This document shows, piece after piece, positions 1-64,000 of a stretch of 64,000 nucleotides of DNA (positions are counted from its first letter, which is position 1; every line of letters begins with the position of its first letter). Made by a program: the position numbers and the translations under genes. Source of the stretch: Acidobacteriota bacterium (lineage in GTDB: Bacteria > Acidobacteriota > Blastocatellia > Pyrinomonadales > Pyrinomonadaceae); NCBI GenBank assembly GCA_025463135.1, contig JAOAPY010000015.1:62001-126000 (forward strand), given 5' to 3'. The notes below the pieces were generated by a model. The model worked only from the letters and a program-made list of their open reading frames with translations, did not search any database and was not told the DNA's origin.

Positions 1-182
1 TAAGTTCGGAAATAAATTTCTCGGGAGCAATGCGCAGGCCGTTGGGTGACGCAATATATCATGAAGCATTTCTATTGTCTGGCGATGCGGCGGCAAAAAC
101 AAGAAAGCTACAACCGTCAGTGCCTTAGTCCCAGTCGGGATGAGAAATGCCTCTAAACATGTAGTCAAAGTGCCAACCGTTC

Positions 183-1739
183 TTACTCCCACTCTATGGT
201 GCTGGGTGGCTTGGAGCTGATGTCGTATACCACGCGGTTGATACCACGTACTTCCGAGACAATTCGCGACGAGATGCGGGCCAAAACTTCGTGCGGCAAC
301 CTCGCCCAATCGGCTGTCATACCATCGACACTGGTGACCGCACGAATCGCTACAACCTTTTCATAGGTCCGTTCGTCACCCATGACGCCCACCGTAGAAA
401 TGGGCAGCAATACTGGAAACGCCTGCCAAACTGAATGATAGAGTTCCGCAAAGCGCAACTCCTCATCCAGAATTCTGTCGGCCGCCTGGAGCAATTGAAT
501 CCGCTCCTGAGTGATCTCGCCAATTATGCGCACCGCCAGCCCGGGTCCGGGAAACGGATGCCGGGTCAGGATCTCCTGGGGAACGCCCAATTCTCTGCCA
601 ATTAATCGAACCTCATCTTTGAATAGTTCTCGCAAGGGCTCGATGAGGCGCAGTTTCATTTTTTCCGGCAGGCCGCCCACATTGTGGTGACTCTTGATGA
701 CTGCCGAGGGTCCGAGCACCGAAACGGATTCGATTACGTCCGGGTAGAGCGTGCCCTGGACCAGATAACCAACGTCACCCAGCCGCTTCGCTTCCTCTTC
801 AAAGACCTCGATAAAGACTTTTCCGATCTGTTTGCGCTTTTGTTCGGGATCAACTACACCCTTGAGGGCCGCCAGGAATCTAGGTCCCGCACGAACACCT
901 AAGACATTCAAATTGAGAGTTTGCTGCAACAGGGTTAAGGTAGTTTCGAACTCACCTTCTCGTAAGAGTCCGTTATCGACGAAGAGGCAAAGCTGACGGT
1001 CGCCGACTGCCCGGTGTACGAGCGTCGCCGCCACTGTTGAATCGACACCACCAGAAAGCCCGCAAACCACCCGTCCCGTGGCGCCCACCTCATCACGAAT
1101 AAGCGAGGTCTGCTCCTCGATAACGGCGTTAGGAGACCAGTCACCTCGGCAACCGCAAACGGCAAACAAAAAGTTGCGAAGGACCTGGGCTCCGAGCGGT
1201 GTGTGCGCCACTTCCGGATGGAATTGGACGCCAAATATGCGTCTGCTTAAGTCTTCAATTGCGTTAAGCGCGTCATCTGTTTTTGCTGTAATACGGAATC
1301 CGTTGGGAACTGCGGTCACGTGATCGCCGTGACTCATCCAAACGTCCATCTCGGCAGGCAAGCCCTTAAGCAGCGGGCTTTCCGGCTCGAGCACTTTGAG
1401 TCTGGCGTAGCCAAACTCGCGACTCTCGGAAGGCCGCACTTGGCCACCAAGGTCAAAGGCCAGCACCTGTAGGCCGTAACAGATGCCCAGGATTGGGCAA
1501 TTAATTGCATCCAACAAGCCGCTTGGCGGACGAGGCGCATCGTGCTGGTATACCGATGCCGGGCTGCCGGAGAGAATCAGGCCTTTCGGTTGTCGGCTGG
1601 TGAGTTCATTGAGTGGGGTTTGATACGGCAGTATCTGACAATAGACGCCGGCCTCGCGGACGCGACGGGCTATGAGTTGGGTGTATTGCGATCCAAAGTC
1701 AAGTATGATGACGGTTTCGTGGCGGCTATTATCAGTCAA
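183..1739 (-). CDS. guaA: GMP synthase (glutamine-hydrolysing)
   Basis: Converts XMP to GMP using ATP and glutamine in purine synthesis in the cytoplasm. The 518-residue length is usual for GuaA. An N-terminal class I glutamine amidotransferase domain (about 8-195) has the nucleophile Cys87 in GICYG and the His174/Glu176 pair in FHPE. The ATP-pyrophosphatase domain follows with the P-loop SGGVDS (229-234), and the C-terminal dimerisation domain ends in the typical KPPSTIEWE. The start is a TTG at 1739-1737 with GAGGTG eight bases upstream. The gene is divergent from the beta-propeller gene and has a good sigma70-like promoter in the shared gap. The 182 bases after its stop show no gene or clear terminator. 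Confidence 0.97.
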
Positions 1740-1806
1740 AAAAAGAACACCTCGCAGCGTCTTTGGTGCGTCTTAAATCTTCCAGCAGAGATTGAGAAGG
1801 AACTGA

Positions 1807-1834
1807 ATTATACTTTCGCGACTCACTAACTCAA
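1807..1834 (-). promoter_or_regulatory. Candidate sigma70-type promoter of guaA
   Basis: On the minus strand the -35 element is TTGAGT (1834-1829), the spacer is 16 bases and the -10 is a perfect TATAAT (1812-1807). This would give a leader of roughly 60 bases before the TTG start of guaA. Predicted from sequence only. Confidence 0.5.
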
Positions 1835-1854
1835 AACCGACAACCCGGGATTTC

Positions 1855-3033
1855 ATGATTTCAAGTAATGATCACGCAATGCAGTTCGGCCTCGCTTTCA
1901 AGAAATTCTCAGTTGTGTTCGTCATCATTGGCCTTCTCACCCTTACAAGCGGTCAGACCGGGAGTGTCCTCCCAACCCCTCCCACACCGAAAGTCTTCCT
2001 GGCTCAACCTCTGACTGTTCGTTGGCGCTATCTTTCCAGCGGGACACTCAATCTAACGCCTGCGGTCGACAGCGAGCGAATTTATCTGCCTCTGGCGGGC
2101 GGGTCAATCGTCTCCCTGGGAGCAAGCGAGGGACAGTTGTTCTGGAAGTCAGAGGTTGGCGGCGAGTTCTCGGCCTCGCCCACGGCTGATGATCATGCCT
2201 TGTATGTCGCTTCGGAAACAATAATGGCGGAGGGTGACAGCCGGCCGGTGAAGGGATCGCTGCGGGCGCTGGGACGCGAAGCAGGGGTTACGCTTTGGCT
2301 CAAGACGCTCCCCGTCCCGATTCGTGGCTCGTTGGCTATGAGTGAGGAAAAGCTTTTTGCCGGCACCAGCAATGGCGGTTTTTATTCCATCGAAAAAGCA
2401 ACCGGCAACGTTGTCTGGTTTGTTCAGTTGGGATCCGCTTTTAACTGTAGTCCGGTGATCTCCAAACACGGTGTCTATGTAGGCAGTGAGGACGGAACCC
2501 TGCTTTCACTCGAGGAAGCTAGTGGCAAAGTTCGTTGGCGTTATGCTTCGGGCGGTCCAGTGCGTGGACCGGTCGCGATCTTTAACGACACGGTCTACTT
2601 TGGTTCCGGTGACGGCTATGTCTATGCAGTAGGTGAAGCCGATGGGCGACTGCACTGGCGCAGTCGGACGGGCGCGGGAGTGCAGGCAGTCAAGAGCGTT
2701 TCGCGAGGGCTGTTGGTAGCTTCCTTTGACAACTTTGTTTACTTACTCTCATTCCAGCGGGGCAAACGTCTTTGGAAGCGTCAGCTTCCGGGGCGGATAT
2801 CAGCCCAGCCGGTAACGGCTGAGGACGGCGCCCTCTTTACGCCAATTTCCAGCGACGCCGCCGTGGTGCTTGGTCTGCGGGACGGAAAGCAAGTCAATTC
2901 TCTGCCGACCGGAGAAGGCAGTAATACCGCGGCCTCACCACTCATCGTGGCTGACAGAGTTTTCCTCACGACGGATCGGGGTCTGTTGGCTTTTTCTCAG
3001 CCCGGTAAATCGAAAGCCTCTAATCGCCCGTAA
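1855..3033 (+). CDS. Secreted PQQ-binding-like beta-propeller protein
   Basis: 392 residues. A basic stretch and a hydrophobic segment (about 16-34) form a signal peptide or lipoprotein-like leader. The rest is a series of PQQ-type blades with recurrent motifs such as GSIVSLGASEGQLFWKS, GTLLSLEEASGKVRWRY and GYVYAVGEADGRLHWRS. This is the BamB/PQQ-dehydrogenase type of propeller, but no quinone-enzyme catalytic residues are evident, so a scaffold or outer-membrane-assembly role (BamB-like) is possible and not shown. ATG at 1855 is chosen; ATG at 1879 is an alternative. It is convergent with pssA, 53 bp away. Exact function unknown. Confidence 0.85.
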   Translation: MISSNDHAMQFGLAFKKFSVVFVIIGLLTLTSGQTGSVLPTPPTPKVFLAQPLTVRWRYLSSGTLNLTPAVDSERIYLPLAGGSIVSLGASEGQLFWKSEVGGEFSASPTADDHALYVASETIMAEGDSRPVKGSLRALGREAGVTLWLKTLPVPIRGSLAMSEEKLFAGTSNGGFYSIEKATGNVVWFVQLGSAFNCSPVISKHGVYVGSEDGTLLSLEEASGKVRWRYASGGPVRGPVAIFNDTVYFGSGDGYVYAVGEADGRLHWRSRTGAGVQAVKSVSRGLLVASFDNFVYLLSFQRGKRLWKRQLPGRISAQPVTAEDGALFTPISSDAAVVLGLRDGKQVNSLPTGEGSNTAASPLIVADRVFLTTDRGLLAFSQPGKSKASNRP

Positions 3034-3086
3034 ATTTTTTCGACACGGGCGTGGCCTCTCACGGCTCCACAACCCATCGATTGGGC

Positions 3087-3998
3087 CTAGCTTTCTTTGG
3101 CTTTGGCGGGTAGGTTTGCCCCGCTGAGGTTGGGGCGGCGCCGGAACAGGCCGGCCATGCGGGACAGGAATCCGTACAGAATATAAGCCAGTACGATTGC
3201 GAGCAGAACGTATCTCGAAAAAAGGAAAATGAGCACGCCCACGCCCACCGCGAGGATGATTGTTCGCATACTGCGACTCTTGGTGCCCACAGTTTTGAAG
3301 CTCGAGAAGCGCATTGTGCTTACCATGAGTATGCTGAGCACGCCCATCAGAATCATCATAAGGACAGAATACATCTGCGCGCGTTCAAGACCGTAAGCGA
3401 ATCTCAAGGGCGTCGGCGCAAAATGGACCAGGGCCGCTACCAAACCGCCGGCCACCGGTATCGGTAAGCCGACAAAACTCTTTTTGTCCATTTTTGTAGT
3501 GCCTTCGGCCAGGATTCGTGGTCTCGACGCTTGTACGTTGAAGCGAGCCAGGCGAAATGTTCCACACATCAAGAACATAAATGAGATGAACAGGGCGACG
3601 TTATACAGATCGCTGCCTTCTTGAAAACTGGCTCCATAGCCCCACACGTATGCCAGCACTGCCGGAGCGATTCCAAAGGTCACGACATCAGCCAAAGAAT
3701 CGAGTTGAATACCAATCTCGGTGGTGGTTTTCGTCATGCGTGCGATGCGTCCATCAAGCATATCGAAAAGCAAGGCCCAGCCGATCGCTTTGGCTCCATT
3801 ATCCAGATAGGCTGTCGCCCTGGCGCCGTCACCCACCCCCATAAGCTGAAAAGCGCGCAAGGCGCTCATGACGGTGTAAAAGCCCATGCCGATATTGGCG
3901 GCGGTAAACGCAGAAGGAATTAAGTAGAGACCCTTCTTCAATCCGCGACGCTCCGGATTAGGCGTGTTCTTAGGTCTCCCAGATTCCGTTTCACTCAT
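3087..3998 (-). CDS. pssA: CDP-diacylglycerol-serine O-phosphatidyltransferase
   Basis: Makes phosphatidylserine from CDP-diacylglycerol and L-serine in the inner membrane. The CDP-alcohol phosphatidyltransferase signature DGxxAR-x8-GxxxDxxxD is intact, running from DGRIAR to QLDSLAD at about residues 82-104. Several hydrophobic segments follow. At 303 residues it is longer than the minimal family because of a C-terminal membrane and basic tail. Its ATG overlaps the psd stop by four bases (ATGA at 3995-3998), so psd and pssA are translationally coupled in the order psd-pssA. Together they give phosphatidylethanolamine. Confidence 0.93.
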   Translation of the reverse strand: MSETESGRPKNTPNPERRGLKKGLYLIPSAFTAANIGMGFYTVMSALRAFQLMGVGDGARATAYLDNGAKAIGWALLFDMLDGRIARMTKTTTEIGIQLDSLADVVTFGIAPAVLAYVWGYGASFQEGSDLYNVALFISFMFLMCGTFRLARFNVQASRPRILAEGTTKMDKKSFVGLPIPVAGGLVAALVHFAPTPLRFAYGLERAQMYSVLMMILMGVLSILMVSTMRFSSFKTVGTKSRSMRTIILAVGVGVLIFLFSRYVLLAIVLAYILYGFLSRMAGLFRRRPNLSGANLPAKAKES

Positions 3999-4618
3999 CG
4001 TTGTATCCTTCCGATGATAGTGGTGCCGCCGCGGACTCTCATGCCTTCCGTCACCGTCACTTTTACATTTGCCGGCAATACCACATCAGTTCGCGAGCTG
4101 AACTTGATCAGACCTATCCGCTCGCCCAGGGCCACCTGATCACCCGCCTGTTTCCAGCAGACTATGCGGCGGGCCAGAATACCGGCAATCTGTTTGCAGA
4201 CCACGCTGATTTTGTCACCTTCAATCGTCAATGCATTCTGTTCGTTCACCAGGCTGGCGCGCTCGTCGGTGGCCATCAGGAACTTTCCCCTGGTGTAGGA
4301 AACGCTGGTTATCCGGCCGGCAATCGGCGAGCGGTTGATATGCACATCAAGCGGTGACAGGAAAATACTAACGAGGGTGGCTGAGGATTCCTCGCCTGGC
4401 ACAAGCGTGCTTACGCGCGTAACTCGTCCATCGGCCGGAGCCACTACAACCTCGGAATCCGCGGGGGGTTCTCGCCGCGGATCACGAAAAAAGTAAAGCA
4501 TAAAGGCAGCGATAAAAAAGAAGAAAAGCGCTATGGGCCAATAGCCGAATGCCAATAGGATTCCAGCCGTTAATGCAGGTATGGCAATGTATGCTATGCC
4601 CTCACGCGCTATGCTCAA
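3995..4618 (-). CDS. psd: Phosphatidylserine decarboxylase, short type
   Basis: Decarboxylates phosphatidylserine to phosphatidylethanolamine. At 207 residues it belongs to the short PSD class. Two N-terminal hydrophobic segments (about 8-43) precede the FRDPRREPP motif, and LSPLDVHINRSP (88-99) carries the conserved Asp and His. The pyruvoyl group of this family forms by self-cleavage at a Gly-Ser in a motif like KFGSRTD; here the sequence is KFSSRTD (172-178), so the residue before the scissile Ser is Ser174, not Gly. The start is TTG at 4618 with AAGG about 11 bases upstream; no earlier start fits. Coupled to pssA by a 4-bp overlap. Confidence 0.92.
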   Translation of the reverse strand: MSIAREGIAYIAIPALTAGILLAFGYWPIALFFFFIAAFMLYFFRDPRREPPADSEVVVAPADGRVTRVSTLVPGEESSATLVSIFLSPLDVHINRSPIAGRITSVSYTRGKFLMATDERASLVNEQNALTIEGDKISVVCKQIAGILARRIVCWKQAGDQVALGERIGLIKFSSRTDVVLPANVKVTVTEGMRVRGGTTIIGRIQR

Positions 4619-4649
4619 AATATTTCTTACCTTGCGTACTTCACTTCGG

Positions 4650-4694
4650 AAAAATCGAAAGCGAGGACGTGCGCTTCCCTTCCCACGTCCCCGC
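4650..4694 (-). terminator. Intrinsic terminator after the YdcH-like gene
   Basis: Minus strand: an 11-bp stem (4694-4684 with 4671-4661, one mismatch, core GGGACGTG/CACGTCCT) is followed by TTTCGATTTTT. It lies between the YdcH-like stop at 4739 and the psd start at 4618. Confidence 0.55.
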
Positions 4695-4738
4695 TCTCAC
4701 AAACAACCTAGTTGTTGGGATAAATTTGCTGCGCTCCC

Positions 4739-4981
4739 TTAATGACCGGAAGCGTGACTCTTTTGGTATTGCGACATCATCGACTGCATTTCATCTTTAA
4801 TCGCAAGCTTCTTTTTCTTCAATGTAATTTCTTCCAGTTGCTCTTCATCGCTCGGATAAGCCAGGGACGATAACTCGCTAAGCCTTTCTTCGTACTTTCC
4901 GTGTTCCTTTGCCAATTCGCGAAAATCAGCATCTTGCCGAATCAACTCCTCTTTCAATGTATCCGTGGTTGCGATGTCCAT
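4739..4981 (-). CDS. YdcH/DUF465-family small protein
   Basis: An 80-residue, highly charged and wholly helical protein. Its alternating acidic and basic pattern (EERLSELSSLAYPSDEEQLEE, then LKKKKLAIKDEM) matches the YdcH/DUF465 family, which has no settled biochemical role. ATG at 4981 has AAGGAG about 12 bases upstream. It is followed by a hairpin-T-tract terminator, so it is probably a single-gene transcript. Coiled-coil assembly is likely; function unknown. Confidence 0.75.
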   Translation of the reverse strand: MDIATTDTLKEELIRQDADFRELAKEHGKYEERLSELSSLAYPSDEEQLEEITLKKKKLAIKDEMQSMMSQYQKSHASGH

Positions 4982-5094
4982 AGGTGTACACGTCTCCTTT
5001 CTGATGATGAAACTGGTAAGACCATTCAGGAGCCAGTCATTAGCCCCTGTTCAATTGTTGTGTGAAAAAATGTTAGCCCATCACGCGACCCAGA

Positions 5095-5601
5095 TCAAGC
5101 ACTGTGTCCAATTTCGGCAGTCATAATTAAGGCATCTTCCTGGGGATTCGAATAGTAATTCCTCCGCCTCCCGACGGTATTGAACCCGCACCCTTCATAC
5201 AGCGCCTGCGCGGCAGCATTTCCGGCCCGAACTTCCAGAAATGCTGTGGCGGCCCGATAGCCTCTTGCTGCCATCAGTAGTCGAGAAAGCAGGGCCGTAG
5301 CAATCCCGGTACGTCGGTAGGCATCGCACACGGCGACGTTGTTGATGTGCAGTTCATCGACAACCAATCGCCCTACGATATATCCAGCCAGGGTTTGTTC
5401 CTTCGCTAACTTCGGATCAAGGCGTGCTACCCACATCAGGCCCCGATCATTGCTCTGCAATTCACGATGATAAGCGTCCCAGCCCCAGGGACTCAATCGG
5501 CTGTTCTGCTCGATTTCTACGACTTCGAGCAGGTCGTGCTCTGTCATCGGTACAATTGAGACCGTGGCCGGTGCGATCAGGCCAGATTCCGTCACCGACA
5601 T
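5095..5601 (-). CDS. rimI: Ribosomal protein S18 alanine N-acetyltransferase (RimI family)
   Basis: A GNAT-fold acetyltransferase of 168 residues. The acetyl-CoA motif is VAVCDAYRRTGIATALL, with the RRTGIA pyrophosphate loop. The RimI-specific tail LYEGCGFNTVGRRRNYY followed by PQEDALIM is present. RimI acetylates the N-terminal alanine of ribosomal protein S18. The start overlaps the tsaB stop by 10 bp (5592-5601); tsaB-rimI pairing is common in bacteria and supports both calls. Confidence 0.9.
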   Translation of the reverse strand: MSVTESGLIAPATVSIVPMTEHDLLEVVEIEQNSRLSPWGWDAYHRELQSNDRGLMWVARLDPKLAKEQTLAGYIVGRLVVDELHINNVAVCDAYRRTGIATALLSRLLMAARGYRAATAFLEVRAGNAAAQALYEGCGFNTVGRRRNYYSNPQEDALIMTAEIGHSA

Positions 5602-6326
5602 GCTTTCAACTCCGGATCAGAGGGACGAACGTATATGGCTTGCAAGGACTCAGCTGACTCCGATACTCCAGCAGACCATTGCTGCAGGGCGAGAGTAGCT
5701 ATTCCTTTGGCCAGGTTGTCTTCCTTAGCGGCCATCTTCCAACCCTTTTCTCCGCTCCCTGACGTCTCAAGCTCAATGCCTTTGTCTTCAGCCTGAGCTT
5801 TCAGAAATTCTTTCAGAGCGTGCGCGCCCGCGCCGGCCCACATAAGGTGGTCGAGGCTTCCATACTTTTCGATAATCGCCGCGACTGGCAGGTGCGTCGG
5901 CGCATCCTGTTCGGTTATGCGGCCGTCGGATGACACGGAAAGTAGTTGCGCGAATAATTCACCCCGCCCAGCCGGCAGAAGCGCCGCGGTCGCCTCGGAA
6001 GCACCGCCCGCCCAGGCCACCGCATGCAGAGTGGGAATGCCGACGCAGGGTCGGTTGAGAGTAGCAGCGAGCGCTTTTACGCTCGCCAGGCCGATACGCA
6101 GTCCGGTGAAACTTCCGGGTCCGGCCGCTGCTGCGAACAAGTTAATATCGCCGACCGCAACACCTGAACTCTTTAGCATGCGATCGATATCGCGCAATAG
6201 AGTACTTGAATGCGAGATCTCGCGATCTCCTATCACCGAAGCGAGTAGGTGGTCCCCTCTCGCTAGGCAGATACTGCCGCCGAGCGTGGCAGTATCCAAA
6301 CTAAGAATCAGCGGTGCCTCACTCAT
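5592..6326 (-). CDS. tsaB: tRNA threonylcarbamoyladenosine synthesis protein TsaB
   Basis: Partner of TsaD in the complex that adds threonylcarbamoyl to A37 of ANN-decoding tRNAs. The ASKHA-fold N-terminus LSLDTATLGGSICL and the family hallmark GPGSFTGLRIGLASVKALA are clear. The frame is open further upstream, but the extra 24 codons run through an inverted repeat at 6339-6413, so ATG at 6326 (MSEAPLILSLDTA) is chosen, giving 244 residues. Overlaps rimI by 10 bp. Confidence 0.92.
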   Translation of the reverse strand: MSEAPLILSLDTATLGGSICLARGDHLLASVIGDREISHSSTLLRDIDRMLKSSGVAVGDINLFAAAAGPGSFTGLRIGLASVKALAATLNRPCVGIPTLHAVAWAGGASEATAALLPAGRGELFAQLLSVSSDGRITEQDAPTHLPVAAIIEKYGSLDHLMWAGAGAHALKEFLKAQAEDKGIELETSGSGEKGWKMAAKEDNLAKGIATLALQQWSAGVSESAESLQAIYVRPSDPELKACR

Positions 6327-6338
6327 CAGTTGCCGCTT

Positions 6339-6413
6339 TGTAGGGGCGGACCTGAGTGGTCCGCTTCGTTCGGTATGATCATCAAACCGGGCGGGCACTC
6401 AGGTCCCCCTACA
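6339..6413. repeat. Imperfect inverted repeat between large secreted gene and tsaB
   Basis: Left arm TGTAGGGGCGGACCTGAGTG (from 6339) and right arm GCACTCAGGTCCCCCTACA (ending 6413) are inverted copies apart from a few bases and an indel. It sits 16 bases after the stop of the large secreted gene and just before tsaB, and may end transcription or be a REP-like dispersed element. Only one copy is in this window. Confidence 0.6.
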
Positions 6414-6429
6414 GTTATGCCGGTCCGGA

Positions 6430-9400
6430 TCACCTGGAGCATTCGCCGTCGCCACGCGAAATTACCGAACTGAATCGTCGTTGGTATTCCGCGGAAGTGA
6501 TGAAGGCGCAAACCATGCCTCGATAATTGGCTGTGTCGCCGTTATTCAGGACGTTTACCCAGAACTCGTATCCACCTGCATCAGCATTGCGATGCAGGTA
6601 GCCAAAATATTCTGACAACACGAATGCCGCGTTGTATTCAGCCTGTCTGAACGAAACGCTTTCGGTGAGATCGCGCACCACAAAGCTGCGACTCTGATCC
6701 GCACTAGCACCGCTGTTGTAGCGGCGGAGCAGGACATCGCGCTGACTGCTGAGGTCGACGCCGGAACTGTCGCGCAGATTCCTTACCATTGCATCCACGA
6801 ATGATTCCGCCGAAGTATTTGCCTGATACTTCTGGACAAAGTCAGCCCTGCGGACAAAAGCTTCCGCGAAGGCCTGCTTCCTGGCTTCGAGGTTTGCTCC
6901 GCCCACTACCTGTTGGTGGTCTGATGAGTACTCCAGGAAAACCGGCCGCCGACCGAGGGCCCCCTTATAGAGTCCGTAGATAAACGATCCCGTCAACTGG
7001 AACTCCTGCTCGATAAAGAAGGCCGCAGCGACGTCGCGGCGTCGCGCGCCGGTGCAGTTACTGTCATTGCCGCATTGATTTATCTGGTCGCTCCAATAGT
7101 TGAAGCCGCCTTCGTCGGGTTCCCTTCCCAGCAGGTCCATATACTGTTGCCGCACGAAGTACTCGGCGACCTCGAGTGGATTAGCTGCGTCACCCGTCGA
7201 AGAAGCCGTAAACGCAGCTTCCGTCCGGCCGCCAACCAGACTAAAGGAGCGGTTAGCCGGACTAAAAGTGTAGTTGGCACGCGAAGGGGTCACGGTATAA
7301 AAACCGTTGGCCTCCACATTATCAAAGTGGTAGTTGCCGTTTGTGTCCGTGATTGTCTTTCGTGACATGGCGCCGCTCATTGTTACTACGGCACCGCTCA
7401 CCGGTTGACCATCGGTCCCGGCAATACGGCCATTCACAACTCCATTAGCCGCTGTAGGCACGATACCCATGTTGAAATATGAGACTTCCGGATCGTGATC
7501 CGATATGCGCTCGGGACGGTTGGGATCGTTGCGTAATGAATCCGGGAAATCCGCATCCATCCGCGCGTAGGCAAAACGGCTGAAGCGATTCATCATATTT
7601 TGATTGGCCACCGTGTGGTCCAATGCCTGCGCGTTCCCGCCGAAGGTGTACGAATATTTTTGATCTGCCGGCAGCGTGTCTATCAAGTCCGTCAGATCCG
7701 GATTGTTGAGGTCGGCGCTTGACTCAACTACCTGGGTGGCCGGTGCGGGGGTGCCCTTGACGACTCCCATAACGTCGTCGTAACCGTCATTGAATTGGAA
7801 GGAATTGTAATCGCCGACAGAAACAATGTTCTGATCGTAGGGCAGCACCTGCTCAGGACCGCCACCGTTCTGCATGGTGTTTATGAGCTTTGCCAGCGAA
7901 GCGGCTTCCAAATTTCGCTTGACGCGGGTGTGTGCTCCAGCATTCGTTTGCAGCGTAACACTGCCAAGTGAGCGCAGGTGATTCACAATGACGCTGAAGA
8001 AGAGAGTGGTTCCGTCCGGTTGGACGATGCTGGCCCGCAAGACCAGGGGCGGGCGATCGTTGAGCGTGCCTGGACTTCCCGTACTCGGGTCAATAAAAGT
8101 TTCGGTCTTGTTGTACTGCGTCACACTAAAGACCGTAACGCGAGCAGCCTTGACCAGAAAACCAACGTCGATTCCGCCTATGTCATTACCTTCAACTAGG
8201 TAGGCCTGGTAGTTCGGATTCGGTCGAGCTGCCGCGACTTCATCATTATTTAGCTTTGTCGCTACTGTTTGTAGTGTGGTCAGATTTTCCATCTCTTCAA
8301 CACCGATGACATCTGGCAAGCTCATGATGTTTCGAATCGCCAACGATGCTTTGTTCAGACGATTATTGAAGGCTGTTGTAGTAAGAACCACGTCGCTGAC
8401 CGCTGGGTCATCAGTAGTGTCAAAGAATCTCTGCATATTGAAACTACCGATGGTTAGCTCCCGAGCATTCGGTACAGGTACCGCCGTGGCGGTAATTCCA
8501 CCCGTGACCAAGGGAGTTGCAGTTACCGATGGCGGGTCCGTGTCGATCGTGTAGGTGCGGAAGCCAAAGTCCAGCGGACCAGTTATTCCAGTGACCACGG
8601 CGTTGGACGCCACCTGCAGGTCCACGGATCCTGTTAGTCCCAGACTATTGACACGCAGGCGTTCCGGATTCGCATCGAATGTCGGCGCGCTGGCCGGCGC
8701 TGCTCCGGAGGGATAAGGCGTGGGCGTAGGATAAGGAATCTCAATGCCTGGTTCGCGGAAAGGACGCGCCACACCGGTGATCACACCATAGAAGTCTCCA
8801 AAGCTCGCAGAAGTCGCGTTGACCTCATCGATATTTCCACCGGTTGGAGCACCAACCGTAAGCGAATTAACATGCACACGCATGCCTTCAAACTTCTCCA
8901 GGTTATTCACATTGTTGACCAGCGTGTCGGCGGCAGTGATTGTGATTGGGGCCGGCAGCGCGTTGCCTGTCGAGTTGACAGTAACAGTTGGCGAGGTCAT
9001 CTCAGTTTGCGACTGTGTGCCCGGGTCGGACGCGGGGACGAACTCGGCGACCGTTCCGGCTACTTGAACATTGTTTCCGAGAGCAGCTCCCGCTGGCGGT
9101 GCGCTGGAAGTGAAAACGAATATGCCTTCAGATGTGTTTGGGTCGCCGTCGACCGAAGCGTCAGGCTCCTGCAGAAAAAAACCGTTGCTTCTAAGACCGG
9201 TTACGATACCGCTTGTCGTTACTGAGGTCGCGACGAAGGGTGAACTGGCGCCTGAGCCTTGAATCGTGTGAATAGGAGTAAGACTAAAGTCATCATTTGT
9301 GATCGTGCCGAGTCCCTGGAGGTCTCCGTTGTTTGCGCCGACCACGTTGCTGATATTGACGAAGAAAGTCTCATTCGGTTCAGGAGTAGGATCGCCGTTG

Positions 9401-10401
9401 ACCTGGACAGTGACGTTGGTGGAAGAATTGCCTTGTGCAATGCTGAACGGTTGATTCGTTAGGGCGACGTAGTCAGTGCCCGCGTTGGCGGGGTTGGTCG
9501 TGCCATCCGCGGTAGTAGCGTCGAAGGTAACCCCACCGGCTCCGGCAGCAGCGGTCAGACTAACGGTAAAAGTGAAGTTGGTGGTTCCACTGTTCGTTTC
9601 GGCCTGGGTCACATCGTTGATGCTAAGCGTCGTACCGCCTCCGCCTCCCCCGGCCGTTATGTTGATATCGTCAACACCCACCCATTCATCAGTTCCGCCG
9701 GCATTTGACGTAATTATGCGTACCTGGACAATCGGCTGATTATCGCAGGCAGCGGGCAATGTCACGCTGACGGGTGTGACGAGTGTGGCCAGGCTTGGTC
9801 CAGTCGTTGCATCCGCTACAAAACCGGCGGGAAGATTGGTATACGCCCCTGACGCGCCAACTCTATATTGCAACGCCACCGCTTGCGTGGCGTTATCTGC
9901 AGAGCCGTCGATGTCACGGAGGTTATAACCGACATTAATGCCCGTTTGCCCGGAAGTATTAAGACTGATCACCAAATTTGGAAAATCAGCTGTGCCTGAT
10001 CCCTGAAACGCAACCACGGGATTGGCAATGCCGTCGAACTCAGATATACCTCCCGTGGTAAATGTATTTGGATCACTCCTGTTAGCATTAACGTCGATCA
10101 CTCCGGAGAGATCCTGGGTTATGGTTTGCGGATCCACACCTGTTCCTGCTGTCGCATCGTCGCCACGATAGCCGATGATTCCGGGAACGCCGGTCCACGT
10201 ATCGTCGGTAGTAATTAGACCCGTATTGGTCCAGTTTTGTGTAAAGGGCAGCGTCTGGGGCGTTGTATCCGCCAGGACTGTTCTAACAGTTATGCGGTTT
10301 AGAAAATTGCCCGAGGGCATGATCAAAGCCGCTATCGCGATAAAGGCGCAAGTGATCGCAATCTTTAACCGGATTGTTGTGAATGTTGTTCTCAAAGACA
10401 T
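6430..10401 (-). CDS. Large secreted endonuclease/exonuclease/phosphatase-family protein with Calx-beta and DUF4214
   Basis: About 1,323 residues from ATG 10401, which has GGAAAGG some 10 bases upstream; a longer 1,345-residue frame is open but lacks a site. Domains from the N-terminus: signal peptide; a beta-rich region; Calx-beta (about 255-370, from LSINDVTQAE to GTITNDD); a region typical of extracellular nucleases; an endonuclease/exonuclease/phosphatase domain (about 640-975) with ELTIGSFNMQRFF, GVEEMEN, VNHLRS, GDYNSF and SDHDPE; a carboxypeptidase-regulatory-like beta domain; and a C-terminal DUF4214 region with repeats such as LGREPDEGGFNYW and LHRNADAGGYEFW. Probably an extracellular DNase or phosphoesterase; substrate unknown. 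Confidence 0.85.
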   Translation of the reverse strand: MSLRTTFTTIRLKIAITCAFIAIAALIMPSGNFLNRITVRTVLADTTPQTLPFTQNWTNTGLITTDDTWTGVPGIIGYRGDDATAGTGVDPQTITQDLSGVIDVNANRSDPNTFTTGGISEFDGIANPVVAFQGSGTADFPNLVISLNTSGQTGINVGYNLRDIDGSADNATQAVALQYRVGASGAYTNLPAGFVADATTGPSLATLVTPVSVTLPAACDNQPIVQVRIITSNAGGTDEWVGVDDINITAGGGGGGTTLSINDVTQAETNSGTTNFTFTVSLTAAAGAGGVTFDATTADGTTNPANAGTDYVALTNQPFSIAQGNSSTNVTVQVNGDPTPEPNETFFVNISNVVGANNGDLQGLGTITNDDFSLTPIHTIQGSGASSPFVATSVTTSGIVTGLRSNGFFLQEPDASVDGDPNTSEGIFVFTSSAPPAGAALGNNVQVAGTVAEFVPASDPGTQSQTEMTSPTVTVNSTGNALPAPITITAADTLVNNVNNLEKFEGMRVHVNSLTVGAPTGGNIDEVNATSASFGDFYGVITGVARPFREPGIEIPYPTPTPYPSGAAPASAPTFDANPERLRVNSLGLTGSVDLQVASNAVVTGITGPLDFGFRTYTIDTDPPSVTATPLVTGGITATAVPVPNARELTIGSFNMQRFFDTTDDPAVSDVVLTTTAFNNRLNKASLAIRNIMSLPDVIGVEEMENLTTLQTVATKLNNDEVAAARPNPNYQAYLVEGNDIGGIDVGFLVKAARVTVFSVTQYNKTETFIDPSTGSPGTLNDRPPLVLRASIVQPDGTTLFFSVIVNHLRSLGSVTLQTNAGAHTRVKRNLEAASLAKLINTMQNGGGPEQVLPYDQNIVSVGDYNSFQFNDGYDDVMGVVKGTPAPATQVVESSADLNNPDLTDLIDTLPADQKYSYTFGGNAQALDHTVANQNMMNRFSRFAYARMDADFPDSLRNDPNRPERISDHDPEVSYFNMGIVPTAANGVVNGRIAGTDGQPVSGAVVTMSGAMSRKTITDTNGNYHFDNVEANGFYTVTPSRANYTFSPANRSFSLVGGRTEAAFTASSTGDAANPLEVAEYFVRQQYMDLLGREPDEGGFNYWSDQINQCGNDSNCTGARRRDVAAAFFIEQEFQLTGSFIYGLYKGALGRRPVFLEYSSDHQQVVGGANLEARKQAFAEAFVRRADFVQKYQANTSAESFVDAMVRNLRDSSGVDLSSQRDVLLRRYNSGASADQSRSFVVRDLTESVSFRQAEYNAAFVLSEYFGYLHRNADAGGYEFWVNVLNNGDTANYRGMVCAFITSAEYQRRFSSVISRGDGECSR

Positions 10402-10535
10402 AAGAATCAGACCTTTCCTGTTTAGTAAATAATTAGGCGGCACACATTCAGAGTTACGCAGCCACACTTCATGGCTGGCTCCGCAACCAACTCGAAGTAA
10501 TAGAGAGAGAGAAGTGAAAAGTTATTGCTTTCGGT

Positions 10536-13500
10536 CTAACGGATCTTCATCGAGGGATCGCCAAATAATATCCAGGTACGACGAACATCAATATCGTTTG
10601 TAAAGGTTTTCGCATCCTTGATCGCGTCACCAAGCGGAATCGTGGATGAGCCATATAACAACTGATACAGACGACCGTTCATCTCGTGTTGTCCGTCGGG
10701 GATCGTCTCACCAGAAGACGCGAAGACGGCGACGGCCCCGCCATTAGGGGCCTTAATCAGTGCTTCCGCGATGCCCTCCAATCGAGGATCCTGAAAATAT
10801 CCATTAAGACAATTCATTACCAGCACCAGCGGCAGTTTGTTCCCATTGGCGGCCGCGCTTGCATCCACCGACGTGAAGATGCTGGAACCGGTCCAGGTAT
10901 TTACATTGCCATGCCCTGAATAGTTCACAAGCGCCTGACCCTGATTAAGATTTGTAATGATACTATCATGCGCATTTGGATCGGTGCGTTTGTTTACGCG
11001 GACGACCGTCATGCTCGGAACCAGTGAGAGTAACTGCGCCTGTACCTCGTCATTGGCTGTTTCGAAATTAAAATAGTAATTAGTCGGGTCGTCAGCCACC
11101 AGCAAAGCACTTTGGGGCGCATTGCTGGGCACAAAGTTAATTATTTTCGAAATGGCGAGACTAGCCTCGGCAGGCGTTCGCACTGGCAACCGGCCCGAAG
11201 GAATATCGCCGATACCGTCGTTATCAAAGTCGCTCAGCCAATCGTCAGAAGCGGTCTCGTTGTAGGTTGCGTCGATGAGCTTGGTCGGGACCAGATCGAA
11301 ATTCCCCACACCTTCATAGTTGCGTGGATCCAGGTCCGCGTCGCCCAAAAAGATTACGTACCTGGGTGCTGTGGTCCAACTCGATTTTGCGCGCAACAGA
11401 AAATCCTTAATGGCCTGTGGCCCATGCGCTCCAAAGCCGAATTCGTCGTAAACATCTTCCACATCAACCACCGATACCAACAGGCCCTGACTCTGTCTCA
11501 GGCTGACCAGTGGCGCGGCGCTGGGAATCAGACTCTTGTGCGCAATGATCAAAAGGGCGGCGCCATTGCTGGTCGCATTAAGCGTTGAAGGCTGATTCAA
11601 CGAGAGCGCGGCAGGCTGAGCAAACTGAGTTTCTGAAAGTGCGTAAAGTAGCCGACCGTACTTGGAGGGTGCGCCGGGCGAGACTGTAAGGCTATATCCC
11701 GCGGCAGTCGTTTCCATCAGCGGGCGAATTACCTTGACTGTGAAGGCGTCTGTGTAATCGATTAGCCTGATGTCCTGCCCGGCAAAGCCGTCAATCTTCG
11801 CGGTTTGAGTAGAACGCAAGCTAAAACGCAAAGCGTTGTTATCAGCTTTCAAGGCATGAGGGTATGTAAGACGAACATAATCAACCAGACAGATGTCATT
11901 GCTCGAGGCTCTCGTTAGCGTCACAGTGTTGGCGCCGGTCAGAAGCTGGGAAACTGGAATGTTAATGATCGGAGCCACATGATCCGCGGGCCCGAAATTC
12001 AAGGTCGTCACCTGCGTGCCGTTGAAGCTCACATTAACTGAATGGTTGAAGAAAAACACTCCCGGCACGCCCTGGAGGGCAACTTCGAGCTTTGCAGGTC
12101 CATCCGCGGTGAGCTCGGGATTCGGAACGTTCAAGGTTTGAGTAACCGGAGATCCGGACACCACGGTGCCGAAGTAGTTTTCAGTGTCTCCATTTAGAAG
12201 ACCAGCAAAGTATAGAAATCGCTGTTTGAATTGGACGGTATTGCTAAAGCTGCCTGCAGTGACGGCGGCACTGGCGTCGGTGTGGTTGTGTTCACGCCTG
12301 GTTCCAGGCTTGATTCTCTTCTTCCCGCGGCGCTTCGATCGGCGTTTGCCGGCGATCGTTCGCGGTTCAGACACCGTCGGCTCTTGTCGTCTTATAGTTT
12401 CAGCCGCGGGGACTTTCAGCGGCGTTTCGGTTTTCGTTTTTGCTGCGGGCTCGAGCGCCTTGACAGTGGCCCCTTCCTTCTCACGCGCGGAACTCATGTT
12501 CAAGCTTGCCTGAGGTGAAACTTCAACGCGAGGCTCAAGGCGAGGCAAAGCACTGCGCTCAGGGGGCGTGGTGTTTGACGAACTTCCGGTGCTGAAAGAA
12601 TCCGAACTCCCATTCAAGAACTGCAATAGCCACCCAAATAAAGGTTGTGGATTTAAGTGCACTGGTTGCGGGCTGACCAAAGGCGTCACAGGTAAGGGCG
12701 ATGGGGGAACAGAGTTCGTCCTCACGTCCCCAACGATTCGCTTGCCTGGCGATGTTCCGGCGATCAGGTAGTAGATTCTCGTGTCGGTAGTACTTGTATC
12801 CAACCCGCGTCCGTAAAATTCGATGTAATCAGCGCCGGTAACAGGACCAACATCCTTGCTGGTGCCGATTGCCAATTCGATACCGTCGGCAAAGAGGGAA
12901 AGGTTGCGTATATCGACTATCGGACTAAAACCCGCCGCTGCCATTTGTGGTTGCGTCACGCGGTACCAGGCATCGCTCTTGATGGAAATTTTCAAACCAG
13001 CCTGGGCAGCCACGTTCCATTGATCTTCGATGGGGCCGGCAGGCCTTTCTGGCTGGCCTGCTCCTGCGGGAAACGTTTTTTCAGACTGGGCGACTTCATT
13101 TTTCGGGTTTGATTGGTTGACCGACTGATCGGTGTGAGTCGGGCTACTTTCTCTTACTGGGATGATAGCGTTATGTGAACGTGTCAGCCCCTCAACGCTC
13201 ACCGACTCGATCGTGTAAATCGAGTCCGCGGTTCCGGTGGGATCAATGCGAGAAAAGGAATAGTCTCCCGGGAGACCAACGTGTCGTACGCCAGCGAATA
13301 TCACCCCAGGAATTACGTCTGCGTTAATGCGGGTCCGATACCCTCCTTGTAAACGATAGAGGTTAAATCCGAGATTATTCGGATCGGGCTTGCTTTGCCA
13401 TTCAATCAAAACTCCACGAGATAGGGCATTAGCCCTGGCGTAACTGATATCCGCGTCGGGCTCGGATCCGATGCCTGCTGTTTTCCCTTGAGCCTGGACG

Positions 13501-13601
13501 CGAGTTGCCTGCCCGACCCCAAAGAACGGGGATATCATGATTAACAGCAGTATTATTGCGAGAGTCTGGCGGTGCGCCGGATTGTGGTAAGAACTACTCA
13601 T
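10536..13601 (-). CDS. Secreted C25-family (gingipain-like) cysteine peptidase
   Basis: 1,021 residues. An N-terminal hydrophobic segment (about 14-30) serves as a signal peptide. A fibronectin-like stretch (SWYRVTQ..., residues ~60-300) and a very basic linker (KRRSKRRGKKR) precede the peptidase. The C25 catalytic pair is visible as His~897 in NYSGHG and Cys~931 in VMNCLNGYF, and the protein ends in the usual C25 tail LFGDPSMKIR. No type IX secretion sorting domain is seen after it, unlike in Bacteroidetes gingipains, so export is probably by Sec. Lies between the nuclease-like gene (134 bp away) and the nucleotidyltransferase gene. Confidence 0.85.
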   Translation of the reverse strand: MSSSYHNPAHRQTLAIILLLIMISPFFGVGQATRVQAQGKTAGIGSEPDADISYARANALSRGVLIEWQSKPDPNNLGFNLYRLQGGYRTRINADVIPGVIFAGVRHVGLPGDYSFSRIDPTGTADSIYTIESVSVEGLTRSHNAIIPVRESSPTHTDQSVNQSNPKNEVAQSEKTFPAGAGQPERPAGPIEDQWNVAAQAGLKISIKSDAWYRVTQPQMAAAGFSPIVDIRNLSLFADGIELAIGTSKDVGPVTGADYIEFYGRGLDTSTTDTRIYYLIAGTSPGKRIVGDVRTNSVPPSPLPVTPLVSPQPVHLNPQPLFGWLLQFLNGSSDSFSTGSSSNTTPPERSALPRLEPRVEVSPQASLNMSSAREKEGATVKALEPAAKTKTETPLKVPAAETIRRQEPTVSEPRTIAGKRRSKRRGKKRIKPGTRREHNHTDASAAVTAGSFSNTVQFKQRFLYFAGLLNGDTENYFGTVVSGSPVTQTLNVPNPELTADGPAKLEVALQGVPGVFFFNHSVNVSFNGTQVTTLNFGPADHVAPIINIPVSQLLTGANTVTLTRASSNDICLVDYVRLTYPHALKADNNALRFSLRSTQTAKIDGFAGQDIRLIDYTDAFTVKVIRPLMETTAAGYSLTVSPGAPSKYGRLLYALSETQFAQPAALSLNQPSTLNATSNGAALLIIAHKSLIPSAAPLVSLRQSQGLLVSVVDVEDVYDEFGFGAHGPQAIKDFLLRAKSSWTTAPRYVIFLGDADLDPRNYEGVGNFDLVPTKLIDATYNETASDDWLSDFDNDGIGDIPSGRLPVRTPAEASLAISKIINFVPSNAPQSALLVADDPTNYYFNFETANDEVQAQLLSLVPSMTVVRVNKRTDPNAHDSIITNLNQGQALVNYSGHGNVNTWTGSSIFTSVDASAAANGNKLPLVLVMNCLNGYFQDPRLEGIAEALIKAPNGGAVAVFASSGETIPDGQHEMNGRLYQLLYGSSTIPLGDAIKDAKTFTNDIDVRRTWILFGDPSMKIR

Positions 13602-13680
13602 TATTTAGGGCTTCAGGTTTGAGCCGGGACGAAGATCACTTAAACAACCAACTCAAAAGATGCAATCGCGATGGTGAGAC

Positions 13681-13709
13681 TTTATACCATATTTTGCGGG
13701 GTTCTTAAA
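13681..13709 (-). promoter_or_regulatory. Candidate promoter of the C25 peptidase gene
   Basis: Minus strand: -35 TTTAAG (13709-13704), 17-base spacer, -10 TATAAA (13686-13681), about 80 bases before the ATG at 13601. The -35 match is weak. Confidence 0.35.
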
Positions 13710-13726
13710 TGAGCCAGCATGCCGGT

Positions 13727-14794
13727 TCAGCCGTTAGCTGACGCATGAAATAGGAACCGGAAGCTACGGGCCAGGCAGTTTCTCAATTGATAAGGCAGTC
13801 TGGGAATGCGATTGAATTGCCCGTTCACGCTTACGGTTGCGAGTATCGGGTTCGGCCATCGTTGTCGCACAGCTTCGAAAAGCATATTCGGCCTTCCCAG
13901 CACAGTGGACATTGGCAGCGGATGACTCATGGGCGGTTGTTCGCCGGCAAAAGGTTGTTCCCATTGCCGGAGTACATTTTGTACCAGCCATTCCGGCAAG
14001 TTGGCGGCCCGTGCTTCGGGCGGTACCTGATCAATGCGAGCACTGAGTAACTTGTGAGCCAACTCGATCGCCGCAGCGATCCACCCGGCCCTGGTACGGT
14101 TCCTTCCGAGACAAAGCTGCCAGTCAAAAGTCGCAGGCAGTGATTCAATCGTAGCTCCGATGTCACAGAGCCAAAGCGGTCGCCATGCACCGTGCTTCAA
14201 AAGATGCACCGCGAGCAAAGCGAGATGGTCTTCTGCGGAGAGCACACTTACACTTGCTCTTCCCAACGATAGATTTGTGGAACGTTCAAACAGATCTTGA
14301 ACCGGGCGGTCATCAAGTTCGGAAATATGTTTGTGAAGATCGATCCAGCAATCCTTAACTTCAGCACGCCCAAATAATTCGGATGCGGCTTCATATTGTT
14401 CCGGTCTCACAACCAAATCGATGTCGCCATAGGGACGCAAGCCACGCTCGGGATACAGACCGGAAGCAGCCCAGCCCTTGATCAGAAGGGCTTCTATCGA
14501 AGCGTCTGCCAGGAGGCGAAACACCCGCTCGATCTTTTCTTCGTGAATACCCGCCTGTAAGACCTGAAGACGGTATGCCTGGTGCAGTACTTCAGCCGCT
14601 GCAATTGCTCGCAGTTCAGTATTGCGCACCCGCCACCAACCCAACGCAGCAGCGCCCGATCCATATAGGAGTGGCATTACTTCGTCGAGCTCAGCGGGGG
14701 TAATGTCGAGAGGCGGAAAGTCTGACGTGCGCCAGGAGCCGGCCAGAACCCTTGAGACCAGGCGGCTACGAGATGCTCCGCGGAGTGCTTTCAT
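13727..14794 (-). CDS. NTP_transf_5-type nucleotidyltransferase family protein
   Basis: About 355 residues. The metal-binding motif LRPYGDIDLVVRP follows ALLIKGWAASGLYP, the pattern of the uncharacterised nucleotidyltransferase family PF14907. This family is often next to HprK-like kinases and PqqD proteins in peptide-modification and exopolysaccharide loci, exactly the context here. ATG 14794 is preferred; a TTG at 14821 lies inside the T-tract of the upstream terminator and has no ribosome-binding site. The transferred nucleotide and target are unknown; the PqqD-fused peptide is one candidate. Confidence 0.8.
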   Translation of the reverse strand: MKALRGASRSRLVSRVLAGSWRTSDFPPLDITPAELDEVMPLLYGSGAAALGWWRVRNTELRAIAAAEVLHQAYRLQVLQAGIHEEKIERVFRLLADASIEALLIKGWAASGLYPERGLRPYGDIDLVVRPEQYEAASELFGRAEVKDCWIDLHKHISELDDRPVQDLFERSTNLSLGRASVSVLSAEDHLALLAVHLLKHGAWRPLWLCDIGATIESLPATFDWQLCLGRNRTRAGWIAAAIELAHKLLSARIDQVPPEARAANLPEWLVQNVLRQWEQPFAGEQPPMSHPLPMSTVLGRPNMLFEAVRQRWPNPILATVSVNGQFNRIPRLPYQLRNCLARSFRFLFHASANG

Positions 14795-14819
14795 TGCCGG
14801 AGACTCAGGACGATCGGCC

Positions 14820-14866
14820 AAAAAAATACAGGTGGCCGAATGCGAAGGATCGCATTCGGCCTCCTG
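14820..14866 (-). terminator. Strong intrinsic terminator after the PqqD-knottin gene
   Basis: Minus strand: a perfect 12-bp stem (14861-14850 with 14845-14834, GGCCGAATGCGA paired to its complement, 4-base loop) is extended by CAGG/CCTG beyond one A-A mismatch. It is followed by TA and seven T (14826-14820). It separates the PqqD-knottin gene from the nucleotidyltransferase gene. Confidence 0.85.
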
Positions 14867-14896
14867 AGAGCATGCCGATGATACTAGCTGATAACG

Positions 14897-15382
14897 TTAA
14901 GCGCAGGTACCGGCATTACAAATGCCGGAGCAGCATTGAGCGCTAGCGGTACAGGCAGAGCCCGAAGGCAAACAGGTGGCTGCTTGCGCTGGAGTCGGTG
15001 CCACGATCGAAGTGACGAGAGGAATAGCAACAACAGCCGCTACGCCAAGCACCCGAACCATTTCGCGACGGCTCATTCCTGCAAGAAGCGCCGGGGGGGT
15101 CACGTTCTCTTCAAGCAAATGATCTTTGCTCAACTGGCTCAACGCAAACCAAACGACCTTTTCATCGACACGCCCGGTTTTGAGGTCGCTCTCAAGCCGC
15201 TTTGCGATATTCGTTACAGTGGTCTTACCGTCGCAATATTTCCAGACCAGAGCAGCAGTCTGATTTAGACAATGCGCTTTGTCGCGATCGCGATCATACA
15301 CGAGCACTTCGTCTGGAAGTTCCTGAATGACCAATCCCTCGGTCCGCGCGCGCGGAACTCGTCCTCCTGCATTCTGCTTCAT
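14897..15382 (-). CDS. PqqD-domain protein fused to an export signal and a knottin-like six-Cys peptide
   Basis: 161 residues in three parts. Residues 13-95 are a PqqD-like domain (the RiPP recognition fold), with LPDEVLVYD and LNQTAALVWKYCDG. Residues 103-134 form a twin-arginine-like signal (SRREMVRVLG), a hydrophobic run and an AQA cleavage site. Residues 135-161 carry Cys137, 144, 150, 151, 155 and 160 with spacing C-x6-C-x5-CC-x3-C-x4-C, the inhibitor cystine knot pattern. Start ATG has GGAGG four bases upstream. A strong terminator follows the stop, and a hairpin (14910-14928) lies in the last codons. The reading of a secreted disulfide-rich peptide carried by a PqqD leader is inference; a Dickkopf-N-like fragment is the other option. 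Confidence 0.85.
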   Translation of the reverse strand: MKQNAGGRVPRARTEGLVIQELPDEVLVYDRDRDKAHCLNQTAALVWKYCDGKTTVTNIAKRLESDLKTGRVDEKVVWFALSQLSKDHLLEENVTPPALLAGMSRREMVRVLGVAAVVAIPLVTSIVAPTPAQAATCLPSGSACTASAQCCSGICNAGTCA

Positions 15383-15478
15383 GCTGCCTCCAATTGGTTT
15401 TTTGTCCTATCTAACTGTAGGCTAAGTAAAGACCTTGTAACCGAATGGCGCAGAGTGTAGCACCATTCCGATCGAGAA

Positions 15479-16309
15479 TCACGTATTTTTTTCCATTCGG
15501 GCCAAGATTGATGGGGCCAACACCTCGGCCTCTCCACGAATTCCCTTTAAGGTCGAAGCATCAGCCACAGCCTTTTGTAAGGCACCCAGAGCCTTTTCTG
15601 GCTGTCGGCGGGCTGATACGGTATTGGCCAGCAATGCCAGAACAGCCTGGCCGCCGGATAATTGTCGTGGCTTCCAGCGGGCACCCGCCTTGTACTCTGT
15701 TACCATAACCATGCCCACCGGAATGGCTTTGGTCGCCGTCTTGCCGCCAAAATCCTCGACATCGACTTTCGTTTGTTTGTACTCCCCAGTGTGGCGCATC
15801 TCAATAGGCTTGGGGAATGGATACACCCGGCCACGCGAATCAAACACCGCATACTCGTCGGAATAATAAGTCGCGCCGGCCTTAACCAGTTCCGAGACGA
15901 GAGTAGACTTGCCTGAATAACTACGCCCTGGAATTATGATTGCCTTCCCTTTCCAACCAACGACGCCGGCGTGAACGAAAACTCGATGACGCGCCACTTC
16001 GGCTACGAACAGACGCAAATCCGATTCAAGTCTTTCAAAAATTTCCGTGACGTCTATCGAGCGCGCAATTCTAACATGGTCTGCATAAAGTAAATTAAAT
16101 CGCCGCACATTCGCCCGTGGACCGGCCCCGCCAATAATTATGGAATACAGGCGATCTACGATCGGCGCATTGACGATTTCGTGACCATGGGGGAGGAACT
16201 CTGAAACCAGATTCAGTCCCTGCGGATCATTGAATCGAATCCCAATCCGCACACCATATGACCGTAGTGAAAATCCTGCCGCCCAGCCCAGGCGGTCAAC
16301 TTTTTCCAT
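15479..16309 (-). CDS. HprK-like (HPr kinase-related) ATP-binding protein
   Basis: 276 residues. The C-terminal half resembles the HPr kinase/phosphorylase core. It has the P-loop PGRSYSGKST (127-136) after HAGVVGWKGKAIII, then YYSDEYAVFD, the usual second acidic motif of this fold. The N-terminal HPrK regulatory domain is absent. Related kinases sit with PqqD proteins in EPS loci (the HPr-rel-A type) and, in lasso peptide clusters, phosphorylate precursor peptides. Here it lies 96 bp upstream of the PqqD-knottin gene, so that peptide is a plausible substrate; this is inference. No classical HPr gene is nearby. Confidence 0.82.
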   Translation of the reverse strand: MEKVDRLGWAAGFSLRSYGVRIGIRFNDPQGLNLVSEFLPHGHEIVNAPIVDRLYSIIIGGAGPRANVRRFNLLYADHVRIARSIDVTEIFERLESDLRLFVAEVARHRVFVHAGVVGWKGKAIIIPGRSYSGKSTLVSELVKAGATYYSDEYAVFDSRGRVYPFPKPIEMRHTGEYKQTKVDVEDFGGKTATKAIPVGMVMVTEYKAGARWKPRQLSGGQAVLALLANTVSARRQPEKALGALQKAVADASTLKGIRGEAEVLAPSILARMEKNT

Positions 16310-16497
16310 TCAAGTAGAAGTGAATCTGAGACGCGGCAGTGCTAATAATTCCAAAAGTGCAACAACTCCATTTTTTATCAATTCTCTGAGAACCCTGATA
16401 GGGATGCTTAGCCGAGGGCGACCCTATCATGAGGTAATTCTTCGCGTCAATAGCAGGACCGAATCATGTCACACGGTCGTAACTCTGCCCGTCGAGG

Positions 16498-17763
16498 TTA
16501 CTTCAATCTTTCCAGCGAGAAACTATCAAGGTATAACGAACCGAAAATCGGACAAGGTGAGGTTGTGCACTCCTCTCTTTGCAACGAGACTACGATTGCC
16601 TGGGTTGAAGCGCCGGTCGAAAACTCGACACTGAAGATCTGCCAACCGGTCGTGCCGCCCGGCAATGTACATGAGTGGCCGAGCAACGCCTGGCTGTTGG
16701 CATCCTTGACCATCACTAGCGGCGGTCCGCCGGTCACAATTTCATGCGTGCGTGCCGCAAAGTTCAGCTTGTAACGGACTGCAGGATCCACCGGGATCAG
16801 CTGTGAAACTATTTCGGCGAGCGGAATGCCGTGGCCGCTGAAATCGATGCGTAAACTCCGACCGCCGCTCTGCGGCTGACTGCCATCAAGCGATAGACTC
16901 AGATTAGATTGTGCGGCGAGCAGTCGCCAGCCAAAGCCTGTTTCGTCACGGTTCAACGAACCTTCAAACCCGCCATCGAAAATTGAGCCGCGAACAGGTG
17001 GCGGCACTCCGTTTTTACCGCTCCAGAGATCGTATGCCTGTGCGATTGAACGGCTCGACAATAACTCTTTGATTATGTCCCTTCGGTTCTCAACGGACAC
17101 AGAACCGGCGGCAAAAAATTGAGCAACGGCGGCGTCTGCCTGGCCGTGACGAGCAAAGAACAACGCCAGAGCATAATGCCCTTTCTCGCTTTGCACTTGT
17201 AAGATCTCTTCCGTGACCCGAGCGTCTTTTCCTGAGGTTCCCCAAGCGAGGTCGATCAGGGCGGGCCTGAAACTCGGATCACTGGCAGCGGCCTGACGCA
17301 GATCTACGAAAGCCTCTTCATACTTACCCTTGCGGAATAGAAGATTACCGCGCTGCCAGCGTGGTTGAGCGTAATACGGCGCCAGGCGAACCGCTTCATT
17401 GAAGGCGGCCAGAGCTCCTGTCTGATCGCCGAGCTGGTCACGCGTCATGCCGAGCTCCAGCCAAAAATAATAATCATGGGGCCGTAAACTAACCGCGAGT
17501 TCCAATTCATTTAAAGCGTCAGCGGGTTGCTGTAAATAATTCGAAACGGCGCCGCGAGCGTAGTGCACTTCGGCATCCTTTGGCGCGAGTCCGATAGCAA
17601 TATCGAGCGCCGCAGTATCGACGACCGTCGTGCCGTACTTCGCAAAAAGTTTTGCTGTCGCAACACGACCCGAATAAAGCATTGCCCAAGTGAGAGCGAT
17701 GACTGCCAACACAGTCAGAATTATTTCTACTGCGCGTCGAAATGCGGGCCTTTTAGTTTGCAT
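16498..17763 (-). CDS. Membrane-anchored TPR protein with C-terminal beta domain
   Basis: 421 residues. One N-terminal transmembrane segment (about 10-30), then three or four TPR units (about 48-190, e.g. ALNELELAVSLRPHD and ALAAFNEAVRLAPYY). A helical stretch follows, then a C-terminal domain starting FDGGFEGSLNRDETGFGW that resembles a carbohydrate-binding jelly roll. Such proteins recur in acidobacterial exopolysaccharide loci. The 188-bp gap to the next gene contains an 8-bp inverted repeat (TGATAGGG, 16396-16403 with 16422-16429) without a T-run. Probably periplasmic, perhaps sensing or binding glycan; function unknown. Confidence 0.7.
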   Translation of the reverse strand: MQTKRPAFRRAVEIILTVLAVIALTWAMLYSGRVATAKLFAKYGTTVVDTAALDIAIGLAPKDAEVHYARGAVSNYLQQPADALNELELAVSLRPHDYYFWLELGMTRDQLGDQTGALAAFNEAVRLAPYYAQPRWQRGNLLFRKGKYEEAFVDLRQAAASDPSFRPALIDLAWGTSGKDARVTEEILQVQSEKGHYALALFFARHGQADAAVAQFFAAGSVSVENRRDIIKELLSSRSIAQAYDLWSGKNGVPPPVRGSIFDGGFEGSLNRDETGFGWRLLAAQSNLSLSLDGSQPQSGGRSLRIDFSGHGIPLAEIVSQLIPVDPAVRYKLNFAARTHEIVTGGPPLVMVKDANSQALLGHSCTLPGGTTGWQIFSVEFSTGASTQAIVVSLQREECTTSPCPIFGSLYLDSFSLERLK

Positions 17764-17817
17764 CAGAAGATCGCTGGACTCCAGCTGGCGGGTTGGAGGG
17801 CGTTTGAGGGCACTCGC

Positions 17818-17859
17818 AAAACTAAAGCGTGCCCCAGCTTATTGCATAGGGCACGCTTT
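17818..17859 (-). terminator. Intrinsic terminator after the FecR-like gene
   Basis: Minus strand: a perfect 11-bp stem AAAGCGTGCCC (17859-17849 with 17834-17824), 14-base loop, followed by AGTTTTG. It lies 28 bases after the FecR-like stop. Confidence 0.7.
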
Positions 17860-17887
17860 GATGTTTGCTTCTTTTGGTTCGGTCAGC

Positions 17888-18499
17888 TTAGGGACTCGGA
17901 TTTCCACCGCGAGTTCCCAGGATTATGGCAACTGCTCCACCACCTATGCCACCAAAGATGGCGACTTTGGCCGCCGTGCTTAGTCCGCCACCAGCAACGT
18001 GGCCGACCGCGCTCAAAGGATTAAGTTTGCCGTCGAGGTAGCAGAAGCCCATCGCCTTGCGATTACTGCTGGTCTTCTCTGAAGCTCCTTCAGCAGTGTA
18101 GGCTTCAGCCTCACCGCTTCCGCTCTTCTTAATCTTAACGCAGCCTTTTAGGACCTTGACGCGCACGTTGCCGTCATCGGTAAAATCAAGCTGGATCGAC
18201 GAATTTGGCGAAAGCTCGATGGTCCCGAGCGGGCCGAGGTCAAGTGTTGCGCTAACTTGATCCGGCGTCTCGATCGTCGCACCGGTCAAAACAGTTGCGC
18301 CGCTGACAGCACTGGCGCCGTTTACTGTAGCTGATGGTCCGCCACTAACCTTCAAACGCGCCACAAAACGCTGCGGTGCGGGCATTGGAATTCTGCCGGG
18401 CCCCGGTCCGGCGAAACTGGTTTGAACGTAAACCTGGGCAAAAGTAAACGCCAGGAATACCGCGATTGCCTTAAAAGCTTTTCGTTGTCTCAGGCTCAT
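17888..18499 (-). CDS. FecR-domain-like secreted or membrane protein
   Basis: 203 residues. N-terminal signal sequence (KAIAVFLAFTFAQVYVQTSFAG). A FecR-type beta domain occupies about 45-140, with ATVLTGATIETPDQVSATLDL and GTIELSPNSSIQLDF. A hydrophobic glycine-rich segment (about 175-197) comes near the C-terminus. FecR domains in such settings act as envelope sensors or scaffolds; no sigma factor is adjacent. ATG has AGGAAGG about 10 bases upstream. It has its own candidate promoter and a terminator, so it may be transcribed alone at a high level. Function not established. Confidence 0.7.
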   Translation of the reverse strand: MSLRQRKAFKAIAVFLAFTFAQVYVQTSFAGPGPGRIPMPAPQRFVARLKVSGGPSATVNGASAVSGATVLTGATIETPDQVSATLDLGPLGTIELSPNSSIQLDFTDDGNVRVKVLKGCVKIKKSGSGEAEAYTAEGASEKTSSNRKAMGFCYLDGKLNPLSAVGHVAGGGLSTAAKVAIFGGIGGGAVAIILGTRGGNPSP

Positions 18500-18564
18500 G
18501 ATGTTTGCCCTTCCTAATGTGTACGCGAATAGAGTTAGCCAAAGTGCGACCTAATGTGGCCGCC

Positions 18565-18593
18565 AGTTTACTTCCGATAACGGTTGAGGTCAA
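18565..18593 (-). promoter_or_regulatory. Candidate promoter of the FecR-like gene
   Basis: Minus strand: -35 TTGACC (18593-18588), 17-base spacer, -10 TAAACT (18570-18565), about 66 bases upstream of the ATG at 18499. Confidence 0.45.
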
Positions 18594-18666
18594 TCGTTTT
18601 TTGTGAAGTTCGCCCGAATTCCTTAAAAAAGTTTGCGCGCGCGTACTGGTCCTGAAGAGACTTCCC

Positions 18667-20661
18667 TCATTTCCTGTCATAGCGGCTAAGCTGTTCTGCC
18701 AATTTCGGATCGAGCGTTTTCAGGATCCCCAACTCCTCTCGGGCTCCCTTCGCATCCTTCAACGCTACATATGTGAGACCCAGATTGAAGTGAGCCTGAG
18801 CAAATTGGGGCTTAATGCGAATGGCCTCCTTAAAAGCTTTCACCGCATCCTGATACTTCGACGACTTAAATAGTGCCTGACCCAGGTTGTTCTGAGTTTC
18901 TGGATCCTGGGAATTGATCGCGGCAGCTTTTTTGTAAGCATCGGCAGACTCATTAAATCTTCCGGCCCGAAAATATGCGTTTCCCAAATTCTTTTGGGCT
19001 TCAGTGTCCTTCGGCTGAAGACTTGCGGCTTTTTCCCCTGCTTCGATGGCCTCATTGAAACGCCCAGCCGTGTAGTACGCAGCAGTAAGATTCCGATAAG
19101 CCTGAGCAAAGTCCGGCTTTTGTTGGACAGCAATCTTCAGTTCATCGATCGCGCCGTTATAGTTTTGCAATCCGTAGTAAGCATTTCCAAGGTTGTAGTG
19201 TGCGTTGGTGTAGTCGGGTTGCGCGGTAACTGCCTGCTTGAGCACCTCAACTGCTTCCGCAAACCGGTGCTGCTGATTGTAGTCGTCGCCCAGGCCATTC
19301 AAAGCCTTTGGGTAATTCGATCTGAGGCGCAACGCATCTTTGTAAGCAGCAATCGATTCCGCCGCCAGGTTCAGCTTATAGTAGGCATAGCCCAGATCAT
19401 TAAAAGTTACCGGGTTATCCGGCTTCTTCGAAATAGCCTGCTTGAATTGCGTAATAGCCTCTTCGTACTTCCCAACGCTGGTCAGCGCGGTCCCGCTATT
19501 CGTAAAAGCGTCCGCGTAATCGGGCTTGACCCTGATCGCCTCGCGGTAACTCGCCAGCGCGTCGTCAATATTCCCGGAAAGATAATAGGCATTACCCAGG
19601 TTGTAGTGAACATCCGGCAGATCTGGTCGAGCACTCAGAGCGAGCTTGAATGTTTTGATTGCCTCCGGATGTTGTCCGGAAACTGATTGCGCTTCGCCGA
19701 GGTTATTAAGGATTTCGGGATCGCCGGGTTTGAGCTTGAGCGCCTGCTTGAAGGCTTCGACAGCTTCCTGATACCGGCCGGCCTTATACAAACTGGCACC
19801 CAGATTGTTAACGGCAATCGAATCGTCGGGTTTGAGGCTTACCGCTTTTTGCAAAGCCTGAATAGATTCCGTCGCGTGACCCAATTGATCATTTACGAAC
19901 CCCAGGTTGCTGTAGGCTCCCGCATTATCAGGCTGTAGCCGAACCGTATCCTTGTAGGCCTGTGCGGCTTCGGGATACTTACCCATGGTCAGGTAAGTAT
20001 CGCCGAGCACGTTATAGGCATCGGCCCAGTCCGGTTTGAATTGAACAGCCCGCTTCAGAGATTCAACTGCGTCCGGAAGCTTATCCAGAGCGGTATAGGC
20101 AACTCCCAGATTGAAATATGATTCTGGATCTCCGGGCTTCAGCTCGATGGCTTTCTTGAAAGACTGAGAGGCTTCGGTATTGCGGTTTTGACTAAGATAT
20201 GTAGCTCCGAGGTTGTTGTGTATGTCCGGATCGTTTGGTGCGTACTTCAACGCGTTCAAGTAAGCCTCGACGGCTTTGTCGTATTGGCCCAGGCCGTAGT
20301 AGTTATTGCCCTGATTCTTGAAAGCTTCCCCTTTGTCCGCATCGGAAAGGGTGGCAACCGGGGGTTCGGTACCGACAGGCTTCTCGCGAGGTGGTCGCCG
20401 GCCATTGTTCTTTGCTATCTCAGTCGGTTCAGTATGCCGGGCTGGTTTACTCTTCTTGACTATCGCCATGCTGGCTCCGCCGACCAGATCGCGCAACCGT
20501 TGGGGCCGCTTAAAAATGACTGCGGCGCCGCCCATAATGTCCTGTCCCTGGCCACCTCCACTCGCAATGTCTTGTGGCGGCAGCGCCATAGTGCCCTGGC
20601 AGAGCAGCGATGCAATAAGAACAGCAACAGCTGGATGTCTTAAAGTTCTAACTCTTTGCAT
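18667..20661 (-). CDS. Secreted protein with 16 tandem TPR units
   Basis: 664 residues. Signal peptide (HPAVAVLIASLLCQGTMA), a linker rich in Gly, Lys and Pro to about 105, then sixteen consecutive 34-residue TPR units to the C-terminus, each with the NLG...Y..A......A.P pattern. No catalytic domain is present. The start overlaps the O-antigen ligase stop by 14 bp, placing it in the polysaccharide operon. A scaffold for envelope polysaccharide assembly is likely; the exact partner cannot be read from sequence. The DNA is internally repetitive with a 102-bp period, which also produces long open antisense frames. Confidence 0.85.
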   Translation of the reverse strand: MQRVRTLRHPAVAVLIASLLCQGTMALPPQDIASGGGQGQDIMGGAAVIFKRPQRLRDLVGGASMAIVKKSKPARHTEPTEIAKNNGRRPPREKPVGTEPPVATLSDADKGEAFKNQGNNYYGLGQYDKAVEAYLNALKYAPNDPDIHNNLGATYLSQNRNTEASQSFKKAIELKPGDPESYFNLGVAYTALDKLPDAVESLKRAVQFKPDWADAYNVLGDTYLTMGKYPEAAQAYKDTVRLQPDNAGAYSNLGFVNDQLGHATESIQALQKAVSLKPDDSIAVNNLGASLYKAGRYQEAVEAFKQALKLKPGDPEILNNLGEAQSVSGQHPEAIKTFKLALSARPDLPDVHYNLGNAYYLSGNIDDALASYREAIRVKPDYADAFTNSGTALTSVGKYEEAITQFKQAISKKPDNPVTFNDLGYAYYKLNLAAESIAAYKDALRLRSNYPKALNGLGDDYNQQHRFAEAVEVLKQAVTAQPDYTNAHYNLGNAYYGLQNYNGAIDELKIAVQQKPDFAQAYRNLTAAYYTAGRFNEAIEAGEKAASLQPKDTEAQKNLGNAYFRAGRFNESADAYKKAAAINSQDPETQNNLGQALFKSSKYQDAVKAFKEAIRIKPQFAQAHFNLGLTYVALKDAKGAREELGILKTLDPKLAEQLSRYDRK

Positions 20662-22078
20662 TTGCGTCCAGCGTTTTTGCTTCAGTACTAATTTTACCCG
20701 TCGCGATAACTATCAGAGCGGCAAATATCATTGCGTTTGCCATGCGGTGCAAACCAAAATCCACCAGACTGTGAACCGCGACTCCGGCGATTGCGATTAA
20801 GGCCGCAAAACAAGATGCGCGGCGAAAACCCAGGGGTGATTGCAAGTTAACCCGTGCCTCCCTGTAAACAAGAACGACAAACCACAAGAAGATTGCAAGG
20901 CCAACAATTCCTCCGCTGGCCAATAGTTCCAGATAATCGTTGTGGGCTTGTTGCGGCGTCATGCTGCCCGCCGCGTCGTGCTTAAGCGGGACGGCCGCCC
21001 AATAGCCACCCATGCCCACGCCGGTTAAAGGCTTATCCTGGAACACTCGAATCGTCGCCTGCCAAATCTCAAGGCGAGTAACTCCTACTCGAGACTCTTC
21101 AGGCGCTGCGAACTCCAGGCGCGCAGCTTCGATGTTGCTGGCGAGCCGATCGCCGCCTACCCAAATTACTCCCAAGACACAAAATAAGATCAAGCTGACA
21201 ATCAACGTCAGGCGGACGATAGGTGATGTAACAAAGGCCCAGGCCTTGCCTGAACGGAGACGGTTGTCTCGAACCACGACGGGAAAGAGGAGGAGGATAA
21301 CCACCAGTTGGACTAACATCCCAAGTATTGCTCCACGGGAGTTAGACAACACCAACGCAGTCCAGATTGGCAGCAAGACGGCAAGATAAATTGGCGCCCG
21401 GTCACGTTGGACTCCACCCGCCGCCAGCAATCCCAGCGACAGCCCCAATCCCATTTCCATCAAGTAGCCGAAATGGTTCTTATTGATAAACTGACCATAA
21501 CCCTGCTCAGGCAATAGTAGCGGCAACAAGAACCCCGGGTGATGCTGCGTCGTCTGCCGTACTAAACCAAAAACAGCGCTTGCGACTGCGATACCGATGA
21601 TGGTGTGAATCAGAATGCGCAGGCGGCGCTCTGTGGCCGCATGACGAAACAATATTCCCGCCAACAAAGCCCAAGCCAAGAGCTGAAACGCAAATATTCT
21701 TGTTTCGTACGGGTCGGCGCTGATTGCATTCCAAAATGGATATTGAATTCCCGAACCAGGCGGACCGGCAGAAGATAGCGGCAGGCTTTGAATGACTGAG
21801 AAGACAACCAACAGAAAAACCGGCAGCAGGATCCTGAGCCAGGGCAGCTTCAGAAAATTGCTCAGGGCGATTTCAAGGACAGCGAAAATGCTTACCCCGA
21901 AAATCGCGGCGGTAAAAAAAGCTTTCCATAACGGATCTGAACCGCCATAGGCAATGGCGGCCAGGACCATTAAGAGCAGGACCGCAATAAAGATCGCCTG
22001 GCTGAGAAAATTCGCGATGCGCTGGGTCGCGCCGGCACGCAATGGATTATCCAAAGTAGCTGCGGACGCGCTATTCAA
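20648..22078 (-). CDS. O-antigen ligase/polymerase family membrane protein (Wzy_C)
   Basis: 476 residues with about ten to twelve transmembrane segments. The large periplasmic loop contains ETRIFAFQLLAWALL and the conserved stretch NKNHFGYLMEMGLGLSLG. Later, VGMGGYWAAVPLKHD and AHNDYLELLASGGIVGL are typical of the O-antigen ligase/Wzy_C family. It either ligates glycan to lipid A-core (WaaL-like) or polymerises or attaches EPS. A separate Wzy candidate lies at 41251-42765. The start is TTG at 22078, whose TTGA overlaps the upstream stop by four bases, indicating translational coupling. Confidence 0.85.
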   Translation of the reverse strand: MNSASAATLDNPLRAGATQRIANFLSQAIFIAVLLLMVLAAIAYGGSDPLWKAFFTAAIFGVSIFAVLEIALSNFLKLPWLRILLPVFLLVVFSVIQSLPLSSAGPPGSGIQYPFWNAISADPYETRIFAFQLLAWALLAGILFRHAATERRLRILIHTIIGIAVASAVFGLVRQTTQHHPGFLLPLLLPEQGYGQFINKNHFGYLMEMGLGLSLGLLAAGGVQRDRAPIYLAVLLPIWTALVLSNSRGAILGMLVQLVVILLLFPVVVRDNRLRSGKAWAFVTSPIVRLTLIVSLILFCVLGVIWVGGDRLASNIEAARLEFAAPEESRVGVTRLEIWQATIRVFQDKPLTGVGMGGYWAAVPLKHDAAGSMTPQQAHNDYLELLASGGIVGLAIFLWFVVLVYREARVNLQSPLGFRRASCFAALIAIAGVAVHSLVDFGLHRMANAMIFAALIVIATGKISTEAKTLDANAKS

Positions 22079-23679
22079 TTGCTGAGTTTTCCGGCACTGA
22101 CGCTCATGCCGAGGCTTGGTGCGCCGGCGCGCGCCTTGGGGGCTGCCAGAACTCGTTCCGTTGCGTCGGATAGTTCGCGGCGAAAGAGATCACAGAGATA
22201 ACTCATGTCGACCAGCAGGGGCGGGGCCTCAACTTCTCGATACAAATTGATCCAACCCCAGTCACCCCTGTCAGTGCAAAGCGGAAGGCGGACGGACCAG
22301 AATCTTCGCGAGCCGACTACCTCGTCAGACTCTATGCCATCCCGTCCCCATGACCACGAGATTCGGCCATTACACAGTTCGGCTCGCTTCATTGCGTGGT
22401 TGCCGCCGGCGTTAGCGAATGCTCTTTCATTATCTTCAGCATCGCCTGCCTGCCCTAGGCGGGCCTCGGCATAAACAAATTCACCGGATGCGAGCATCTG
22501 GCTGATGGCGTGAAAGAGCTGACCAAGATTCGCAGCCTTGGAAAGGGCGAGACTGGCCCGGCGCACATTTATGTTGTTTGCAACTCGGACACGCCGGTCG
22601 CCGACGGTCCGTTTCACGCCCGCTCTGATCTCGTCCATCTCATGGTAACGCAATCGCCCAACCGCAAACACTACCGCCACCACAACCACGAAAAGGACGA
22701 AGCCCATTAATGGCGACGAGGTCTTGGTAAAGATCATGGCGAGCAGGCCGAACGCGGCGCACACACCGTACAGCACCATGGCGACATGCCGTTGCGACCA
22801 ACCGCGAGCCAGCAACATGTGGTGAATATGTTCGCTGTCTCCCTGAAAGACCGGTCGTCCGCTAATCAGACGTCGTGCCAACGTCACGCTCGTATCAACA
22901 AGCGGGAGGCCGAATGCCAGAATAGGTGTGATCACCGCAACGGCCGTGCTGGCTTTATGCGTCCCGACGACCGACAGTGCCGCCAGCGTGAAACCGACAA
23001 ACAAAGCTCCTGAATCACCCAGAAAGATCGAGGCCGGATTAAAGTTGTAGCGGAGGAAACCTGAAAGCGCCCCGCAAAGAACGAGGGCGACCACGATCAT
23101 CAAAGGGTTCTCACCAGCCAGGGACACCACGAGGATTACCAATGAAGAGAACAGCGCCGCACCCGATGCCAACCCGTCCATGCCGTCGATCAAATTGAAG
23201 GCGTTGGTTATGCCTACCAGCCACAAGATAGTGACCACGAACGACAGCGTCGAAGGAAGATGAACGGACCCAACAAAAGGAATTGCAAAAGCATCAATCC
23301 TGCCACCCATCCAGAAAAACAAAGCTGCGATCATTCCCAGCACCGCAAACTTTAAAGTAGCGTTAGCGCCGCGCAGGTCGTCATACATCCCGAGACACAA
23401 AACCAGTGTCGCCGGGATCAGGATCATGAAGAATTGCGATCGGTAGGCATGCAGAGATTCGGTAAATAAATTGTCGACAAGTGGCAAAGTCGACAAGGCA
23501 ATCAGAACTGAGAGATAGATTCCCACCCCACCCAACCGCGGTATTGCTTTTGTATGGACTCTTCGTTCGTCAAGCGGGACGTCCAGCAATCGGAACCGTT
23601 CGCACAGGCGGCGCACCAACGGCGTGATCGCCAGTGAGGCGAACAGGGCTATTAAGAATAGGGCGAAGAACGTATTCAA
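22075..23679 (-). CDS. wecA: WecA/TagO-type undecaprenyl-phosphate sugar-1-phosphate transferase with C-terminal extension
   Basis: Starts lipid-linked glycan synthesis by moving a HexNAc-1-phosphate to undecaprenyl phosphate. Residues 1-335 are the polytopic core with the family motifs GMYDDL, NAFNLIDGMDGLA, FLGDSGALFVGF and the HIHH loop. Residues ~336-534 form a cytoplasmic extension not found in E. coli WecA. It is mixed alpha/beta and looks like a small sensory (GAF-like) fold; its role is unknown. The start is TTG at 23679 with GGAGG six bases upstream. This is probably the first gene of the WecA-ligase-TPR run. The natural sugar cannot be decided from sequence. Confidence 0.9.
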   Translation of the reverse strand: MNTFFALFLIALFASLAITPLVRRLCERFRLLDVPLDERRVHTKAIPRLGGVGIYLSVLIALSTLPLVDNLFTESLHAYRSQFFMILIPATLVLCLGMYDDLRGANATLKFAVLGMIAALFFWMGGRIDAFAIPFVGSVHLPSTLSFVVTILWLVGITNAFNLIDGMDGLASGAALFSSLVILVVSLAGENPLMIVVALVLCGALSGFLRYNFNPASIFLGDSGALFVGFTLAALSVVGTHKASTAVAVITPILAFGLPLVDTSVTLARRLISGRPVFQGDSEHIHHMLLARGWSQRHVAMVLYGVCAAFGLLAMIFTKTSSPLMGFVLFVVVVAVVFAVGRLRYHEMDEIRAGVKRTVGDRRVRVANNINVRRASLALSKAANLGQLFHAISQMLASGEFVYAEARLGQAGDAEDNERAFANAGGNHAMKRAELCNGRISWSWGRDGIESDEVVGSRRFWSVRLPLCTDRGDWGWINLYREVEAPPLLVDMSYLCDLFRRELSDATERVLAAPKARAGAPSLGMSVSAGKLSN

Positions 23680-23750
23680 AGAAGGCCTCCAACTGAGGGA
23701 CGAATTTTCAAAGTTGGCTCACTCTCACGGTTGATCCTTGTCCCTGCCGG

Positions 23751-24749
23751 TTAGGCTTTAGCTTCCTGTAGGGCCGGCTTGCGATCTTCAAGCATGGCGG
23801 CAATCCAGCTATAAGTCGTCCCCAGTCCCTCTTCCAGTGAAACTTTTGGTTCCCAGCCGAGGACCTGCCTCAGGCGGGTATTGTCGCTATTCCGTCCCCG
23901 TACGCCTTGTGGCTTGGTAAGATCGTAGCGTTTCTCAATCTTTTTTCCCGCAATGTGGGCCACAATATCCACCAACTCATTAATTGAGAGCATTCGATCC
24001 TGGCCCAGATTGAGCGGCTCACGATAATCGCTTCTCATCAAGCGGTATATGCCTTCGACACAATCGCTGATGTAACAGTAAGAGCGCGTCTGTTCACCAT
24101 CGCCCCAGACTTCAATCTCGTCTGCATCGTCAGCCAGGGCTACTTTGCGACAGATCGCGGCGGGAGATTTTTCTCGTCCACCGTCATAAGTTCCCAGTGG
24201 TCCAAAGATGTTATGAAATCTGACCACCCTTGTGTCCAAACCAAAATCTTCCGTGTAATGGCGACAGACGCGTTCCATATAAAGTTTTTCCCAGCCATAA
24301 CCATCTTCGGCTGCGGCCGGATAGGCATCCTCTTCCTTCAGGGGCGCGATGTCGGTCTCGTTTTGTAGATAGCCCGGATAGATGCAGGCGCTGGAAGTGT
24401 ATAGATAACGCTTTACCCGGTTGATTCGTGATGCTTCAATCGTCTGCAGGTTGATCAGCGTGTTGTCGCGAACGATAACGGCCTTGTTACTCTCGATGAA
24501 GCCGATCCCGCCCATATTTGCAGCCAGGCCGTAAACCTCGTCGATGTCCTTCGTGGCCTTTAAGCAATTCTCCGACCGCGAGAGATCCAATAGCTCAAAC
24601 TCATCAGCCTCAGTCGGTTCAAATTCAGGCTCTTTGATATCGACACCACGCACCCAGTACCCGCGCTCTTTCAGATAGCGAGTCAAATGATGACCAATGA
24701 ATCCACCGGCTCCGGTGACGAGGACTCTGGTTTGTCTTTCCATATTCAT
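23751..24749 (-). CDS. gme: GDP-mannose 3,5-epimerase-like SDR enzyme
   Basis: 332 residues, extended SDR. The NAD motif TGAGGFIGHHL is at the start. The active-site pattern matches GDP-mannose 3,5-epimerase closely: GLAANMGGIGFIESN, SSACIYP with the acid/base Cys at ~122, the YxxxK pair in YGWEKLY, FHNIFGPLGTYDGGREKSPAA with the second catalytic Lys, and WGDGEQTRSYCYI. The plant enzyme makes GDP-L-galactose and GDP-L-gulose. Here a GDP-L-galactose donor for the polysaccharide is the likely product. Followed by a glycosyltransferase 24 bp or more downstream. Confidence 0.87.
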   Translation of the reverse strand: MNMERQTRVLVTGAGGFIGHHLTRYLKERGYWVRGVDIKEPEFEPTEADEFELLDLSRSENCLKATKDIDEVYGLAANMGGIGFIESNKAVIVRDNTLINLQTIEASRINRVKRYLYTSSACIYPGYLQNETDIAPLKEEDAYPAAAEDGYGWEKLYMERVCRHYTEDFGLDTRVVRFHNIFGPLGTYDGGREKSPAAICRKVALADDADEIEVWGDGEQTRSYCYISDCVEGIYRLMRSDYREPLNLGQDRMLSINELVDIVAHIAGKKIEKRYDLTKPQGVRGRNSDNTRLRQVLGWEPKVSLEEGLGTTYSWIAAMLEDRKPALQEAKA

Positions 24750-24773
24750 CCCAATGATTTTCCTGGATTAAGT

Positions 24774-26033
24774 TTATTGCGCGACCGGTTGTTTGTTCGC
24801 CTTGGCCAGGCCAGGTTCAGTGGTCGATTTCTCGACAGCAAGCGATTCTATGAGTTTTAGCGCCTGTGGCAGCAAGGCCTCTTTGGAGAAACTCGAGGTC
24901 GTGACAGCCGAGCGAAATCCCGGCGTCGCCTGCGACCTTTCCAGTATGAATTGCGTCAATGCCTCTGCCTCGCCATGCCGCACGCCGCGGGCCACTATTT
25001 TGTCTTCCATGCTTAACATCAGATCCACAACGTGGCTACCGGTCGGACCGATGTATAGAAACGGCGACCCGACCTCGAGAATATTATAGATTTTGCAGGG
25101 ATGAACGATTCCTGCAAAAGGATCTCCCATCACTACCACATGGAGATCGGCCGCCGAAAGCGAACCTGCTAATTTGTCGAGCGGTTGATAGGGCAGACAA
25201 TGTACGTTTTCGAGGCCGCGTTCCTGAGCGTACCGCTTGACTTTGTTTTGCTCACTGCCGCCTCCGACAAAACAGAAGGCGATTTGAGAGTTCTTTGCCA
25301 GCCTGTCGGCCGACTCAAGCAGAGTGTCCAGCGGATGACAGGGGCTATGATTGCCGGAATACATTACAACGAACTTTTCGGAAAGGCCATAAGCAGCACG
25401 AAAAAAAAGCCTTCCGCCGGCGTCGTATTTGACCTCGTCAGAATGAGACCAGGGTGCGATCGTAACCAGCTTGTCTTCCGAAATACCCTTTTGCATGATG
25501 CGACTCTTCATAAAGCGGTCGAGGACGATGACTTTTTCGGCATGTACCAGACTGTGTTGAAGCAGCCGTCTGAGGACCTTCGCAGTCAGCGAATTATCTT
25601 TGAGCCAGCCGGCCGCAATCGCCTCATCCGGGTTCAAGTCCATGACCCAGAACAACAGCTTGCCGCCTTTTAAATTGACAAAGAGCGAACCAAGGAAAGA
25701 GATCAAAGGGGGCGAGGTCAAAGAGACCACTACATCGAACTTTGGCAACATTAAAAGTCGCACCGCACAAATCAGAAGGAAGCTCCCGAAGTTTATTGCC
25801 CTGCGCCATTTGGATTGTTTGCCAAGCGCGAGCGAAGGTATCCGAATTATCGTGATGCCCTTCCAGACTTCGCGTCGTGGAAATCGATTCGCCGGATTAT
25901 CGTAACCTCGATCGCCGGCGATCACTGTCACTTCATGGCCATTGCCGGCCAACCCACCAGCCAGATCGGTGAGGTGCTGCGCCGTGGAGACGACATCAGG
26001 ATAGAAGCATTGGTTGAGCAGAAGAACTCTCAA
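24774..26033 (-). CDS. Glycosyltransferase family 4 (WbuB-like)
   Basis: About 419 residues. N-terminal GT-B motif LLLNQCFYPDVVSTAQHLTDLA followed by GHEVTVIAG. The C-terminal half has YSGNHSPCHPLDTLLE, the donor-site region ADLHVVVMGDPFAGIVHPCKIYNILEVGSP and a late Glu. The closest named type by eye is the WbuB/LsgF group, which transfers amino sugars. The preferred start is TTG 26033 (LRVLLLNQ); an earlier TTG at 26054 lies inside a heptamer repeat. Lies directly before the epimerase gene in the same direction. Confidence 0.82.
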   Translation of the reverse strand: MRVLLLNQCFYPDVVSTAQHLTDLAGGLAGNGHEVTVIAGDRGYDNPANRFPRREVWKGITIIRIPSLALGKQSKWRRAINFGSFLLICAVRLLMLPKFDVVVSLTSPPLISFLGSLFVNLKGGKLLFWVMDLNPDEAIAAGWLKDNSLTAKVLRRLLQHSLVHAEKVIVLDRFMKSRIMQKGISEDKLVTIAPWSHSDEVKYDAGGRLFFRAAYGLSEKFVVMYSGNHSPCHPLDTLLESADRLAKNSQIAFCFVGGGSEQNKVKRYAQERGLENVHCLPYQPLDKLAGSLSAADLHVVVMGDPFAGIVHPCKIYNILEVGSPFLYIGPTGSHVVDLMLSMEDKIVARGVRHGEAEALTQFILERSQATPGFRSAVTTSSFSKEALLPQALKLIESLAVEKSTTEPGLAKANKQPVAQ

Positions 26034-26048
26034 ATTTCTCTGAACGAC

Positions 26049-26124
26049 GGGCAAAGCGTCAAGAGCCCCGCGCCAAGGGCAGAACTCTTTGCCTTAGCTC
26101 TTGGCCCTTAGCTCCCTGCTCCTA
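26049..26124. repeat. Inverted heptamer array (GRGCNAA family) at the UDP-xylose synthase end
   Basis: Left part runs in GGGCAAA/GCGTCAA/GCGCCAA units; right part runs TTAGCTC/TTGGCCC/TTAGCTC in the opposite sense. The array encodes the last residues (SRELRAKS) of the upstream enzyme and supplies its stop codon. Confidence 0.7.
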
Positions 26125-27035
26125 AAGAAGGTCACCGTTTTCTCAAGCCCTTCCCGCAACGGAATCGTGGGATTCCAACCCAACAGTGCCTGGGCGCGTT
26201 TGATGTTCGGCTTTCGCTGTCTGGGATCGTCCTGCGGCAGCGGCATATAGGTGACCCCCGAAGCTGAACCACAGATGCGCACCACTTCCTCTGCCAATTG
26301 TTTAATCGTGAACTCGCCGGGGTTTCCCAGGTTCACCGGCTCATGCAGATCATCTGCGTTCATGAGTCGTGTCAAAGCTTCGACCAGATCGTCGACATAG
26401 CAGAAAGAGCGCGTCTGGTCTCCTTCTCCATAGAGAGTTAAGGACTCACCGCGCAATGCCTGGACTACAAAGTTCGAAACCACGCGCCCATCGTTTTCCA
26501 GCATGCGCGGTCCATAGGTATTGAAAATGCGCGCGATGCGCGTGTCCACATTATTCTGGCGGTGGTAATCCATCATCAACGTCTCCGCAATGCGCTTGCC
26601 TTCGTCATAACACGAGCGCAGGCCGATGGGATTTACATTGCCCCAGTACTCTTCGGGCTGTGGATGGACCAGCGGGTCACCATAAACCTCCGAGGTGGAC
26701 GCCTGCAGGATCCGCGCCCGGACCCGCTTGGCCAGGCCGAGCATATTTATCATGCCCATAACACTGGTCTTGACGGTCTTCACCGGATTGTACTGGTAAT
26801 GAATCGGCGAAGCGGGACAAGCGAGGTTGTAAATCTGATCGACCTCCAGCAGGATCGGCTCGATCACGTCGTGGCGCAACAACTCGAACCGCGGATTGTC
26901 GAGTAAAGACAGAATGTTCTCGCGCCTGCCGGTGAAAAAATTATCCAGGCAAATGACTTCATGACCTTCATTGAGAAGCCGTTCGCACAAGTGCGAGCCG
27001 ATAAAGCCCGCCCCACCGGTTACAAGTATTCGCAT
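26094..27035 (-). CDS. uxs: UDP-glucuronate decarboxylase (UDP-xylose synthase)
   Basis: 313 residues, SDR. NAD motif [11 protein letters not shown] and [12 protein letters not shown]. The UXS signature [20 protein letters not shown] with [16 protein letters not shown] is followed by STSEVYGDP and the YxxxK pair in CYDEGKR. It oxidises and decarboxylates UDP-glucuronate to UDP-xylose, giving a pentose donor for the polymer. No UDP-glucose dehydrogenase is in the window. The last residues come from a heptamer repeat, so the native C-terminus has probably been replaced or extended by the repeat. Confidence 0.93.
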
Positions 27036-27068
27036 CAGTTAAGGTTCTCCAGGAACGGCAAGAAATCT

Positions 27069-27194
27069 ATCCGCAGATTTCGCAGATTACGCGGGTGCAA
27101 ATAGAATCTAAGAGAGTGGCCTCTCACTAAATTGCTTTGCGACCAAACACTTTATCGTTTTGATCAATCTGTGAAATCTGCGTAATCTGCGGAT
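27069..27194. repeat. Inverted repeat with CGCAGATT arms
   Basis: Left arm ATCCGCAGATTTCGCAGATT starts at 27069. The right arm, ending at 27194, reads AATCTGCGTAATCTGCGGAT on the same strand, so the ends are inverted copies built of CGCAGATTWCGCAGATT words. It fills the gap between the UDP-xylose synthase and carbamoyltransferase genes and could form a long hairpin in RNA. Confidence 0.65.
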
Positions 27195-27202
27195 ATTCTC
27201 TG

Positions 27203-29053
27203 CTACCCGTGTCGCTTCAAATTTCTGCGCACTGCATGATTTCCAACGTACAAAACATCCATCCGTGTTTTTAAGAAACAGTTGATCGCTTCTCTTGGAC
27301 TGCAAACGATTGGCTCGTTTTCGTTGAAGGAGGTATTGAGGACAATGGGCACTCCCGTTAGTTTGTGGAAATCAGAAATCAACTGGTAATAGCGCGGGTT
27401 CAGACTCTGCGAAACCGTCTGCAGACGTCCCGATCCGTCGACATGTGTTACCGCGGGAATTTCAGCCCGTCGCTCGGGTTTGATCTGATAGACCATCAAC
27501 ATGGTCGGCGCTGGATGCGTCTGTTCGAAATAGTCACCGGTGTGCTCTTCCAGCACTGAGGGCGCAAACGGGCGAAAGGGCTCCCGCTTCTTGATACGAT
27601 CGTTGAGAATCTCTTTCATCTCGGCGCGCCGCGGGTCAGCCACGATCGAGCGATTACCCAAAGCGCGGGGTCCAAATTCCATGCGCCCCTGAAACCAACC
27701 CACCACCAGGCCGTCAGCGATATCTCGGGCCGCGCGTTGGGTCACTTCGGTATCTGAATAGGTTTCAAAGATCAGATCCGACTCTCTCAATTCCGTCGCG
27801 ATCTGTTCATTGGAGAATTCGGGTCCGGTGTAGGCGCCTTCCATTACTTCGCCGCGCTCGCCGTGAAGTATGCCGTTATGAATCTGATAACAAACACCCA
27901 GAGCAGTGCCACTGTCGCCGGCTGCCGGTTGGATGTAGAGACGTTGGAAAGGTGTGTTAAGCAGAATTTTTCCATTCATCACTGAGTTATAAGCGACTCC
28001 ACCGGATAAGCCGAGATCCGTGAGCCCAGTGTGCTCGTGCAAGTGATTCAGGATGTGAAATCCGACCTCTTCAAGTCGCAGCTGCAGGCTGGCGGCAATG
28101 TCTCTTTCGCGATCGGTTAGCGGTGCGCCGGCCGTTCGCGGCGGCCCAAAGCGGCGCGCGAATTCATCGGAAAATATTCGCCCGATAACCGGCGAGCCCT
28201 GGTCCCAGGTCATATCGACGCCTTCTGCATGATGGCGAAAATAATCAAGGTTCAGACGGAACTGCCCACCTTCGCTGGTGGAAATAATGTCGCGAAACTC
28301 TTCCATGAAGCGTGGCTTGCCGTAGGGAGCCAGACCCATGACCTTGCCCTCGTCTCCATAATGAGGGAAGCCGATGAATTGCGTAGTCGCGGTGTACACG
28401 ATACCGGTGGAGTGTGGATACTCAACCTGACCCAGCACTTCTATCGAATTACCTGATCCTTCCGCCCACATCGTGGAAATAAAGTCACCAAACCCGTCGA
28501 TGGAAAGCAACGCGGCCCGTTCGAATGGCGAAACAAAAAACGAACTCGCCAAGTGCGCGCGATGGTGCTCGATATTATGAAACTGTGCATTGATACTCTT
28601 CCGTGACACGCCCAGCGCCGTCGCCAACTCGTCTTTTAGATCGCGCACCTTCGCTGCATTCGCCAGCCGGTCTCTGATCTGAGAAAAGATCCCGCCATTA
28701 CCATTGCCCGTGCCGCCTGTTTTTCCATTGCCGCTTTCCCCGCCTGTACCTTCTATGGTCGCTACCGCCTCCTGCCGTCTGCCTCCTGCCATCTGTTTCG
28801 CCGCCCGTGTTGCCGCGAACAAAACTTTTTTGTGCAAGTGGGCCGAAGGGTCGCGCGAGATTCCGATATGATCAACGGCCTCGATTTCAACACCCGCAGC
28901 GCGCAAACAGTAACGAATTGACTCTGCGGGAAAGCCTGCGCAGTGCTTGAAACGATTGAAGCGCTCCTCTTCAACGGCGGCAATCAGTTTACCGTCACGA
29001 ATGATCGCCGCTGCGGCGTCACCGTGATATGCGTTAATACCCAGAATGATCAT
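27203..29053 (-). CDS. Carbamoyltransferase (NodU/TobZ family)
   Basis: 616 residues. Transfers a carbamoyl group from carbamoyl phosphate via carbamoyl-AMP to a sugar hydroxyl. The Kae1-like N-terminal domain has LGINAYHGDAAAAII, VEEERFNRFKH, EHHRAHLASSFF and SIDGFGD, then GEGKVMGLAPYG-like EGKVMGLAPYG. The C-terminal domain has GWFQGRMEFGPRALGNRSI and REPFRPFAPSVLEE. Residues ~85-124 are an unusual low-complexity insertion (RRQEA, then Gly/Asn/Thr-rich) encoded by heptamer and related repeats. In this locus it probably carbamoylates the polysaccharide. Confidence 0.93.
   Translation of the reverse strand: MIILGINAYHGDAAAAIIRDGKLIAAVEEERFNRFKHCAGFPAESIRYCLRAAGVEIEAVDHIGISRDPSAHLHKKVLFAATRAAKQMAGGRRQEAVATIEGTGGESGNGKTGGTGNGNGGIFSQIRDRLANAAKVRDLKDELATALGVSRKSINAQFHNIEHHRAHLASSFFVSPFERAALLSIDGFGDFISTMWAEGSGNSIEVLGQVEYPHSTGIVYTATTQFIGFPHYGDEGKVMGLAPYGKPRFMEEFRDIISTSEGGQFRLNLDYFRHHAEGVDMTWDQGSPVIGRIFSDEFARRFGPPRTAGAPLTDRERDIAASLQLRLEEVGFHILNHLHEHTGLTDLGLSGGVAYNSVMNGKILLNTPFQRLYIQPAAGDSGTALGVCYQIHNGILHGERGEVMEGAYTGPEFSNEQIATELRESDLIFETYSDTEVTQRAARDIADGLVVGWFQGRMEFGPRALGNRSIVADPRRAEMKEILNDRIKKREPFRPFAPSVLEEHTGDYFEQTHPAPTMLMVYQIKPERRAEIPAVTHVDGSGRLQTVSQSLNPRYYQLISDFHKLTGVPIVLNTSFNENEPIVCSPREAINCFLKTRMDVLYVGNHAVRRNLKRHG
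28762..28797. repeat. Heptamer repeat (CTGCCNY family) inside the carbamoyltransferase gene
   Basis: Plus strand reads CTGCCGT-CTGCCTC-CTGCCAT-CTG with a 7-base period, translated as part of MAGGRRQEA. The same word appears at the end of the GDP-mannose dehydratase gene (29688-29708). Confidence 0.65.
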
Positions 29054-29110
29054 TGGAAAAAATAACCCAAAAAACTAATGAGAATCTGAGTAGCGATGCT
29101 TGTTCGCAAG

Positions 29111-29404
29111 CTACGCCAAACGGTTACGCGTCCACGCGGGGTCACGACGACAATCTATGACTGCATGAATCGAAACCACGTCTTCTTCGACAGTGTAATA
29201 AACCGCAAATGGAAATCGACGCGATAAAAGTCGGAAATAATCAGAGAAGGCCGTTTCGTGAAGCCCGCAATAGAGGTGGAGCGATTCAATATCACCGTAT
29301 AGGTTAGACAAGAAGTAAGACCCGAGGCCGGTTCGTTGTTGTTCGTAAAACTCGAATCCCTCGACAAGGTCGTCTCGCGCTTGTTCGAGAATCTCAATAT
29401 TCAC
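29111..29404 (-). CDS. RelE/ParE-family toxin
   Basis: 97 residues with the RelE/ParE fold pattern: helical ILEQARDDLVEGFEFYEQQ, then RRFPFAVYYTVEEDVVSIHAVIDCRRDP. The YYTVEED..V.I.AV...RRDP strand-tail is characteristic of the family. The start is GTG at 29404, whose GTGA overlaps the antitoxin stop by four bases. Action as mRNA interferase or gyrase inhibitor cannot be told from sequence. A second frame inside it is a shadow. Confidence 0.85.
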   Translation of the reverse strand: MNIEILEQARDDLVEGFEFYEQQRTGLGSYFLSNLYGDIESLHLYCGLHETAFSDYFRLLSRRFPFAVYYTVEEDVVSIHAVIDCRRDPAWTRNRLA

Positions 29405-29616
29405 GACGTTAGGTCTTTGATCTGCTTCTTTGCCGTTTCCCAGTCGATGAATTCAGCTTTGCCTTCGTCAATAAGCCGCCGTCGGCTATCGAGAATGTCT
29501 TTGTGCCATTGGGGAACCGGCACAGCGTCATGCTGACAAAGATCTTCCCAGATCGCCTCCATCGCCCGAAGCTTCTCTTCAATTGTCATTTGATCAAGCT
29601 GAAGTTCGGTAGCCAT
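29401..29616 (-). CDS. Addiction-module antitoxin (PF09720-like)
   Basis: 71 residues. The pattern LTIEEKLRAMEAIW-like TIEEKLRAMEAIWEDL followed by VPQWHKDILDSRRRLIDEGKAEFIDWE is that of the small putative addiction-module components (TIGR02574). It precedes and overlaps the toxin gene, the usual antitoxin-first order. No separate DNA-binding domain is evident. The pair sits between gmd and the carbamoyltransferase gene, interrupting the polysaccharide genes. Confidence 0.82.
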   Translation of the reverse strand: MATELQLDQMTIEEKLRAMEAIWEDLCQHDAVPVPQWHKDILDSRRRLIDEGKAEFIDWETAKKQIKDLTS

Positions 29617-29665
29617 ACATCTATCCTATCAAAAAAGAGAAATGGTCGAACAATCCCAGCATAAA

Positions 29666-29712
29666 GCAGGAAAAAGGCTGCTTACGGCTCCTTCTGCCTA
29701 CTGCCGACTTTT
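29666..29712. repeat. Heptamer/hairpin repeat at the gmd terminus
   Basis: Plus strand contains AAGCAG...CTGCTT as a small hairpin, then TTCTGCC-TACTGCC heptamers. On the minus strand the TAG in the heptamer GGCAGTA ends the gmd reading frame. Confidence 0.5.
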
Positions 29713-30687
29713 TTCGATGCTCTCTAAATCCGCCTGGACCATTTCCTTAACTAATTGCTCGAACGTGTACTCGGGCTGCCAGCCCAGTTGCTTGCGAATT
29801 TTGGTAGAGTCGCCGACCAATTGATCCACCTCTGCCGGGCGATAGAACCGCTCGTCGACCTTCACGTACTTTTCATAGTCGAGCCCGACTTCGCCAAAGG
29901 CCCGCTCGCAAAAATCGCGCACGCTGTGAGACTCTCCGCTGGCCACCACGTAATCATCAGCTTCGGGATATTGCATCATCAGATGCATTGCCCGCGTATA
30001 GTCTTTCGCGTGACCCCAGTCGCGTTGCGCATCCAGGTTTCCCAGTCGCAGTTCTGTAGCCAGTCCCAGTTTAATGCGCGCCACGGTGGCGCTGATCTTG
30101 CGCGTCACGAATTCGAAACCGCGGCGCGGGCCTTCATGATTAAAGAGAATGCCGCTGACGCAATACATGTCATAGGCTTCACGATAGTTACGCGTCAATT
30201 CAAAACCCGCGACCTTGCTGATGCCGTAGGGACTGCGTGGATAAAAAGGTGTCGTCTCGCGTTGCGGCGTCTCGCGGACCTTGCCGAACATCTCACTCGA
30301 TCCGGCAAAATAAAAACGGCATTTTGGCCGCAATTCGCGCAGCGCCGCCAGCATGTAATGCGTGCCGTTGATGTTGATGTTCATGGTCGAGAAGCCGTCG
30401 CGAAAACTCTCGGCGACAAAGCTTTGCGCGGCCAGATGGTAGCACTCATCAAATTCATGCCGGCTGATTAGGTGAAAAATACTCGGGTAACTTTCCATGC
30501 TTGCCGGGTGCAGGGTGATGCGGTCCAGCAAGTGGGCAATCCGCTCGGTGCGGTGCTCAGGCATTTCCAGCGCCACGCGACGCACGAGGCCATGAACTTC
30601 ATAACCGAGGTCGAGCAACTGTTCCGCCAGATAGCTTCCGTCCTGACCGGTGATACCGGTTATCAACGCTTTTTTTGCAGGGCTCAT
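29698..30687 (-). CDS. gmd: GDP-mannose 4,6-dehydratase
   Basis: 329 residues. Extended SDR with ITGITGQDGSYLAEQLLDLGYEVHG, CYHLAAQSFVAESF, GSSEMFGKVRETPQ, the catalytic YxxxK in PYGISKVAG, and FNHEGPRRGFEFVTRKI with NLDAQRDWGHAKDY, all characteristic of GMD. It converts GDP-mannose to GDP-4-keto-6-deoxymannose, the precursor of GDP-rhamnose, GDP-fucose or perosamine. No classical RMD or GMER gene follows; the MocA-type oxidoreductase 15 bp upstream is the only nearby reductase. The C-terminus ends in a heptamer repeat. Confidence 0.95.
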   Translation of the reverse strand: MSPAKKALITGITGQDGSYLAEQLLDLGYEVHGLVRRVALEMPEHRTERIAHLLDRITLHPASMESYPSIFHLISRHEFDECYHLAAQSFVAESFRDGFSTMNININGTHYMLAALRELRPKCRFYFAGSSEMFGKVRETPQRETTPFYPRSPYGISKVAGFELTRNYREAYDMYCVSGILFNHEGPRRGFEFVTRKISATVARIKLGLATELRLGNLDAQRDWGHAKDYTRAMHLMMQYPEADDYVVASGESHSVRDFCERAFGEVGLDYEKYVKVDERFYRPAEVDQLVGDSTKIRKQLGWQPEYTFEQLVKEMVQADLESIEKSRQ

Positions 30688-30702
30688 CGTTGTTGGTTAA
30701 TC

Positions 30703-31773
30703 TCAAGCTCCCATTGTTTCATGATTCAGCTGCTCGTTCTGCTGAAGTTTGTCCACGATCATATTCAACACGCGCACTGCTTCCCTGCCCTCTTCCGCGC
30801 TGACCGGCGATGGTGTGTCGTTGGCAATCGCGTCGACAAAACGACTCACGATGATGTCGTGTGTGTTGTCGTATTTTCCGGCAGCAAGTCTCATCCCCTT
30901 GGCCATTAGGTTTTGAACGATCTGTCCCGATTCACTCAGAATCGAAAGCGCAACCGGCACCGCCTTTAAAGTTGGCCGGCGACTATTCACCAGATACATA
31001 CCTTCCAGGTCCAGACTAAGAATACCGGTGCTTCCCATCAAATCGACACGCGCAGCCCATTGGTCGGTCGTATACGACAAGGTGACCGAGCAGGCTGCTT
31101 TATCACCGATCAGATTGATCCGATAGTCATCATATTTTGACCAGGGAAAGTCCAGAATCTTCAAAGCATCGACGCTGACGCGACGCACAGGATTGATGAA
31201 AGCCAAAGTCATATAGACAATGTGCGGACCGCTTTCGCCGATGACGCCGCCGGGAAGTTTGTGCGCCCAGTGATTCTCTTGCGAGGTCATGTAGTTTGTT
31301 GGGGTCGAAAGAAAGATCCGCATACCACGCAGCTCGCCAATCGTCCCTTTCGCTACCAGTTCGCGCGCCTCCATGAATGGGTAATAGAAGAGGTCGCTGT
31401 GCCCGACGCAAACCTTGACTCCGTATTCATGAGCAGCGTCTACGATTTGATCGCATTCAGCTACAGTCAAGGCCATCGGCTTTTCAATCAGCACGTGACA
31501 ACCACGCTTCATTGCTTCAATAGCGAGCCGGACATGTGTCTGTGGCGGAGTGCAAATGTCGACGAGGTCTGGTTTCTCTTTCTCGATCATCTCACCGATG
31601 TCGGCGTACACGCGCGGGACGCCAAACTCGGTGGCCAGTTTCCGCGCACCTTCCTGATTGAGGTCGCAGAGCGCTGTCAGCTCGACCTTGCTGCGGTGCT
31701 TCATGAATGCCGGGATATGTTTTTTCCCTGCGATTAATCCGGCTCCGACAATTGCTGCTTTAACTCTCGTCAC
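30703..31773 (-). CDS. Gfo/Idh/MocA-family oxidoreductase
   Basis: About 356 residues. NAD(P)-binding AAIVGAGLIAGKKHIPAF at the start, then the family motif EKPMALTVAECDQIVDAA (Lys for substrate and cofactor) and a C-terminal beta-sheet domain with GPHIVYM. The start is GTG at 31773 with GGAGG just upstream; the longer open frame runs through a heptamer array and is rejected. It probably oxidises or reduces a sugar nucleotide in the GDP-mannose branch together with gmd; the substrate cannot be deduced. Confidence 0.85.
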   Translation of the reverse strand: MTRVKAAIVGAGLIAGKKHIPAFMKHRSKVELTALCDLNQEGARKLATEFGVPRVYADIGEMIEKEKPDLVDICTPPQTHVRLAIEAMKRGCHVLIEKPMALTVAECDQIVDAAHEYGVKVCVGHSDLFYYPFMEARELVAKGTIGELRGMRIFLSTPTNYMTSQENHWAHKLPGGVIGESGPHIVYMTLAFINPVRRVSVDALKILDFPWSKYDDYRINLIGDKAACSVTLSYTTDQWAARVDLMGSTGILSLDLEGMYLVNSRRPTLKAVPVALSILSESGQIVQNLMAKGMRLAAGKYDNTHDIIVSRFVDAIANDTPSPVSAEEGREAVRVLNMIVDKLQQNEQLNHETMGA

Positions 31774-31792
31774 TAAACCTCCGATTGGGTCT

Positions 31793-31880
31793 TTGATCTT
31801 GGGTCTTGGGTGTTGGATTACAAGTCCAGGAACCCGGTGCAATCATAAAAATCAAAGGCCTAAGACCCAAGACCAAAGTC
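31793..31880. repeat. Inverted heptamer array (TTGGGTC family)
   Basis: Left units TCTTGGG/TCTTGGG and right units CCTAAGA/CCCAAGA/CCAAAG run as a 7-base inverted pair around a ~40-base loop. Lies between the MocA start and the methyltransferase stop. Confidence 0.6.
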
Positions 31881-32660
31881 CTATCCCTTCACGCCATTCA
31901 CAACCAAAAACCACCCCAGTTGCGGCGGTATAAGGTATCGCAGCCACGACGGCAGAAACGATCTGCGTCCCAATCGCAAATCATAGCGAGTGACAATCGT
32001 TTGCACGCGGATGTTCTTCACACCATCGAACAGGTCCCGTGCTTCGCTGGTCGAGTAGACCTTGGTGCCAGGACTCTCGAGCCGCTCGGCAATGATCGCG
32101 CTGGGCCGCAGAAACGGTTTGCCTCGCAGCAATCCGTAGTAAAGCCAGGCCTGCAACGCCAACAGCGAGCGCCGGTGATAAAGCATCACCATGATGCGCC
32201 CGCCCGGCTTGCACACTCGTACGATTTCCCGCGCCGCGGCCTCAGTGTTTGGCGTGTGATGAATTACGCCCCAGGAATACACAAGATCGAAATAGTCGCT
32301 ATCAAAAGGCAGTCGTTCTGAATCTCCGACTGAGATCCGGCCCTGCAGGCCATACAACTCGAGTCGCTTTCTGGTAAGACCGGCTCCCTTCTCAGTCAAA
32401 TCAATACCGTAGACTTCGGCGCCGCCGCGAGCAAACTGTAACAGGTCTGTGCCCAGACCGCAGCCCACTTCCAAAACTTTTTTGCCGGCCCACTGATCGA
32501 AACCCACAACCTCGTGCATGAAAGCGTCGCCGGTATAGCGCTGGCGCTCGACTTCTTCAAAGAACTCCAGCGAGCCTTCTTCGCCGGCGTTGGCATCCAG
32601 TGCGCCGCAAGGGGCCGCCTCCCAGAATTGTTTGACCTGTTGTTTGAGTGGATTAAGCAA
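31881..32660 (-). CDS. Class I SAM-dependent methyltransferase
   Basis: About 259 residues. SAM motif I is VLEVGCGLGTDLLQFA, followed by VYGIDLTEKGAGLTRKRLE, DSERLPFDSDYFDLVYSWGVIHH and the post-II ARVCKPGG-like VRVCKPGGRIMVMLYH. The N-terminus VKQFWEAAPCGA is typical of a group found in O-antigen loci. TTG 32660 is the most likely start (8-bp overlap with the asnB stop); TTG 32714 is possible. Probably methylates a sugar or its acid; C-terminal hydrophobic segments suggest membrane proximity. Confidence 0.82.
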   Translation of the reverse strand: MLNPLKQQVKQFWEAAPCGALDANAGEEGSLEFFEEVERQRYTGDAFMHEVVGFDQWAGKKVLEVGCGLGTDLLQFARGGAEVYGIDLTEKGAGLTRKRLELYGLQGRISVGDSERLPFDSDYFDLVYSWGVIHHTPNTEAAAREIVRVCKPGGRIMVMLYHRRSLLALQAWLYYGLLRGKPFLRPSAIIAERLESPGTKVYSTSEARDLFDGVKNIRVQTIVTRYDLRLGRRSFLPSWLRYLIPPQLGWFLVVNGVKG

Positions 32661-34578
32661 AGCTGATTTCGGGCATGCCGGCGCCGCTGATGTATTTGCG
32701 ATACCAAATATCAAACATGATTAGCGAAAAGAGTGGATATGAATTGTCGTTTTTGCCAGCGCGATGTTCGGCGCGCAGTAACTGAATGTATTCCCAGTCC
32801 AGAATTCCCTGTCGCTTCATTTCCTCGCGACCCATGTATGCGTCGAAGTACTTATCAAAATAATCACGCATCCAGACGGCGAGCGGAAAGTTGAAGCCTC
32901 TCTTCGGCGCTTTTGCATTCGCAGTCGGCAGTAGATCCGCAAAGGCTTCTTTCAATATTACCTTGCTGTCTCTCCCACGAAGTTTGTAACGAAATGGCAG
33001 GCTCATGCTGTGCTCGACCACGCGATAATCCAGATATGGCACGCGCACCTCGAGGCTCACTGCCATACTCATCTTATCGGTGTATTCCAGGATGTTGTCG
33101 GGCAGGAAGGTTTGCAGATCAACCGCCAGCGCGCGATTGCCAATCTCCTTGATGCTGTCTTCCCTTAACACCTCGTCAACGATTCGTGACGAACGAAGGA
33201 AGCCGCCGTTTCGGGTTTCAAGCACAAGCAGAGATCGTTTCTGATCTTCTCTGAGGAAGTAAGTCCAGTTTACAAACTCCTGTGCAAAGTCAGAATCGAG
33301 ACCGTCGACGAACTGGCGCCCTCGGCGCAAAGTAGCGGAGCTGAAGTCATCCGCCATCATGTTCATCAAGCGCCGCGCTCCGCCCCGCGCCGATTGCGGC
33401 AGCAGGCGGGCCCACTTTGCCAAACCAATCGCCCGATAACGCGGATAACCGGCAAACAACTCGTCGCCCCCGGCGCCGCACAGCGCGACCTTGGCGCCGG
33501 TTCGCGCCGCACGCGAAATCAGGTACATGAGGTAAAAAGTTGGATTACCGAAAGGTTGATCAAAGTGATCGATGAGGTTCAGCATCTCGACGGGTTGCGA
33601 GATGTCCACCTCAATTTCATGATGATCGGTTCCAAACTTCTCGGCGGTCGCGCGGGCCTGTGCCTGTTCATTGTACAGCTCGACGTTTTTCCCCTGGAAC
33701 ACAACTGTAAATGTCTTTACCGGCTGGCGCGATGTTTCGGCCATTAATCCGGTTAGTATCGGCGAGTCGACGCCGCCACTGAGGAAAACTCCAACCGGCA
33801 CATCGGCAACCATCTGACGACGCACACTGTCGCTTAACAATTCGCGGAGTTTTGCCTTCGCCCCTTCATAGTCTTCTGCTTTGCCGTTGCCATTCGCTGA
33901 TTCACGAGGCAAATGCCAAAACCGACGCACCTTCATCTCATGGGACTCGAGGTCCAGTTCCAGCAGATGCGCAGGCGGCAGTTGTTGAATGTCGCGAAAG
34001 ATCGTTTGCGGGCTGGGGACATACAGATAAGTGAAGTAATCATAGAGCCCCTGCCAGTTGATGTCCGGCGAATAAATGCCCGACGCCAGAATCCCCTTTA
34101 TCTCCGAAGCGAAAGCAAGCTGCCCGTTGCGGCTATAGTAGTAAAGCGGCTTGATGCCAAAATGGTCCCGCGCCAGCAGCAGCTTTTTTCGGCGTCGATC
34201 GAGAATCGCCAGGGCGAACATCCCGTTGAGTTGCTTAACGCAGTCCGCTCCATCCTGTTCGTATAAGCGAATGATAACTTCCGTGTCGCTCTTTGATTTG
34301 AAACGGTGGCCACGTTGTTCAAGTCCGGTGCGGAGTTCGTTGAAGTTATAGATCTCGCCGTTGAAAGTGATCCAAATACTTTCATCGTCATTACTCATCG
34401 GCTGGTGACCAGCAGGTGAGAGATCGATGATGCTGAGCCGGCGATGGCCCAGGCCGACACTCTCTTCGGGAAAGTAGCGTACGCCTTGATCGTCCGGCCC
34501 GCGGTGGGCCTGCAGATCGGTCATCACGGCCAACCGCTCGTCATTCGGACAATTAACCAAGCCTGCAATGCCGCACAT
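32653..34578 (-). CDS. asnB: AsnB-type glutamine-dependent amidotransferase (copy 1)
   Basis: 641 residues from ATG 34578, which places the nucleophile Cys at position 2 (MCGIAGLVN); an upstream in-frame extension is rejected. N-terminal Ntn glutaminase with RGPDDQG and FNGEIYN, then the AMP-forming synthetase domain with the P-loop SGGVDSP (a Pro where Ser is usual). In EPS loci such enzymes amidate uronic acids or similar groups and need not make asparagine. Overlaps the methyltransferase start and lies four bases from the GT4 stop. Complete, no frameshift. Confidence 0.88.
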   Translation of the reverse strand: MCGIAGLVNCPNDERLAVMTDLQAHRGPDDQGVRYFPEESVGLGHRRLSIIDLSPAGHQPMSNDDESIWITFNGEIYNFNELRTGLEQRGHRFKSKSDTEVIIRLYEQDGADCVKQLNGMFALAILDRRRKKLLLARDHFGIKPLYYYSRNGQLAFASEIKGILASGIYSPDINWQGLYDYFTYLYVPSPQTIFRDIQQLPPAHLLELDLESHEMKVRRFWHLPRESANGNGKAEDYEGAKAKLRELLSDSVRRQMVADVPVGVFLSGGVDSPILTGLMAETSRQPVKTFTVVFQGKNVELYNEQAQARATAEKFGTDHHEIEVDISQPVEMLNLIDHFDQPFGNPTFYLMYLISRAARTGAKVALCGAGGDELFAGYPRYRAIGLAKWARLLPQSARGGARRLMNMMADDFSSATLRRGRQFVDGLDSDFAQEFVNWTYFLREDQKRSLLVLETRNGGFLRSSRIVDEVLREDSIKEIGNRALAVDLQTFLPDNILEYTDKMSMAVSLEVRVPYLDYRVVEHSMSLPFRYKLRGRDSKVILKEAFADLLPTANAKAPKRGFNFPLAVWMRDYFDKYFDAYMGREEMKRQGILDWEYIQLLRAEHRAGKNDNSYPLFSLIMFDIWYRKYISGAGMPEISFA

Positions 34579-34582
34579 GTGA

Positions 34583-35746
34583 CTAAACTCTTCGGTGCCC
34601 GTTTTCACCGCGCGTAATAACCGTTTGGTACGCTTCAGTGATTCGCGGGACGATCTTATCCCAGGTAAATTTGTCGAGTGCTATTTGACGTCCTCGCTCG
34701 CCCATTTGTTTGGCCTCGGACGGATTGTTGAGAAGTTGTGTGATGCCAATCGCGAGGCTTTCTTGATTGGAAGAGACTACAATTCCGGCATTGGCGCTGC
34801 TGACAAATCCGGCCAGACCTACCCGATCGGTCACAATCACAGGGACCCCGGCGGCCATCGCTTCAATGGCTGCGACGCCAAAATTTTCGTGGAGCGATGG
34901 CAGGACGAATACTTCTGCGTCCGTTAAAGCAGCGACCACCTCGTTTTTTTGGAGTCCGCCGGGAAATATCACTCTTTCCCGAATTCCGAGACTCTCCGCC
35001 AGGATTTTTAGTTGGTCGGAGAGGCCACCCTCGTCAGGACCCGCTATCACCAGAACAACGTCAGGGAAATTATTAGCGATATCGGCGTAAGCTCTGATTA
35101 ATAGATCCAATTGCTTGACGGGAGTAATGCGACCCAAGAAGAGCAAAATTCGCTTGCTGCAGGCATCCAAAAATTGCCGGCGGAATTCTCCTTTCTCAGG
35201 CAGCTCGAGATATTCCGTGAGTGTCACGCCGAGGGGAATCACGAAATCGGAGGTTTGATAATTGAAGCCTTTGGAACTCGAGCGTTCCTCTTCACTGGAG
35301 AACCATAAGGCGCCTGCGCGATTTATGGTTCCGCTTTCCACCAGCGAGGCATAGACCTTTTTCTTCCAGGATTTCTGGGAGAGCGACCACGTATCCAACA
35401 TGCCGCAGGGGCGCAGCACGTACGGGACGTTTGCCGCCGCGCAAGATCTAGAGGCAGCCAGAGTCGCATAGCTCCAGAGTGTGTGTACGTTAACTACATC
35501 AGCCCATCCAACTTCATCAACCAGGGCCCTCTTCAATGATGGTGACCATTGCCAGAAACCAATCGGCGCTGGGAAAACTCTGACCTCGCAGTTTGGAATT
35601 TCCGTATGTCCCTCATACCAATGATCCGTCGAGAGGATTCGTACCTCCAATCCTGCTTTCGCCTGAGCGGAAGCCATGCCGAGAACGGCTTTGACTGGTC
35701 CACCGCAGCGAAATGACAAACGCGGTATTACGTGCAGAATTTTCAA
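34583..35746 (-). CDS. Glycosyltransferase family 4
   Basis: 387 residues, GT-B fold. N-terminal HVIPRLSFRCGGPVKAVLGMA acceptor loop, then VVNVHTLWSYAT. Donor side LLFLGRITPVKQLDLLIRAYADI, PGGLQKNEVVAALTDAEVFVLPSLHENFGVAAIEAMAAGVPVI with the E-x7-E motif. Start is TTG at 35746 (MKILHVIPRL). It is followed four bases later by asnB, so the two are probably co-translated. Sugar donor and acceptor unknown. Confidence 0.88.
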   Translation of the reverse strand: MKILHVIPRLSFRCGGPVKAVLGMASAQAKAGLEVRILSTDHWYEGHTEIPNCEVRVFPAPIGFWQWSPSLKRALVDEVGWADVVNVHTLWSYATLAASRSCAAANVPYVLRPCGMLDTWSLSQKSWKKKVYASLVESGTINRAGALWFSSEEERSSSKGFNYQTSDFVIPLGVTLTEYLELPEKGEFRRQFLDACSKRILLFLGRITPVKQLDLLIRAYADIANNFPDVVLVIAGPDEGGLSDQLKILAESLGIRERVIFPGGLQKNEVVAALTDAEVFVLPSLHENFGVAAIEAMAAGVPVIVTDRVGLAGFVSSANAGIVVSSNQESLAIGITQLLNNPSEAKQMGERGRQIALDKFTWDKIVPRITEAYQTVITRGENGHRRV

Positions 35747-35818
35747 TCCTGTTCCCTGGCCCGTAAAGTTTTTATGAGTCGATTCTTCTCCAAGTGTAAA
35801 GTCAAAGGTCCAATTGAA

Positions 35819-35957
35819 CAGTCAGGAAGGGGACCCTGTCCCCGCTGAACTTACCCAGGTAATCAACCAGGTATTTGAATTAACTCTGGACAGCACTAAT
35901 GGATTCGCTAGTCTTGAGGTTTCCCCACGTTTTAGCGGGGACAGGCTCCCCTTCTGT
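35819..35957. repeat. Inverted-repeat element, copy 1 (divergent)
   Basis: Left arm GAAGGGGACCCTGTCCCCGC near 35826-35845 and right arm AGCGGGGACAGGCTCCCCTT (35934-35953) are inverted, around a ~80-base centre. Shares arms with elements at 50058-50204 and 61949-62098, with more mismatches here. No coding content. Confidence 0.75.
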
Positions 35958-36023
35958 TCCAACAGGCTTCTCAACTACTGCATACTGTTCGTCATTGAGA
36001 CTCTATTTAGATGGGAGAACAAG

Positions 36024-38108
36024 TTAACGCAAACTGTAAACAGTCGGCTCAACTGAAGTGAAGCCACTTTCGCTATCTCTCTGCTCAACCCCAACCGCTT
36101 TGAGGTTGCTTCGATTAACTTCGCTCGATGCGAAAATCCGCCGCGTCACTTCATACAACACAAAGAGCGACCACGGGCGCGTCCAGGAGGTGCGGCCCTC
36201 GAGAAACGACTGCCACACTGCATCGACGGCCTTTGTCTGAATTATTCCCGACAGCGCTTTAGGCTGATCGGCAAGTGACGCTTCTACTTGTTTGCGAAGT
36301 GAGCCCGAAAGCCACTTTTGATAGGGCAATACGAAACCACGTTTTGGTCCTGAGGTCACACGTTCGGGCAGCGACTGTGGCAATGATGAAACCAGCAACG
36401 GCTTTGCGGTCTTTCCATCAAACTTTTGCGTGCCTGGAATTCGCAATACCTGCTCAACCAGAACGTGATCTAGTAGCGGCACCCGAACCTCTAGTGAATG
36501 GGCCATGCTCATCACATCGGTATCCCGCAAGAGTGTATTCGCGATATAGGTCTTCAACTCCAGATACGAGAGGCGGCTAAGCGGATCAAAGCTAAGCGAT
36601 CTGTTGACGATCGTTTTCATGCGCTTGCCCCAATCGCCATAATCGATCCCGGCGACGGCGTCCGGATCGAGGAGGCCGGCAATTTGATTCGGAAGAAAAA
36701 GGGTACGTGATAAGAAGTAAGGATGCGGAAAACCGTACTCTGAAAGGATCAGAGCGCGCAGCTTTACATTGCGATCGCTGCCATTCCCAGGCACCAGTGC
36801 CGAGGCAAAGCGTCGTAGCAAGAACGGCGCCTGCGACCACTTCTCGAGCAGATGTTCACGCCGCGGTATGGTGCGAAAGTGCTCGTACCCACAAAACACT
36901 TCGTCACCTCCGAGACCGGAAAGCGCTACCGTCATGCCAGCCTGTTTGACCGCGCGCGACACGTGAAAAGTATTGACGCCGTCGATGCTCGGTTGATCCA
37001 GCGCGCCGATCGCTTCCTGATAAGAGGCGAGCATTCCAGCTTCGGTAAGCAGAATCGGATGGTGCTCGACTCCCAATTGGCGGGCGGTCTCTTTCGCCTG
37101 CGCGCCTTCATCAAAAGATGTTTCCTCAAAACCAATCGTAAAGGTCTTGACCGGATCTTCCGAACCAACCTGGGCCAGCATGGCGATAGCGCTAGAGTCG
37201 ATGCCGCCGCTAAGGAATACTCCGTGCGGCACATCGCTGATAAGTCTGAGACGAACGGCATCCGACAGAGTGTCGCGCAGTGTGGCACGGGCATCCCGCG
37301 CGTGGGGCGTTGAGTCGTCATCCACGCCAATCACGGGCAAGATGCCCGTGTCACGTTTGTCGGCAACGTCCCAGTACTCATGAAGCTCGATGGCGCCGTT
37401 CGGTTTGACCGTGAGCGTGTGCGCGGCGGGCAGTGATTTTATGCCATCGATTATCGTCAGTGGATCCTGCACCGCGCCAAACATCAGGAAGGTATCGAGA
37501 CCCGTGATGTTAAGCCTCGGCTCGATCAATCCGGTCGCCAGGATCGCTCGCAGCTCTGACGCAAAAATAAACGTCGCACGTGCATCCTGCCCGTGTGAGG
37601 TAGTGTTACTCCCACCCATCACGGTCGGGATGCTCGTGACACAGTAGTACAGCGGTTTGATTCCAAGCCGATCGCGGGCGAGGAACAGCTCCTTGCGCTG
37701 CTCGTCCCAAATCGCCAACGCAAACATTCCGCGCCAGCGTTTGACACACTCCCTGCCCCACACGCGATACGAATGCAGCAGCACTTCCGTGTCGGAGTTC
37801 GAGCGAAAGGCGCAGCCATGGCCTTCCAGTTCGCGTCGCAGTTCCTTGAAGTTGTAAACCTCACCGTTATAGCTGATCCAATTTCCAGTCAGAGGATCCA
37901 GCATGGGCTGATGACCGGCAATAGAGAGATCGATGATTGAGAGCCTCTGATGGCCAAACACTACCTGCTGGTTATCACCGGCGCCGGCAATGGCTATCAA
38001 TCCGCTATCATCCGGCCCGCGATGAATGATCGTGGACAGACCGCGCTGGACCGCCTCAATTGCGTCTTCGCGCCGCCCGATAAAACTAAGACCTAAGATT
38101 CCGCACAT
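36024..38108 (-). CDS. asnB: AsnB-type amidotransferase (copy 2) with two palindromic insertions
   Basis: 694 residues, starting MCGILGLSF with the catalytic Cys2. Glutaminase motifs RGPDDSG and SYNGEVYNF, then SGGIDSSAIAML (PP-loop) and GLGGDEVFCGY. Compared with copy 1 it has two extra segments, about 157-179 (with SHGQDARAT) and 252-276 (with DTGILPV and ARDARAT), which are in-frame translations of palindromic DNA. They fall in surface-loop positions and leave the frame intact, so the enzyme may still work. Sits between the GT4 gene and the beta-helix gene. Role in amidating the polysaccharide is inferred. Confidence 0.87.
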   Translation of the reverse strand: MCGILGLSFIGRREDAIEAVQRGLSTIIHRGPDDSGLIAIAGAGDNQQVVFGHQRLSIIDLSIAGHQPMLDPLTGNWISYNGEVYNFKELRRELEGHGCAFRSNSDTEVLLHSYRVWGRECVKRWRGMFALAIWDEQRKELFLARDRLGIKPLYYCVTSIPTVMGGSNTTSHGQDARATFIFASELRAILATGLIEPRLNITGLDTFLMFGAVQDPLTIIDGIKSLPAAHTLTVKPNGAIELHEYWDVADKRDTGILPVIGVDDDSTPHARDARATLRDTLSDAVRLRLISDVPHGVFLSGGIDSSAIAMLAQVGSEDPVKTFTIGFEETSFDEGAQAKETARQLGVEHHPILLTEAGMLASYQEAIGALDQPSIDGVNTFHVSRAVKQAGMTVALSGLGGDEVFCGYEHFRTIPRREHLLEKWSQAPFLLRRFASALVPGNGSDRNVKLRALILSEYGFPHPYFLSRTLFLPNQIAGLLDPDAVAGIDYGDWGKRMKTIVNRSLSFDPLSRLSYLELKTYIANTLLRDTDVMSMAHSLEVRVPLLDHVLVEQVLRIPGTQKFDGKTAKPLLVSSLPQSLPERVTSGPKRGFVLPYQKWLSGSLRKQVEASLADQPKALSGIIQTKAVDAVWQSFLEGRTSWTRPWSLFVLYEVTRRIFASSEVNRSNLKAVGVEQRDSESGFTSVEPTVYSLR
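37281..37354. repeat. Palindromic element inserted in frame in asnB copy 2 (second site)
   Basis: Plus strand: GTGGCACGGGCATCCCGCGC at 37281 and CACGGGCAAGATGCCCGTGT near 37332-37351 form inverted ends around a ~28-base centre. Each end is itself palindromic (CGGGCAAGATGCCCG). Same element as 37572-37640. Confidence 0.75.
37572..37640. repeat. Palindromic element inserted in frame in asnB copy 2 (first site)
   Basis: Plus strand: GTCGCACGTGCATCCTGCCC and GGTCGGGATGCTCGTGAC form inverted ends; translated on the minus strand as a segment with SHGQDARAT. Related to 37281-37354. Confidence 0.7.
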
Positions 38109-38109
38109 A

Positions 38110-38178
38110 AGAAACTCGCCAAGAGCAAAGAGCTAAGCGTCTTCGCTGTGCCCTTTGCCCCTTACCCCTTTGCGCTTT
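38110..38178. repeat. Inverted heptamer array (GRGCNAA family) between asnB and the beta-helix gene
   Basis: Left GAGCAAA-GAGCTAA units and right TTTGCCC/TTAGCC-like units run in opposite senses with no appreciable loop. The right arm overlaps the stop region of the beta-helix gene. Confidence 0.6.
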
Positions 38179-39790
38179 AGTTCTTAGCCACGCTCCAGGT
38201 GACATTTGAGTTGCTCGTTCTGTCGCTCGAGACAATATCGAACCCCTCGACTGTCTTGTTGGCGAAGTGCAGCCGCTCGTCGGCATCACTCGCCAGTGAA
38301 ATGGAATAGTTTGTATTACGTCGCCGCGTTAACTTAACCCTAAGAGCGCCTCTCGACATTTGACCCTGCCCGGCAACTGCATCGGTAACAAGATTGGGCC
38401 AAACGATTTCGCCCTTTACGCCCTCGATGAGGGTCGCCAATCCATCAATTGCGTTGTTGTCCGGATGCATATAAAGCACTTTGCCGCGCACGATGTTGCT
38501 GGTCGCTACAAACTGATAATTCTTACCGCTTCCGCCTGTGCCGTAGTCATAAAAGATCCATGACTCACCTTCGCGACCAACGAAGTTATTCTCAAGCGTA
38601 AGGTTAGTTTCCCCTCGAATAATCGCATGAGTCGGCATTTGATTGGGTTCTGACATAAAGGTGCAATTACGCACCGCGACTGTTCCCACCCCTCCAATCG
38701 TTAGGGCCACATCCGGATTGACCATCTCAAAGCGAGCACCGATTACTGATAGTGTGCTCGTCCACCCAGTGGCGGTTATGTCGGTGCCGTTCGCGCCAAA
38801 CCCTCCGCCGAAGATATGACAATCCGACGCGCTTCCCAGATGCAGACCCGAGATCTTGTTATTTGCAAAGCTGCAATTCAGAAAGGTGATGACCAGTGTG
38901 TTTCCGGTCGAAAGCCCCACGAATCCGTTAGCGTTACCATCGAACGCTACGTTGCGAAAGCTTAATTCAGAGGAAGCCGCCTGCGTAGTGGGATCGCCTG
39001 CCTGCAAACCGAAATAGAAGCCGGTGAAGATGCAATTATCGATATTGAAGTTGTTGGATTGTGTTCCGGTTCCCGGTCCCGAGAATCGCAGCCCCACCGT
39101 CCGCCCAAAGGAAACGCCATTCTGAAATCGGATTCGATCAATGTTCGAGTACTTATTAGCCCAGAACTTCACCATCAATCCATCCGTTGCCCCCACCCAA
39201 TTCAGAGTAGTACCGTTAGAACCAGCACCATGACCCCGGAGAGTGATGTACGTGAAAGGAACCCCCACACCGACTTGCCACGTAGAAGCCAGGTTATAGG
39301 TATTAACCAAATCAATGTCAGCTGCCGTCAAGGTCGCGGCCGCGGTGGAACAGGCATTCAATGCCGGCGAGTCATCTTTCGTTGTCTTGGCGCCCCACCA
39401 TTCCGGGTTCAGAACTGAGAGGTAGCGGTTTCCCTTGAAAGAGACTGTTCCCTGCCCTGCTAGAGCATTGAAAAAAATTTGTTTACCGGCGGGATTGATG
39501 ATGTCTCCCAGAATCGTCAGCGTTCCGCCCGTGTTAACCGTGAGTCCAGCTCCGTCCGTGTTGTCTATAGTAATGTTGGCAGGGATGGTCGTCTGGCTTA
39601 CGGCACAACGAGCGACATTCTGCGCCGGTAATTTCAGGGTACGCGATTCTGAGCCGAAGCTGGAAATTACTCGGTTGAGTTCTGAAGTGTCGTTCGTCCC
39701 CGAGCAGTTCAAAGCGATGCTACCTTGTTGCGCATGAGCCGTGCCGTAGCCCCCCATAAAAACGATGACAACCCCCAGGATGACTTTCAT
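38177..39790 (-). CDS. Secreted right-handed beta-helix protein
   Basis: 537 residues. Signal peptide MKVILGVVIVFMGGYGTAHA. The mature part is a long series of short strands with repeated N-x-x-F-x-x-N patterns (SFRNVAFDGNANGF, FLNCSFANNKISGLHLG, AVRNCTFMSEPNQM) typical of pectate-lyase-like or tail-spike beta-helices. It has no visible catalytic motif set, so it may be a polysaccharide lyase, epimerase or binding protein. Lying inside an EPS locus, a role in trimming or modifying the exported polymer is likely, by analogy with alginate AlgG/AlgK-type neighbours. Confidence 0.78.
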   Translation of the reverse strand: MKVILGVVIVFMGGYGTAHAQQGSIALNCSGTNDTSELNRVISSFGSESRTLKLPAQNVARCAVSQTTIPANITIDNTDGAGLTVNTGGTLTILGDIINPAGKQIFFNALAGQGTVSFKGNRYLSVLNPEWWGAKTTKDDSPALNACSTAAATLTAADIDLVNTYNLASTWQVGVGVPFTYITLRGHGAGSNGTTLNWVGATDGLMVKFWANKYSNIDRIRFQNGVSFGRTVGLRFSGPGTGTQSNNFNIDNCIFTGFYFGLQAGDPTTQAASSELSFRNVAFDGNANGFVGLSTGNTLVITFLNCSFANNKISGLHLGSASDCHIFGGGFGANGTDITATGWTSTLSVIGARFEMVNPDVALTIGGVGTVAVRNCTFMSEPNQMPTHAIIRGETNLTLENNFVGREGESWIFYDYGTGGSGKNYQFVATSNIVRGKVLYMHPDNNAIDGLATLIEGVKGEIVWPNLVTDAVAGQGQMSRGALRVKLTRRRNTNYSISLASDADERLHFANKTVEGFDIVSSDRTSNSNVTWSVAKN

Positions 39791-39820
39791 GCGGAGACGA
39801 ATGCGCTGAGGCCCGCCATT

Positions 39821-39975
39821 TCATTCTCACCCGGTTTCAACCGGGTGATCACGGCGACAAAGTTTCCTCCGAACCGTTTCAACGGTTTATCTCCTCTCAG
39901 AAAATCGGAAACCGTTGAAACGGTTGGAAAATCATAACGGCTCTTAGTCACCCGGTTGAAACCGGGTGAGAATGA
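39821..39975. repeat. Nested double palindrome
   Basis: The outer arms are perfect 28-base inverted copies (39821-39848 and 39948-39975), each containing CACCCGGTTTCAACCGGGTG. The inner arms are perfect 17-base inverted copies (39872-39888 and 39909-39925), core AACCGTTTCAACGGTT, separated by 20 bases. Each arm is itself nearly palindromic. No protein-coding frame is supported here; the gap between 39791 and 40033 otherwise holds nothing recognisable. Confidence 0.85.
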
Positions 39976-40033
39976 GATGAAGCCAGCTGCTCCGCTGACC
40001 CAGTTGGTATCGACAGAACCTAGTCGTTGAACT

Positions 40034-41242
40034 CTAAACATGCGTAACACCTGCGGCATTCAAAACCTCGCGCCGAATGCGATACAGCGCTGACGCCGGC
40101 ATTTCTTGCGATAGGATCTCAGTGAATTTTTCTTTGAAGGGTTCGTAGGTGAACTTCTCCAGCAGACGCGCGTGACCCGCACGTCCCATTTGGGCTCGTC
40201 TCCCTGCCCTGGATGCCAGGTCGACGATGGCGTCGGTAAGCTGTTTCACATTTTCATATTCGACCAAAGTGCCGGTCACACCATCTGCTACGACTTCCGG
40301 CGCCCCTCCACTGTTGGCCGCCACGACTGCTTTGCCGTATTTCATGGCCTCAAGAAAAACGAATCCAAACCCTTCTCCGGCGCTCGGCATGACAAACAGA
40401 TCACAGTCTCGGTAACAACTACGCAGCAGCGCCTCTTCGATAAAACCGACGAAGTGAACTCGATCGGTAATGCCGGCGTTGCGTGCCAGCTCTTTATGAC
40501 GCTCCAAGTCGGTTCCTCCACCTACCACCAGATACTGAACATCCGGCACTTTCTTTAAGAGTTCAGGCAGAGCCTCAATTACTTTGTCAACTCCTTTGTA
40601 TTTTTCGTCCTTATCAAGTCGACAAACGGAAAGTATTGTAAAGCCGGTGCTCGCGATTGGCTGTCCGGCTGCGCGGGAGAGTGTCGCAGCATCACCGAAC
40701 TTTGAATTCGGGAGTCTTGAAATCGGATTCTCCTCGTCGGTCCATTCCAGGGCATTGGGCAGGAGGTGAATTCGTTCCGCACTCAAGTCGTTGCTCTCAA
40801 CCGCTTTTCGCTTCGTGAACTCGCTGATTGAGATCATGAAGTCAGCCTGTCTCAAAGCATGTCCGCGCAGCCCGCTCAACGGTTGCCACGCGTCAATGCC
40901 ATACAGCATCACACCGTAGCGCAGGTGTGGTTGGAGCTGTTTTAGAATCCATCCAAGCGAAGCGTAATTGACGTGACCAATCAAGGCCAGATCAATTCTT
41001 CTCGTCAAGCCGAGCCGCAAAACCTGACCAACGAATGCACTGCGCTTCCGTGAAAATGCCCGCAGTTGCAGGGTGGACAATTCCCCATGGTGATTTGAGA
41101 TATCAGACGACGTGTCAGTCATGACCAGGACTTGCTTCTCGGCCGAGCTTGCTAAGTCATTGAGAGCTCGACACACCAGGCGATTGTACGTAGGTATCCC
41201 GCCGTACGAGCCGAAAGTTGTAGTCTGCAAAGTCAGGATCAA
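40034..41242 (-). CDS. Glycosyltransferase family 4
   Basis: About 402 residues. GT-B type: LTLQTTTFGSYGGIPTYNRLV at the N-terminus, ISEFTKRKAVE, then ILSVCRLDKDEKYKGVDKVIEALPELL and CDLFVMPSAGEGFGFVFLEAMKYGKAVVA with the E-x7-E pair. The most likely start is TTG 41242, eight bases after the Wzy stop; upstream frame inside wzy lacks support. Donor and acceptor unknown. Confidence 0.87.
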   Translation of the reverse strand: MILTLQTTTFGSYGGIPTYNRLVCRALNDLASSAEKQVLVMTDTSSDISNHHGELSTLQLRAFSRKRSAFVGQVLRLGLTRRIDLALIGHVNYASLGWILKQLQPHLRYGVMLYGIDAWQPLSGLRGHALRQADFMISISEFTKRKAVESNDLSAERIHLLPNALEWTDEENPISRLPNSKFGDAATLSRAAGQPIASTGFTILSVCRLDKDEKYKGVDKVIEALPELLKKVPDVQYLVVGGGTDLERHKELARNAGITDRVHFVGFIEEALLRSCYRDCDLFVMPSAGEGFGFVFLEAMKYGKAVVAANSGGAPEVVADGVTGTLVEYENVKQLTDAIVDLASRAGRRAQMGRAGHARLLEKFTYEPFKEKFTEILSQEMPASALYRIRREVLNAAGVTHV

Positions 41243-41250
41243 CGGTTGAG

Positions 41251-42765
41251 TTATCCCTGTGACGCCGGCTGGATAAGAGGGAGGTGCGATACACTCTGCG
41301 AGGAAGGCGGCGTCCGCACCCACCAAAGTAAAATGCAACTCGCCACGAGATTCTGAATCAGGGCGCCAAACAGCATTTCAGCGCTGGTACCGATGCCGTT
41401 CAAAAAATAGACAAAGGTTGCAAGGAAAATGGCTTGTCCACCGGCACCCGATTGCGCTCCGGCAAAGACATCCTCGAGCAGCGAAGTGACTAATCCCAGA
41501 AAGGCCATAAGGATTACCACGCCCGCAATGCCGAAGTTCATGTATCCCTCGCCCATTAGAGTGGCTCCGAACGATGAAGTTTTGACACCCTCTTCCGTGG
41601 ATATGTCATAGGCCACGGCATAATAATTGTTGGCAGCATTGGCGATTGGCTTCTCAGGCCATAGGATCCTGGGAACCCAGGTAATTGTTAGATAGCGGTA
41701 AGTATCGCCATATTGATAGGGAACGACCGAAGGAGTCAGGGAATAGATATGAGCGAAAGTGTGAATCAGATCGGTGCGAACGCTGGCATCTGATGTTGAT
41801 TCCGCCAGGTCTCGCCTACCTGAGAAAGATTCACTCCAGTAACTAACAGCTTGATTTACCCAGTCAGTGGCGCGGTCAGTTGTCGATGTTTCAGCTGCCG
41901 CTGACGTGTCCTGAACTATAGCGGTCCTGATGTTCTTTTTTACGGGTGACAAGAAGAGAAATATCACTCCGACGACGATTAGCATAGAGACCGGGAATCG
42001 CTTGGTATAAAACCACTTTGATATGAACAAGACTGCGAGTGGCGTCATCATCGCCTCCATCATCGTGGTGGTGAAGCCTTTTACAGCAGCTGCGGCAACG
42101 ATGGTGTAAAGCAAAATCTTGTGCACTCGGTTCCCAATTCCCGAAAATACGAACCAGGCCAGAATGCCGATGGCCACCAGCAGTTGGTTTTGCAACAGAC
42201 TGATAATTGATGAAAACTGAAGGAGGACTTGATCAGGAAGCAGCGCTTGCACCCGCCCCAATAACAGCGCCAGAAGGAACACCGCCACGCAGAAGATTTC
42301 CGCCCTTCTGCGGTTCAAGGGGAGACTTACATGGGGAAGAAGCTTCACAGCCTTTCTGTGATTGAGCGAGTAATAAGCAACCTGAAGAGTGACCACTCCT
42401 AAGATTGAAAGGATCAGCGCTGCGACCACCGGCCCTTCGTCGAGGTATCGAAAGCCATCATTCAGTATTACGCCCTGCTCCTGAAAGAAAACGGGAAGTG
42501 CGTACTGGGCCGCAAATGCCAAACACAGTATAGGTAGTATTGGTAGTCCGCTCTCACCCAACACATACCGAAAGGTCGGGAAAAGACATATATCCAATAA
42601 GATCATTGCTAACACTAACTGAGTTACTGAATAGTCATAGTTAGAAAGAACAGCTGGAACTGCCACGTTGATAAAAGCTAATAACGCGAGCGAAAACCTG
42701 ATGCGTTTTGGCGCCTTGGACAGCGTCCCCACCAGGGACATTAGAAAAGGAGGCTTAAGTTGCAT
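41251..42765 (-). CDS. O-antigen/EPS polymerase-like polytopic membrane protein (Wzy)
   Basis: 504 residues with about eleven or twelve transmembrane segments. A large periplasmic loop (about 270-380) contains YSLTPSVVPYQYGDTYRYLTITWVPRILWPEKP, a pattern of the O-antigen polysaccharide polymerase group. The position next to several glycosyltransferases and upstream of Wzx supports a Wzy role. The alternative is a second O-antigen ligase. Low sequence conservation makes the call moderate. Confidence 0.75.
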   Translation of the reverse strand: MQLKPPFLMSLVGTLSKAPKRIRFSLALLAFINVAVPAVLSNYDYSVTQLVLAMILLDICLFPTFRYVLGESGLPILPILCLAFAAQYALPVFFQEQGVILNDGFRYLDEGPVVAALILSILGVVTLQVAYYSLNHRKAVKLLPHVSLPLNRRRAEIFCVAVFLLALLLGRVQALLPDQVLLQFSSIISLLQNQLLVAIGILAWFVFSGIGNRVHKILLYTIVAAAAVKGFTTTMMEAMMTPLAVLFISKWFYTKRFPVSMLIVVGVIFLFLSPVKKNIRTAIVQDTSAAAETSTTDRATDWVNQAVSYWSESFSGRRDLAESTSDASVRTDLIHTFAHIYSLTPSVVPYQYGDTYRYLTITWVPRILWPEKPIANAANNYYAVAYDISTEEGVKTSSFGATLMGEGYMNFGIAGVVILMAFLGLVTSLLEDVFAGAQSGAGGQAIFLATFVYFLNGIGTSAEMLFGALIQNLVASCILLWWVRTPPSSQSVSHLPLIQPASQG

Positions 42766-42814
42766 TGTTCTATGAGCTCAGGAGCCAATCGTTATGTTTA
42801 AGATTGCAGTACGA

Positions 42815-43849
42815 CTAACTGTCGAGTTTCTTCACCCAAACAGTCATGAAATCGCCCTTTTTTGTTACATCGCTGAAAAGCTTGTAAGCCGGAGCCAGCA
42901 TTTCAAACAAAACCGGCGGAATTGGTCGGGTCTGTCGTGCCGCTAAAGTTTCATTTATCGTTCCAGCCAATTGGCTCGCCACCGAGTAAGCCTGGATCTT
43001 AAGAATTTCAAAGCCAGTGTTTTCAAGAAGCAGTCGGGCCGACGCCTGGGTGTGGTGAAACAAGTGCTTCGGCAGCTGAAGCGCCGGCGAATGGACCAGT
43101 GACAACTTCATGCTCCATGAGTTTTTACAAGGAAGACTCATGAGTAGGTAGCCGCCAGGCTTCAGCATGTCCCAGCATTTGTTCAAGACTTGAACCGGTT
43201 CGTGCAAGTGTTCAAAGACGTGGTCCAGTCGCACACAGTCAAACGATCCTTCGCGATATGAATTCTCGAGGAACCTGCCATTGCTCACCTCGACTCCCTT
43301 TCCCAGCAGTCGCGAGGCATTCTCGGTATTGGCGTCGATGTCATAACCGTGAAGGTTTCGATATCCCAACTCAGACATCATGAGCAACCAATTACCTGAG
43401 CCGTATCCGAGATCAAACATACAGGCGTCCCGGCCGAGGCTCAGAGGTATGCTCAGCGTGTATGGAGTTGTCCTTCCGGTTACCCATTCACAAAGGATGC
43501 CAAGTCCGGTCCTGCATAATGCTGATGGCCCATCGGATGGGTTGGCTGAACGCAACCTGGCAACCCGGCACTTAATGGAGTTCGCTTCGCGTGCGGGATC
43601 GCGGTGTGAACCATCAAAGTTGCCGTAACTAGAATCATAAAAAGTCTGAAGCAACTCCCAGGTTGGTTTGGGGTCAACGAAGCCAAGCCCACAATGTGTA
43701 CATTCGATCAGGCAGTACCGCCATTCCGCGGAGTGTCCGTTTGTGGTGTATTCATGTCTCAGATCTTTTAGCAGGACGGTGGAAGACCGGCTTGCGCATG
43801 CCACGCACGCACCCGTGCCGTTACCTGATGGTCTAAGGGCGGAATTCAC
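42815..43849 (-). CDS. SAM-dependent methyltransferase with N-terminal zinc-ribbon
   Basis: 344 residues. N-terminal CVAC...CTHCGLGFVDPKP zinc-ribbon-like module, then the class I methyltransferase core with DLGYGSGNWLLMMSELGY, DCVRLDHVFEHLHEPVQVL and LKPGGYLLMSLP. Such proteins act in sugar C- or O-methylation and in polysaccharide loci. Start GTG at 43849; its GTGA overlaps the upstream glycosyltransferase stop by four bases. Acceptor unknown. Confidence 0.87.
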   Translation of the reverse strand: MNSALRPSGNGTGACVACASRSSTVLLKDLRHEYTTNGHSAEWRYCLIECTHCGLGFVDPKPTWELLQTFYDSSYGNFDGSHRDPAREANSIKCRVARLRSANPSDGPSALCRTGLGILCEWVTGRTTPYTLSIPLSLGRDACMFDLGYGSGNWLLMMSELGYRNLHGYDIDANTENASRLLGKGVEVSNGRFLENSYREGSFDCVRLDHVFEHLHEPVQVLNKCWDMLKPGGYLLMSLPCKNSWSMKLSLVHSPALQLPKHLFHHTQASARLLLENTGFEILKIQAYSVASQLAGTINETLAARQTRPIPPVLFEMLAPAYKLFSDVTKKGDFMTVWVKKLDS

Positions 43850-44985
43850 TGCGGCGTGCCTACTAATCTGGTGGCTTCAATCACATTTCTCCAGGAGCTA
43901 TCGTAATTCCACTTCGAAAGGATGCGGTCATTCTCCTGGACCACGAGATCCGGACGGTCTGATTCCAATAAGCGGATCAGTTTATTTGCGAGGTCTTGCG
44001 GATTGCCAACATCATATATCGCACCGTTCTTGTCAGGCTCAATGAGATCGTAGCCCGCGCCCACCCTGGAAGAAGCGATCACGGGGAGTCCGCAGGCCAA
44101 CGCTTCCTGCACCGACACCCCCCACGGTTCGTAGTGGGTCGGATGCACGAAGATAGTGGCGATGCCGTAAAGCCCGGGTAGTTCCGGATAAGGAACATAA
44201 CCGGCAAAAATAACGTCGTCCGCGCCATGATTCAGCGCGTGCTGCTCCAACAACGAGCGCTGGTCCCCATCGCCAACCAGTAGCAGCACCGGTCTGGGCC
44301 TGGGCATATCGCAAAATGCTTTCAGTAGGTCCCAGGGCGCTTCCCGTTCATTGAATTTTGTTACGCTCAAAATGATGCGGTCTTCACCAGGTAAATTATA
44401 TCGAGTTCTAAGCGACGCTTTTGTCTCCGGGGTCAGGCTGGATTTTTCTTTGAAATAGTCATTGTCAACCGCATAGGAGAAGAGAGAGATCCGGTCTCGT
44501 TTGATACCGTATCGTTGTAGATACTCGATGGTGAGGGTGCTGGTCGCAAAAAAGTGCTGGTACAGGTGCGTAAAGCCGCGAAACATTATTTTCTTGAGGA
44601 ATTGTTTCGTTCGGGACGCGCGATCAAACAGTACTGAGTCAAGGCGCAGGGCCGTCGGTGTTCCCAAAAAACGCGCGTAAAGAGCCGCCAGCAAATACTC
44701 GCTTCTGCTATAACCGTTTACGATTAGCAGATCGTACTTCTCATGTTTGATGTCCCTCCGTAACCAGCGCATTCGACCGCTCGATGGCATCCAGGAATGC
44801 TGGTATCCACTGAGAAGATCAATTCCCCATGAGACGTTTGCTGATATCTCCGGATCGTAAATATTGTCCTTCCGGGAAAGGTCAGTGTAGATGATGCGAA
44901 TATCATGAGCAGCGTCGCGCGCAGCATATCTGAAGAACGGACCTTCGAACTGCGTTGGATGAGCGACTACGACACCGATTTTCAA
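43846..44985 (-). CDS. Glycosyltransferase family 4
   Basis: 379 residues. IGVVVAHPTQFEGPFFRYAA at the start, then RIILSVTKFNEREAPWDLLKAF and PGLYGIATIFVHPTHYEPWGVSVQEALACGLPVIAS (E-x7-E). Start is TTG at 44985 with GAGG five bases upstream. It overlaps the following methyltransferase start by four bases, suggesting that the two act in sequence. Sugar specificity unknown. Confidence 0.88.
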   Translation of the reverse strand: MKIGVVVAHPTQFEGPFFRYAARDAAHDIRIIYTDLSRKDNIYDPEISANVSWGIDLLSGYQHSWMPSSGRMRWLRRDIKHEKYDLLIVNGYSRSEYLLAALYARFLGTPTALRLDSVLFDRASRTKQFLKKIMFRGFTHLYQHFFATSTLTIEYLQRYGIKRDRISLFSYAVDNDYFKEKSSLTPETKASLRTRYNLPGEDRIILSVTKFNEREAPWDLLKAFCDMPRPRPVLLLVGDGDQRSLLEQHALNHGADDVIFAGYVPYPELPGLYGIATIFVHPTHYEPWGVSVQEALACGLPVIASSRVGAGYDLIEPDKNGAIYDVGNPQDLANKLIRLLESDRPDLVVQENDRILSKWNYDSSWRNVIEATRLVGTPQ

Positions 44986-45082
44986 GGCTGCCTCTGCTGC
45001 AATATCGGAACCTTCAATGAAATCAAACCCGTAAGTTTTCCAGGTCCATGACCGAATGGTTGCGAACTATTTAGGCTGACGG

Positions 45083-46120
45083 TCATGTCAAAGCTAATTC
45101 CTTCATTATCGTTCGCAGCCGATCTTTGTAGGTGTGACCACCATGGACCACGTGATCATGCGCTTGCTGGGCAATTCGCCGCCTGACATCGGGACGCGTT
45201 TTGTAATAGCGTACCTTATCAAGCAGCTCGTCGGCTCCTTCAAAACAGACAACAGTCTCGTCCTCTTGAAACAGTTCCTGGACCTCTTCCGTTCTGGTGA
45301 CAAGCGAGAAGGCTCCGCATGCGGGGACCTCAAAAAGCCGCATGTTGTGAGATGGAATGTTGAGCGGGTCGATTGGGTCAAGGCAAATGTCGGCCGCCAA
45401 GTGAGCCTTCGCGTACTCCGCTCCGGTCAGCAACGGTCTTCCCCGCCAGCGACCGCGGACCCAACCGTTCTTGCGAGCATACTTCCGCCAATCGTCTGGT
45501 CCCCAAATCGCCAGGTCAAAGCTGTCGAGCACGCCAAAGAGATTTTCGTGCTCCTCTCGCCAATTGCCTACGTACACCAACTCGCATGCGTACTCCGCCC
45601 TATCGGACCCTGATAGAGTCATTGGACAATGCAGGAATTGGTCTGCCGCAAGCGGGAGATAGAAAGGCGATGAGCACCCCAAACGGCGAAGGTAGGGCAA
45701 AGCTGCGCGAGTATGCGTGCAGAAGAGATCGTAGAGCGGCAATGCGAGTATTACGTGGTCGCGCATGTTATGCATGGTATCAGGAAAGATATTCACTAAC
45801 TTGACGCCAGGCATAGAGATTTTAAGTTGCAGCAGGGTTGCGGCGCGCACAGCCTGGTTGCAAAACACGATGATCAGATCTGGATCGAACGCTTTGGCGG
45901 CGCTGAAAAGCTGTCGATTGGCTCTTGCATTTAAGGAAGTAAAATCAAGATGCGCCATTAGCTTGCGGCCCAGGGGACCCAGTGGCGTGACTTTAGATCG
46001 CGCGGCTTCGAGATCAAATTGGAATACCTTAAAATCCAGAGCTTCAAGTGCTCGCTGGTAGGAGAGTTCGAGCCTGCCCTCCCAGTCAAAGGAACCAACG
46101 ATAATCACTTTCCCACTCAT
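45083..46120 (-). CDS. CgeB-family glycosyltransferase
   Basis: 345 residues. N-terminal half has LDFTSLNARANRQLFSAAKAFDPDLIIVF and VKLVNIFPDTMHNMRDH, C-terminal half AADICLDPIDPLNIPSHNMRLFEVPACGAF and VVCFEGADELLDKVRYY. This is the CgeB/Glyco_trans_1_2 type, which transfers sugars onto spore or EPS glycans. It is in the same direction as, and upstream of, the GT4 gene at 43846-44985, with a 97-bp gap. Exact linkage unknown. Confidence 0.8.
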   Translation of the reverse strand: MSGKVIIVGSFDWEGRLELSYQRALEALDFKVFQFDLEAARSKVTPLGPLGRKLMAHLDFTSLNARANRQLFSAAKAFDPDLIIVFCNQAVRAATLLQLKISMPGVKLVNIFPDTMHNMRDHVILALPLYDLFCTHTRAALPYLRRLGCSSPFYLPLAADQFLHCPMTLSGSDRAEYACELVYVGNWREEHENLFGVLDSFDLAIWGPDDWRKYARKNGWVRGRWRGRPLLTGAEYAKAHLAADICLDPIDPLNIPSHNMRLFEVPACGAFSLVTRTEEVQELFQEDETVVCFEGADELLDKVRYYKTRPDVRRRIAQQAHDHVVHGGHTYKDRLRTIMKELALT

Positions 46121-46211
46121 GTGTATAGAACGTAGTCTTTGCGCAGCTGCAGCGCATACTCTTCACTAAAAGCGCGAATACCTGGGGAGCTGAAAACCAC
46201 AGTGATGTGGA

Positions 46212-47375
46212 TTAAAAACCCCCGTCAAGCTGCTTTGATAATCGTTCGATAGCCTGTATCACCGGCGCAAACTGTTTCTCGTAGCAAAATTCCCGTTCAA
46301 ACGCTCGCCGCGAAGAGGCCCCCATCTCGTGGGATGCTTCCAGGTTAGTCAATAGACTGTTGACTGCTGCCGCGATGCTTTCGGGCGAATTATCGTCGGC
46401 TGCAACCCCGCTCGCATGCTTTTCTACCAGCGATCTTAGCGATGGTCGATCTGAAACCATCAACGGCAGACCGGCAGCCATGTATTCCTGAATTTTGCAG
46501 GAGCCGGTAATGTTTAAGTTATTGACGTGAATGGGCTCGTAGAGCGCGTGGCCCACATCGGCATCGCGGGTAAATTCAGGCACCTGATCATAAGTAACTG
46601 GCGGAAGCGCGACGAACTGATCTTTAACCCCCAGCGATGCCGCAAGCTCATTGAGCGAATCCACATAGCTCGCCTCACCGATTCCCATCACCACAAATCC
46701 CCATTTCCGATTCGCCCACATGGGAATCGATCGAATAGTTACCTCGAGCGCATGACCGCGCCCGATACGTCCCTGTCGGAAGACGATTTTTTCATAGTGC
46801 CGGCCGCGATCACGAAGGGCGCATCTCAGGGCTCCTCCGTCATGCGGCTGATCGAGCGGAGAATTCACCATCACCACTGGTTGACGCTTGAGGTGCAGGT
46901 CTTTGGAAAGTATTTGAGCAAGGCCCTCGTCAGGCACGGTCACGAGATCAGCCTTGCGAGCAAACCCAAACTGCAGGTTCTTCACGAGGCGGCTTCCGAA
47001 GGTTTGTGTAAAGCCGTCGCCGGAATAATCGTAACAGTGATAAACGAGCGGCCGCCGATAGCGCGCTGCCAGCAGTCGAGCCGGTACCAGACCATGCATA
47101 TCATGGCCCACGAAAACAGCTGCACCCTTTTTCCCCTGGGCCATTGCTTGCCGGCAGAATGATAGATAGTTTCGCCACGAACTTCCGGAAGTGCCCCTGA
47201 TCCTTTTGATCTTCACTCCTTCGGGGTATGTGACATTCCACTCTTTACCATCATCGCGGCAGCACAACTCGACGCGCCATCCTGCTTCGGCCAGGAGCCG
47301 CGCGCCGTTGATAATCGGTGGATAGTTGTCCGGGTTGTTGTAGAAGAAGGCCTGGACAATTCGCTCTCGCTTCAT
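46212..47375 (-). CDS. Glycosyltransferase family 4
   Basis: 387 residues. N-terminal QAFFYNNPDNYPPIINGARLLAEAGWRV, typical of a GT4 set in EPS clusters. FRQGRIGRGHALEVTIRSIP begins the donor domain and ITGSCKIQEYMAAGLPLMVSDRPSLR carries the conserved Glu/acidic region. Start ATG 47375. Followed by the CgeB-type gene. Donor unknown. Confidence 0.85.
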   Translation of the reverse strand: MKRERIVQAFFYNNPDNYPPIINGARLLAEAGWRVELCCRDDGKEWNVTYPEGVKIKRIRGTSGSSWRNYLSFCRQAMAQGKKGAAVFVGHDMHGLVPARLLAARYRRPLVYHCYDYSGDGFTQTFGSRLVKNLQFGFARKADLVTVPDEGLAQILSKDLHLKRQPVVMVNSPLDQPHDGGALRCALRDRGRHYEKIVFRQGRIGRGHALEVTIRSIPMWANRKWGFVVMGIGEASYVDSLNELAASLGVKDQFVALPPVTYDQVPEFTRDADVGHALYEPIHVNNLNITGSCKIQEYMAAGLPLMVSDRPSLRSLVEKHASGVAADDNSPESIAAAVNSLLTNLEASHEMGASSRRAFEREFCYEKQFAPVIQAIERLSKQLDGGF

Positions 47376-47493
47376 TGCCGGCAGCCCTCAACCGGCCAAA
47401 CTGAGAAGTGGTTTCTTGTGTTCAAAGTCTTATTTGATAAGCGATCTTTGGCAGTGAAGAATCGAGGAAACGACTTCCCAAAATCTGCGAACT

Positions 47494-48510
47494 TCATTTT
47501 CCTTGAAGAACTGCAATCAGATTGCTTCCGGCATACAATTGAGTAGCCATGGCTCGCTTGTACCTGGTTTGCGCAAGAGTGTTTTTTGCGGCTACGAGCG
47601 GATGCAGTAAACGATGGATCCCCGACCTGTAAAGATGCGGATAACCAAAGGTTCTGAAAGGGACCGATTCCGTCCAGAATTTCAAGAGACGAATGCCGAC
47701 GCTTCTGAAAACTTCACGTAGACTTTGTTCGCTAAAATACTGCAAGTGCTCAAAATCCTTGTACAGACAAGTCCATTTATCACGCGCCAGAAAATAACCC
47801 AAATAATTTGGGGTGACGATGAACACGTGGCCGCCGGGTCTTAGCACTCTGCGAAGCTCGCTGAGGAGACTCGGAAGATTTTCGACATGCTCTATGACAT
47901 CGATAAGCGTAATCAGATCGAAGTGTGCGTCGGGCAGTCGGGCATTCTCTAAATCGCTACACCGCAAATCAAGTCCATAATTCTCGATCCCAAACGCTAT
48001 TGGGTATGCGGCGCTGTCAATTCCCACCACCTCACCAGCACCACATTCTCTCATTAAGTAAAGAAGAGCCCCGGAAGCGCAGCCGATGTCCAGGACGCGC
48101 TTGCCTGAGATATCCAGGTGATTCACTATTTCGCGATAGCCTGTCACCGCCTCAGTTCGAATCGCGTTATCGCGCTCAAGGCAATAGTCTTTATTTTGAA
48201 AAAAGTCCTTCGCGCCATTGAAGTAGCCGTCGCTGTAATAGCGAGCAAGCTGTTCAGGACCGGGTCGTGGATCGATATATGCCAGCCCACATACAGAGCA
48301 TTCATGAATTACAAGGCCGTCCTGACGAATTGCCACTTCGGGACAGTCCTCATTGCCACAAAACAAGCATCTTCCTACTCTGACTAGTTCGTCGGCCGCC
48401 CAAATTTGCCGTCGTGCAACGAGACGAAGATCAAACAAACCGTTCGTTGAGTAGACCGGGCCGTTCACGGAGTAGCTCTGGGAATTGTCGGTATCGATTC
48501 CTGAATTCAA
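47494..48510 (-). CDS. SAM-dependent methyltransferase with N-terminal zinc-ribbon
   Basis: 338 residues. A cysteine pair (CLFCGNEDCPE ... CSVCGLAYIDPRP) forms an N-terminal ribbon, and the core has VLDIGCASGALLYLMREC, ITLIDVIEHVENLPSLLSEL and LRPGGHVFIVTPNY. It is the same architecture as the methyltransferase at 42815-43849. A longer frame begins at 48567, but TTG 48510, with AGGGGG about eight bases upstream and a TTGA overlap with the flippase stop, is the better start. Probably methylates a sugar nucleotide or nascent glycan. Confidence 0.85.
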   Translation of the reverse strand: MNSGIDTDNSQSYSVNGPVYSTNGLFDLRLVARRQIWAADELVRVGRCLFCGNEDCPEVAIRQDGLVIHECSVCGLAYIDPRPGPEQLARYYSDGYFNGAKDFFQNKDYCLERDNAIRTEAVTGYREIVNHLDISGKRVLDIGCASGALLYLMRECGAGEVVGIDSAAYPIAFGIENYGLDLRCSDLENARLPDAHFDLITLIDVIEHVENLPSLLSELRRVLRPGGHVFIVTPNYLGYFLARDKWTCLYKDFEHLQYFSEQSLREVFRSVGIRLLKFWTESVPFRTFGYPHLYRSGIHRLLHPLVAAKNTLAQTRYKRAMATQLYAGSNLIAVLQGK

Positions 48511-49991
48511 GAATGGGCCCCCTGTGGCTGGACTTCCATTTCTGAAAGGTGACGGCCGACGAGCCAAGCCAGCATTCCATGTTGCCGGCTATAAACAATC
48601 GCCATCATTAACATCGCGAAGGCATAAATCACGGCCCCCAAACCTATGTAACCGATCAAGTTGGCCCAATTGGAGGCGAACAATCTCACACCATCAGAAA
48701 TTAATAGCCAAACAGCTGTCCCCATAAGGCCGGCAGCACACAACGGCGGCGCAATCGCCTCGAGGAATGATCCGAACCTTAGTCCCATCAAGCGATTGGT
48801 CCAAACGTGCGGCAGTAGGAAGATAATGGGACTCGCAATCACGTACGCCCAGGCAACACCAGTCAGCCCCCAACGCACGCCTACACTAAAAGCGATGGTC
48901 ATTACAACAAGCGAGATAATCGCGCAGATCAAACTCATTCGCGTGTTGCCGAGAGCCCAGGCCGCCGCGCCCCAGATGGCTATTGCCTCGAAGAAGCCAA
49001 TCACGACCAATATCTGTACCAACGGAACCGAAGCCGCCCAGCGGTTGCTGTAAATGGTAGTAATGAATATTTTTGCCGTGGCAGCTAGGCCAATGATCAG
49101 CGGAAAGGTAGCGAAGGCCACCGTCCGTGCCATGCGCAGATACGCGCGCCGAAAACGCGCCAGATCGCTTTGCACGGATGAGAGGGCCGGGAACATTACC
49201 CGCCCAACCAAACTGCAGATCGTCATGCCCGGCATCAGAATCAAGTTGTAGGCGATCGAATAGAATCCCAGGGCCGTGGTGCCGAGGACGCCGCCAATGA
49301 TTGCCTTGTCAATATTGCGCATGCCGTGGTTAACCAGAAAATAACCCAGGGCGCCAGAGCTGAACGTAAACAATTCACGGAAATGTACCTTGCTGAAAGA
49401 AAATCCGGGAAACCATTTTGCGGCAATCAGGCGTCCAGTCGAGGTCACTGCAGATGCGACAATGCTCTGCGCCACGAGGGCCCAAACACCAACTCCCAAA
49501 AGCGCCAATGTAATAGCCGTAACGCCGGAGAAAAATACGCTGACCCATTCAATAATAGCGATCGGTTTGAACGACAACCTTCGTTGCAAGAGGGAATGTG
49601 ACGCCCATCCCAGCCCGTTGATGGGCAAGGTGATCATCGCGACGGCCAGCAGCAGCACCAGACGTGGCTCGCGGAAGATCGCCGAGATCAGCGGCGACAA
49701 GGCGACGCCTAACAGCCCAAAAATCAAGCCGCCTCCGACATTGACCCAAAAGGCCGTGTCGAGATGTGAGTCTTCCAGCTCTTTGCGTTGGACCAACGCG
49801 GCGGACAAACCCATATCCTGAAAATAGGAAATGAAGTTAACTGACAGCAGGGTGAGCGCAATCAACCCAAAGTCCTCTGGCAGCAAGCGCCGAGCGAGAA
49901 TTGCAGTAACCACCAATGTGGTCGCGCGCTGGGCCACTTGAGCAACGGCCAACCACGAAACCGCGTGTGTTACTTTGCGACCGAGTGACAT
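48507..49991 (-). CDS. Wzx-type oligosaccharide flippase (MOP family)
   Basis: 494 residues with about twelve to fourteen transmembrane segments. N-terminal VSWLAVAQVAQRATTLVVTAILARRLLPEDFGLIAL and later SAALVQRKELEDSHLDTAFWV, both standard for the LPS O-antigen/teichoic export flippases. It flips lipid-linked repeat units to the periplasmic face. Start ATG 49991. The methyltransferase start overlaps its stop by four bases. Confidence 0.88.
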   Translation of the reverse strand: MSLGRKVTHAVSWLAVAQVAQRATTLVVTAILARRLLPEDFGLIALTLLSVNFISYFQDMGLSAALVQRKELEDSHLDTAFWVNVGGGLIFGLLGVALSPLISAIFREPRLVLLLAVAMITLPINGLGWASHSLLQRRLSFKPIAIIEWVSVFFSGVTAITLALLGVGVWALVAQSIVASAVTSTGRLIAAKWFPGFSFSKVHFRELFTFSSGALGYFLVNHGMRNIDKAIIGGVLGTTALGFYSIAYNLILMPGMTICSLVGRVMFPALSSVQSDLARFRRAYLRMARTVAFATFPLIIGLAATAKIFITTIYSNRWAASVPLVQILVVIGFFEAIAIWGAAAWALGNTRMSLICAIISLVVMTIAFSVGVRWGLTGVAWAYVIASPIIFLLPHVWTNRLMGLRFGSFLEAIAPPLCAAGLMGTAVWLLISDGVRLFASNWANLIGYIGLGAVIYAFAMLMMAIVYSRQHGMLAWLVGRHLSEMEVQPQGAHS

Positions 49992-49997
49992 GATTGG

Positions 49998-50270
49998 GCT
50001 AAGAGCGAAGGGCTAAGAGCAAAGGTGTAAGTATAGGTAAAGGGTCAGCTGAGTTAGGGCAGTCAGGAAGGGGACCCTGTCCCCGCTCAACTTGCGATAG
50101 ATTCATGAAAAGGTAGTGCCGCTCAAATTATCTAAAGACTCACTGACTTCATGATTGTTGGATTCCAAAGTTGAGCGGGGACAGGGTCCCCTTCCTGACT
50201 GCCCTTCCCGCTCTTGAATTGTCTTTTCACTTGGCACTTAGCCCTTGGCTCTTTGCCCTTCGCTCTTTGC
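49998..50270. repeat. Pair of inverted heptamer arrays flanking an inverted-repeat element
   Basis: Left array (49998-50025, GCTAAGAGCGAAGGGCTAAG...) and right array (50243-50270) are inverted copies that match at 25 of 28 positions by hand. They bracket the inverted-repeat element at 50058-50204. The right array forms the last codons (KSEGQRAKG) of the CgeB-like gene. Confidence 0.75.
50058..50204. repeat. Inverted-repeat element, copy 2
   Basis: Left arm GGGCAGTCAGGAAGGGGACC at 50058; right arm ends at 50204 with the same sequence inverted. The ~36-base arms, ending near TTGAGC, are close to perfect; the ~75-base centre is unrelated to copies 1 and 3. Between the flippase start and the CgeB-like stop. 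No gene inside. Confidence 0.85.
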
Positions 50271-51287
50271 AGGCTTTAGCCCGGTGGCCTCCATGATTTC
50301 GCCAATGCGTGATTCCCAACTCCAGTTGGAACATAGTTCCTGGCGACGCACGAGTGCGCGCTGCAAATAGCACTCACGTTTCTCCCATAGACTCTCAAAA
50401 AGTCCCGCAAGGTCGCCATTTGCCTGATCGATTTCTATGACTGCGTCGTGTCCAAAGAGTTTGGCAAAGCCAGGTTCTAACGGTACCTGGCCCAGGATCA
50501 CGTTGCCGCTTGCCGCGGCCTCAAACCACCTACAGGTAATCGGGCTATGCGCTTTCGCTCTGCTTGGATGGGTCAACTCCATCGGCCAGCAAAAGTTGAA
50601 GATGGCGTGACAGAGGTGCCAGGCGTACTGCCCATAATGGTCACGAGGATCCAGATCTGACTGGACCAATGCCGTGGTTGTGTAATCGTAGTATTTTCCA
50701 TTCCGGCCGCAATATTCGCGCATGGTCTTATGAATCGGTTCGAGGCGCCGGCCATAGGCACAAAAGTCAATGACCCTCCGGTCGCTGGGTGCCGGACGGA
50801 ATCGATTCAAGTTCACGGCATGCCGCACCAGGTGCCAAGACCGCTGTGTTTCCTCTTCAAGAAAAAACCTGGAACCATACAGGGCAGTAGACGTGAAGTC
50901 CCAATTCGTCGAGTCCAGGACGCGGCGAATCGAAGGCAACTGCGCGTCATAGGTATCGAATAAATAAAGAATCTTAAGTCCGACGTGTCTGTCCCACCCT
51001 TTGTACAGGTCGAGATTAAAACTCTCCGGTCCCATCAAGACCACCCACAGAACATCGGCTTTCAGATCGTGATGCTCTTTGGGTACCCACTTTCGCAGGC
51101 CGCTGTATCGTGTTCCATGCGCCAGCCGCCCGCCAATAAATCCGGGGAACGCTCGACTTGGCGCAAGCACCCGCTCAGCGCCTGTCAGGCGCACAATCTC
51201 ATCTTCAAAATCCCGGAGCATTCCATACTCCAGGCCGCGCAAAGATGGATTAGTCAGGACTACGTGTCGGAGTTGTTCCTGGGCCAT
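50238..51287 (-). CDS. CgeB-like glycosyltransferase
   Basis: 349 residues. ADVLWVVLMGPESFNLDLYKGWD and ILYLFDTYDAQLPSIRRVL in the N-terminal half, then DFCAYGRRLEPIHKTMREYC and a C-terminal CRWFEAAASGNVILGQVPLEPGF, typical of CgeB-type enzymes in EPS loci. The C-terminus KSEGQRAKG is encoded by a heptamer array, so the native end may have been altered. Specificity unknown. Confidence 0.72.
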   Translation of the reverse strand: MAQEQLRHVVLTNPSLRGLEYGMLRDFEDEIVRLTGAERVLAPSRAFPGFIGGRLAHGTRYSGLRKWVPKEHHDLKADVLWVVLMGPESFNLDLYKGWDRHVGLKILYLFDTYDAQLPSIRRVLDSTNWDFTSTALYGSRFFLEEETQRSWHLVRHAVNLNRFRPAPSDRRVIDFCAYGRRLEPIHKTMREYCGRNGKYYDYTTTALVQSDLDPRDHYGQYAWHLCHAIFNFCWPMELTHPSRAKAHSPITCRWFEAAASGNVILGQVPLEPGFAKLFGHDAVIEIDQANGDLAGLFESLWEKRECYLQRALVRRQELCSNWSWESRIGEIMEATGLKPAKSEGQRAKG

Positions 51288-51317
51288 TTGCCGTGGGTGT
51301 TTGAATTCAGCTACCGC

Positions 51318-52541
51318 TCACGATTGTGTAGCGCGCGAAGCCTTTGCTCTCTTACCTTGTGCGGCCACCTTTCGATAAAGCTCAATCACCTTCGGTCTAA
51401 TCAAGCTAAGGTCGAGGCGCTCGTCTACTAAGTCGCTGTTCATCTCAGCCGCTCGATCGACCAACATGTCGTCTGTCAAAGCTCGCCGGATAGCAGCGGC
51501 GATTGATGATGGATCGGTAGGCGAAACGAGCAGGCCGTTCATACCGTCCTCGATCCACTCGGCAGTTGAGATAGTGTCGGACTGGATTGGGAAAGCGCCC
51601 AGCACCATCGCCTCCAACATTGCGTTGGGTGTACCGTCACTGCTGCTGACGCCGATCGCGATTCGCGCGGTGCCCATCAGGTCCAGCATTTCTTCATGCG
51701 TACATTTTTGTCGTACTTCGGTAACGCGCAAACCTTCGATTTGGGAAATCTTTCGTAGGGCTTCGCGAATTTCGTTGCTGGCGGAAAAGACGCGCAACTC
51801 GAAACCGCTTAATAAATCTCTGCAACTTTCAAAAGCTTGCAAAGCGGCGAGCGCATTGGCGCCGCGAATTGTCTGGTGGCCCTTAAGGGCGATCACTTTT
51901 CGCGCCGACGTTGGACCAGGTTGGCGAAAGCGGCGCATGCCTTCCAGATCATAACCGCCCGCTGTAGTAAACACTCCGAGTGTTTCGCCGTTAAATCCGA
52001 ACTTCTCTGCCAGCGGCAAATCACGCTCGCAATCGGCGATGAAATAATCACAATCCGATAAGAAATCTCTTATGCGCCCCTGGTGTTCCGGTTGTTCGCC
52101 GAAAAGGAACAGATCATTTCCCCAGCAGGAAAAGATGCACGGCGGGAAGGGATCACCCTTCATTTGCTGCCTGGCTTCAAGTGCGACGTAACCTGCGCTT
52201 TGCATTTCGAGAACATGAATGATATCGGGCTTCAACGATTTTATTTTGCGAGCAAGCCTGGCCGCTTGCGAAGCGCGACGGGGTGCAATTAGCTGAGCGA
52301 TTTGCCTGATTCGAGCAACACCGCGCGGTAGGGGCCAGTAAAACCCCTTCTGATGAACCCCTGCTTTGTTGCCGTTCCAATGATCTCGATAGTAGGAGTG
52401 GATCGTAACATTCCGATAATCCTTATGCGGAATTCCGACTTCAACGGGGAAGAGATGCAGGTCCCAACCTTCATCGGCAATCTGGCTCAGCCAGCGAGCC
52501 GTATGAACGCTTTCGCCGATGGCAACGAACAGAATGCGCAT
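51318..52541 (-). CDS. Glycosyltransferase family 4
   Basis: About 407 residues from ATG 52541 (MRILFVAIGESVHTARWLSQI); the longer frame upstream is heptamer repeat. Donor-side motifs VIALKGHQTIRGANALAALQAF, VRQKCTHEEMLDLMGTARIAIGVSSSDGTPNAMLEAMVLGAFPI with the family pair, and LLVSPTDPSSIAAAIRRAL. A GT4 enzyme of the EPS type. Lies 30 bp upstream of the CgeB-like gene at 50238-51287. Confidence 0.87.
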   Translation of the reverse strand: MRILFVAIGESVHTARWLSQIADEGWDLHLFPVEVGIPHKDYRNVTIHSYYRDHWNGNKAGVHQKGFYWPLPRGVARIRQIAQLIAPRRASQAARLARKIKSLKPDIIHVLEMQSAGYVALEARQQMKGDPFPPCIFSCWGNDLFLFGEQPEHQGRIRDFLSDCDYFIADCERDLPLAEKFGFNGETLGVFTTAGGYDLEGMRRFRQPGPTSARKVIALKGHQTIRGANALAALQAFESCRDLLSGFELRVFSASNEIREALRKISQIEGLRVTEVRQKCTHEEMLDLMGTARIAIGVSSSDGTPNAMLEAMVLGAFPIQSDTISTAEWIEDGMNGLLVSPTDPSSIAAAIRRALTDDMLVDRAAEMNSDLVDERLDLSLIRPKVIELYRKVAAQGKRAKASRATQS

Positions 52542-52546
52542 TGGAG

Positions 52547-52676
52547 GGCAAAGGGCAAAGGGCAGAGAGCAAAGCGCTAAGAGCAAAGGGCGAAGAGCAA
52601 AGCGCAAAGGGCAAGGGCAAGGGTAAATGGCTAGCTCCGCCGGCCTTTGCTCTTAGCCCTTTGCTCTTCGCTCATT
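52547..52676. repeat. Inverted heptamer array (GRGCNAA family) between GT4 and wzc-like genes
   Basis: Ten or so units GGGCAAA/GAGCAAA/GCGCTAA from 52547, then CTCCGCCGGCC, then TTTGCTC-TTAGCCC-TTTGCTC-TTCGCTC in the opposite sense to 52673. The longest array in the window. Confidence 0.8.
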
Positions 52677-55119
52677 AAGCGGACGCAGCGTGGCTGGTCT
52701 CCTCGGTCTCGGGATCGGTCTTGTAGTAATTCTGGCTGTAGTAACGCTGGTAGTAGTAGTAATCGTGCGTCTGTAAATTGATGTTATTTAAGACGACGCC
52801 AAAAATCCTGGCGCCGACGTCTTGCAGCAATTGTCGCGAACGGCGCACAACGTGACGCGAACTCTTGCCCCCGTGAACCACCAACAGGACACCATCGACC
52901 ATCGTGGAGATGAGTACGCCATCAGTAAACGATGCGATGGGCGGCGAGTCGATGACGACATGACTGTATTTTGATTGCAAGGCAGCAACCAGTCGCCGCA
53001 TTTGATCAGAGCCCAACAGCTCAGCCGGATTTGGCGGTATGGGGCCCGAGGTCAGAATGTTGAGATCGCTCACCGGGTCGTGGTCGACTACGCTAATCAT
53101 CTCCAACTCGGTCATCTCACTCGCGAGGATTGAACTCAAGCCTGCCTTGGCCTCAAGTCCAAAAATGGAGCGCAACCGGGGTCGACGCATATCCGCATCC
53201 ACAATTACAACACTGGCACCCGTTTGGGCCAAACTAAGCGCGGTGTTTACAGCCGTCGTCGTCTTCCCTTCTCCTGGCAGACTGGAAGTTACAAGCAATG
53301 CCTTGGGCGCGCGACCAGCAGTGGAAAGCAATACAGACGTGCGCAGGTGCCGGTACGATTCCGCCAGCGGCGACCTGCCATCAACGTTCATTAACAACTC
53401 AGGATTAGTGGAAGCAGATCCGTTTCCGTTTTTCCTTAGCAGTGTTCCGGGCGCAGCGGCCAGGGCTTTGCGGCGCGCCGCCGGAGCGATAGCGGGAATA
53501 ACCGCGAGCGCCGGCAGATGTAAAAGGCGTTCGACCTCTTCGGTAGAGTGAATCGTGTCGTCAAGGTATTCAAGAAACAAAGCCAGGCCTATACCCAGAC
53601 CAAGCGACAGCAGGAAAGCTATCATGACGCCACGCATACGATTCGGACCGACCGGTCCCTCTGGAGCGATCGCGTGATCCACGACGGAGATATTATTAGC
53701 ATTGCTCGCGCCCGTTACCTCGTTCTCTTTTGAACGCTGGAGTAAGTTCGTCAGCAAGCCTTTGTTCGTCTCGATACCCTGCTGGATGATGTGGTAGTTA
53801 ATGGCGGCTTCGTTCTGCGTAAGAGTCTCCGCCCGCTGTTGCGTGAATTGTTTGCGGAGGAACTCCTCCTTGGCGAGTGCCTGGCGATAACGCGTCTCGA
53901 GATTTGTCAGTAGCGTCGAACCTTTTTGACTGCGACCTTCCTTTAGCTGCTTCTCGATCTCTGCGATTTGCTGATTAATTTCCTTCACTTCCGGTGCTTC
54001 TTCGGTAGCATCCACCAGCAGTTGGGCCCGCTTCTGCTTGAGATCGTTAAGGCGTGCCTCATTGTCGGCTGCTTGTTTTGTATCTCCCTCGGCCAGTGCA
54101 CTGGCCGCGCCGGGGGCCTGGGCAGCATGAAAGGCCGATTCCGCGGTGCTGCGCTCATTTTCGGCTTCAAGTAATTGTCCGTTCAATCCTGCGAGACGCT
54201 CGACGACGGTGTTTTGCTTCTCATCAAGCGAGAGGATCTGATGGCTCTTGGCGTAGTTCACCAGCTTCTCTTCGTCTTCGCGGATGTGTGCCTGCAAATC
54301 AGCAACGCGCTTTTGCAGAAAATCACCGGTGGTCTCGTTGGTCTTTTCCTTTTTCTCAAAATTCTGGGCTCTGAAGGTGTCAGCAATAGTATTGATGACT
54401 TTGGCGGCCACGATGGGGTCGGTGTGCTGAAAACTTATGTCGATGAGGCGAGTCTCTTTATTAAAACCGCCGCGACTTTCCCTGACCGGCTCGACATGCA
54501 GCCCGCCGGCAATTCTGCCGACGAACGGAGCGAGGCGCTTAGCTTCCTTCAGATCCTCTGCGTCGTTGGTTGCGGCGGGTTCCGTTGAGAGCGTCAATTC
54601 ATCCTTCGGTTGCGGCAGCGGCTCCGTTTCCTGGCCCTTGAGGCCAATCATTTTCAGCACTGTTTGCCAGGTCGAACGCTTCTGACCCTGTCCCTTGAGG
54701 AAGTCGGGGTTATGTTCCAGATCCAAAGTCTTTACTACGCGGCGGAGTAAACCGGCGCTGGTCAGAATTTGCAACTGCGTATTGAAGTAGACCGGATCGT
54801 TGGGCGTGCCGATAAAATAAGGAGTCTTCAAACCCAGCGCTGCGTTGTTCTCGAGGTCAACCTGCACCCGCGCATCGGCCTGATAAATATCAGGCTTTCG
54901 AGCCATGTAAACGACTGCCAGCATGGTGACCAGCACCACGACGCTAATGACCAGCCAAAGCCGCTTGCGTATTGCGCGCCAATAGTCGAGCAGGTGAATC
55001 TCGTTCTCGGCATTGGGATCGACGCCATAGTTATAGCTATGTGGCGTCCCGCCTTCGATTGGTTTATCGAGCGCACTGGTCTGCGCAATGCGCGCTGCAA
55101 TTTGGCTGGATTCTTTCAT
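52675..55119 (-). CDS. Wzc-like polysaccharide co-polymerase and tyrosine autokinase
   Basis: 814 residues. Wzz-type N-terminal domain with a transmembrane segment at about 57-77 (LWLVISVVVLVTMLAVVYMA), a long coiled-coil periplasmic region (about 280-500), a second transmembrane segment (GVMIAFLLSLGLGIGLALFL), then the BY-kinase domain with Walker A SSLPGEGKTTTA (about 610), A' VVIVDADMRRPRL and Walker B HVVIDSPP. The C-terminal Tyr cluster (DYYYYQRYYSQNYYKT) is the autophosphorylation site. Controls chain length and export with Wza. ATG 55119 has AAAGGA six bases upstream. Confidence 0.93.
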   Translation of the reverse strand: MKESSQIAARIAQTSALDKPIEGGTPHSYNYGVDPNAENEIHLLDYWRAIRKRLWLVISVVVLVTMLAVVYMARKPDIYQADARVQVDLENNAALGLKTPYFIGTPNDPVYFNTQLQILTSAGLLRRVVKTLDLEHNPDFLKGQGQKRSTWQTVLKMIGLKGQETEPLPQPKDELTLSTEPAATNDAEDLKEAKRLAPFVGRIAGGLHVEPVRESRGGFNKETRLIDISFQHTDPIVAAKVINTIADTFRAQNFEKKEKTNETTGDFLQKRVADLQAHIREDEEKLVNYAKSHQILSLDEKQNTVVERLAGLNGQLLEAENERSTAESAFHAAQAPGAASALAEGDTKQAADNEARLNDLKQKRAQLLVDATEEAPEVKEINQQIAEIEKQLKEGRSQKGSTLLTNLETRYRQALAKEEFLRKQFTQQRAETLTQNEAAINYHIIQQGIETNKGLLTNLLQRSKENEVTGASNANNISVVDHAIAPEGPVGPNRMRGVMIAFLLSLGLGIGLALFLEYLDDTIHSTEEVERLLHLPALAVIPAIAPAARRKALAAAPGTLLRKNGNGSASTNPELLMNVDGRSPLAESYRHLRTSVLLSTAGRAPKALLVTSSLPGEGKTTTAVNTALSLAQTGASVVIVDADMRRPRLRSIFGLEAKAGLSSILASEMTELEMISVVDHDPVSDLNILTSGPIPPNPAELLGSDQMRRLVAALQSKYSHVVIDSPPIASFTDGVLISTMVDGVLLVVHGGKSSRHVVRRSRQLLQDVGARIFGVVLNNINLQTHDYYYYQRYYSQNYYKTDPETEETSHAASA

Positions 55120-55139
55120 CGGTTTCCTTTAAGAGCAAA

Positions 55140-55608
55140 GAGCTAAGAGCAAAGAGCTGAGCGCGAAGAGATTAGCTAACTGCCGAGGGTTCGTGAAAAG
55201 TTCGTGATCTTGCGACTGAGCAAATCACAGTCCCTCAGGAGATCATCAACCTCAGCGCCACTCACCAACCCAAGGCCCTCAAAAACCATTAGCATTGAGG
55301 CATCCTCGAATAGGGATCGCCTGGCGATGTTTAGGTATTGCATAAATTCGCGCGAGTGGGTGCTGCCGGAACCTTCGGCGATATTATTTGTCAGTGACAG
55401 GCCCGCCGCTCGTAGCTGTTCGGCATAGCGATAAAGACGCCTTTTATCCAGCTCCTCCGCGAGCCTATGTAATTTCACAGCAAGGACGCGGGCCCGCTGC
55501 CAGATTTCCAGATCCTCAAACCTGAAATGGGGTCTCGCCGTTTTAGGGGCCGTAATTCTCTGCATGCAGCCTCTCTACGCTTCGCCCTTAGCTCTTTGCT
55601 CTTAGCCC
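55140..55608. repeat. Inverted heptamer arrays bracketing the S23-like gene
   Basis: Left array 55140-55168 (GAGCTAAGAGCAAAGAGC...) and right array 55580-55608 are inverted copies matching at 26 of 29 positions. The only gene between them is the S23/IVP-like CDS 55176-55565, which fills almost the whole interval. This has the form of a small element with inverted ends, but no transposase or target duplication is seen. Confidence 0.8.
55176..55565 (-). CDS. Four-helix-bundle S23/IVP-family protein
   Basis: 129 residues, helical. The signature FRFEDLEIWQRARVLAVKLH, then RYAEQLRAAGLSLTNNIAEGSG and REFMQYLNIARRSLFE, is that of the 23S-rRNA-intervening-sequence (S23/four helix bundle) family. These are named for ORFs within rRNA intervening sequences; their biochemical role is unproved. 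It is not in rRNA here but between wza and wzc, seven bases from one heptamer array and fourteen from the other. ATG 55565. Unrelated in function to the neighbouring polysaccharide genes as far as can be seen. Confidence 0.87.
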   Translation of the reverse strand: MQRITAPKTARPHFRFEDLEIWQRARVLAVKLHRLAEELDKRRLYRYAEQLRAAGLSLTNNIAEGSGSTHSREFMQYLNIARRSLFEDASMLMVFEGLGLVSGAEVDDLLRDCDLLSRKITNFSRTLGS

Positions 55609-56715
55609 TTACGGAATCACTCTTACTGGCAGTTGGCCGACGCTGGGCGCAATGGTACCCATTAGGCTGCGGATCAAGCTCTTGGCGCCTGAGGTGGGGA
55701 CGTCAACGATGTCATTCGGCATCAGGGAAATGTCCTCGGCCTTTTTCTTTTCAATGGCGCTGAGATCCGCATAGATTTCTTTCTTGGTGTTGCTCCCTGG
55801 TTGCTGGCGGACGACGCGGATCTTTTCCTTCTTGCTGTCCATACCCAGGCCACCAGCCATCGCTATTGCCTGGCTCAAGGTGATCGGTTCTTTCAGTGGT
55901 ATCGCGCGCGGCACCTTGACGTTTCCGACTACATAAATCTGGTCGGCCTCAGGCAAAGTGACGATATCACCATTCTCGAGATACGGATTCGCTGCCTCCG
56001 CTCCCAACATAGTGTCACGCAGCCTGTAGCTGGCAAAACCTGTGGCTAGAGATTCGTTGACCTGGTCGCCTTCATCGCACTGATGCGCCGTGGGTGAATG
56101 AACGACATTGATAGTCTGACCAGCGTTTGTGGCCGGGCCTTTCGCATAGGTCAGCAGATCGAGCAACCGTATGCGGCGCTGCAATTGAAAGCGGCCCTGC
56201 TCACCCACAAAACCAATGATTGCTACTTGTGACCCTTTGAATTCCTTAATAAAAACATCCACCTGTGGATTGCGATAGAACTTCAGATAGCGGTTCGAAA
56301 TTTCTTTCGCCAATTCGCTCTCTGACAAACAGCCCGCCATGATTGGCGTGTCGATTAATGGCATTCGAATAGTGCCATTCCCCTCGACGCGAACTGCGTC
56401 TCGGGAAAGATTAGGGCGATTCAATATGCGAATATCCAGCACATCACCAGGTCCGATCTTGTAGTGCTCATCAGTAGCGGCATTGCTGAATGGCGTTTTC
56501 AACTGCGTTACCGGTTGTTTGGGAGTTACCACGGCTGCGGTTGTGGCTCCCGTTGCTTGCGTCTTTTCCGCTGAGGTTTGGGCGCCGGCTGGCTGCCACA
56601 TTAAGAGGACGCACGGCAAAAGGCCAAACCATCTTGCATGAGTCAAAAGGCCGTGACGAAATCCAATTGTCGACTTCGGATCTGTTCTTAATTGAGATTT
56701 GGGCATGTTCCACAT
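55609..56715 (-). CDS. Wza-type polysaccharide export protein
   Basis: 368 residues. N-terminal signal (about 25-47), no clear lipobox. Polysaccharide biosynthesis/export domain with YKIGPGDVLDIRILNRP, then SLBB-type segments (AIIGFVGEQGRFQL and VYVVGNVKVPRAIPL) and a conserved C-terminal NDIVDVPTSG. Forms the outer-membrane export channel with Wzc. ATG 56715 has GGAG eight bases upstream; the upstream GTG 56721 has no spacer. The stop lies beside a heptamer array. Start of the wza-S23-wzc run. Confidence 0.9.
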   Translation of the reverse strand: MWNMPKSQLRTDPKSTIGFRHGLLTHARWFGLLPCVLLMWQPAGAQTSAEKTQATGATTAAVVTPKQPVTQLKTPFSNAATDEHYKIGPGDVLDIRILNRPNLSRDAVRVEGNGTIRMPLIDTPIMAGCLSESELAKEISNRYLKFYRNPQVDVFIKEFKGSQVAIIGFVGEQGRFQLQRRIRLLDLLTYAKGPATNAGQTINVVHSPTAHQCDEGDQVNESLATGFASYRLRDTMLGAEAANPYLENGDIVTLPEADQIYVVGNVKVPRAIPLKEPITLSQAIAMAGGLGMDSKKEKIRVVRQQPGSNTKKEIYADLSAIEKKKAEDISLMPNDIVDVPTSGAKSLIRSLMGTIAPSVGQLPVRVIP

Positions 56716-56757
56716 AGTCACAACTCCTACTAAGTGTTTGTTAACTGGCGAGGTAGA

Positions 56758-57048
56758 TCATTTTCCTGACATTCCCAGTCGGCGAGACATCAAGGCCTCG
56801 CGCATGTGATTAGGATGGGCAAGATTAAGTACCGTGTTGCTCAGAAGTACCAGGAGTTCTTCATGCTCGCGGTGAAAAGCGCCGGTCAGAGGCTGATCGC
56901 CTGTCTTTACGACAATGCCGTCCCTGACCCATTGCCAGAACTGGGTCTGCGTGGTCCAGAACTCGCGCCGGTCACGGCAGACGACGAGCGCCGTCTTCCG
57001 TTTCTTTTTCTTCTTCTTGTCCTTGTCCTTTTTGACGTCTTTCTTCAT
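56758..57048 (-). CDS. Small lysine-rich hypothetical protein
   Basis: 96 residues. Begins with a lysine/aspartate run (MKKDVKKDKDKKKKKK) then TALVVCRDRREFWTTQTQFWQWVRDGIVVKT, GDQPLTGAFHREHEELLVLLSN and LAHPNHMREALMSRR. No known domain is recognised; cytosolic and probably helical. Basic N-terminus suggests nucleic acid or membrane-acidic-lipid binding. Same direction as wza and 36 bp upstream of its start; may be co-transcribed. Function unknown. Confidence 0.6.
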   Translation of the reverse strand: MKKDVKKDKDKKKKKKRKTALVVCRDRREFWTTQTQFWQWVRDGIVVKTGDQPLTGAFHREHEELLVLLSNTVLNLAHPNHMREALMSRRLGMSGK

Positions 57049-57203
57049 GTCTTATCGATAGTAAGATCTTTTTGGACACACCGGTGACCTTGCATGGCAT
57101 TTCATTATCGGCGCCGGATTCAGATGACCCGGCGTGAAAGAAGCCACACATAGTACCCCGAAGGGAAGCCTTATGTGCAAGGCGGCATCAGGTTTTCAAA
57201 CCT

Positions 57204-57253
57204 GGGAGCGCGGGCTTCCGGCCCGCCCTGCGAGCAGGGATGCTCGCGCTCCC
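57204..57253. repeat. Cloverleaf-type palindrome
   Basis: Outer stem GGGAGC...GCTCCC with two internal hairpins: GCGGGC/GCCCGC (57210-57215, 57221-57226) and GCGAGCA/TGCTCGC (57230-57236, 57241-57247). It lies just past the LuxR stop (57257) and could end that transcript. Only one copy in the window. Confidence 0.7.
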
Positions 57254-57256
57254 GGA

Positions 57257-57895
57257 TCACATCAACAAACGCGATATCAACTCGGCCCTTCGCTTGACTC
57301 CAAACTTGATAAAAATGTGCCGCAGATGGAACTTGACGGTTTGTTCGGTGACGCCGAGGCGGCTTCCTATCTCGGCATTTGTTAATCCTTCGACACAGCA
57401 AAGGGTCACCTGGGCTTCGCGCCGGCTGAGCATGTTGTTGGCGACGACTCGCTTGATTGCCCTTTCAAAGAATTGATTTCCATCTCTGATGCGTACTGCG
57501 TGCGGATATATTTCGACGCCCATTGCCTGTCGATGGGCGAGAACGTCTTCCGGCGTGCGCACACAAAAGTGTTTAGTAGTGCCGCCGTTTGCGCCACCAT
57601 TGGCCAAGCGCTCAATGCTGAGTTTAGTGAGCAGGCCCTCGAGTCCGCGGCGGACGGTCCCCGAAGTGCGGATGCTGGTGAGCAGCATCAAGTGTCGCGT
57701 ACTGAAGAGGCCCGTATGGCTGCCCTCGGTCGCCTTCTCAGAGAGCATCGATACGTAGAGCCTGTGTTCCAGTGGTGTGTGGCTCAGCGCAACCAAAGCC
57801 ATGGCGCGGCCGTCGGTAGAAAGTTCACCGGGCTCGCCTAAAGGGTAGGTTTCTGACTCTACCCCGCTCTTGATTAGCGTCTTTTGCGGAAACAT
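57257..57895 (-). CDS. LuxR-type HTH transcriptional regulator
   Basis: 212 residues. C-terminal helix-turn-helix about 145-205 with LSRREAQVTLCCVEGLTNAEIGSRLGVTEQTVKFHLRHIFIKFGVKRRAELI. The N-terminal ~130 residues have no recognised sensing domain: no receiver Asp, no PAS signature, no acyl-homoserine-lactone motif is visible. Orientation is the same as the Wza/Wzc genes, 208 bp upstream of the Lys-rich gene, so it is a candidate regulator of the polysaccharide export operon. The trigger is unknown. Confidence 0.85.
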   Translation of the reverse strand: MFPQKTLIKSGVESETYPLGEPGELSTDGRAMALVALSHTPLEHRLYVSMLSEKATEGSHTGLFSTRHLMLLTSIRTSGTVRRGLEGLLTKLSIERLANGGANGGTTKHFCVRTPEDVLAHRQAMGVEIYPHAVRIRDGNQFFERAIKRVVANNMLSRREAQVTLCCVEGLTNAEIGSRLGVTEQTVKFHLRHIFIKFGVKRRAELISRLLM

Positions 57896-58290
57896 CTATT
57901 GTTCGCGGTGATTGCGGCGAGAAGTTAACGCCGTCACTGTGGTAAACCCAAAGAGTCGCTCGGGAAGAATCCTTCGGACCGGACTGCAAAATCTTAAAGT
58001 AAAAGGGCGAATTAAGTGTATGCCTTTCTCTCTTATTCTTCGATAAATTGTGCTTTTGATTTTCACTGAGGTATTGCGATGTTCGGATTCCCTGAGCGGG
58101 ACGACGCAACCCTCAAAGCCCCAAAGCCAATCATCAAAACCATTTGAGTGGTGAAGCCTAATTCGTCCCTTGAATCCTGTCAAGCGAATAAACGGCGAAG
58201 GGCGAAGGGCAAAGGGCGAAGGGCAGGGGGCGAAGGGCAGGGAGCGAAGGGCAGAGGGTTGGCCGGCCCTTACCTCTTAGCCCTTTGCTC
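57896..58290. other. 395-bp intergenic region upstream of the LuxR-type gene
   Basis: No gene is supported. It holds a candidate promoter (58155-58183) for the regulator and an inverted heptamer array (58193-58309) reaching the gmhA stop. The rest, 57896-58150, shows nothing recognisable beyond A/T-rich patches at 57996-58070. Confidence 0.7.
58155..58183 (-). promoter_or_regulatory. Candidate promoter upstream of the LuxR-type gene
   Basis: Minus strand: perfect -35 TTGACA (58183-58178), 17-base spacer, weak -10 TAGGCT (58160-58155), about 260 bases before the ATG at 57895. Unusually long leader if used. Confidence 0.3.
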
Positions 58291-58309
58291 TTAGCGCGCG
58301 CTTCGCGCT
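58193..58309. repeat. Inverted heptamer array (GRGCNAA family) at the gmhA terminus
   Basis: Left GGGCGAA/GGGCAAA/GGGCAGG units, a central GGCCGGCC, then TTAGCCC/TTTGCTC/TTAGCGC/TTCGCCC in the opposite sense. The right part encodes the last residues (GEARSAR) of gmhA and supplies its TAA. Confidence 0.8.
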
Positions 58310-58911
58310 TCGCCCATCGCGTCAACCATCTCGCACCATAGGTGGCCAATGGTAATGTGGGCTTCCTGAACTCTGGATGTCCGATCTGAGCCTATAATCA
58401 ACGCCTGATCACAGAGCGAGGCCAAACGGCCGCCGTCGCGTCCGCCCAAAGCCATGGTTTGGCACCCAAGGTCTTTCGCTGTTTCAACGGCCCGAATGAC
58501 GTTGGGGGATCCTCCGCTGGTGCTTATCGCTATCAGGAGGTCGTTTTTTTGGGCTAAAGCTAGAATCTGACGCGCGAATACTTCTTCGTAGCCAAAATCA
58601 TTACTAATTGCGGTCAAGGCTGAGGTGTCAGTGGTGAGAGCGATTGCGGGCCAGGCGCGGCGGTGAAGTTCATACCTTCCGACCAATTCTGCGGCAATAT
58701 GCTGTGCGTCCGCGGCGCTTCCGCCGTTGCCACAGAGCAGGATCTTATTACCAGCTGTCAGCGTCTGACAGATGAGGTCTCCCGTTTGCTGAATCAATTC
58801 CAGCTTCGTATCCAGCAGTGTCTTCAGGGATTCCAAATGCTCTTCCAGCGAACGAGCCAGTAACGCTCGTGTAGCTGTCGAACTCTCGGATTTCGGTGAA
58901 TTGGTTTCCAC
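58291..58911 (-). CDS. gmhA: SIS-domain phosphoheptose isomerase-like protein
   Basis: 206 residues. Converts sedoheptulose 7-phosphate to D-glycero-D-manno-heptose 7-phosphate, the first step of ADP- or GDP-heptose synthesis. The SIS motif ILLCGNGGSAADAQHIAAELVGRYELHRR is the GmhA signature, followed by NDFGYEEVFARQ, ISTSGGSPNVIRAVETA and a C-terminal HITIGHLWCEMVDA. The start is GTG 58911. The C-terminal residues come from a heptamer array. No other heptose pathway gene is in the window. Divergent from mutS. Confidence 0.88.
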   Translation of the reverse strand: METNSPKSESSTATRALLARSLEEHLESLKTLLDTKLELIQQTGDLICQTLTAGNKILLCGNGGSAADAQHIAAELVGRYELHRRAWPAIALTTDTSALTAISNDFGYEEVFARQILALAQKNDLLIAISTSGGSPNVIRAVETAKDLGCQTMALGGRDGGRLASLCDQALIIGSDRTSRVQEAHITIGHLWCEMVDAMGEARSAR

Positions 58912-58959
58912 GTTTCAGTTCACTCTGCCAAATTATGAACAGGCCTCGCACCAGGGCAG

Positions 58960-59020
58960 GAGTCAAGTTTGACTCGTCGCCTGAGGCTGATTTGTTGGAG
59001 CTGGAAACTATCATAGTTTC
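58960..59020. promoter_or_regulatory. Two perfect palindromes in the gmhA-mutS divergent region
   Basis: GAGTCAA-GT-TTGACTC (58960-58975) and GAAACTAT-C-ATAGTTTC (59004-59020) are perfect dyads in the 249-bp gap between divergent gmhA and mutS. They could be operators, but no binding protein is known. Confidence 0.4.
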
Positions 59021-59034
59021 TCCTGAAGGAAAAA

Positions 59035-59157
59035 GTCGTAAACCGGGAACCGGGAGACCGCGAACCGTCAGCAGCACTGTGGCACCGTCAGATTCTGGGT
59101 TTGCTTGTTGCCGATTTACTTGTTCCGGTTTACTGTTTCCGCTTCACGCTTTTCACG
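59035..59157. repeat. Inverted heptamer array (AAACCGG family) upstream of mutS
   Basis: Left TAAACCG-GGAACCG-GGAGACCG-CGAACCG and right CGATTTA-CTTGTTC-CGGTTTA-CTGTTTC-CGCTTCA run as 7-base units in opposite senses. The right array ends immediately before the mutS ATG. Confidence 0.6.
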
Positions 59158-59160
59158 AAT

Positions 59161-61911
59161 ATGACTACTAACAACCCTACGCCGATGCTGCGGCAGTATC
59201 AGGAGTTAAAGCAGCAGCATCCGGGAACATTGCTGTTTTTTCGCCTGGGAGACTTTTACGAGCTCTTCTTTGACGATGCCGTCATCGGCGCCCGTGAACT
59301 GCAAATCACTCTGACGGCCCGGCACAAAGAACGCGGCGATCCGGTTCCCATGTGCGGTGTTCCTCATCATTCTGCCGCGAATTACATCGCACGTCTGGTC
59401 CGCAAGGGCTATAGAGTTGCCATTTGTGAGCAGACTGAAGAAGCTTCCAAAACCAAAAAACTCGTGCGCCGCGAAGTGGTGCGCGTTGTCACCCCCGGCA
59501 CGCCCATCGATCCGCAATTGCTGGAGCCCCGTGAATCAGTCTTCCTGGCTGCCGTTTGTGCTGCCGGAGATCTTGTTGGCGCTGCCTTTCTGGACATTTC
59601 CACCGGCGAGTTTCGTGTGACACAAGCTACGGGCCGCGATGCGTGGATCCGAATTCGCGCTGACCTGGAGTCTTATGCGCCGCGTGAATTGTTGTTCCCT
59701 TCTTCGCTGGCTCCTCTGATGAAATCGGGATTGACCGGAAAGCCTCAAACAGAACCTCTGCCACTGAAAACAGAAGGCGAGGCAGCTCACACTACAGAGT
59801 CTCCATTAGTTAATAAGTTCGAATCGCCCTCTGGTTCCTCAAATCCACGATTGTTTGAAGCAGTATTGACGTCAATTGACGATTGGCTATGGCAAACGGA
59901 GGAATGTGGCGCGGTCTTGCGCGAACAGTTTGGCGTCCGCTCGCTGGAAGGTTACGGCATCGAAGGGAAAAGCGAAGCCATTCGCGCCGCCGGTGCGTGT
60001 CTTCGTTACGCGCAAGAGACCCAGCGCGCCGCGGCAGCCCACGTGACTGATTTGATCTATTTTGCCCCTCAGGATCACCTGGTGCTCGATAGCATCACCG
60101 TGCGCAACCTGGAGTTGGTTGAGTCTTTGGGGGGGACCGGTGGGCGCTCGCTGCTCGATATCATTGACGAGTCGGTAACCGGCATGGGTGCGCGTCTGCT
60201 TCGCTCCTGGTTATTACGCCCCTCCATAAAAAGAGGGGAAGTCGAAGCCAGACTCGCCGCAGTCGGGGAAATCTATTCGGCGCAGATTCAGCGCGATCGT
60301 TTGCGTTCGCTCTTAAAGGAAGTCAGCGATCTGGAACGTCTGACCGGCCGTATCAATCTGGGGTCAGCGACACCACGCGATCTGAATGCCGTCATGCGCT
60401 CGCTGACTCAGGTGCCTGCGATTCGCGGAATACTATTCTCGACCCCGGCGTCATTGCTGCAAGTGCTCTATGACAGTACCGATGAGCTGACCGACGTTTG
60501 CGAATTAATCGCGAAGGCAATTACTGACGAGCCGCCGGTCAAGCTCAGCGACGGCAACACCATTCGCGAAGGTTATGCAACAGAGCTGGATGAGTTGCGT
60601 TCCATCAGCCGCAACGCGAAGCAAACGATTGCGACCCTGGAAGCTTCTGAGCGCACTCGCTCAGGGATCGGAAATCTACGCATTCGCTACAACAACGTAT
60701 TTGGCTACTACATTGAAGTGTCGCGAGCCAACTCTTCGCGTGTGCCCGCCGATTATGAAAGGCGCCAGACCCTGGCCAATGCGGAACGATACACCACTCC
60801 CGAACTGAAGGACTGGGAAAAGAAAGTCCTCGGCGCCGATGAGCGCATCGTGCAAATCGAGACGGAGCTTTTTAACGAACTTTGCCGCCAGGTCGCGGCG
60901 CAGACAAAGCGTCTGCAGGCCACAGCTCGCGCGTTGGCGGCAATCGACGCGCTCGCTGCTTTGGCTGAAACGGCAGTGCGGCGTCGTTTTGTGCGGCCGA
61001 CAATGCACGACGGAGACGAAATAGAGATCATTCAAGGTCGACATCCAGTTATCGAAATATTCAACGACGAGCCGTTCGTTCCCAACAGTCTTTATTTGAA
61101 CAACTCCACCGACCGCCTGCTCATCATTACCGGTCCCAACATGGGAGGCAAAAGCACCGTGCTGCGCCAGACCGCGATCATTTCTATTCTGGCGCAGATG
61201 GGTGGGTTCGTGCCCGCGGAAAAGGCGCGGCTGCCGTTACTCGATCGCGTGTGGACCCGTGTGGGAGCGTCCGACGATCTCACCCGCGGGCGTTCGACGT
61301 TCATGGTTGAGATGACTGAAACGGCCGCGATCCTGCACAGCGCAACGCCGCACTCGTTGGTCTTGCTTGATGAGATTGGACGCGGCACGGCGACTTTCGA
61401 TGGACTATCTATCGCCTGGGCGGTGGCAGAGTACCTGCACGATTCGCCGGAGCACACAGCGAAGACTCTCTTCGCGACCCACTATCACGAGTTGACCGAG
61501 CTGGCTGAGCGACTGCCGGGCGCGCAGAATTATCAGATCACGGCGACTGAGCGCGAAGGCGAGGTTGTTTTTCTCCATCGCCTCGAACGCGGCCGCGCTT
61601 CAAAGAGTTACGGTATTGAAGTGGCGCGGTTGGCGGGTCTGCCACCTGCCGTGCTGGCAAACGCGCGTGAAGTGCTGGCGCGCCTGGAGCGATATGAGTT
61701 GGAAGTCTTCGCGGATGACGAACAGTTTGGGGCGGCGGCCCTGGAAAAGGCGACCGCTCGAGCCGGTCGTCGTAAAGCGGCAGCGCAGGCCTCGTTGTTC
61801 GATCTGGTAAATCGACGGGTCGTGGATGAGTTGCGTGACGTGGATGCGGTGAACATCTCCCCGGATGAAGCGAGAGAGCTGTTGCGAAAGCTGCGTAAAC
61901 TGATTCTCTAA
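59161..61911 (+). CDS. mutS: DNA mismatch repair protein MutS
   Basis: 916 residues, usual for the type I MutS. N-terminal mismatch-binding domain with MLRQYQELKQQHPGTLLFFRLGDFYELFFDDA (Phe-x-Glu in DFYELF). Connector, lever and clamp follow; the ATPase has Walker A TGPNMGGKST (about 660-670), SDDLTRGRSTFMVEM, and LLDEIGRGTATFDGLS. Recognises mispairs and small loops and starts methyl-directed-type repair with MutL (not in the window). ATG 59161 follows a heptamer array with no ribosome-binding site; an upstream TTG at 59101 is open but not supported. Confidence 0.97.
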   Translation: MTTNNPTPMLRQYQELKQQHPGTLLFFRLGDFYELFFDDAVIGARELQITLTARHKERGDPVPMCGVPHHSAANYIARLVRKGYRVAICEQTEEASKTKKLVRREVVRVVTPGTPIDPQLLEPRESVFLAAVCAAGDLVGAAFLDISTGEFRVTQATGRDAWIRIRADLESYAPRELLFPSSLAPLMKSGLTGKPQTEPLPLKTEGEAAHTTESPLVNKFESPSGSSNPRLFEAVLTSIDDWLWQTEECGAVLREQFGVRSLEGYGIEGKSEAIRAAGACLRYAQETQRAAAAHVTDLIYFAPQDHLVLDSITVRNLELVESLGGTGGRSLLDIIDESVTGMGARLLRSWLLRPSIKRGEVEARLAAVGEIYSAQIQRDRLRSLLKEVSDLERLTGRINLGSATPRDLNAVMRSLTQVPAIRGILFSTPASLLQVLYDSTDELTDVCELIAKAITDEPPVKLSDGNTIREGYATELDELRSISRNAKQTIATLEASERTRSGIGNLRIRYNNVFGYYIEVSRANSSRVPADYERRQTLANAERYTTPELKDWEKKVLGADERIVQIETELFNELCRQVAAQTKRLQATARALAAIDALAALAETAVRRRFVRPTMHDGDEIEIIQGRHPVIEIFNDEPFVPNSLYLNNSTDRLLIITGPNMGGKSTVLRQTAIISILAQMGGFVPAEKARLPLLDRVWTRVGASDDLTRGRSTFMVEMTETAAILHSATPHSLVLLDEIGRGTATFDGLSIAWAVAEYLHDSPEHTAKTLFATHYHELTELAERLPGAQNYQITATEREGEVVFLHRLERGRASKSYGIEVARLAGLPPAVLANAREVLARLERYELEVFADDEQFGAAALEKATARAGRRKAAAQASLFDLVNRRVVDELRDVDAVNISPDEARELLRKLRKLIL

Positions 61912-61948
61912 TGGCAACTCGGTGTCACCTATAGAGTTTGCAACCGGA

Positions 61949-62098
61949 CAGTTTAGGAAGGGGACCCTGTCCCCGCTCAAGCTGCGAACATTTCAAGATG
62001 GAAAAGTCTCTTGTGTCTGAACCCTGGTTAGCGTCACATTACAACTGACACTGGAATCCTTTCCAACTTGAGCGGGGACAGGGTCCCCTTCCTGACTG
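61949..62098. repeat. Inverted-repeat element, copy 3
   Basis: Left arm from 61949 (AGGAAGGGGACCCTGTCCCC, then GCTCAAG) and right arm ending 62098 (CTTGAGCGGGGACAGGG, then TCCCCTTCCTGACTG) are near-perfect inverted copies. The ~80-base centre shares only short words with copy 2. It lies between the convergent mutS and propeller genes and may serve as a bidirectional terminator. The rest of 61912-62200 shows nothing else. Confidence 0.85.
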
Positions 62099-62200
62099 TA
62101 AATTGCTGCGACTGTTGAGCGGCACTCAGAAACACTTGTGACCTGATCGAACTCAAAGCTGCAATTCAAACTTCAATTGCGGTCCCTAAAAATAATATTC

Positions 62201-63217
62201 TTACTGACCCACCACCAGCACGACAAAAGTTCCTGGCTTCACGCTGCGCGTCGGTCGCTTGCCGGGTTCGGTGGCAGGTGTCTCGAGAAATTCCGCCGCG
62301 GGAAGAAAGATCTTTTTTGTCTTTGGATCAAAGGCCATCGTCTTGGCGCTCGGCTGGGTCTTAATGGCTCCGGCATCTTCAAAACTATCCGCCGACTTTT
62401 CGTGAAAGATGTTCAGCGTGCCCTCGCCGCAGGAAAAGAAGATTAGATTTGATGACGGATCAAAGCCCGCATAGTCAACACCCTTACCAATGGGAAAGCT
62501 GGCGATTACCTTGCCTGAGGCAGCGTCCATTACAACCATCTTTGGTTCGTTGCGGCACCCGATAAACAAGCGGTTCGTTTTCGCATCATAGGCCAGACCT
62601 GTCGGCACTTTGGCCACGCCAATGGGAAAGTGATGTTTGACTTCCAACGATTGTGGATCGAAGACCACTACTTCGCCGGCTTCCTCGCTGTTGAGATAAA
62701 TGAGTCCATCCTTTCCGACCACTGCTTGCTCGCCGTCACCCTCTACTTTGACTGTGCCAATCACGTCGCCGGTGGCCGCATCGATGGCGGTGACATCGTG
62801 TGATCCGTGGTTGTTAGTGAACACGCGTTTTGTTTTCGGTTCGTAGTAGATGCCGTCCGGCCCCTTGCCGACATCGATCTTCTTGATGAGCTTGAGTGTT
62901 TCCGGATCGAACATTGATACTTTGTTCTCACGACCGTTACTGGTGAAACCGTGTTTGAATGCCGATGCAATTGCGACGCCGTGTACGCCCGGAGTGTCGG
63001 CGATCGTGCCAACGAGCTTGCCGCTATCAGCGTCCAACACTTCTACCTGGGTACCGTGTGATACATAGAGTCGTCGTGATGCGTCATCCAACATCACATA
63101 GTCAAACCCGCCCACGCCGTCGATTGAATAACGATTCACCACTTTGTAATTGGTGCTGCCTTGAAAGAGCAGGCCGATGAATGAAAGGCTTAAGAAAACA
63201 CTTTTGATTGTCAGCAT
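62201..63217 (-). CDS. Secreted YncE-like beta-propeller protein
   Basis: 338 residues. N-terminal hydrophobic segment (VFLSLSFIGLLFQGST) acts as a signal peptide. Seven YVTN/WD-like blades with motifs such as RLYVSHGTQVEVLDADSGKLVGTI and RVFTNNHGSHDVTAIDAATGDVIGTV. YncE-type proteins bind DNA or act as envelope proteins in different species; no function can be assigned here. ATG has GGAG eight bases upstream. Convergent with mutS. Confidence 0.85.
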   Translation of the reverse strand: MLTIKSVFLSLSFIGLLFQGSTNYKVVNRYSIDGVGGFDYVMLDDASRRLYVSHGTQVEVLDADSGKLVGTIADTPGVHGVAIASAFKHGFTSNGRENKVSMFDPETLKLIKKIDVGKGPDGIYYEPKTKRVFTNNHGSHDVTAIDAATGDVIGTVKVEGDGEQAVVGKDGLIYLNSEEAGEVVVFDPQSLEVKHHFPIGVAKVPTGLAYDAKTNRLFIGCRNEPKMVVMDAASGKVIASFPIGKGVDYAGFDPSSNLIFFSCGEGTLNIFHEKSADSFEDAGAIKTQPSAKTMAFDPKTKKIFLPAAEFLETPATEPGKRPTRSVKPGTFVVLVVGQ

Positions 63218-63220
63218 TAT

Positions 63221-63679
63221 TTATTCTCCTGGTCCAGAAACCTGATCGCTGGAGTTGATTAATCGTCCGATCGCGTCCGCTGGCCTAAGGACGCCAAACC
63301 GAAGATCTTTGATGGTTTGCAGAAACTGTCGATTCTCGGTGATGATGAAATCCACACTGAGCACTTCGGCATGAGCCGCTATGACTGCATCACCCTTTCG
63401 GCAGCCCTGATCTTCGTAATACCTAATGCGATCGAGTGGTGCCTTGTGCCAACTGGATTGAACACCCTCTGGATATTGATTAAGAAGCCTGTAGAAGTCC
63501 CGAATTTCATCCTCACTAAGATTGACGTTTAGCTCCTTCAAGACCTGGAGGGGAATCACCGCGACGAAAGAGCCTATTCGCTTCAACAGTGCTTCGCAGT
63601 ACTCAAGGCTCTTCTCTCGTCGGAGTCCGAAGATCCAGATGTTTGTATCAAGAAGCCAACGCTCAATTGGGATAGTCAC
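63221..63679 (-). CDS. PIN-domain toxin (VapC-like)
   Basis: 152 residues. The PIN acidic set is LLDTNIWIFGL (Asp), a mid Glu, and GDAVIAAHAEVLSVDFIITENRQF (Asp). VapC family toxins cleave RNA. The start is GTG at 63679 and overlaps the upstream small gene by 17 bp. It lies four bases after, and in the same direction as, the propeller gene start; no link in function. Neutralised, if a true toxin, by the gene at 63663-63896. Confidence 0.82.
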   Translation of the reverse strand: MTIPIERWLLDTNIWIFGLRREKSLEYCEALLKRIGSFVAVIPLQVLKELNVNLSEDEIRDFYRLLNQYPEGVQSSWHKAPLDRIRYYEDQGCRKGDAVIAAHAEVLSVDFIITENRQFLQTIKDLRFGVLRPADAIGRLINSSDQVSGPGE

Positions 63680-63896
63680 GTGAGACTACCTCTTCCCTCA
63701 TACTCCGCAGTTCGTCCCAAACCTTTTCGGTTGGGGTATCCAGGCAGTTCTCGCTTGTGAGTCGACTCTGATACTTTCGCGCCAACTCCTCAAGGCCTTT
63801 TTGAAAGTTCAGTCTTGCAACTCTTTCAAGAAGCTCCATCTGGTCTGTCGGAGCTAGCTCGATAATAGTGCGAGCAAGATCATCGATCGATTGCAT
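63663..63896 (-). CDS. Small hypothetical protein, likely antitoxin of the PIN-domain toxin
   Basis: 77 residues from ATG 63896, with GGAGG seven bases upstream; a longer frame to 63941 is not supported. Helical, charged: DDLARTIIELAPTDQMELLERVARLNF and GLEELARKYQSRLTSENC. No known DNA-binding fold is recognised. The 17-bp overlap with the PIN gene and the order (small gene first) fit a toxin-antitoxin pair. It is near the end of the window, and its promoter lies in the last 60-100 bases. Confidence 0.6.
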   Translation of the reverse strand: MQSIDDLARTIIELAPTDQMELLERVARLNFQKGLEELARKYQSRLTSENCLDTPTEKVWDELRSMREEVVSRDYPN

Positions 63897-64000
63897 GAGT
63901 AACCTCCAAATACCCTGCCATGTTATCGTTCCAAAGACCACGCGGCAACTCGTGCAGTAATATCACAAGTGTAAAAATAGACGGCCCCTCAGCGGATAAT

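What the first reader, a model, noticed from the sequence alone, without database searches (positions are those of the whole stretch)
55140..55608. S23/IVP-like gene framed by inverted heptamer arrays: a possible new mobile unit
The 130-codon gene fills the interval between two inverted arrays matching at 26 of 29 positions, 7 and 14 bases from its ends. rRNA intervening sequences that encode the same family of proteins also have inverted complementary ends forming a stem with the ORF in the loop. Here the layout is the same, but at a protein-coding locus between wza and wzc. It could be an IVS-related element that moves outside rRNA, with the heptamers as ends.
Basis: partly seen in the sequence, partly recalled or inferred. 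Interest (0 to 1): 0.78.

Follow-up and report, generated by a model that had tools for sequence, protein, structure and literature searches.

The report
Heptamer-ended mobile S23 gene units
A small gene of unknown job, known from insertions in bacterial ribosomal RNA, sits between two mirror-image arrays of seven-base repeats in most of the copies examined from many kinds of bacteria, and plasmids with and without it show that gene and arrays come and go together, so this looks like a widespread, overlooked kind of mobile DNA.

Summary
The window holds an intact 129-aa PF05635 (S23/IVP) gene between inverted AAGAGCN heptamer arrays. Most other IVP genes of this genome lie between inverted heptamers of other sequences. 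Of 165 testable IVP loci from many phyla, 138 have matching inverted arms within 350 nt (far flanks 1/144, PIN genes 1/27, swapped partners 56/1650; Y1 transposase genes 2/20, neither heptameric). A later viral-contig set, thresholds fixed beforehand, gave 34/40 (far 0/25). Period is mostly 7; arms have median 32 nt. Among close IVP relatives the array unit follows IVP lineage, not host genome. Nostocales plasmids give empty and filled sites: arms plus IVP are the insert, in the clearest case with a 5-nt duplication; IVP-less hairpins with the same arms occur in the same plasmids. A published 23S rRNA intervening sequence also has such heptamers. Verdict: a mobile unit whose ends are the heptamer arrays, with 23S intervening sequences probably a special case. 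The protein has the Avd fold and no recognised recombinase domain; how it moves is inferred. No empty site was obtained for the window's own copy.

The parts
55131..55170 (+). Left heptamer array (AAGAGCA AAGAGCT AAGAGCA AAGAGCT GAGCGCG AAGAG): the 3' arm of the unit as read on the IVP strand; ends 5-7 nt from the IVP stop codon
   Evidence: TRF 55130-55170; unit scan 55131-55165; inverted arm 55138-55168
55176..55565 (-). S23/IVP four-helix-bundle gene, 129 aa
   Evidence: PF05635 E 5.1e-25; TIGR02436; AF2 pLDDT 93.7; Foldseek/VIA matches to 2GSC, 2RLD and Avd
55580..55611 (-). Right heptamer array: the 5' arm of the unit on the IVP strand (TAAGGGC TAAGAGC AAAGAGC TAAGGGC GAAG); its first unit overlaps the stop codon of the upstream ORF 55609-56721
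58198..58310 (.). IVP-less inverted pair of the same heptamer class (58198-58253 +, 58265-58292 -, 58297-58310 -)
   Evidence: pair also found
52544..52668 (.). IVP-less inverted pair of the same class (52544-52613 +, 52648-52668 -)
50001..50267 (.). IVP-less inverted pair of the same class (50001-50021 +, 50233-50267 -), 211 nt between arms
26061..26109 (.). Short IVP-less inverted pair of the same class (2 units each side)

Best explanation
The window shows one copy of a mobile unit of about 0.45-0.5 kb: 5' heptamer array, S23/IVP gene, 3' heptamer array in inverted orientation. SHOWN by comparison: arms and gene form one unit (same arrangement in most IVP loci over many phyla; among close IVP relatives the arm unit follows the gene, not the genome; arms plus gene are what differs between filled and empty sites). 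SHOWN by prediction only: in RNA the arms pair into a terminal stem with the ORF in the loop, as in rRNA intervening sequences. INFERRED (about 0.7): IVP-less hairpins with the same arms are non-autonomous copies of the same unit. INFERRED (about 0.4): the IVP, an oligomer of the Avd fold (two solved relatives have five chains per entry), reads the array on single-stranded RNA or DNA, roughly one subunit per heptamer with the AG as anchor, and so brings the unit's ends together for a joining enzyme of the host. INFERRED (about 0.5): in transcripts the stem is cut by RNase III, so that an insertion between operon genes costs little. The joining enzyme is unknown; many carrying genomes have no reverse transcriptase match.
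For: Inverted left/right match: 138 of 165 testable IVP loci (166 listed) vs far flanks 1/144, PIN 1/27, swapped partners 56/1650; Y1 transposase genes 2/20, with no period-7 array near any. Replication, same thresholds: 34/40 non-redundant viral-contig loci vs 0/25 far and 24/400 swapped; none of the 51 shares its gene with the first set at the DNA level. Period 7 specifically: first set left 54/76, right 52/75; periods 4-6 and 8-13 at most 5. 5' arm has G>C in 128/138 and 32/34. AG-centred unit 2.29 bits vs 1.64 +/- 0.06 for within-unit shuffles, 104 of 130 arms of 20 nt or more used. Unit follows IVP lineage: pairs at least 60% identical 0.774 vs permuted mean 0.586, max 0.635 of 2000; 94 of the 98 pairs are from different genomes. 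Empty/filled sites: Trichormus and Scytonema vs four plasmids, GTAAT doubled; Nostoc junction, 3 filled and 4 empty; G038 vs G034. IVP under purifying selection: dN/dS 0.10-0.15 in 8 of 10 pairs. Stem predicted, z -2.95 and -3.55. Avd relation: PF22296 in 19 of 28 IVPs, best E 9.1e-10; VIA Z 14.5 to 4DWL.
Against: No movement observed and no recombinase found. The target duplication is clean at one site (GTAAT); a second (TTCTA) is ambiguous because it resembles a heptamer; a third filled site shares only ATG and carries about 36 extra nt. 27 of 165 loci have no arm at the threshold, and the threshold was set after the first set was seen. No empty site was obtained for the window's copy (one search gave places but no letters). 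Heptamer density follows IVP number only loosely (rho 0.46, p 0.036, uncorrected) and RT number almost as well (0.43, p 0.052): G013 has 13 IVPs and 0 arrays in 80 kb, G015 has 2 IVPs and 50.8 per 100 kb. Over all pairs, unit similarity and IVP identity correlate weakly (rho 0.14). Three near-identical hairpins in G038 were first taken for jumps; the two of them that I could compare lie in a 1.45-kb duplicated segment. Unit-lineage coupling could be co-inheritance without recognition. Avd Z 14.5 is only 2 above unrelated designed bundles (12.5), and the window protein itself does not match PF22296.
Confidence: 0.78

Rival explanations
1. Heptamer arrays arise and spread on their own (slippage, local duplication), and IVP genes insert into, or survive inside, pre-existing inverted pairs as a preferred landing site.
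For: Most heptamer pairs seen carry no IVP (5 of 6 in the listed part of G000); arrays change copy number (the Scytonema copy lacks 14 nt of the left array); heptamer density and IVP number are only loosely tied.
Against: The empty sites read have no heptamers. Among close IVP relatives the array unit follows the gene across genomes. Four IVP-free genomes, 640 kb sampled, show no period-7 array.
Confidence: 0.1
2. The arms are RNA processing or regulatory sites for IVP expression and take no part in mobility; the gene is spread by ordinary recombination with its flanks.
For: Predicted terminal stem; RNase III cuts the Coxiella IVS in its stem (PMC4990558, passages); arms lie close to the ORF ends.
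Against: The insert ends at or within a few bases of the arms in the clean pair; hairpins with the same arms but without IVP occur at other sites of the same plasmids.
Confidence: 0.12
3. Retroelement: the IVP works with a reverse transcriptase in trans, as Avd does in diversity-generating retroelements, and the unit moves through its RNA.
For: Avd fold and family relation; RNA-like stem-loop unit; heptamer density vs RT per Mb rho 0.43, p 0.052 in 21 genomes.
Against: 18 of 33 IVP-bearing genomes have no RVT_1 match, among them genomes with 9 to 13 IVPs; IVP and RT numbers per Mb are uncorrelated (rho 0.06). Many genomes are drafts, and an RT could be lost or fall outside PF00078.
Confidence: 0.15
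4. REPIN-like: a Y1/HUH transposase in trans moves the hairpins, and the IVP is an accessory.
For: IVP and Y1_Tnp numbers per Mb correlate (rho 0.69, p 8e-7; PIN 0.31, RT 0.06). Inverted pairs with and without a gene resemble REPINs and RAYTs (PMC3116915, passages).
Against: 0 of 20 Y1 loci have a heptamer array on either side; 2 of 33 IVP-bearing genomes have no Y1 match; G029 has 10 Y1 matches, no IVP and no arrays in 120 kb; heptamer density vs Y1 per Mb is not significant (0.34, p 0.13).
Confidence: 0.2

Closest known systems
23S rRNA intervening sequences (IVS) with an S23 ORF, e.g. Coxiella burnetii IVS (PMC4990558)
   Same: Same protein family (S23/IVP), similar size (428 nt there), ORF in the loop of a terminal stem; the Coxiella IVS has, as a rule, three GACAGAT heptamers plus GACAGAA before the S23 start and a 28-bp stem (passages).
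   Different: Units here lie between or inside protein genes on chromosomes and plasmids; arm units differ between IVP lineages; IVP-less hairpins accompany them.
REPINs and RAYTs (PMC3116915)
   Same: Inverted short repeats around one gene, plus many gene-less inverted pairs in the genome.
   Different: Ends are tandem heptamers, not single palindromes; the gene is an Avd-fold protein, not a Y1 transposase; the 20 Y1 loci read here have no heptamer arrays.
Heptanucleotide repeats: TAACTGA of Beggiatoaceae (PMC4679880) and GGGAATC/GGGGATT of Xanthomonas and Nostoc (PMC4692102); cyanobacterial STRR (recalled)
   Same: Intergenic tandem heptamers; convergent pairs noted in Xanthomonas; a mobile-element origin considered for TAACTGA.
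   Different: In the passages seen none is tied to S23 genes, to inverted ends of a unit, or to empty sites.
Avd of diversity-generating retroelements (4DWL, 8UB7)
   Same: Fold (Foldseek prob 1.00, TM 0.73/0.86; VIA Z 14.5, rmsd 1.8, 106 aligned) and a weak sequence relation of the family (PF22296 in 19 of 28 IVPs, not the window's).
   Different: No RT match in 18 of 33 carrying genomes; template and variable repeats were not searched for; 14% identity.

Membership tests
23S rRNA IVS with S23 ORF | ORF of the S23/IVP family | tested here: met
   PF05635 E 5.1e-25, TIGR02436
23S rRNA IVS with S23 ORF | Complementary ends forming a stem with the ORF in the loop | tested here: met
   (z -2.95; prediction)
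23S rRNA IVS with S23 ORF | Located inside a 23S rRNA gene | tested here: not met
   The window copy lies between two protein ORFs. Four recalled 23S motifs, without a positive control, occur in none of the loci held
23S rRNA IVS with S23 ORF | Excision of the RNA by RNase III | not testable with these tools
   needs an experiment
Insertion sequence / MITE | Inverted terminal repeats that bound the insert | tested here: met
   Filled vs empty plasmid sites; not for the window's own copy
Insertion sequence / MITE | Target site duplication | tested here: inconclusive
   GTAAT clean; TTCTA ambiguous; third site ATG plus about 36 extra nt
Insertion sequence / MITE | Transposase gene in the full-length unit | tested here: not met
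   Only PF05635 is above its cut-off in the unit's protein
REPIN/RAYT | Y1 (HUH) transposase gene beside the repeats | tested here: not met
   The unit encodes PF05635 only; 0/20 Y1 loci have period-7 arrays
Diversity-generating retroelement | Avd-like protein | tested here: inconclusive
   Fold matches Avd, PF22296 in 19 of 28 IVPs but not in the window's
Diversity-generating retroelement | Reverse transcriptase gene beside the Avd gene | tested here: not met
   The only RVT_1 match of this genome is on contig C21, the window on C24
Diversity-generating retroelement | Template and variable repeats | not tested
   no search made
Heptanucleotide tandem repeats (STRR type) | Tandem period-7 arrays, many per genome | tested here: met

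The most novel reading that the evidence does not exclude
A superfamily of mobile elements spread over many bacterial phyla, ended by tandem heptamer arrays and encoding only an Avd-fold oligomer that reads the array one subunit per heptamer on single-stranded nucleic acid. 23S rRNA intervening sequences are its members that landed in rRNA, and the scattered heptanucleotide repeats of cyanobacteria, Beggiatoaceae and Xanthomonas are its gene-less copies and footprints.
Probability: 0.45. Interest if true: 0.92.

Novelty: new variant of a known kind. Interest (0 to 1): 0.86.

Why it matters
S23/IVP proteins have solved structures (2GSC, 2RLD) titled as hypothetical or of unknown function, and rRNA intervening sequences have been proposed, not shown, to be mobile (as cited in PMC4990558, passages). 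The heptanucleotide-repeat papers I saw in passages leave their origin open. The data here tie these together into one testable object: a unit with recognisable ends, empty sites, gene-less copies and a single protein of known fold. If the arms are read by the IVP oligomer, it would be a mobile element without a recognised recombinase, and the origin of rRNA fragmentation by IVSs would become testable in laboratory cyanobacteria and E. coli.

Tried and rejected
Slippage-only origin of the arrays: rejected as the whole story because arms are inverted, match within a locus much more than between loci, and are absent from the empty sites read. Genome-wide dominant unit as explanation: rejected (same-genome pairs no more alike). 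Y1 transposase genes as carriers of heptamers: not found (0/20). Stop codons in all three frames as the purpose of the arrays: 44 of 138 arms vs 31 +/- 3.9 for within-unit shuffles, a modest excess, not pursued. G038 hairpin triplet as recent jumps: withdrawn, the two of the three that I could compare lie in a 1.45-kb duplication. Phages collection: no match. 23S rRNA loci of relatives (RF02541): the search gave no answer twice. wza-type protein in relatives: matches in 40 of 40 genomes but no letters delivered, so no empty site for the window's copy. Direct-orientation left/right matches above the same cut were 4/75 and 11/84 for IVP loci but 8/30 for PIN loci, so direct matches carry no signal here.

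Weak points of my counts. The genome searches of 40 include the window's own genome. PIN control used a wrong right edge for three truncated loci (L076, L095, L096); one search drops them (27 of 30). One search dropped L039 (2 nt of right flank). In some searches one of 166 loci is untestable; L059 and L165 are the same gene from two collections. L229 and L230 fail the automated arm test because the match given was the whole ORF and the 3' arm overlaps its stop; their arms are visible. The 80 loci were picked by a conserved SIxxNIAEG motif and are the best 80 of 584, so they favour canonical IVPs. The 76 class-level loci are 36 handed out plus the next 40 rows by E-value, passing over two rows at contig edges (G005:C91, G016:C44). 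The 20 Y1 loci are from the first 27 rows. The 20-kb blocks are contig starts or chosen stretches, not random: two G038 blocks were chosen to contain known hairpins, the G000 contig was known to hold arrays, G013's blocks avoid an IVP. Of six plasmid records with the same gap at the GTAAT site I fetched four. IVP numbers per genome are matches at E 0.001, not all over the cut-off. The arm threshold 13.5 was set after the first set was seen; only one search is a test with thresholds fixed beforehand. That the window's family is Acidobacteriota rests on L059 (same family by the tool) being identical to L165, titled Acidobacteriota.

Full report
WHAT IS IN THE WINDOW. The finding is accurate. A 129-aa ORF at 55176-55565 on the minus strand matches PF05635 (E 5.1e-25) and TIGR02436 (E 3.7e-24). 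It is framed by heptamer arrays, 55131-55165 (+, five units) and 55583-55610 (-, four units), with 31-nt arms 90% complementary. The unit sits in a tight gap between two ORFs on the same strand, 55609-56721 and 52675-55119; the outermost heptamer overlaps the stop codon of the first. The window has four further inverted pairs of the same heptamers without an IVP gene (26061-26109, 50001-50267, 52544-52668, 58198-58310), all with the AAGAGC strand first. In the first 100 of 194 whole-genome hits to RAGNGCNAAGRGC there are 39 arrays or single hits and six inverted pairs, all of that polarity, one of them the finding. The reversed control pattern gives 25 hits.

OTHER IVP GENES OF THE GENOME. The genome has seven PF05635 matches, six over the cut-off. 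None of the other six has AAGAGC arrays within 1 kb, but reading their flanks shows inverted heptamers of other units around most: CAGAAGG, AAAGACC, AAAAGGC and, for the weak match L007, GTAATTA; L006 is weaker, and the scan found none at L005, a broken copy. So the question became whether IVP genes in general have such ends.

SURVEY. Of 40 genomes (the own one and 39 relatives), 33 have PF05635 matches, up to 17. For 76 loci (seven own, 29 handed out, the next 40 rows but for two at contig edges), period-7 arrays lie within 350 nt in 54/76 left and 52/75 right flanks, against 8/76 and 2/71 at 1000-1350 nt and 1/30 and 1/30 beside PIN genes; periods 4-6 and 8-13 give 0-5, and period 14, the double, follows 7. 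A scan of genome contigs gave 80 more loci, titled Planctomycetes, Chloroploca, Proteobacteria, Clostridia, Bacteroidetes, cyanobacteria, candidate phyla and others, and plasmids gave four: inverted left/right alignment median 19.5 against 9.0 for swapped partners, 44/84 arrays on each side. Pooled with six more plasmid loci, 138 of 165 testable loci have arms at score 13.5 or more; far flanks 1/144, PIN 1/27, swapped partners 56/1650. Y1 transposase genes give 2/20 inverted matches and no period-7 array. As a replication with thresholds fixed beforehand, 51 viral-collection contigs reduced to 40 non-redundant loci gave 34/40 near, 0/25 far, 24/400 swapped; none shares its gene with the first set at the DNA level. 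Some Bacteroidota and candidate-phylum loci show periods 8 or 9.

ANATOMY. Arms have median 32 nt, quartiles 27-37, that is four to five heptamers; the whole unit has median 488 nt. The 5' arm has more G than C in 128/138 and 32/34 loci; since the arms are inverted repeats this is a property of the hairpin, not of gene direction. Among inverted pairs in the sampled blocks and the window the polarity was G-first in 8 of 8 outside G009 (the window's own IVP pair among them) but 6 of 11 in G009. Aligning 104 arms by phase gives a unit around (T/A)(C/T)AG(T/G), 2.29 bits against 1.64 +/- 0.06 (maximum 1.74 of 40) for shuffles inside the unit. The window unit and the Trichormus unit fold with the arms as terminal stem and the ORF in the loop, z -2.95 and -3.55.

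UNIT FOLLOWS GENE, NOT GENOME. Among 67 class-level arms, IVP pairs at least 60% identical have unit similarity 0.774 (98 pairs, 94 between genomes) against a permuted mean of 0.586 and maximum of 0.635 in 2000; same-genome pairs under 60% are at 0.54-0.63, cross-genome pairs at 0.57-0.62. Over 137 loci the fraction of pairs with near-equal units is 36% at 70-80% identity, 19% at 60-70%, 1-2% at 20-60% and 1 of 25 pairs below; over all pairs the correlation is weak (rho 0.14). So the coupling holds among close relatives and fades. It speaks against IVP genes dropping into whatever array a genome happens to have.

EMPTY SITES. (a) Conjugation operon of Nostocales plasmids: Trichormus variabilis (NC_007412.1) and Scytonema NIES-4073 carry the unit; Nostoc linckia, Tolypothrix PCC 7601, Aulosira laxa and Nostoc carneum have a 13-nt gap there at 97.7-98.2% identity; the insert is array, gene, array with a few further bases at its edges, and GTAAT is doubled. 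Nostoc C052 holds what reads as a truncated remnant at the site, and Brasilonema a short IVP-less hairpin with heptamer arms. (b) Another Nostoc plasmid junction: filled in L230, L368 and L369, empty in L237, L370, L371 and L372; TTCTA occurs on both sides in L368 and L369, but resembles a heptamer. L237 carries a unit with different arms at the next junction, where L230 is empty; this one shares only ATG and has about 36 extra nt. In L369 the IVP gene is itself interrupted by a hairpin with the same heptamers, and two IVP-less hairpins with the same arms but different loops sit upstream in L368 and L370. (c) Nostoc edaphicum nrdB-IVP-nrdA against Calothrix NIES-4105 without it, 85% identity. 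(d) G038 has a unit inside a gene whose counterpart in its congener G034 (75-76% identity) has only 43 nt between the matching pieces; the host frame stays open across the unit in G038, so the gene is lengthened rather than broken. The GCGARTG doublet occurs 57 times in G038 and not at all in G034. The IVP is under purifying selection: dN/dS 0.10-0.15 in 8 of 10 plasmid pairs; the other two pairs are too close to tell (0.86 and 0).

GENOME CENSUS. Period-7 arrays per 100 kb in 21 genomes: 0 in all four IVP-free genomes sampled (640 kb), 0-50.8 in six with one to three IVPs, 0-28.8 in eleven with six or more; rho 0.46, p 0.036; other periods 0.15. Density vs RT per Mb is 0.43 (p 0.052) and vs Y1 0.34 (p 0.13). 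The link is loose and the blocks were not random.

PROTEIN. The model (pLDDT 93.7) is four helices. Best solved matches are the S23-family structures 2GSC and 2RLD, then Avd (4DWL, 8UB7 and kin) at TM 0.73/0.86 and VIA Z 14.5, above designed bundles at 12.5. PF22296 (bAvd) is matched by 19 of 28 IVPs, best E 9.1e-10, though not by the window's. 2GSC and 2RLD each have five chains; that Avd is a pentamer is recalled. In the Bordetella phage DGR, Avd works with the reverse transcriptase on a structured RNA (PMC12875486, passages). No catalytic domain was recognised.

HOW IT MOST LIKELY WORKS. The shown part is a unit with recognisable ends that is present or absent as a whole. The inferred part is that the IVP oligomer reads the single-stranded array, that gene-less hairpins use it in trans, and that a host enzyme joins. 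An RT is unlikely to be required: 18 of 33 IVP genomes have no match to PF00078, though many are drafts. IVP and Y1 numbers per Mb correlate (rho 0.69; PIN 0.31; RT 0.06), which leaves a Y1 enzyme in trans open although the Y1 loci read lack heptamers.

WHAT IS KNOWN. rRNA intervening sequences with S23 ORFs are known; the Coxiella paper (passages only) reports heptameric repeats before the S23 start, a 28-bp stem and RNase III excision, and cites earlier proposals that IVSs are mobile. Heptanucleotide repeats are known in Beggiatoaceae, Xanthomonas and Nostoc (passages), and REPINs/RAYTs are the nearest analogue of gene-less and gene-bearing pairs (passages). My ten paper searches of one open-access library, of which I saw the listed rows only, showed no paper that links S23 genes outside rRNA with heptamer ends; subscription papers and preprints were not searched. 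I call it an IVS-type unit outside rRNA: it fails the defining feature of an rRNA IVS, location in 23S, so it works like one rather than being one.

Noticed in passing
   Followed up: partly
window 51318-52607: The predicted N-terminus of this ORF (MRFALRPLLLALCSLPFALCPP) is translated from a heptamer array; the true start may be further in.
   Followed up: no
window 31785-31878: Two period-7 arrays (TTGGGTC and CAAAGAC) face each other: probably a hairpin of another heptamer class, without IVP.
   Followed up: no
G000-G039: IVP and Y1_Tnp numbers per Mb correlate strongly (rho 0.69) although the Y1 loci read have no heptamers; possible shared partner or shared tolerance of mobile DNA.
   Followed up: partly
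L218, L235, L232: IVP units sit inside CRISPR operons of cyanobacterial plasmids (cas6-IVP-cas4 twice, cmr2-IVP-cmr3 once).
   Followed up: no
L056 (G038) across 1331-2009: The host reading frame stays open through the whole inserted unit, in another frame than the IVP gene: chance in GC-rich DNA, or selection for frame-neutral insertion.
   Followed up: partly
L178, L200, L186, L199: Some Bacteroidota and candidate-phylum IVP loci have period 8 or 9 instead of 7.
   Followed up: partly
L369 1167-1730: An IVP gene split by a nested hairpin made of the same heptamers.
   Followed up: partly
G016, G017: The backwards control pattern of GCGARTG hits 52 and 85 times there: probably another abundant heptamer class.
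   Followed up: no
L300 17648-19097 and L302 13478-14922: A 1.45-kb segment duplicated in G038 at 94.7% identity carries a GCGAGTG hairpin, so hairpins also travel inside larger repeats.
   Followed up: partly
PMC4692102 (passages): Xanthomonas GGGAATC heptamers occur in convergent pairs; X. campestris is also the source of the IVP structure 2GSC. Worth checking whether its gene has these ends.
   Followed up: no
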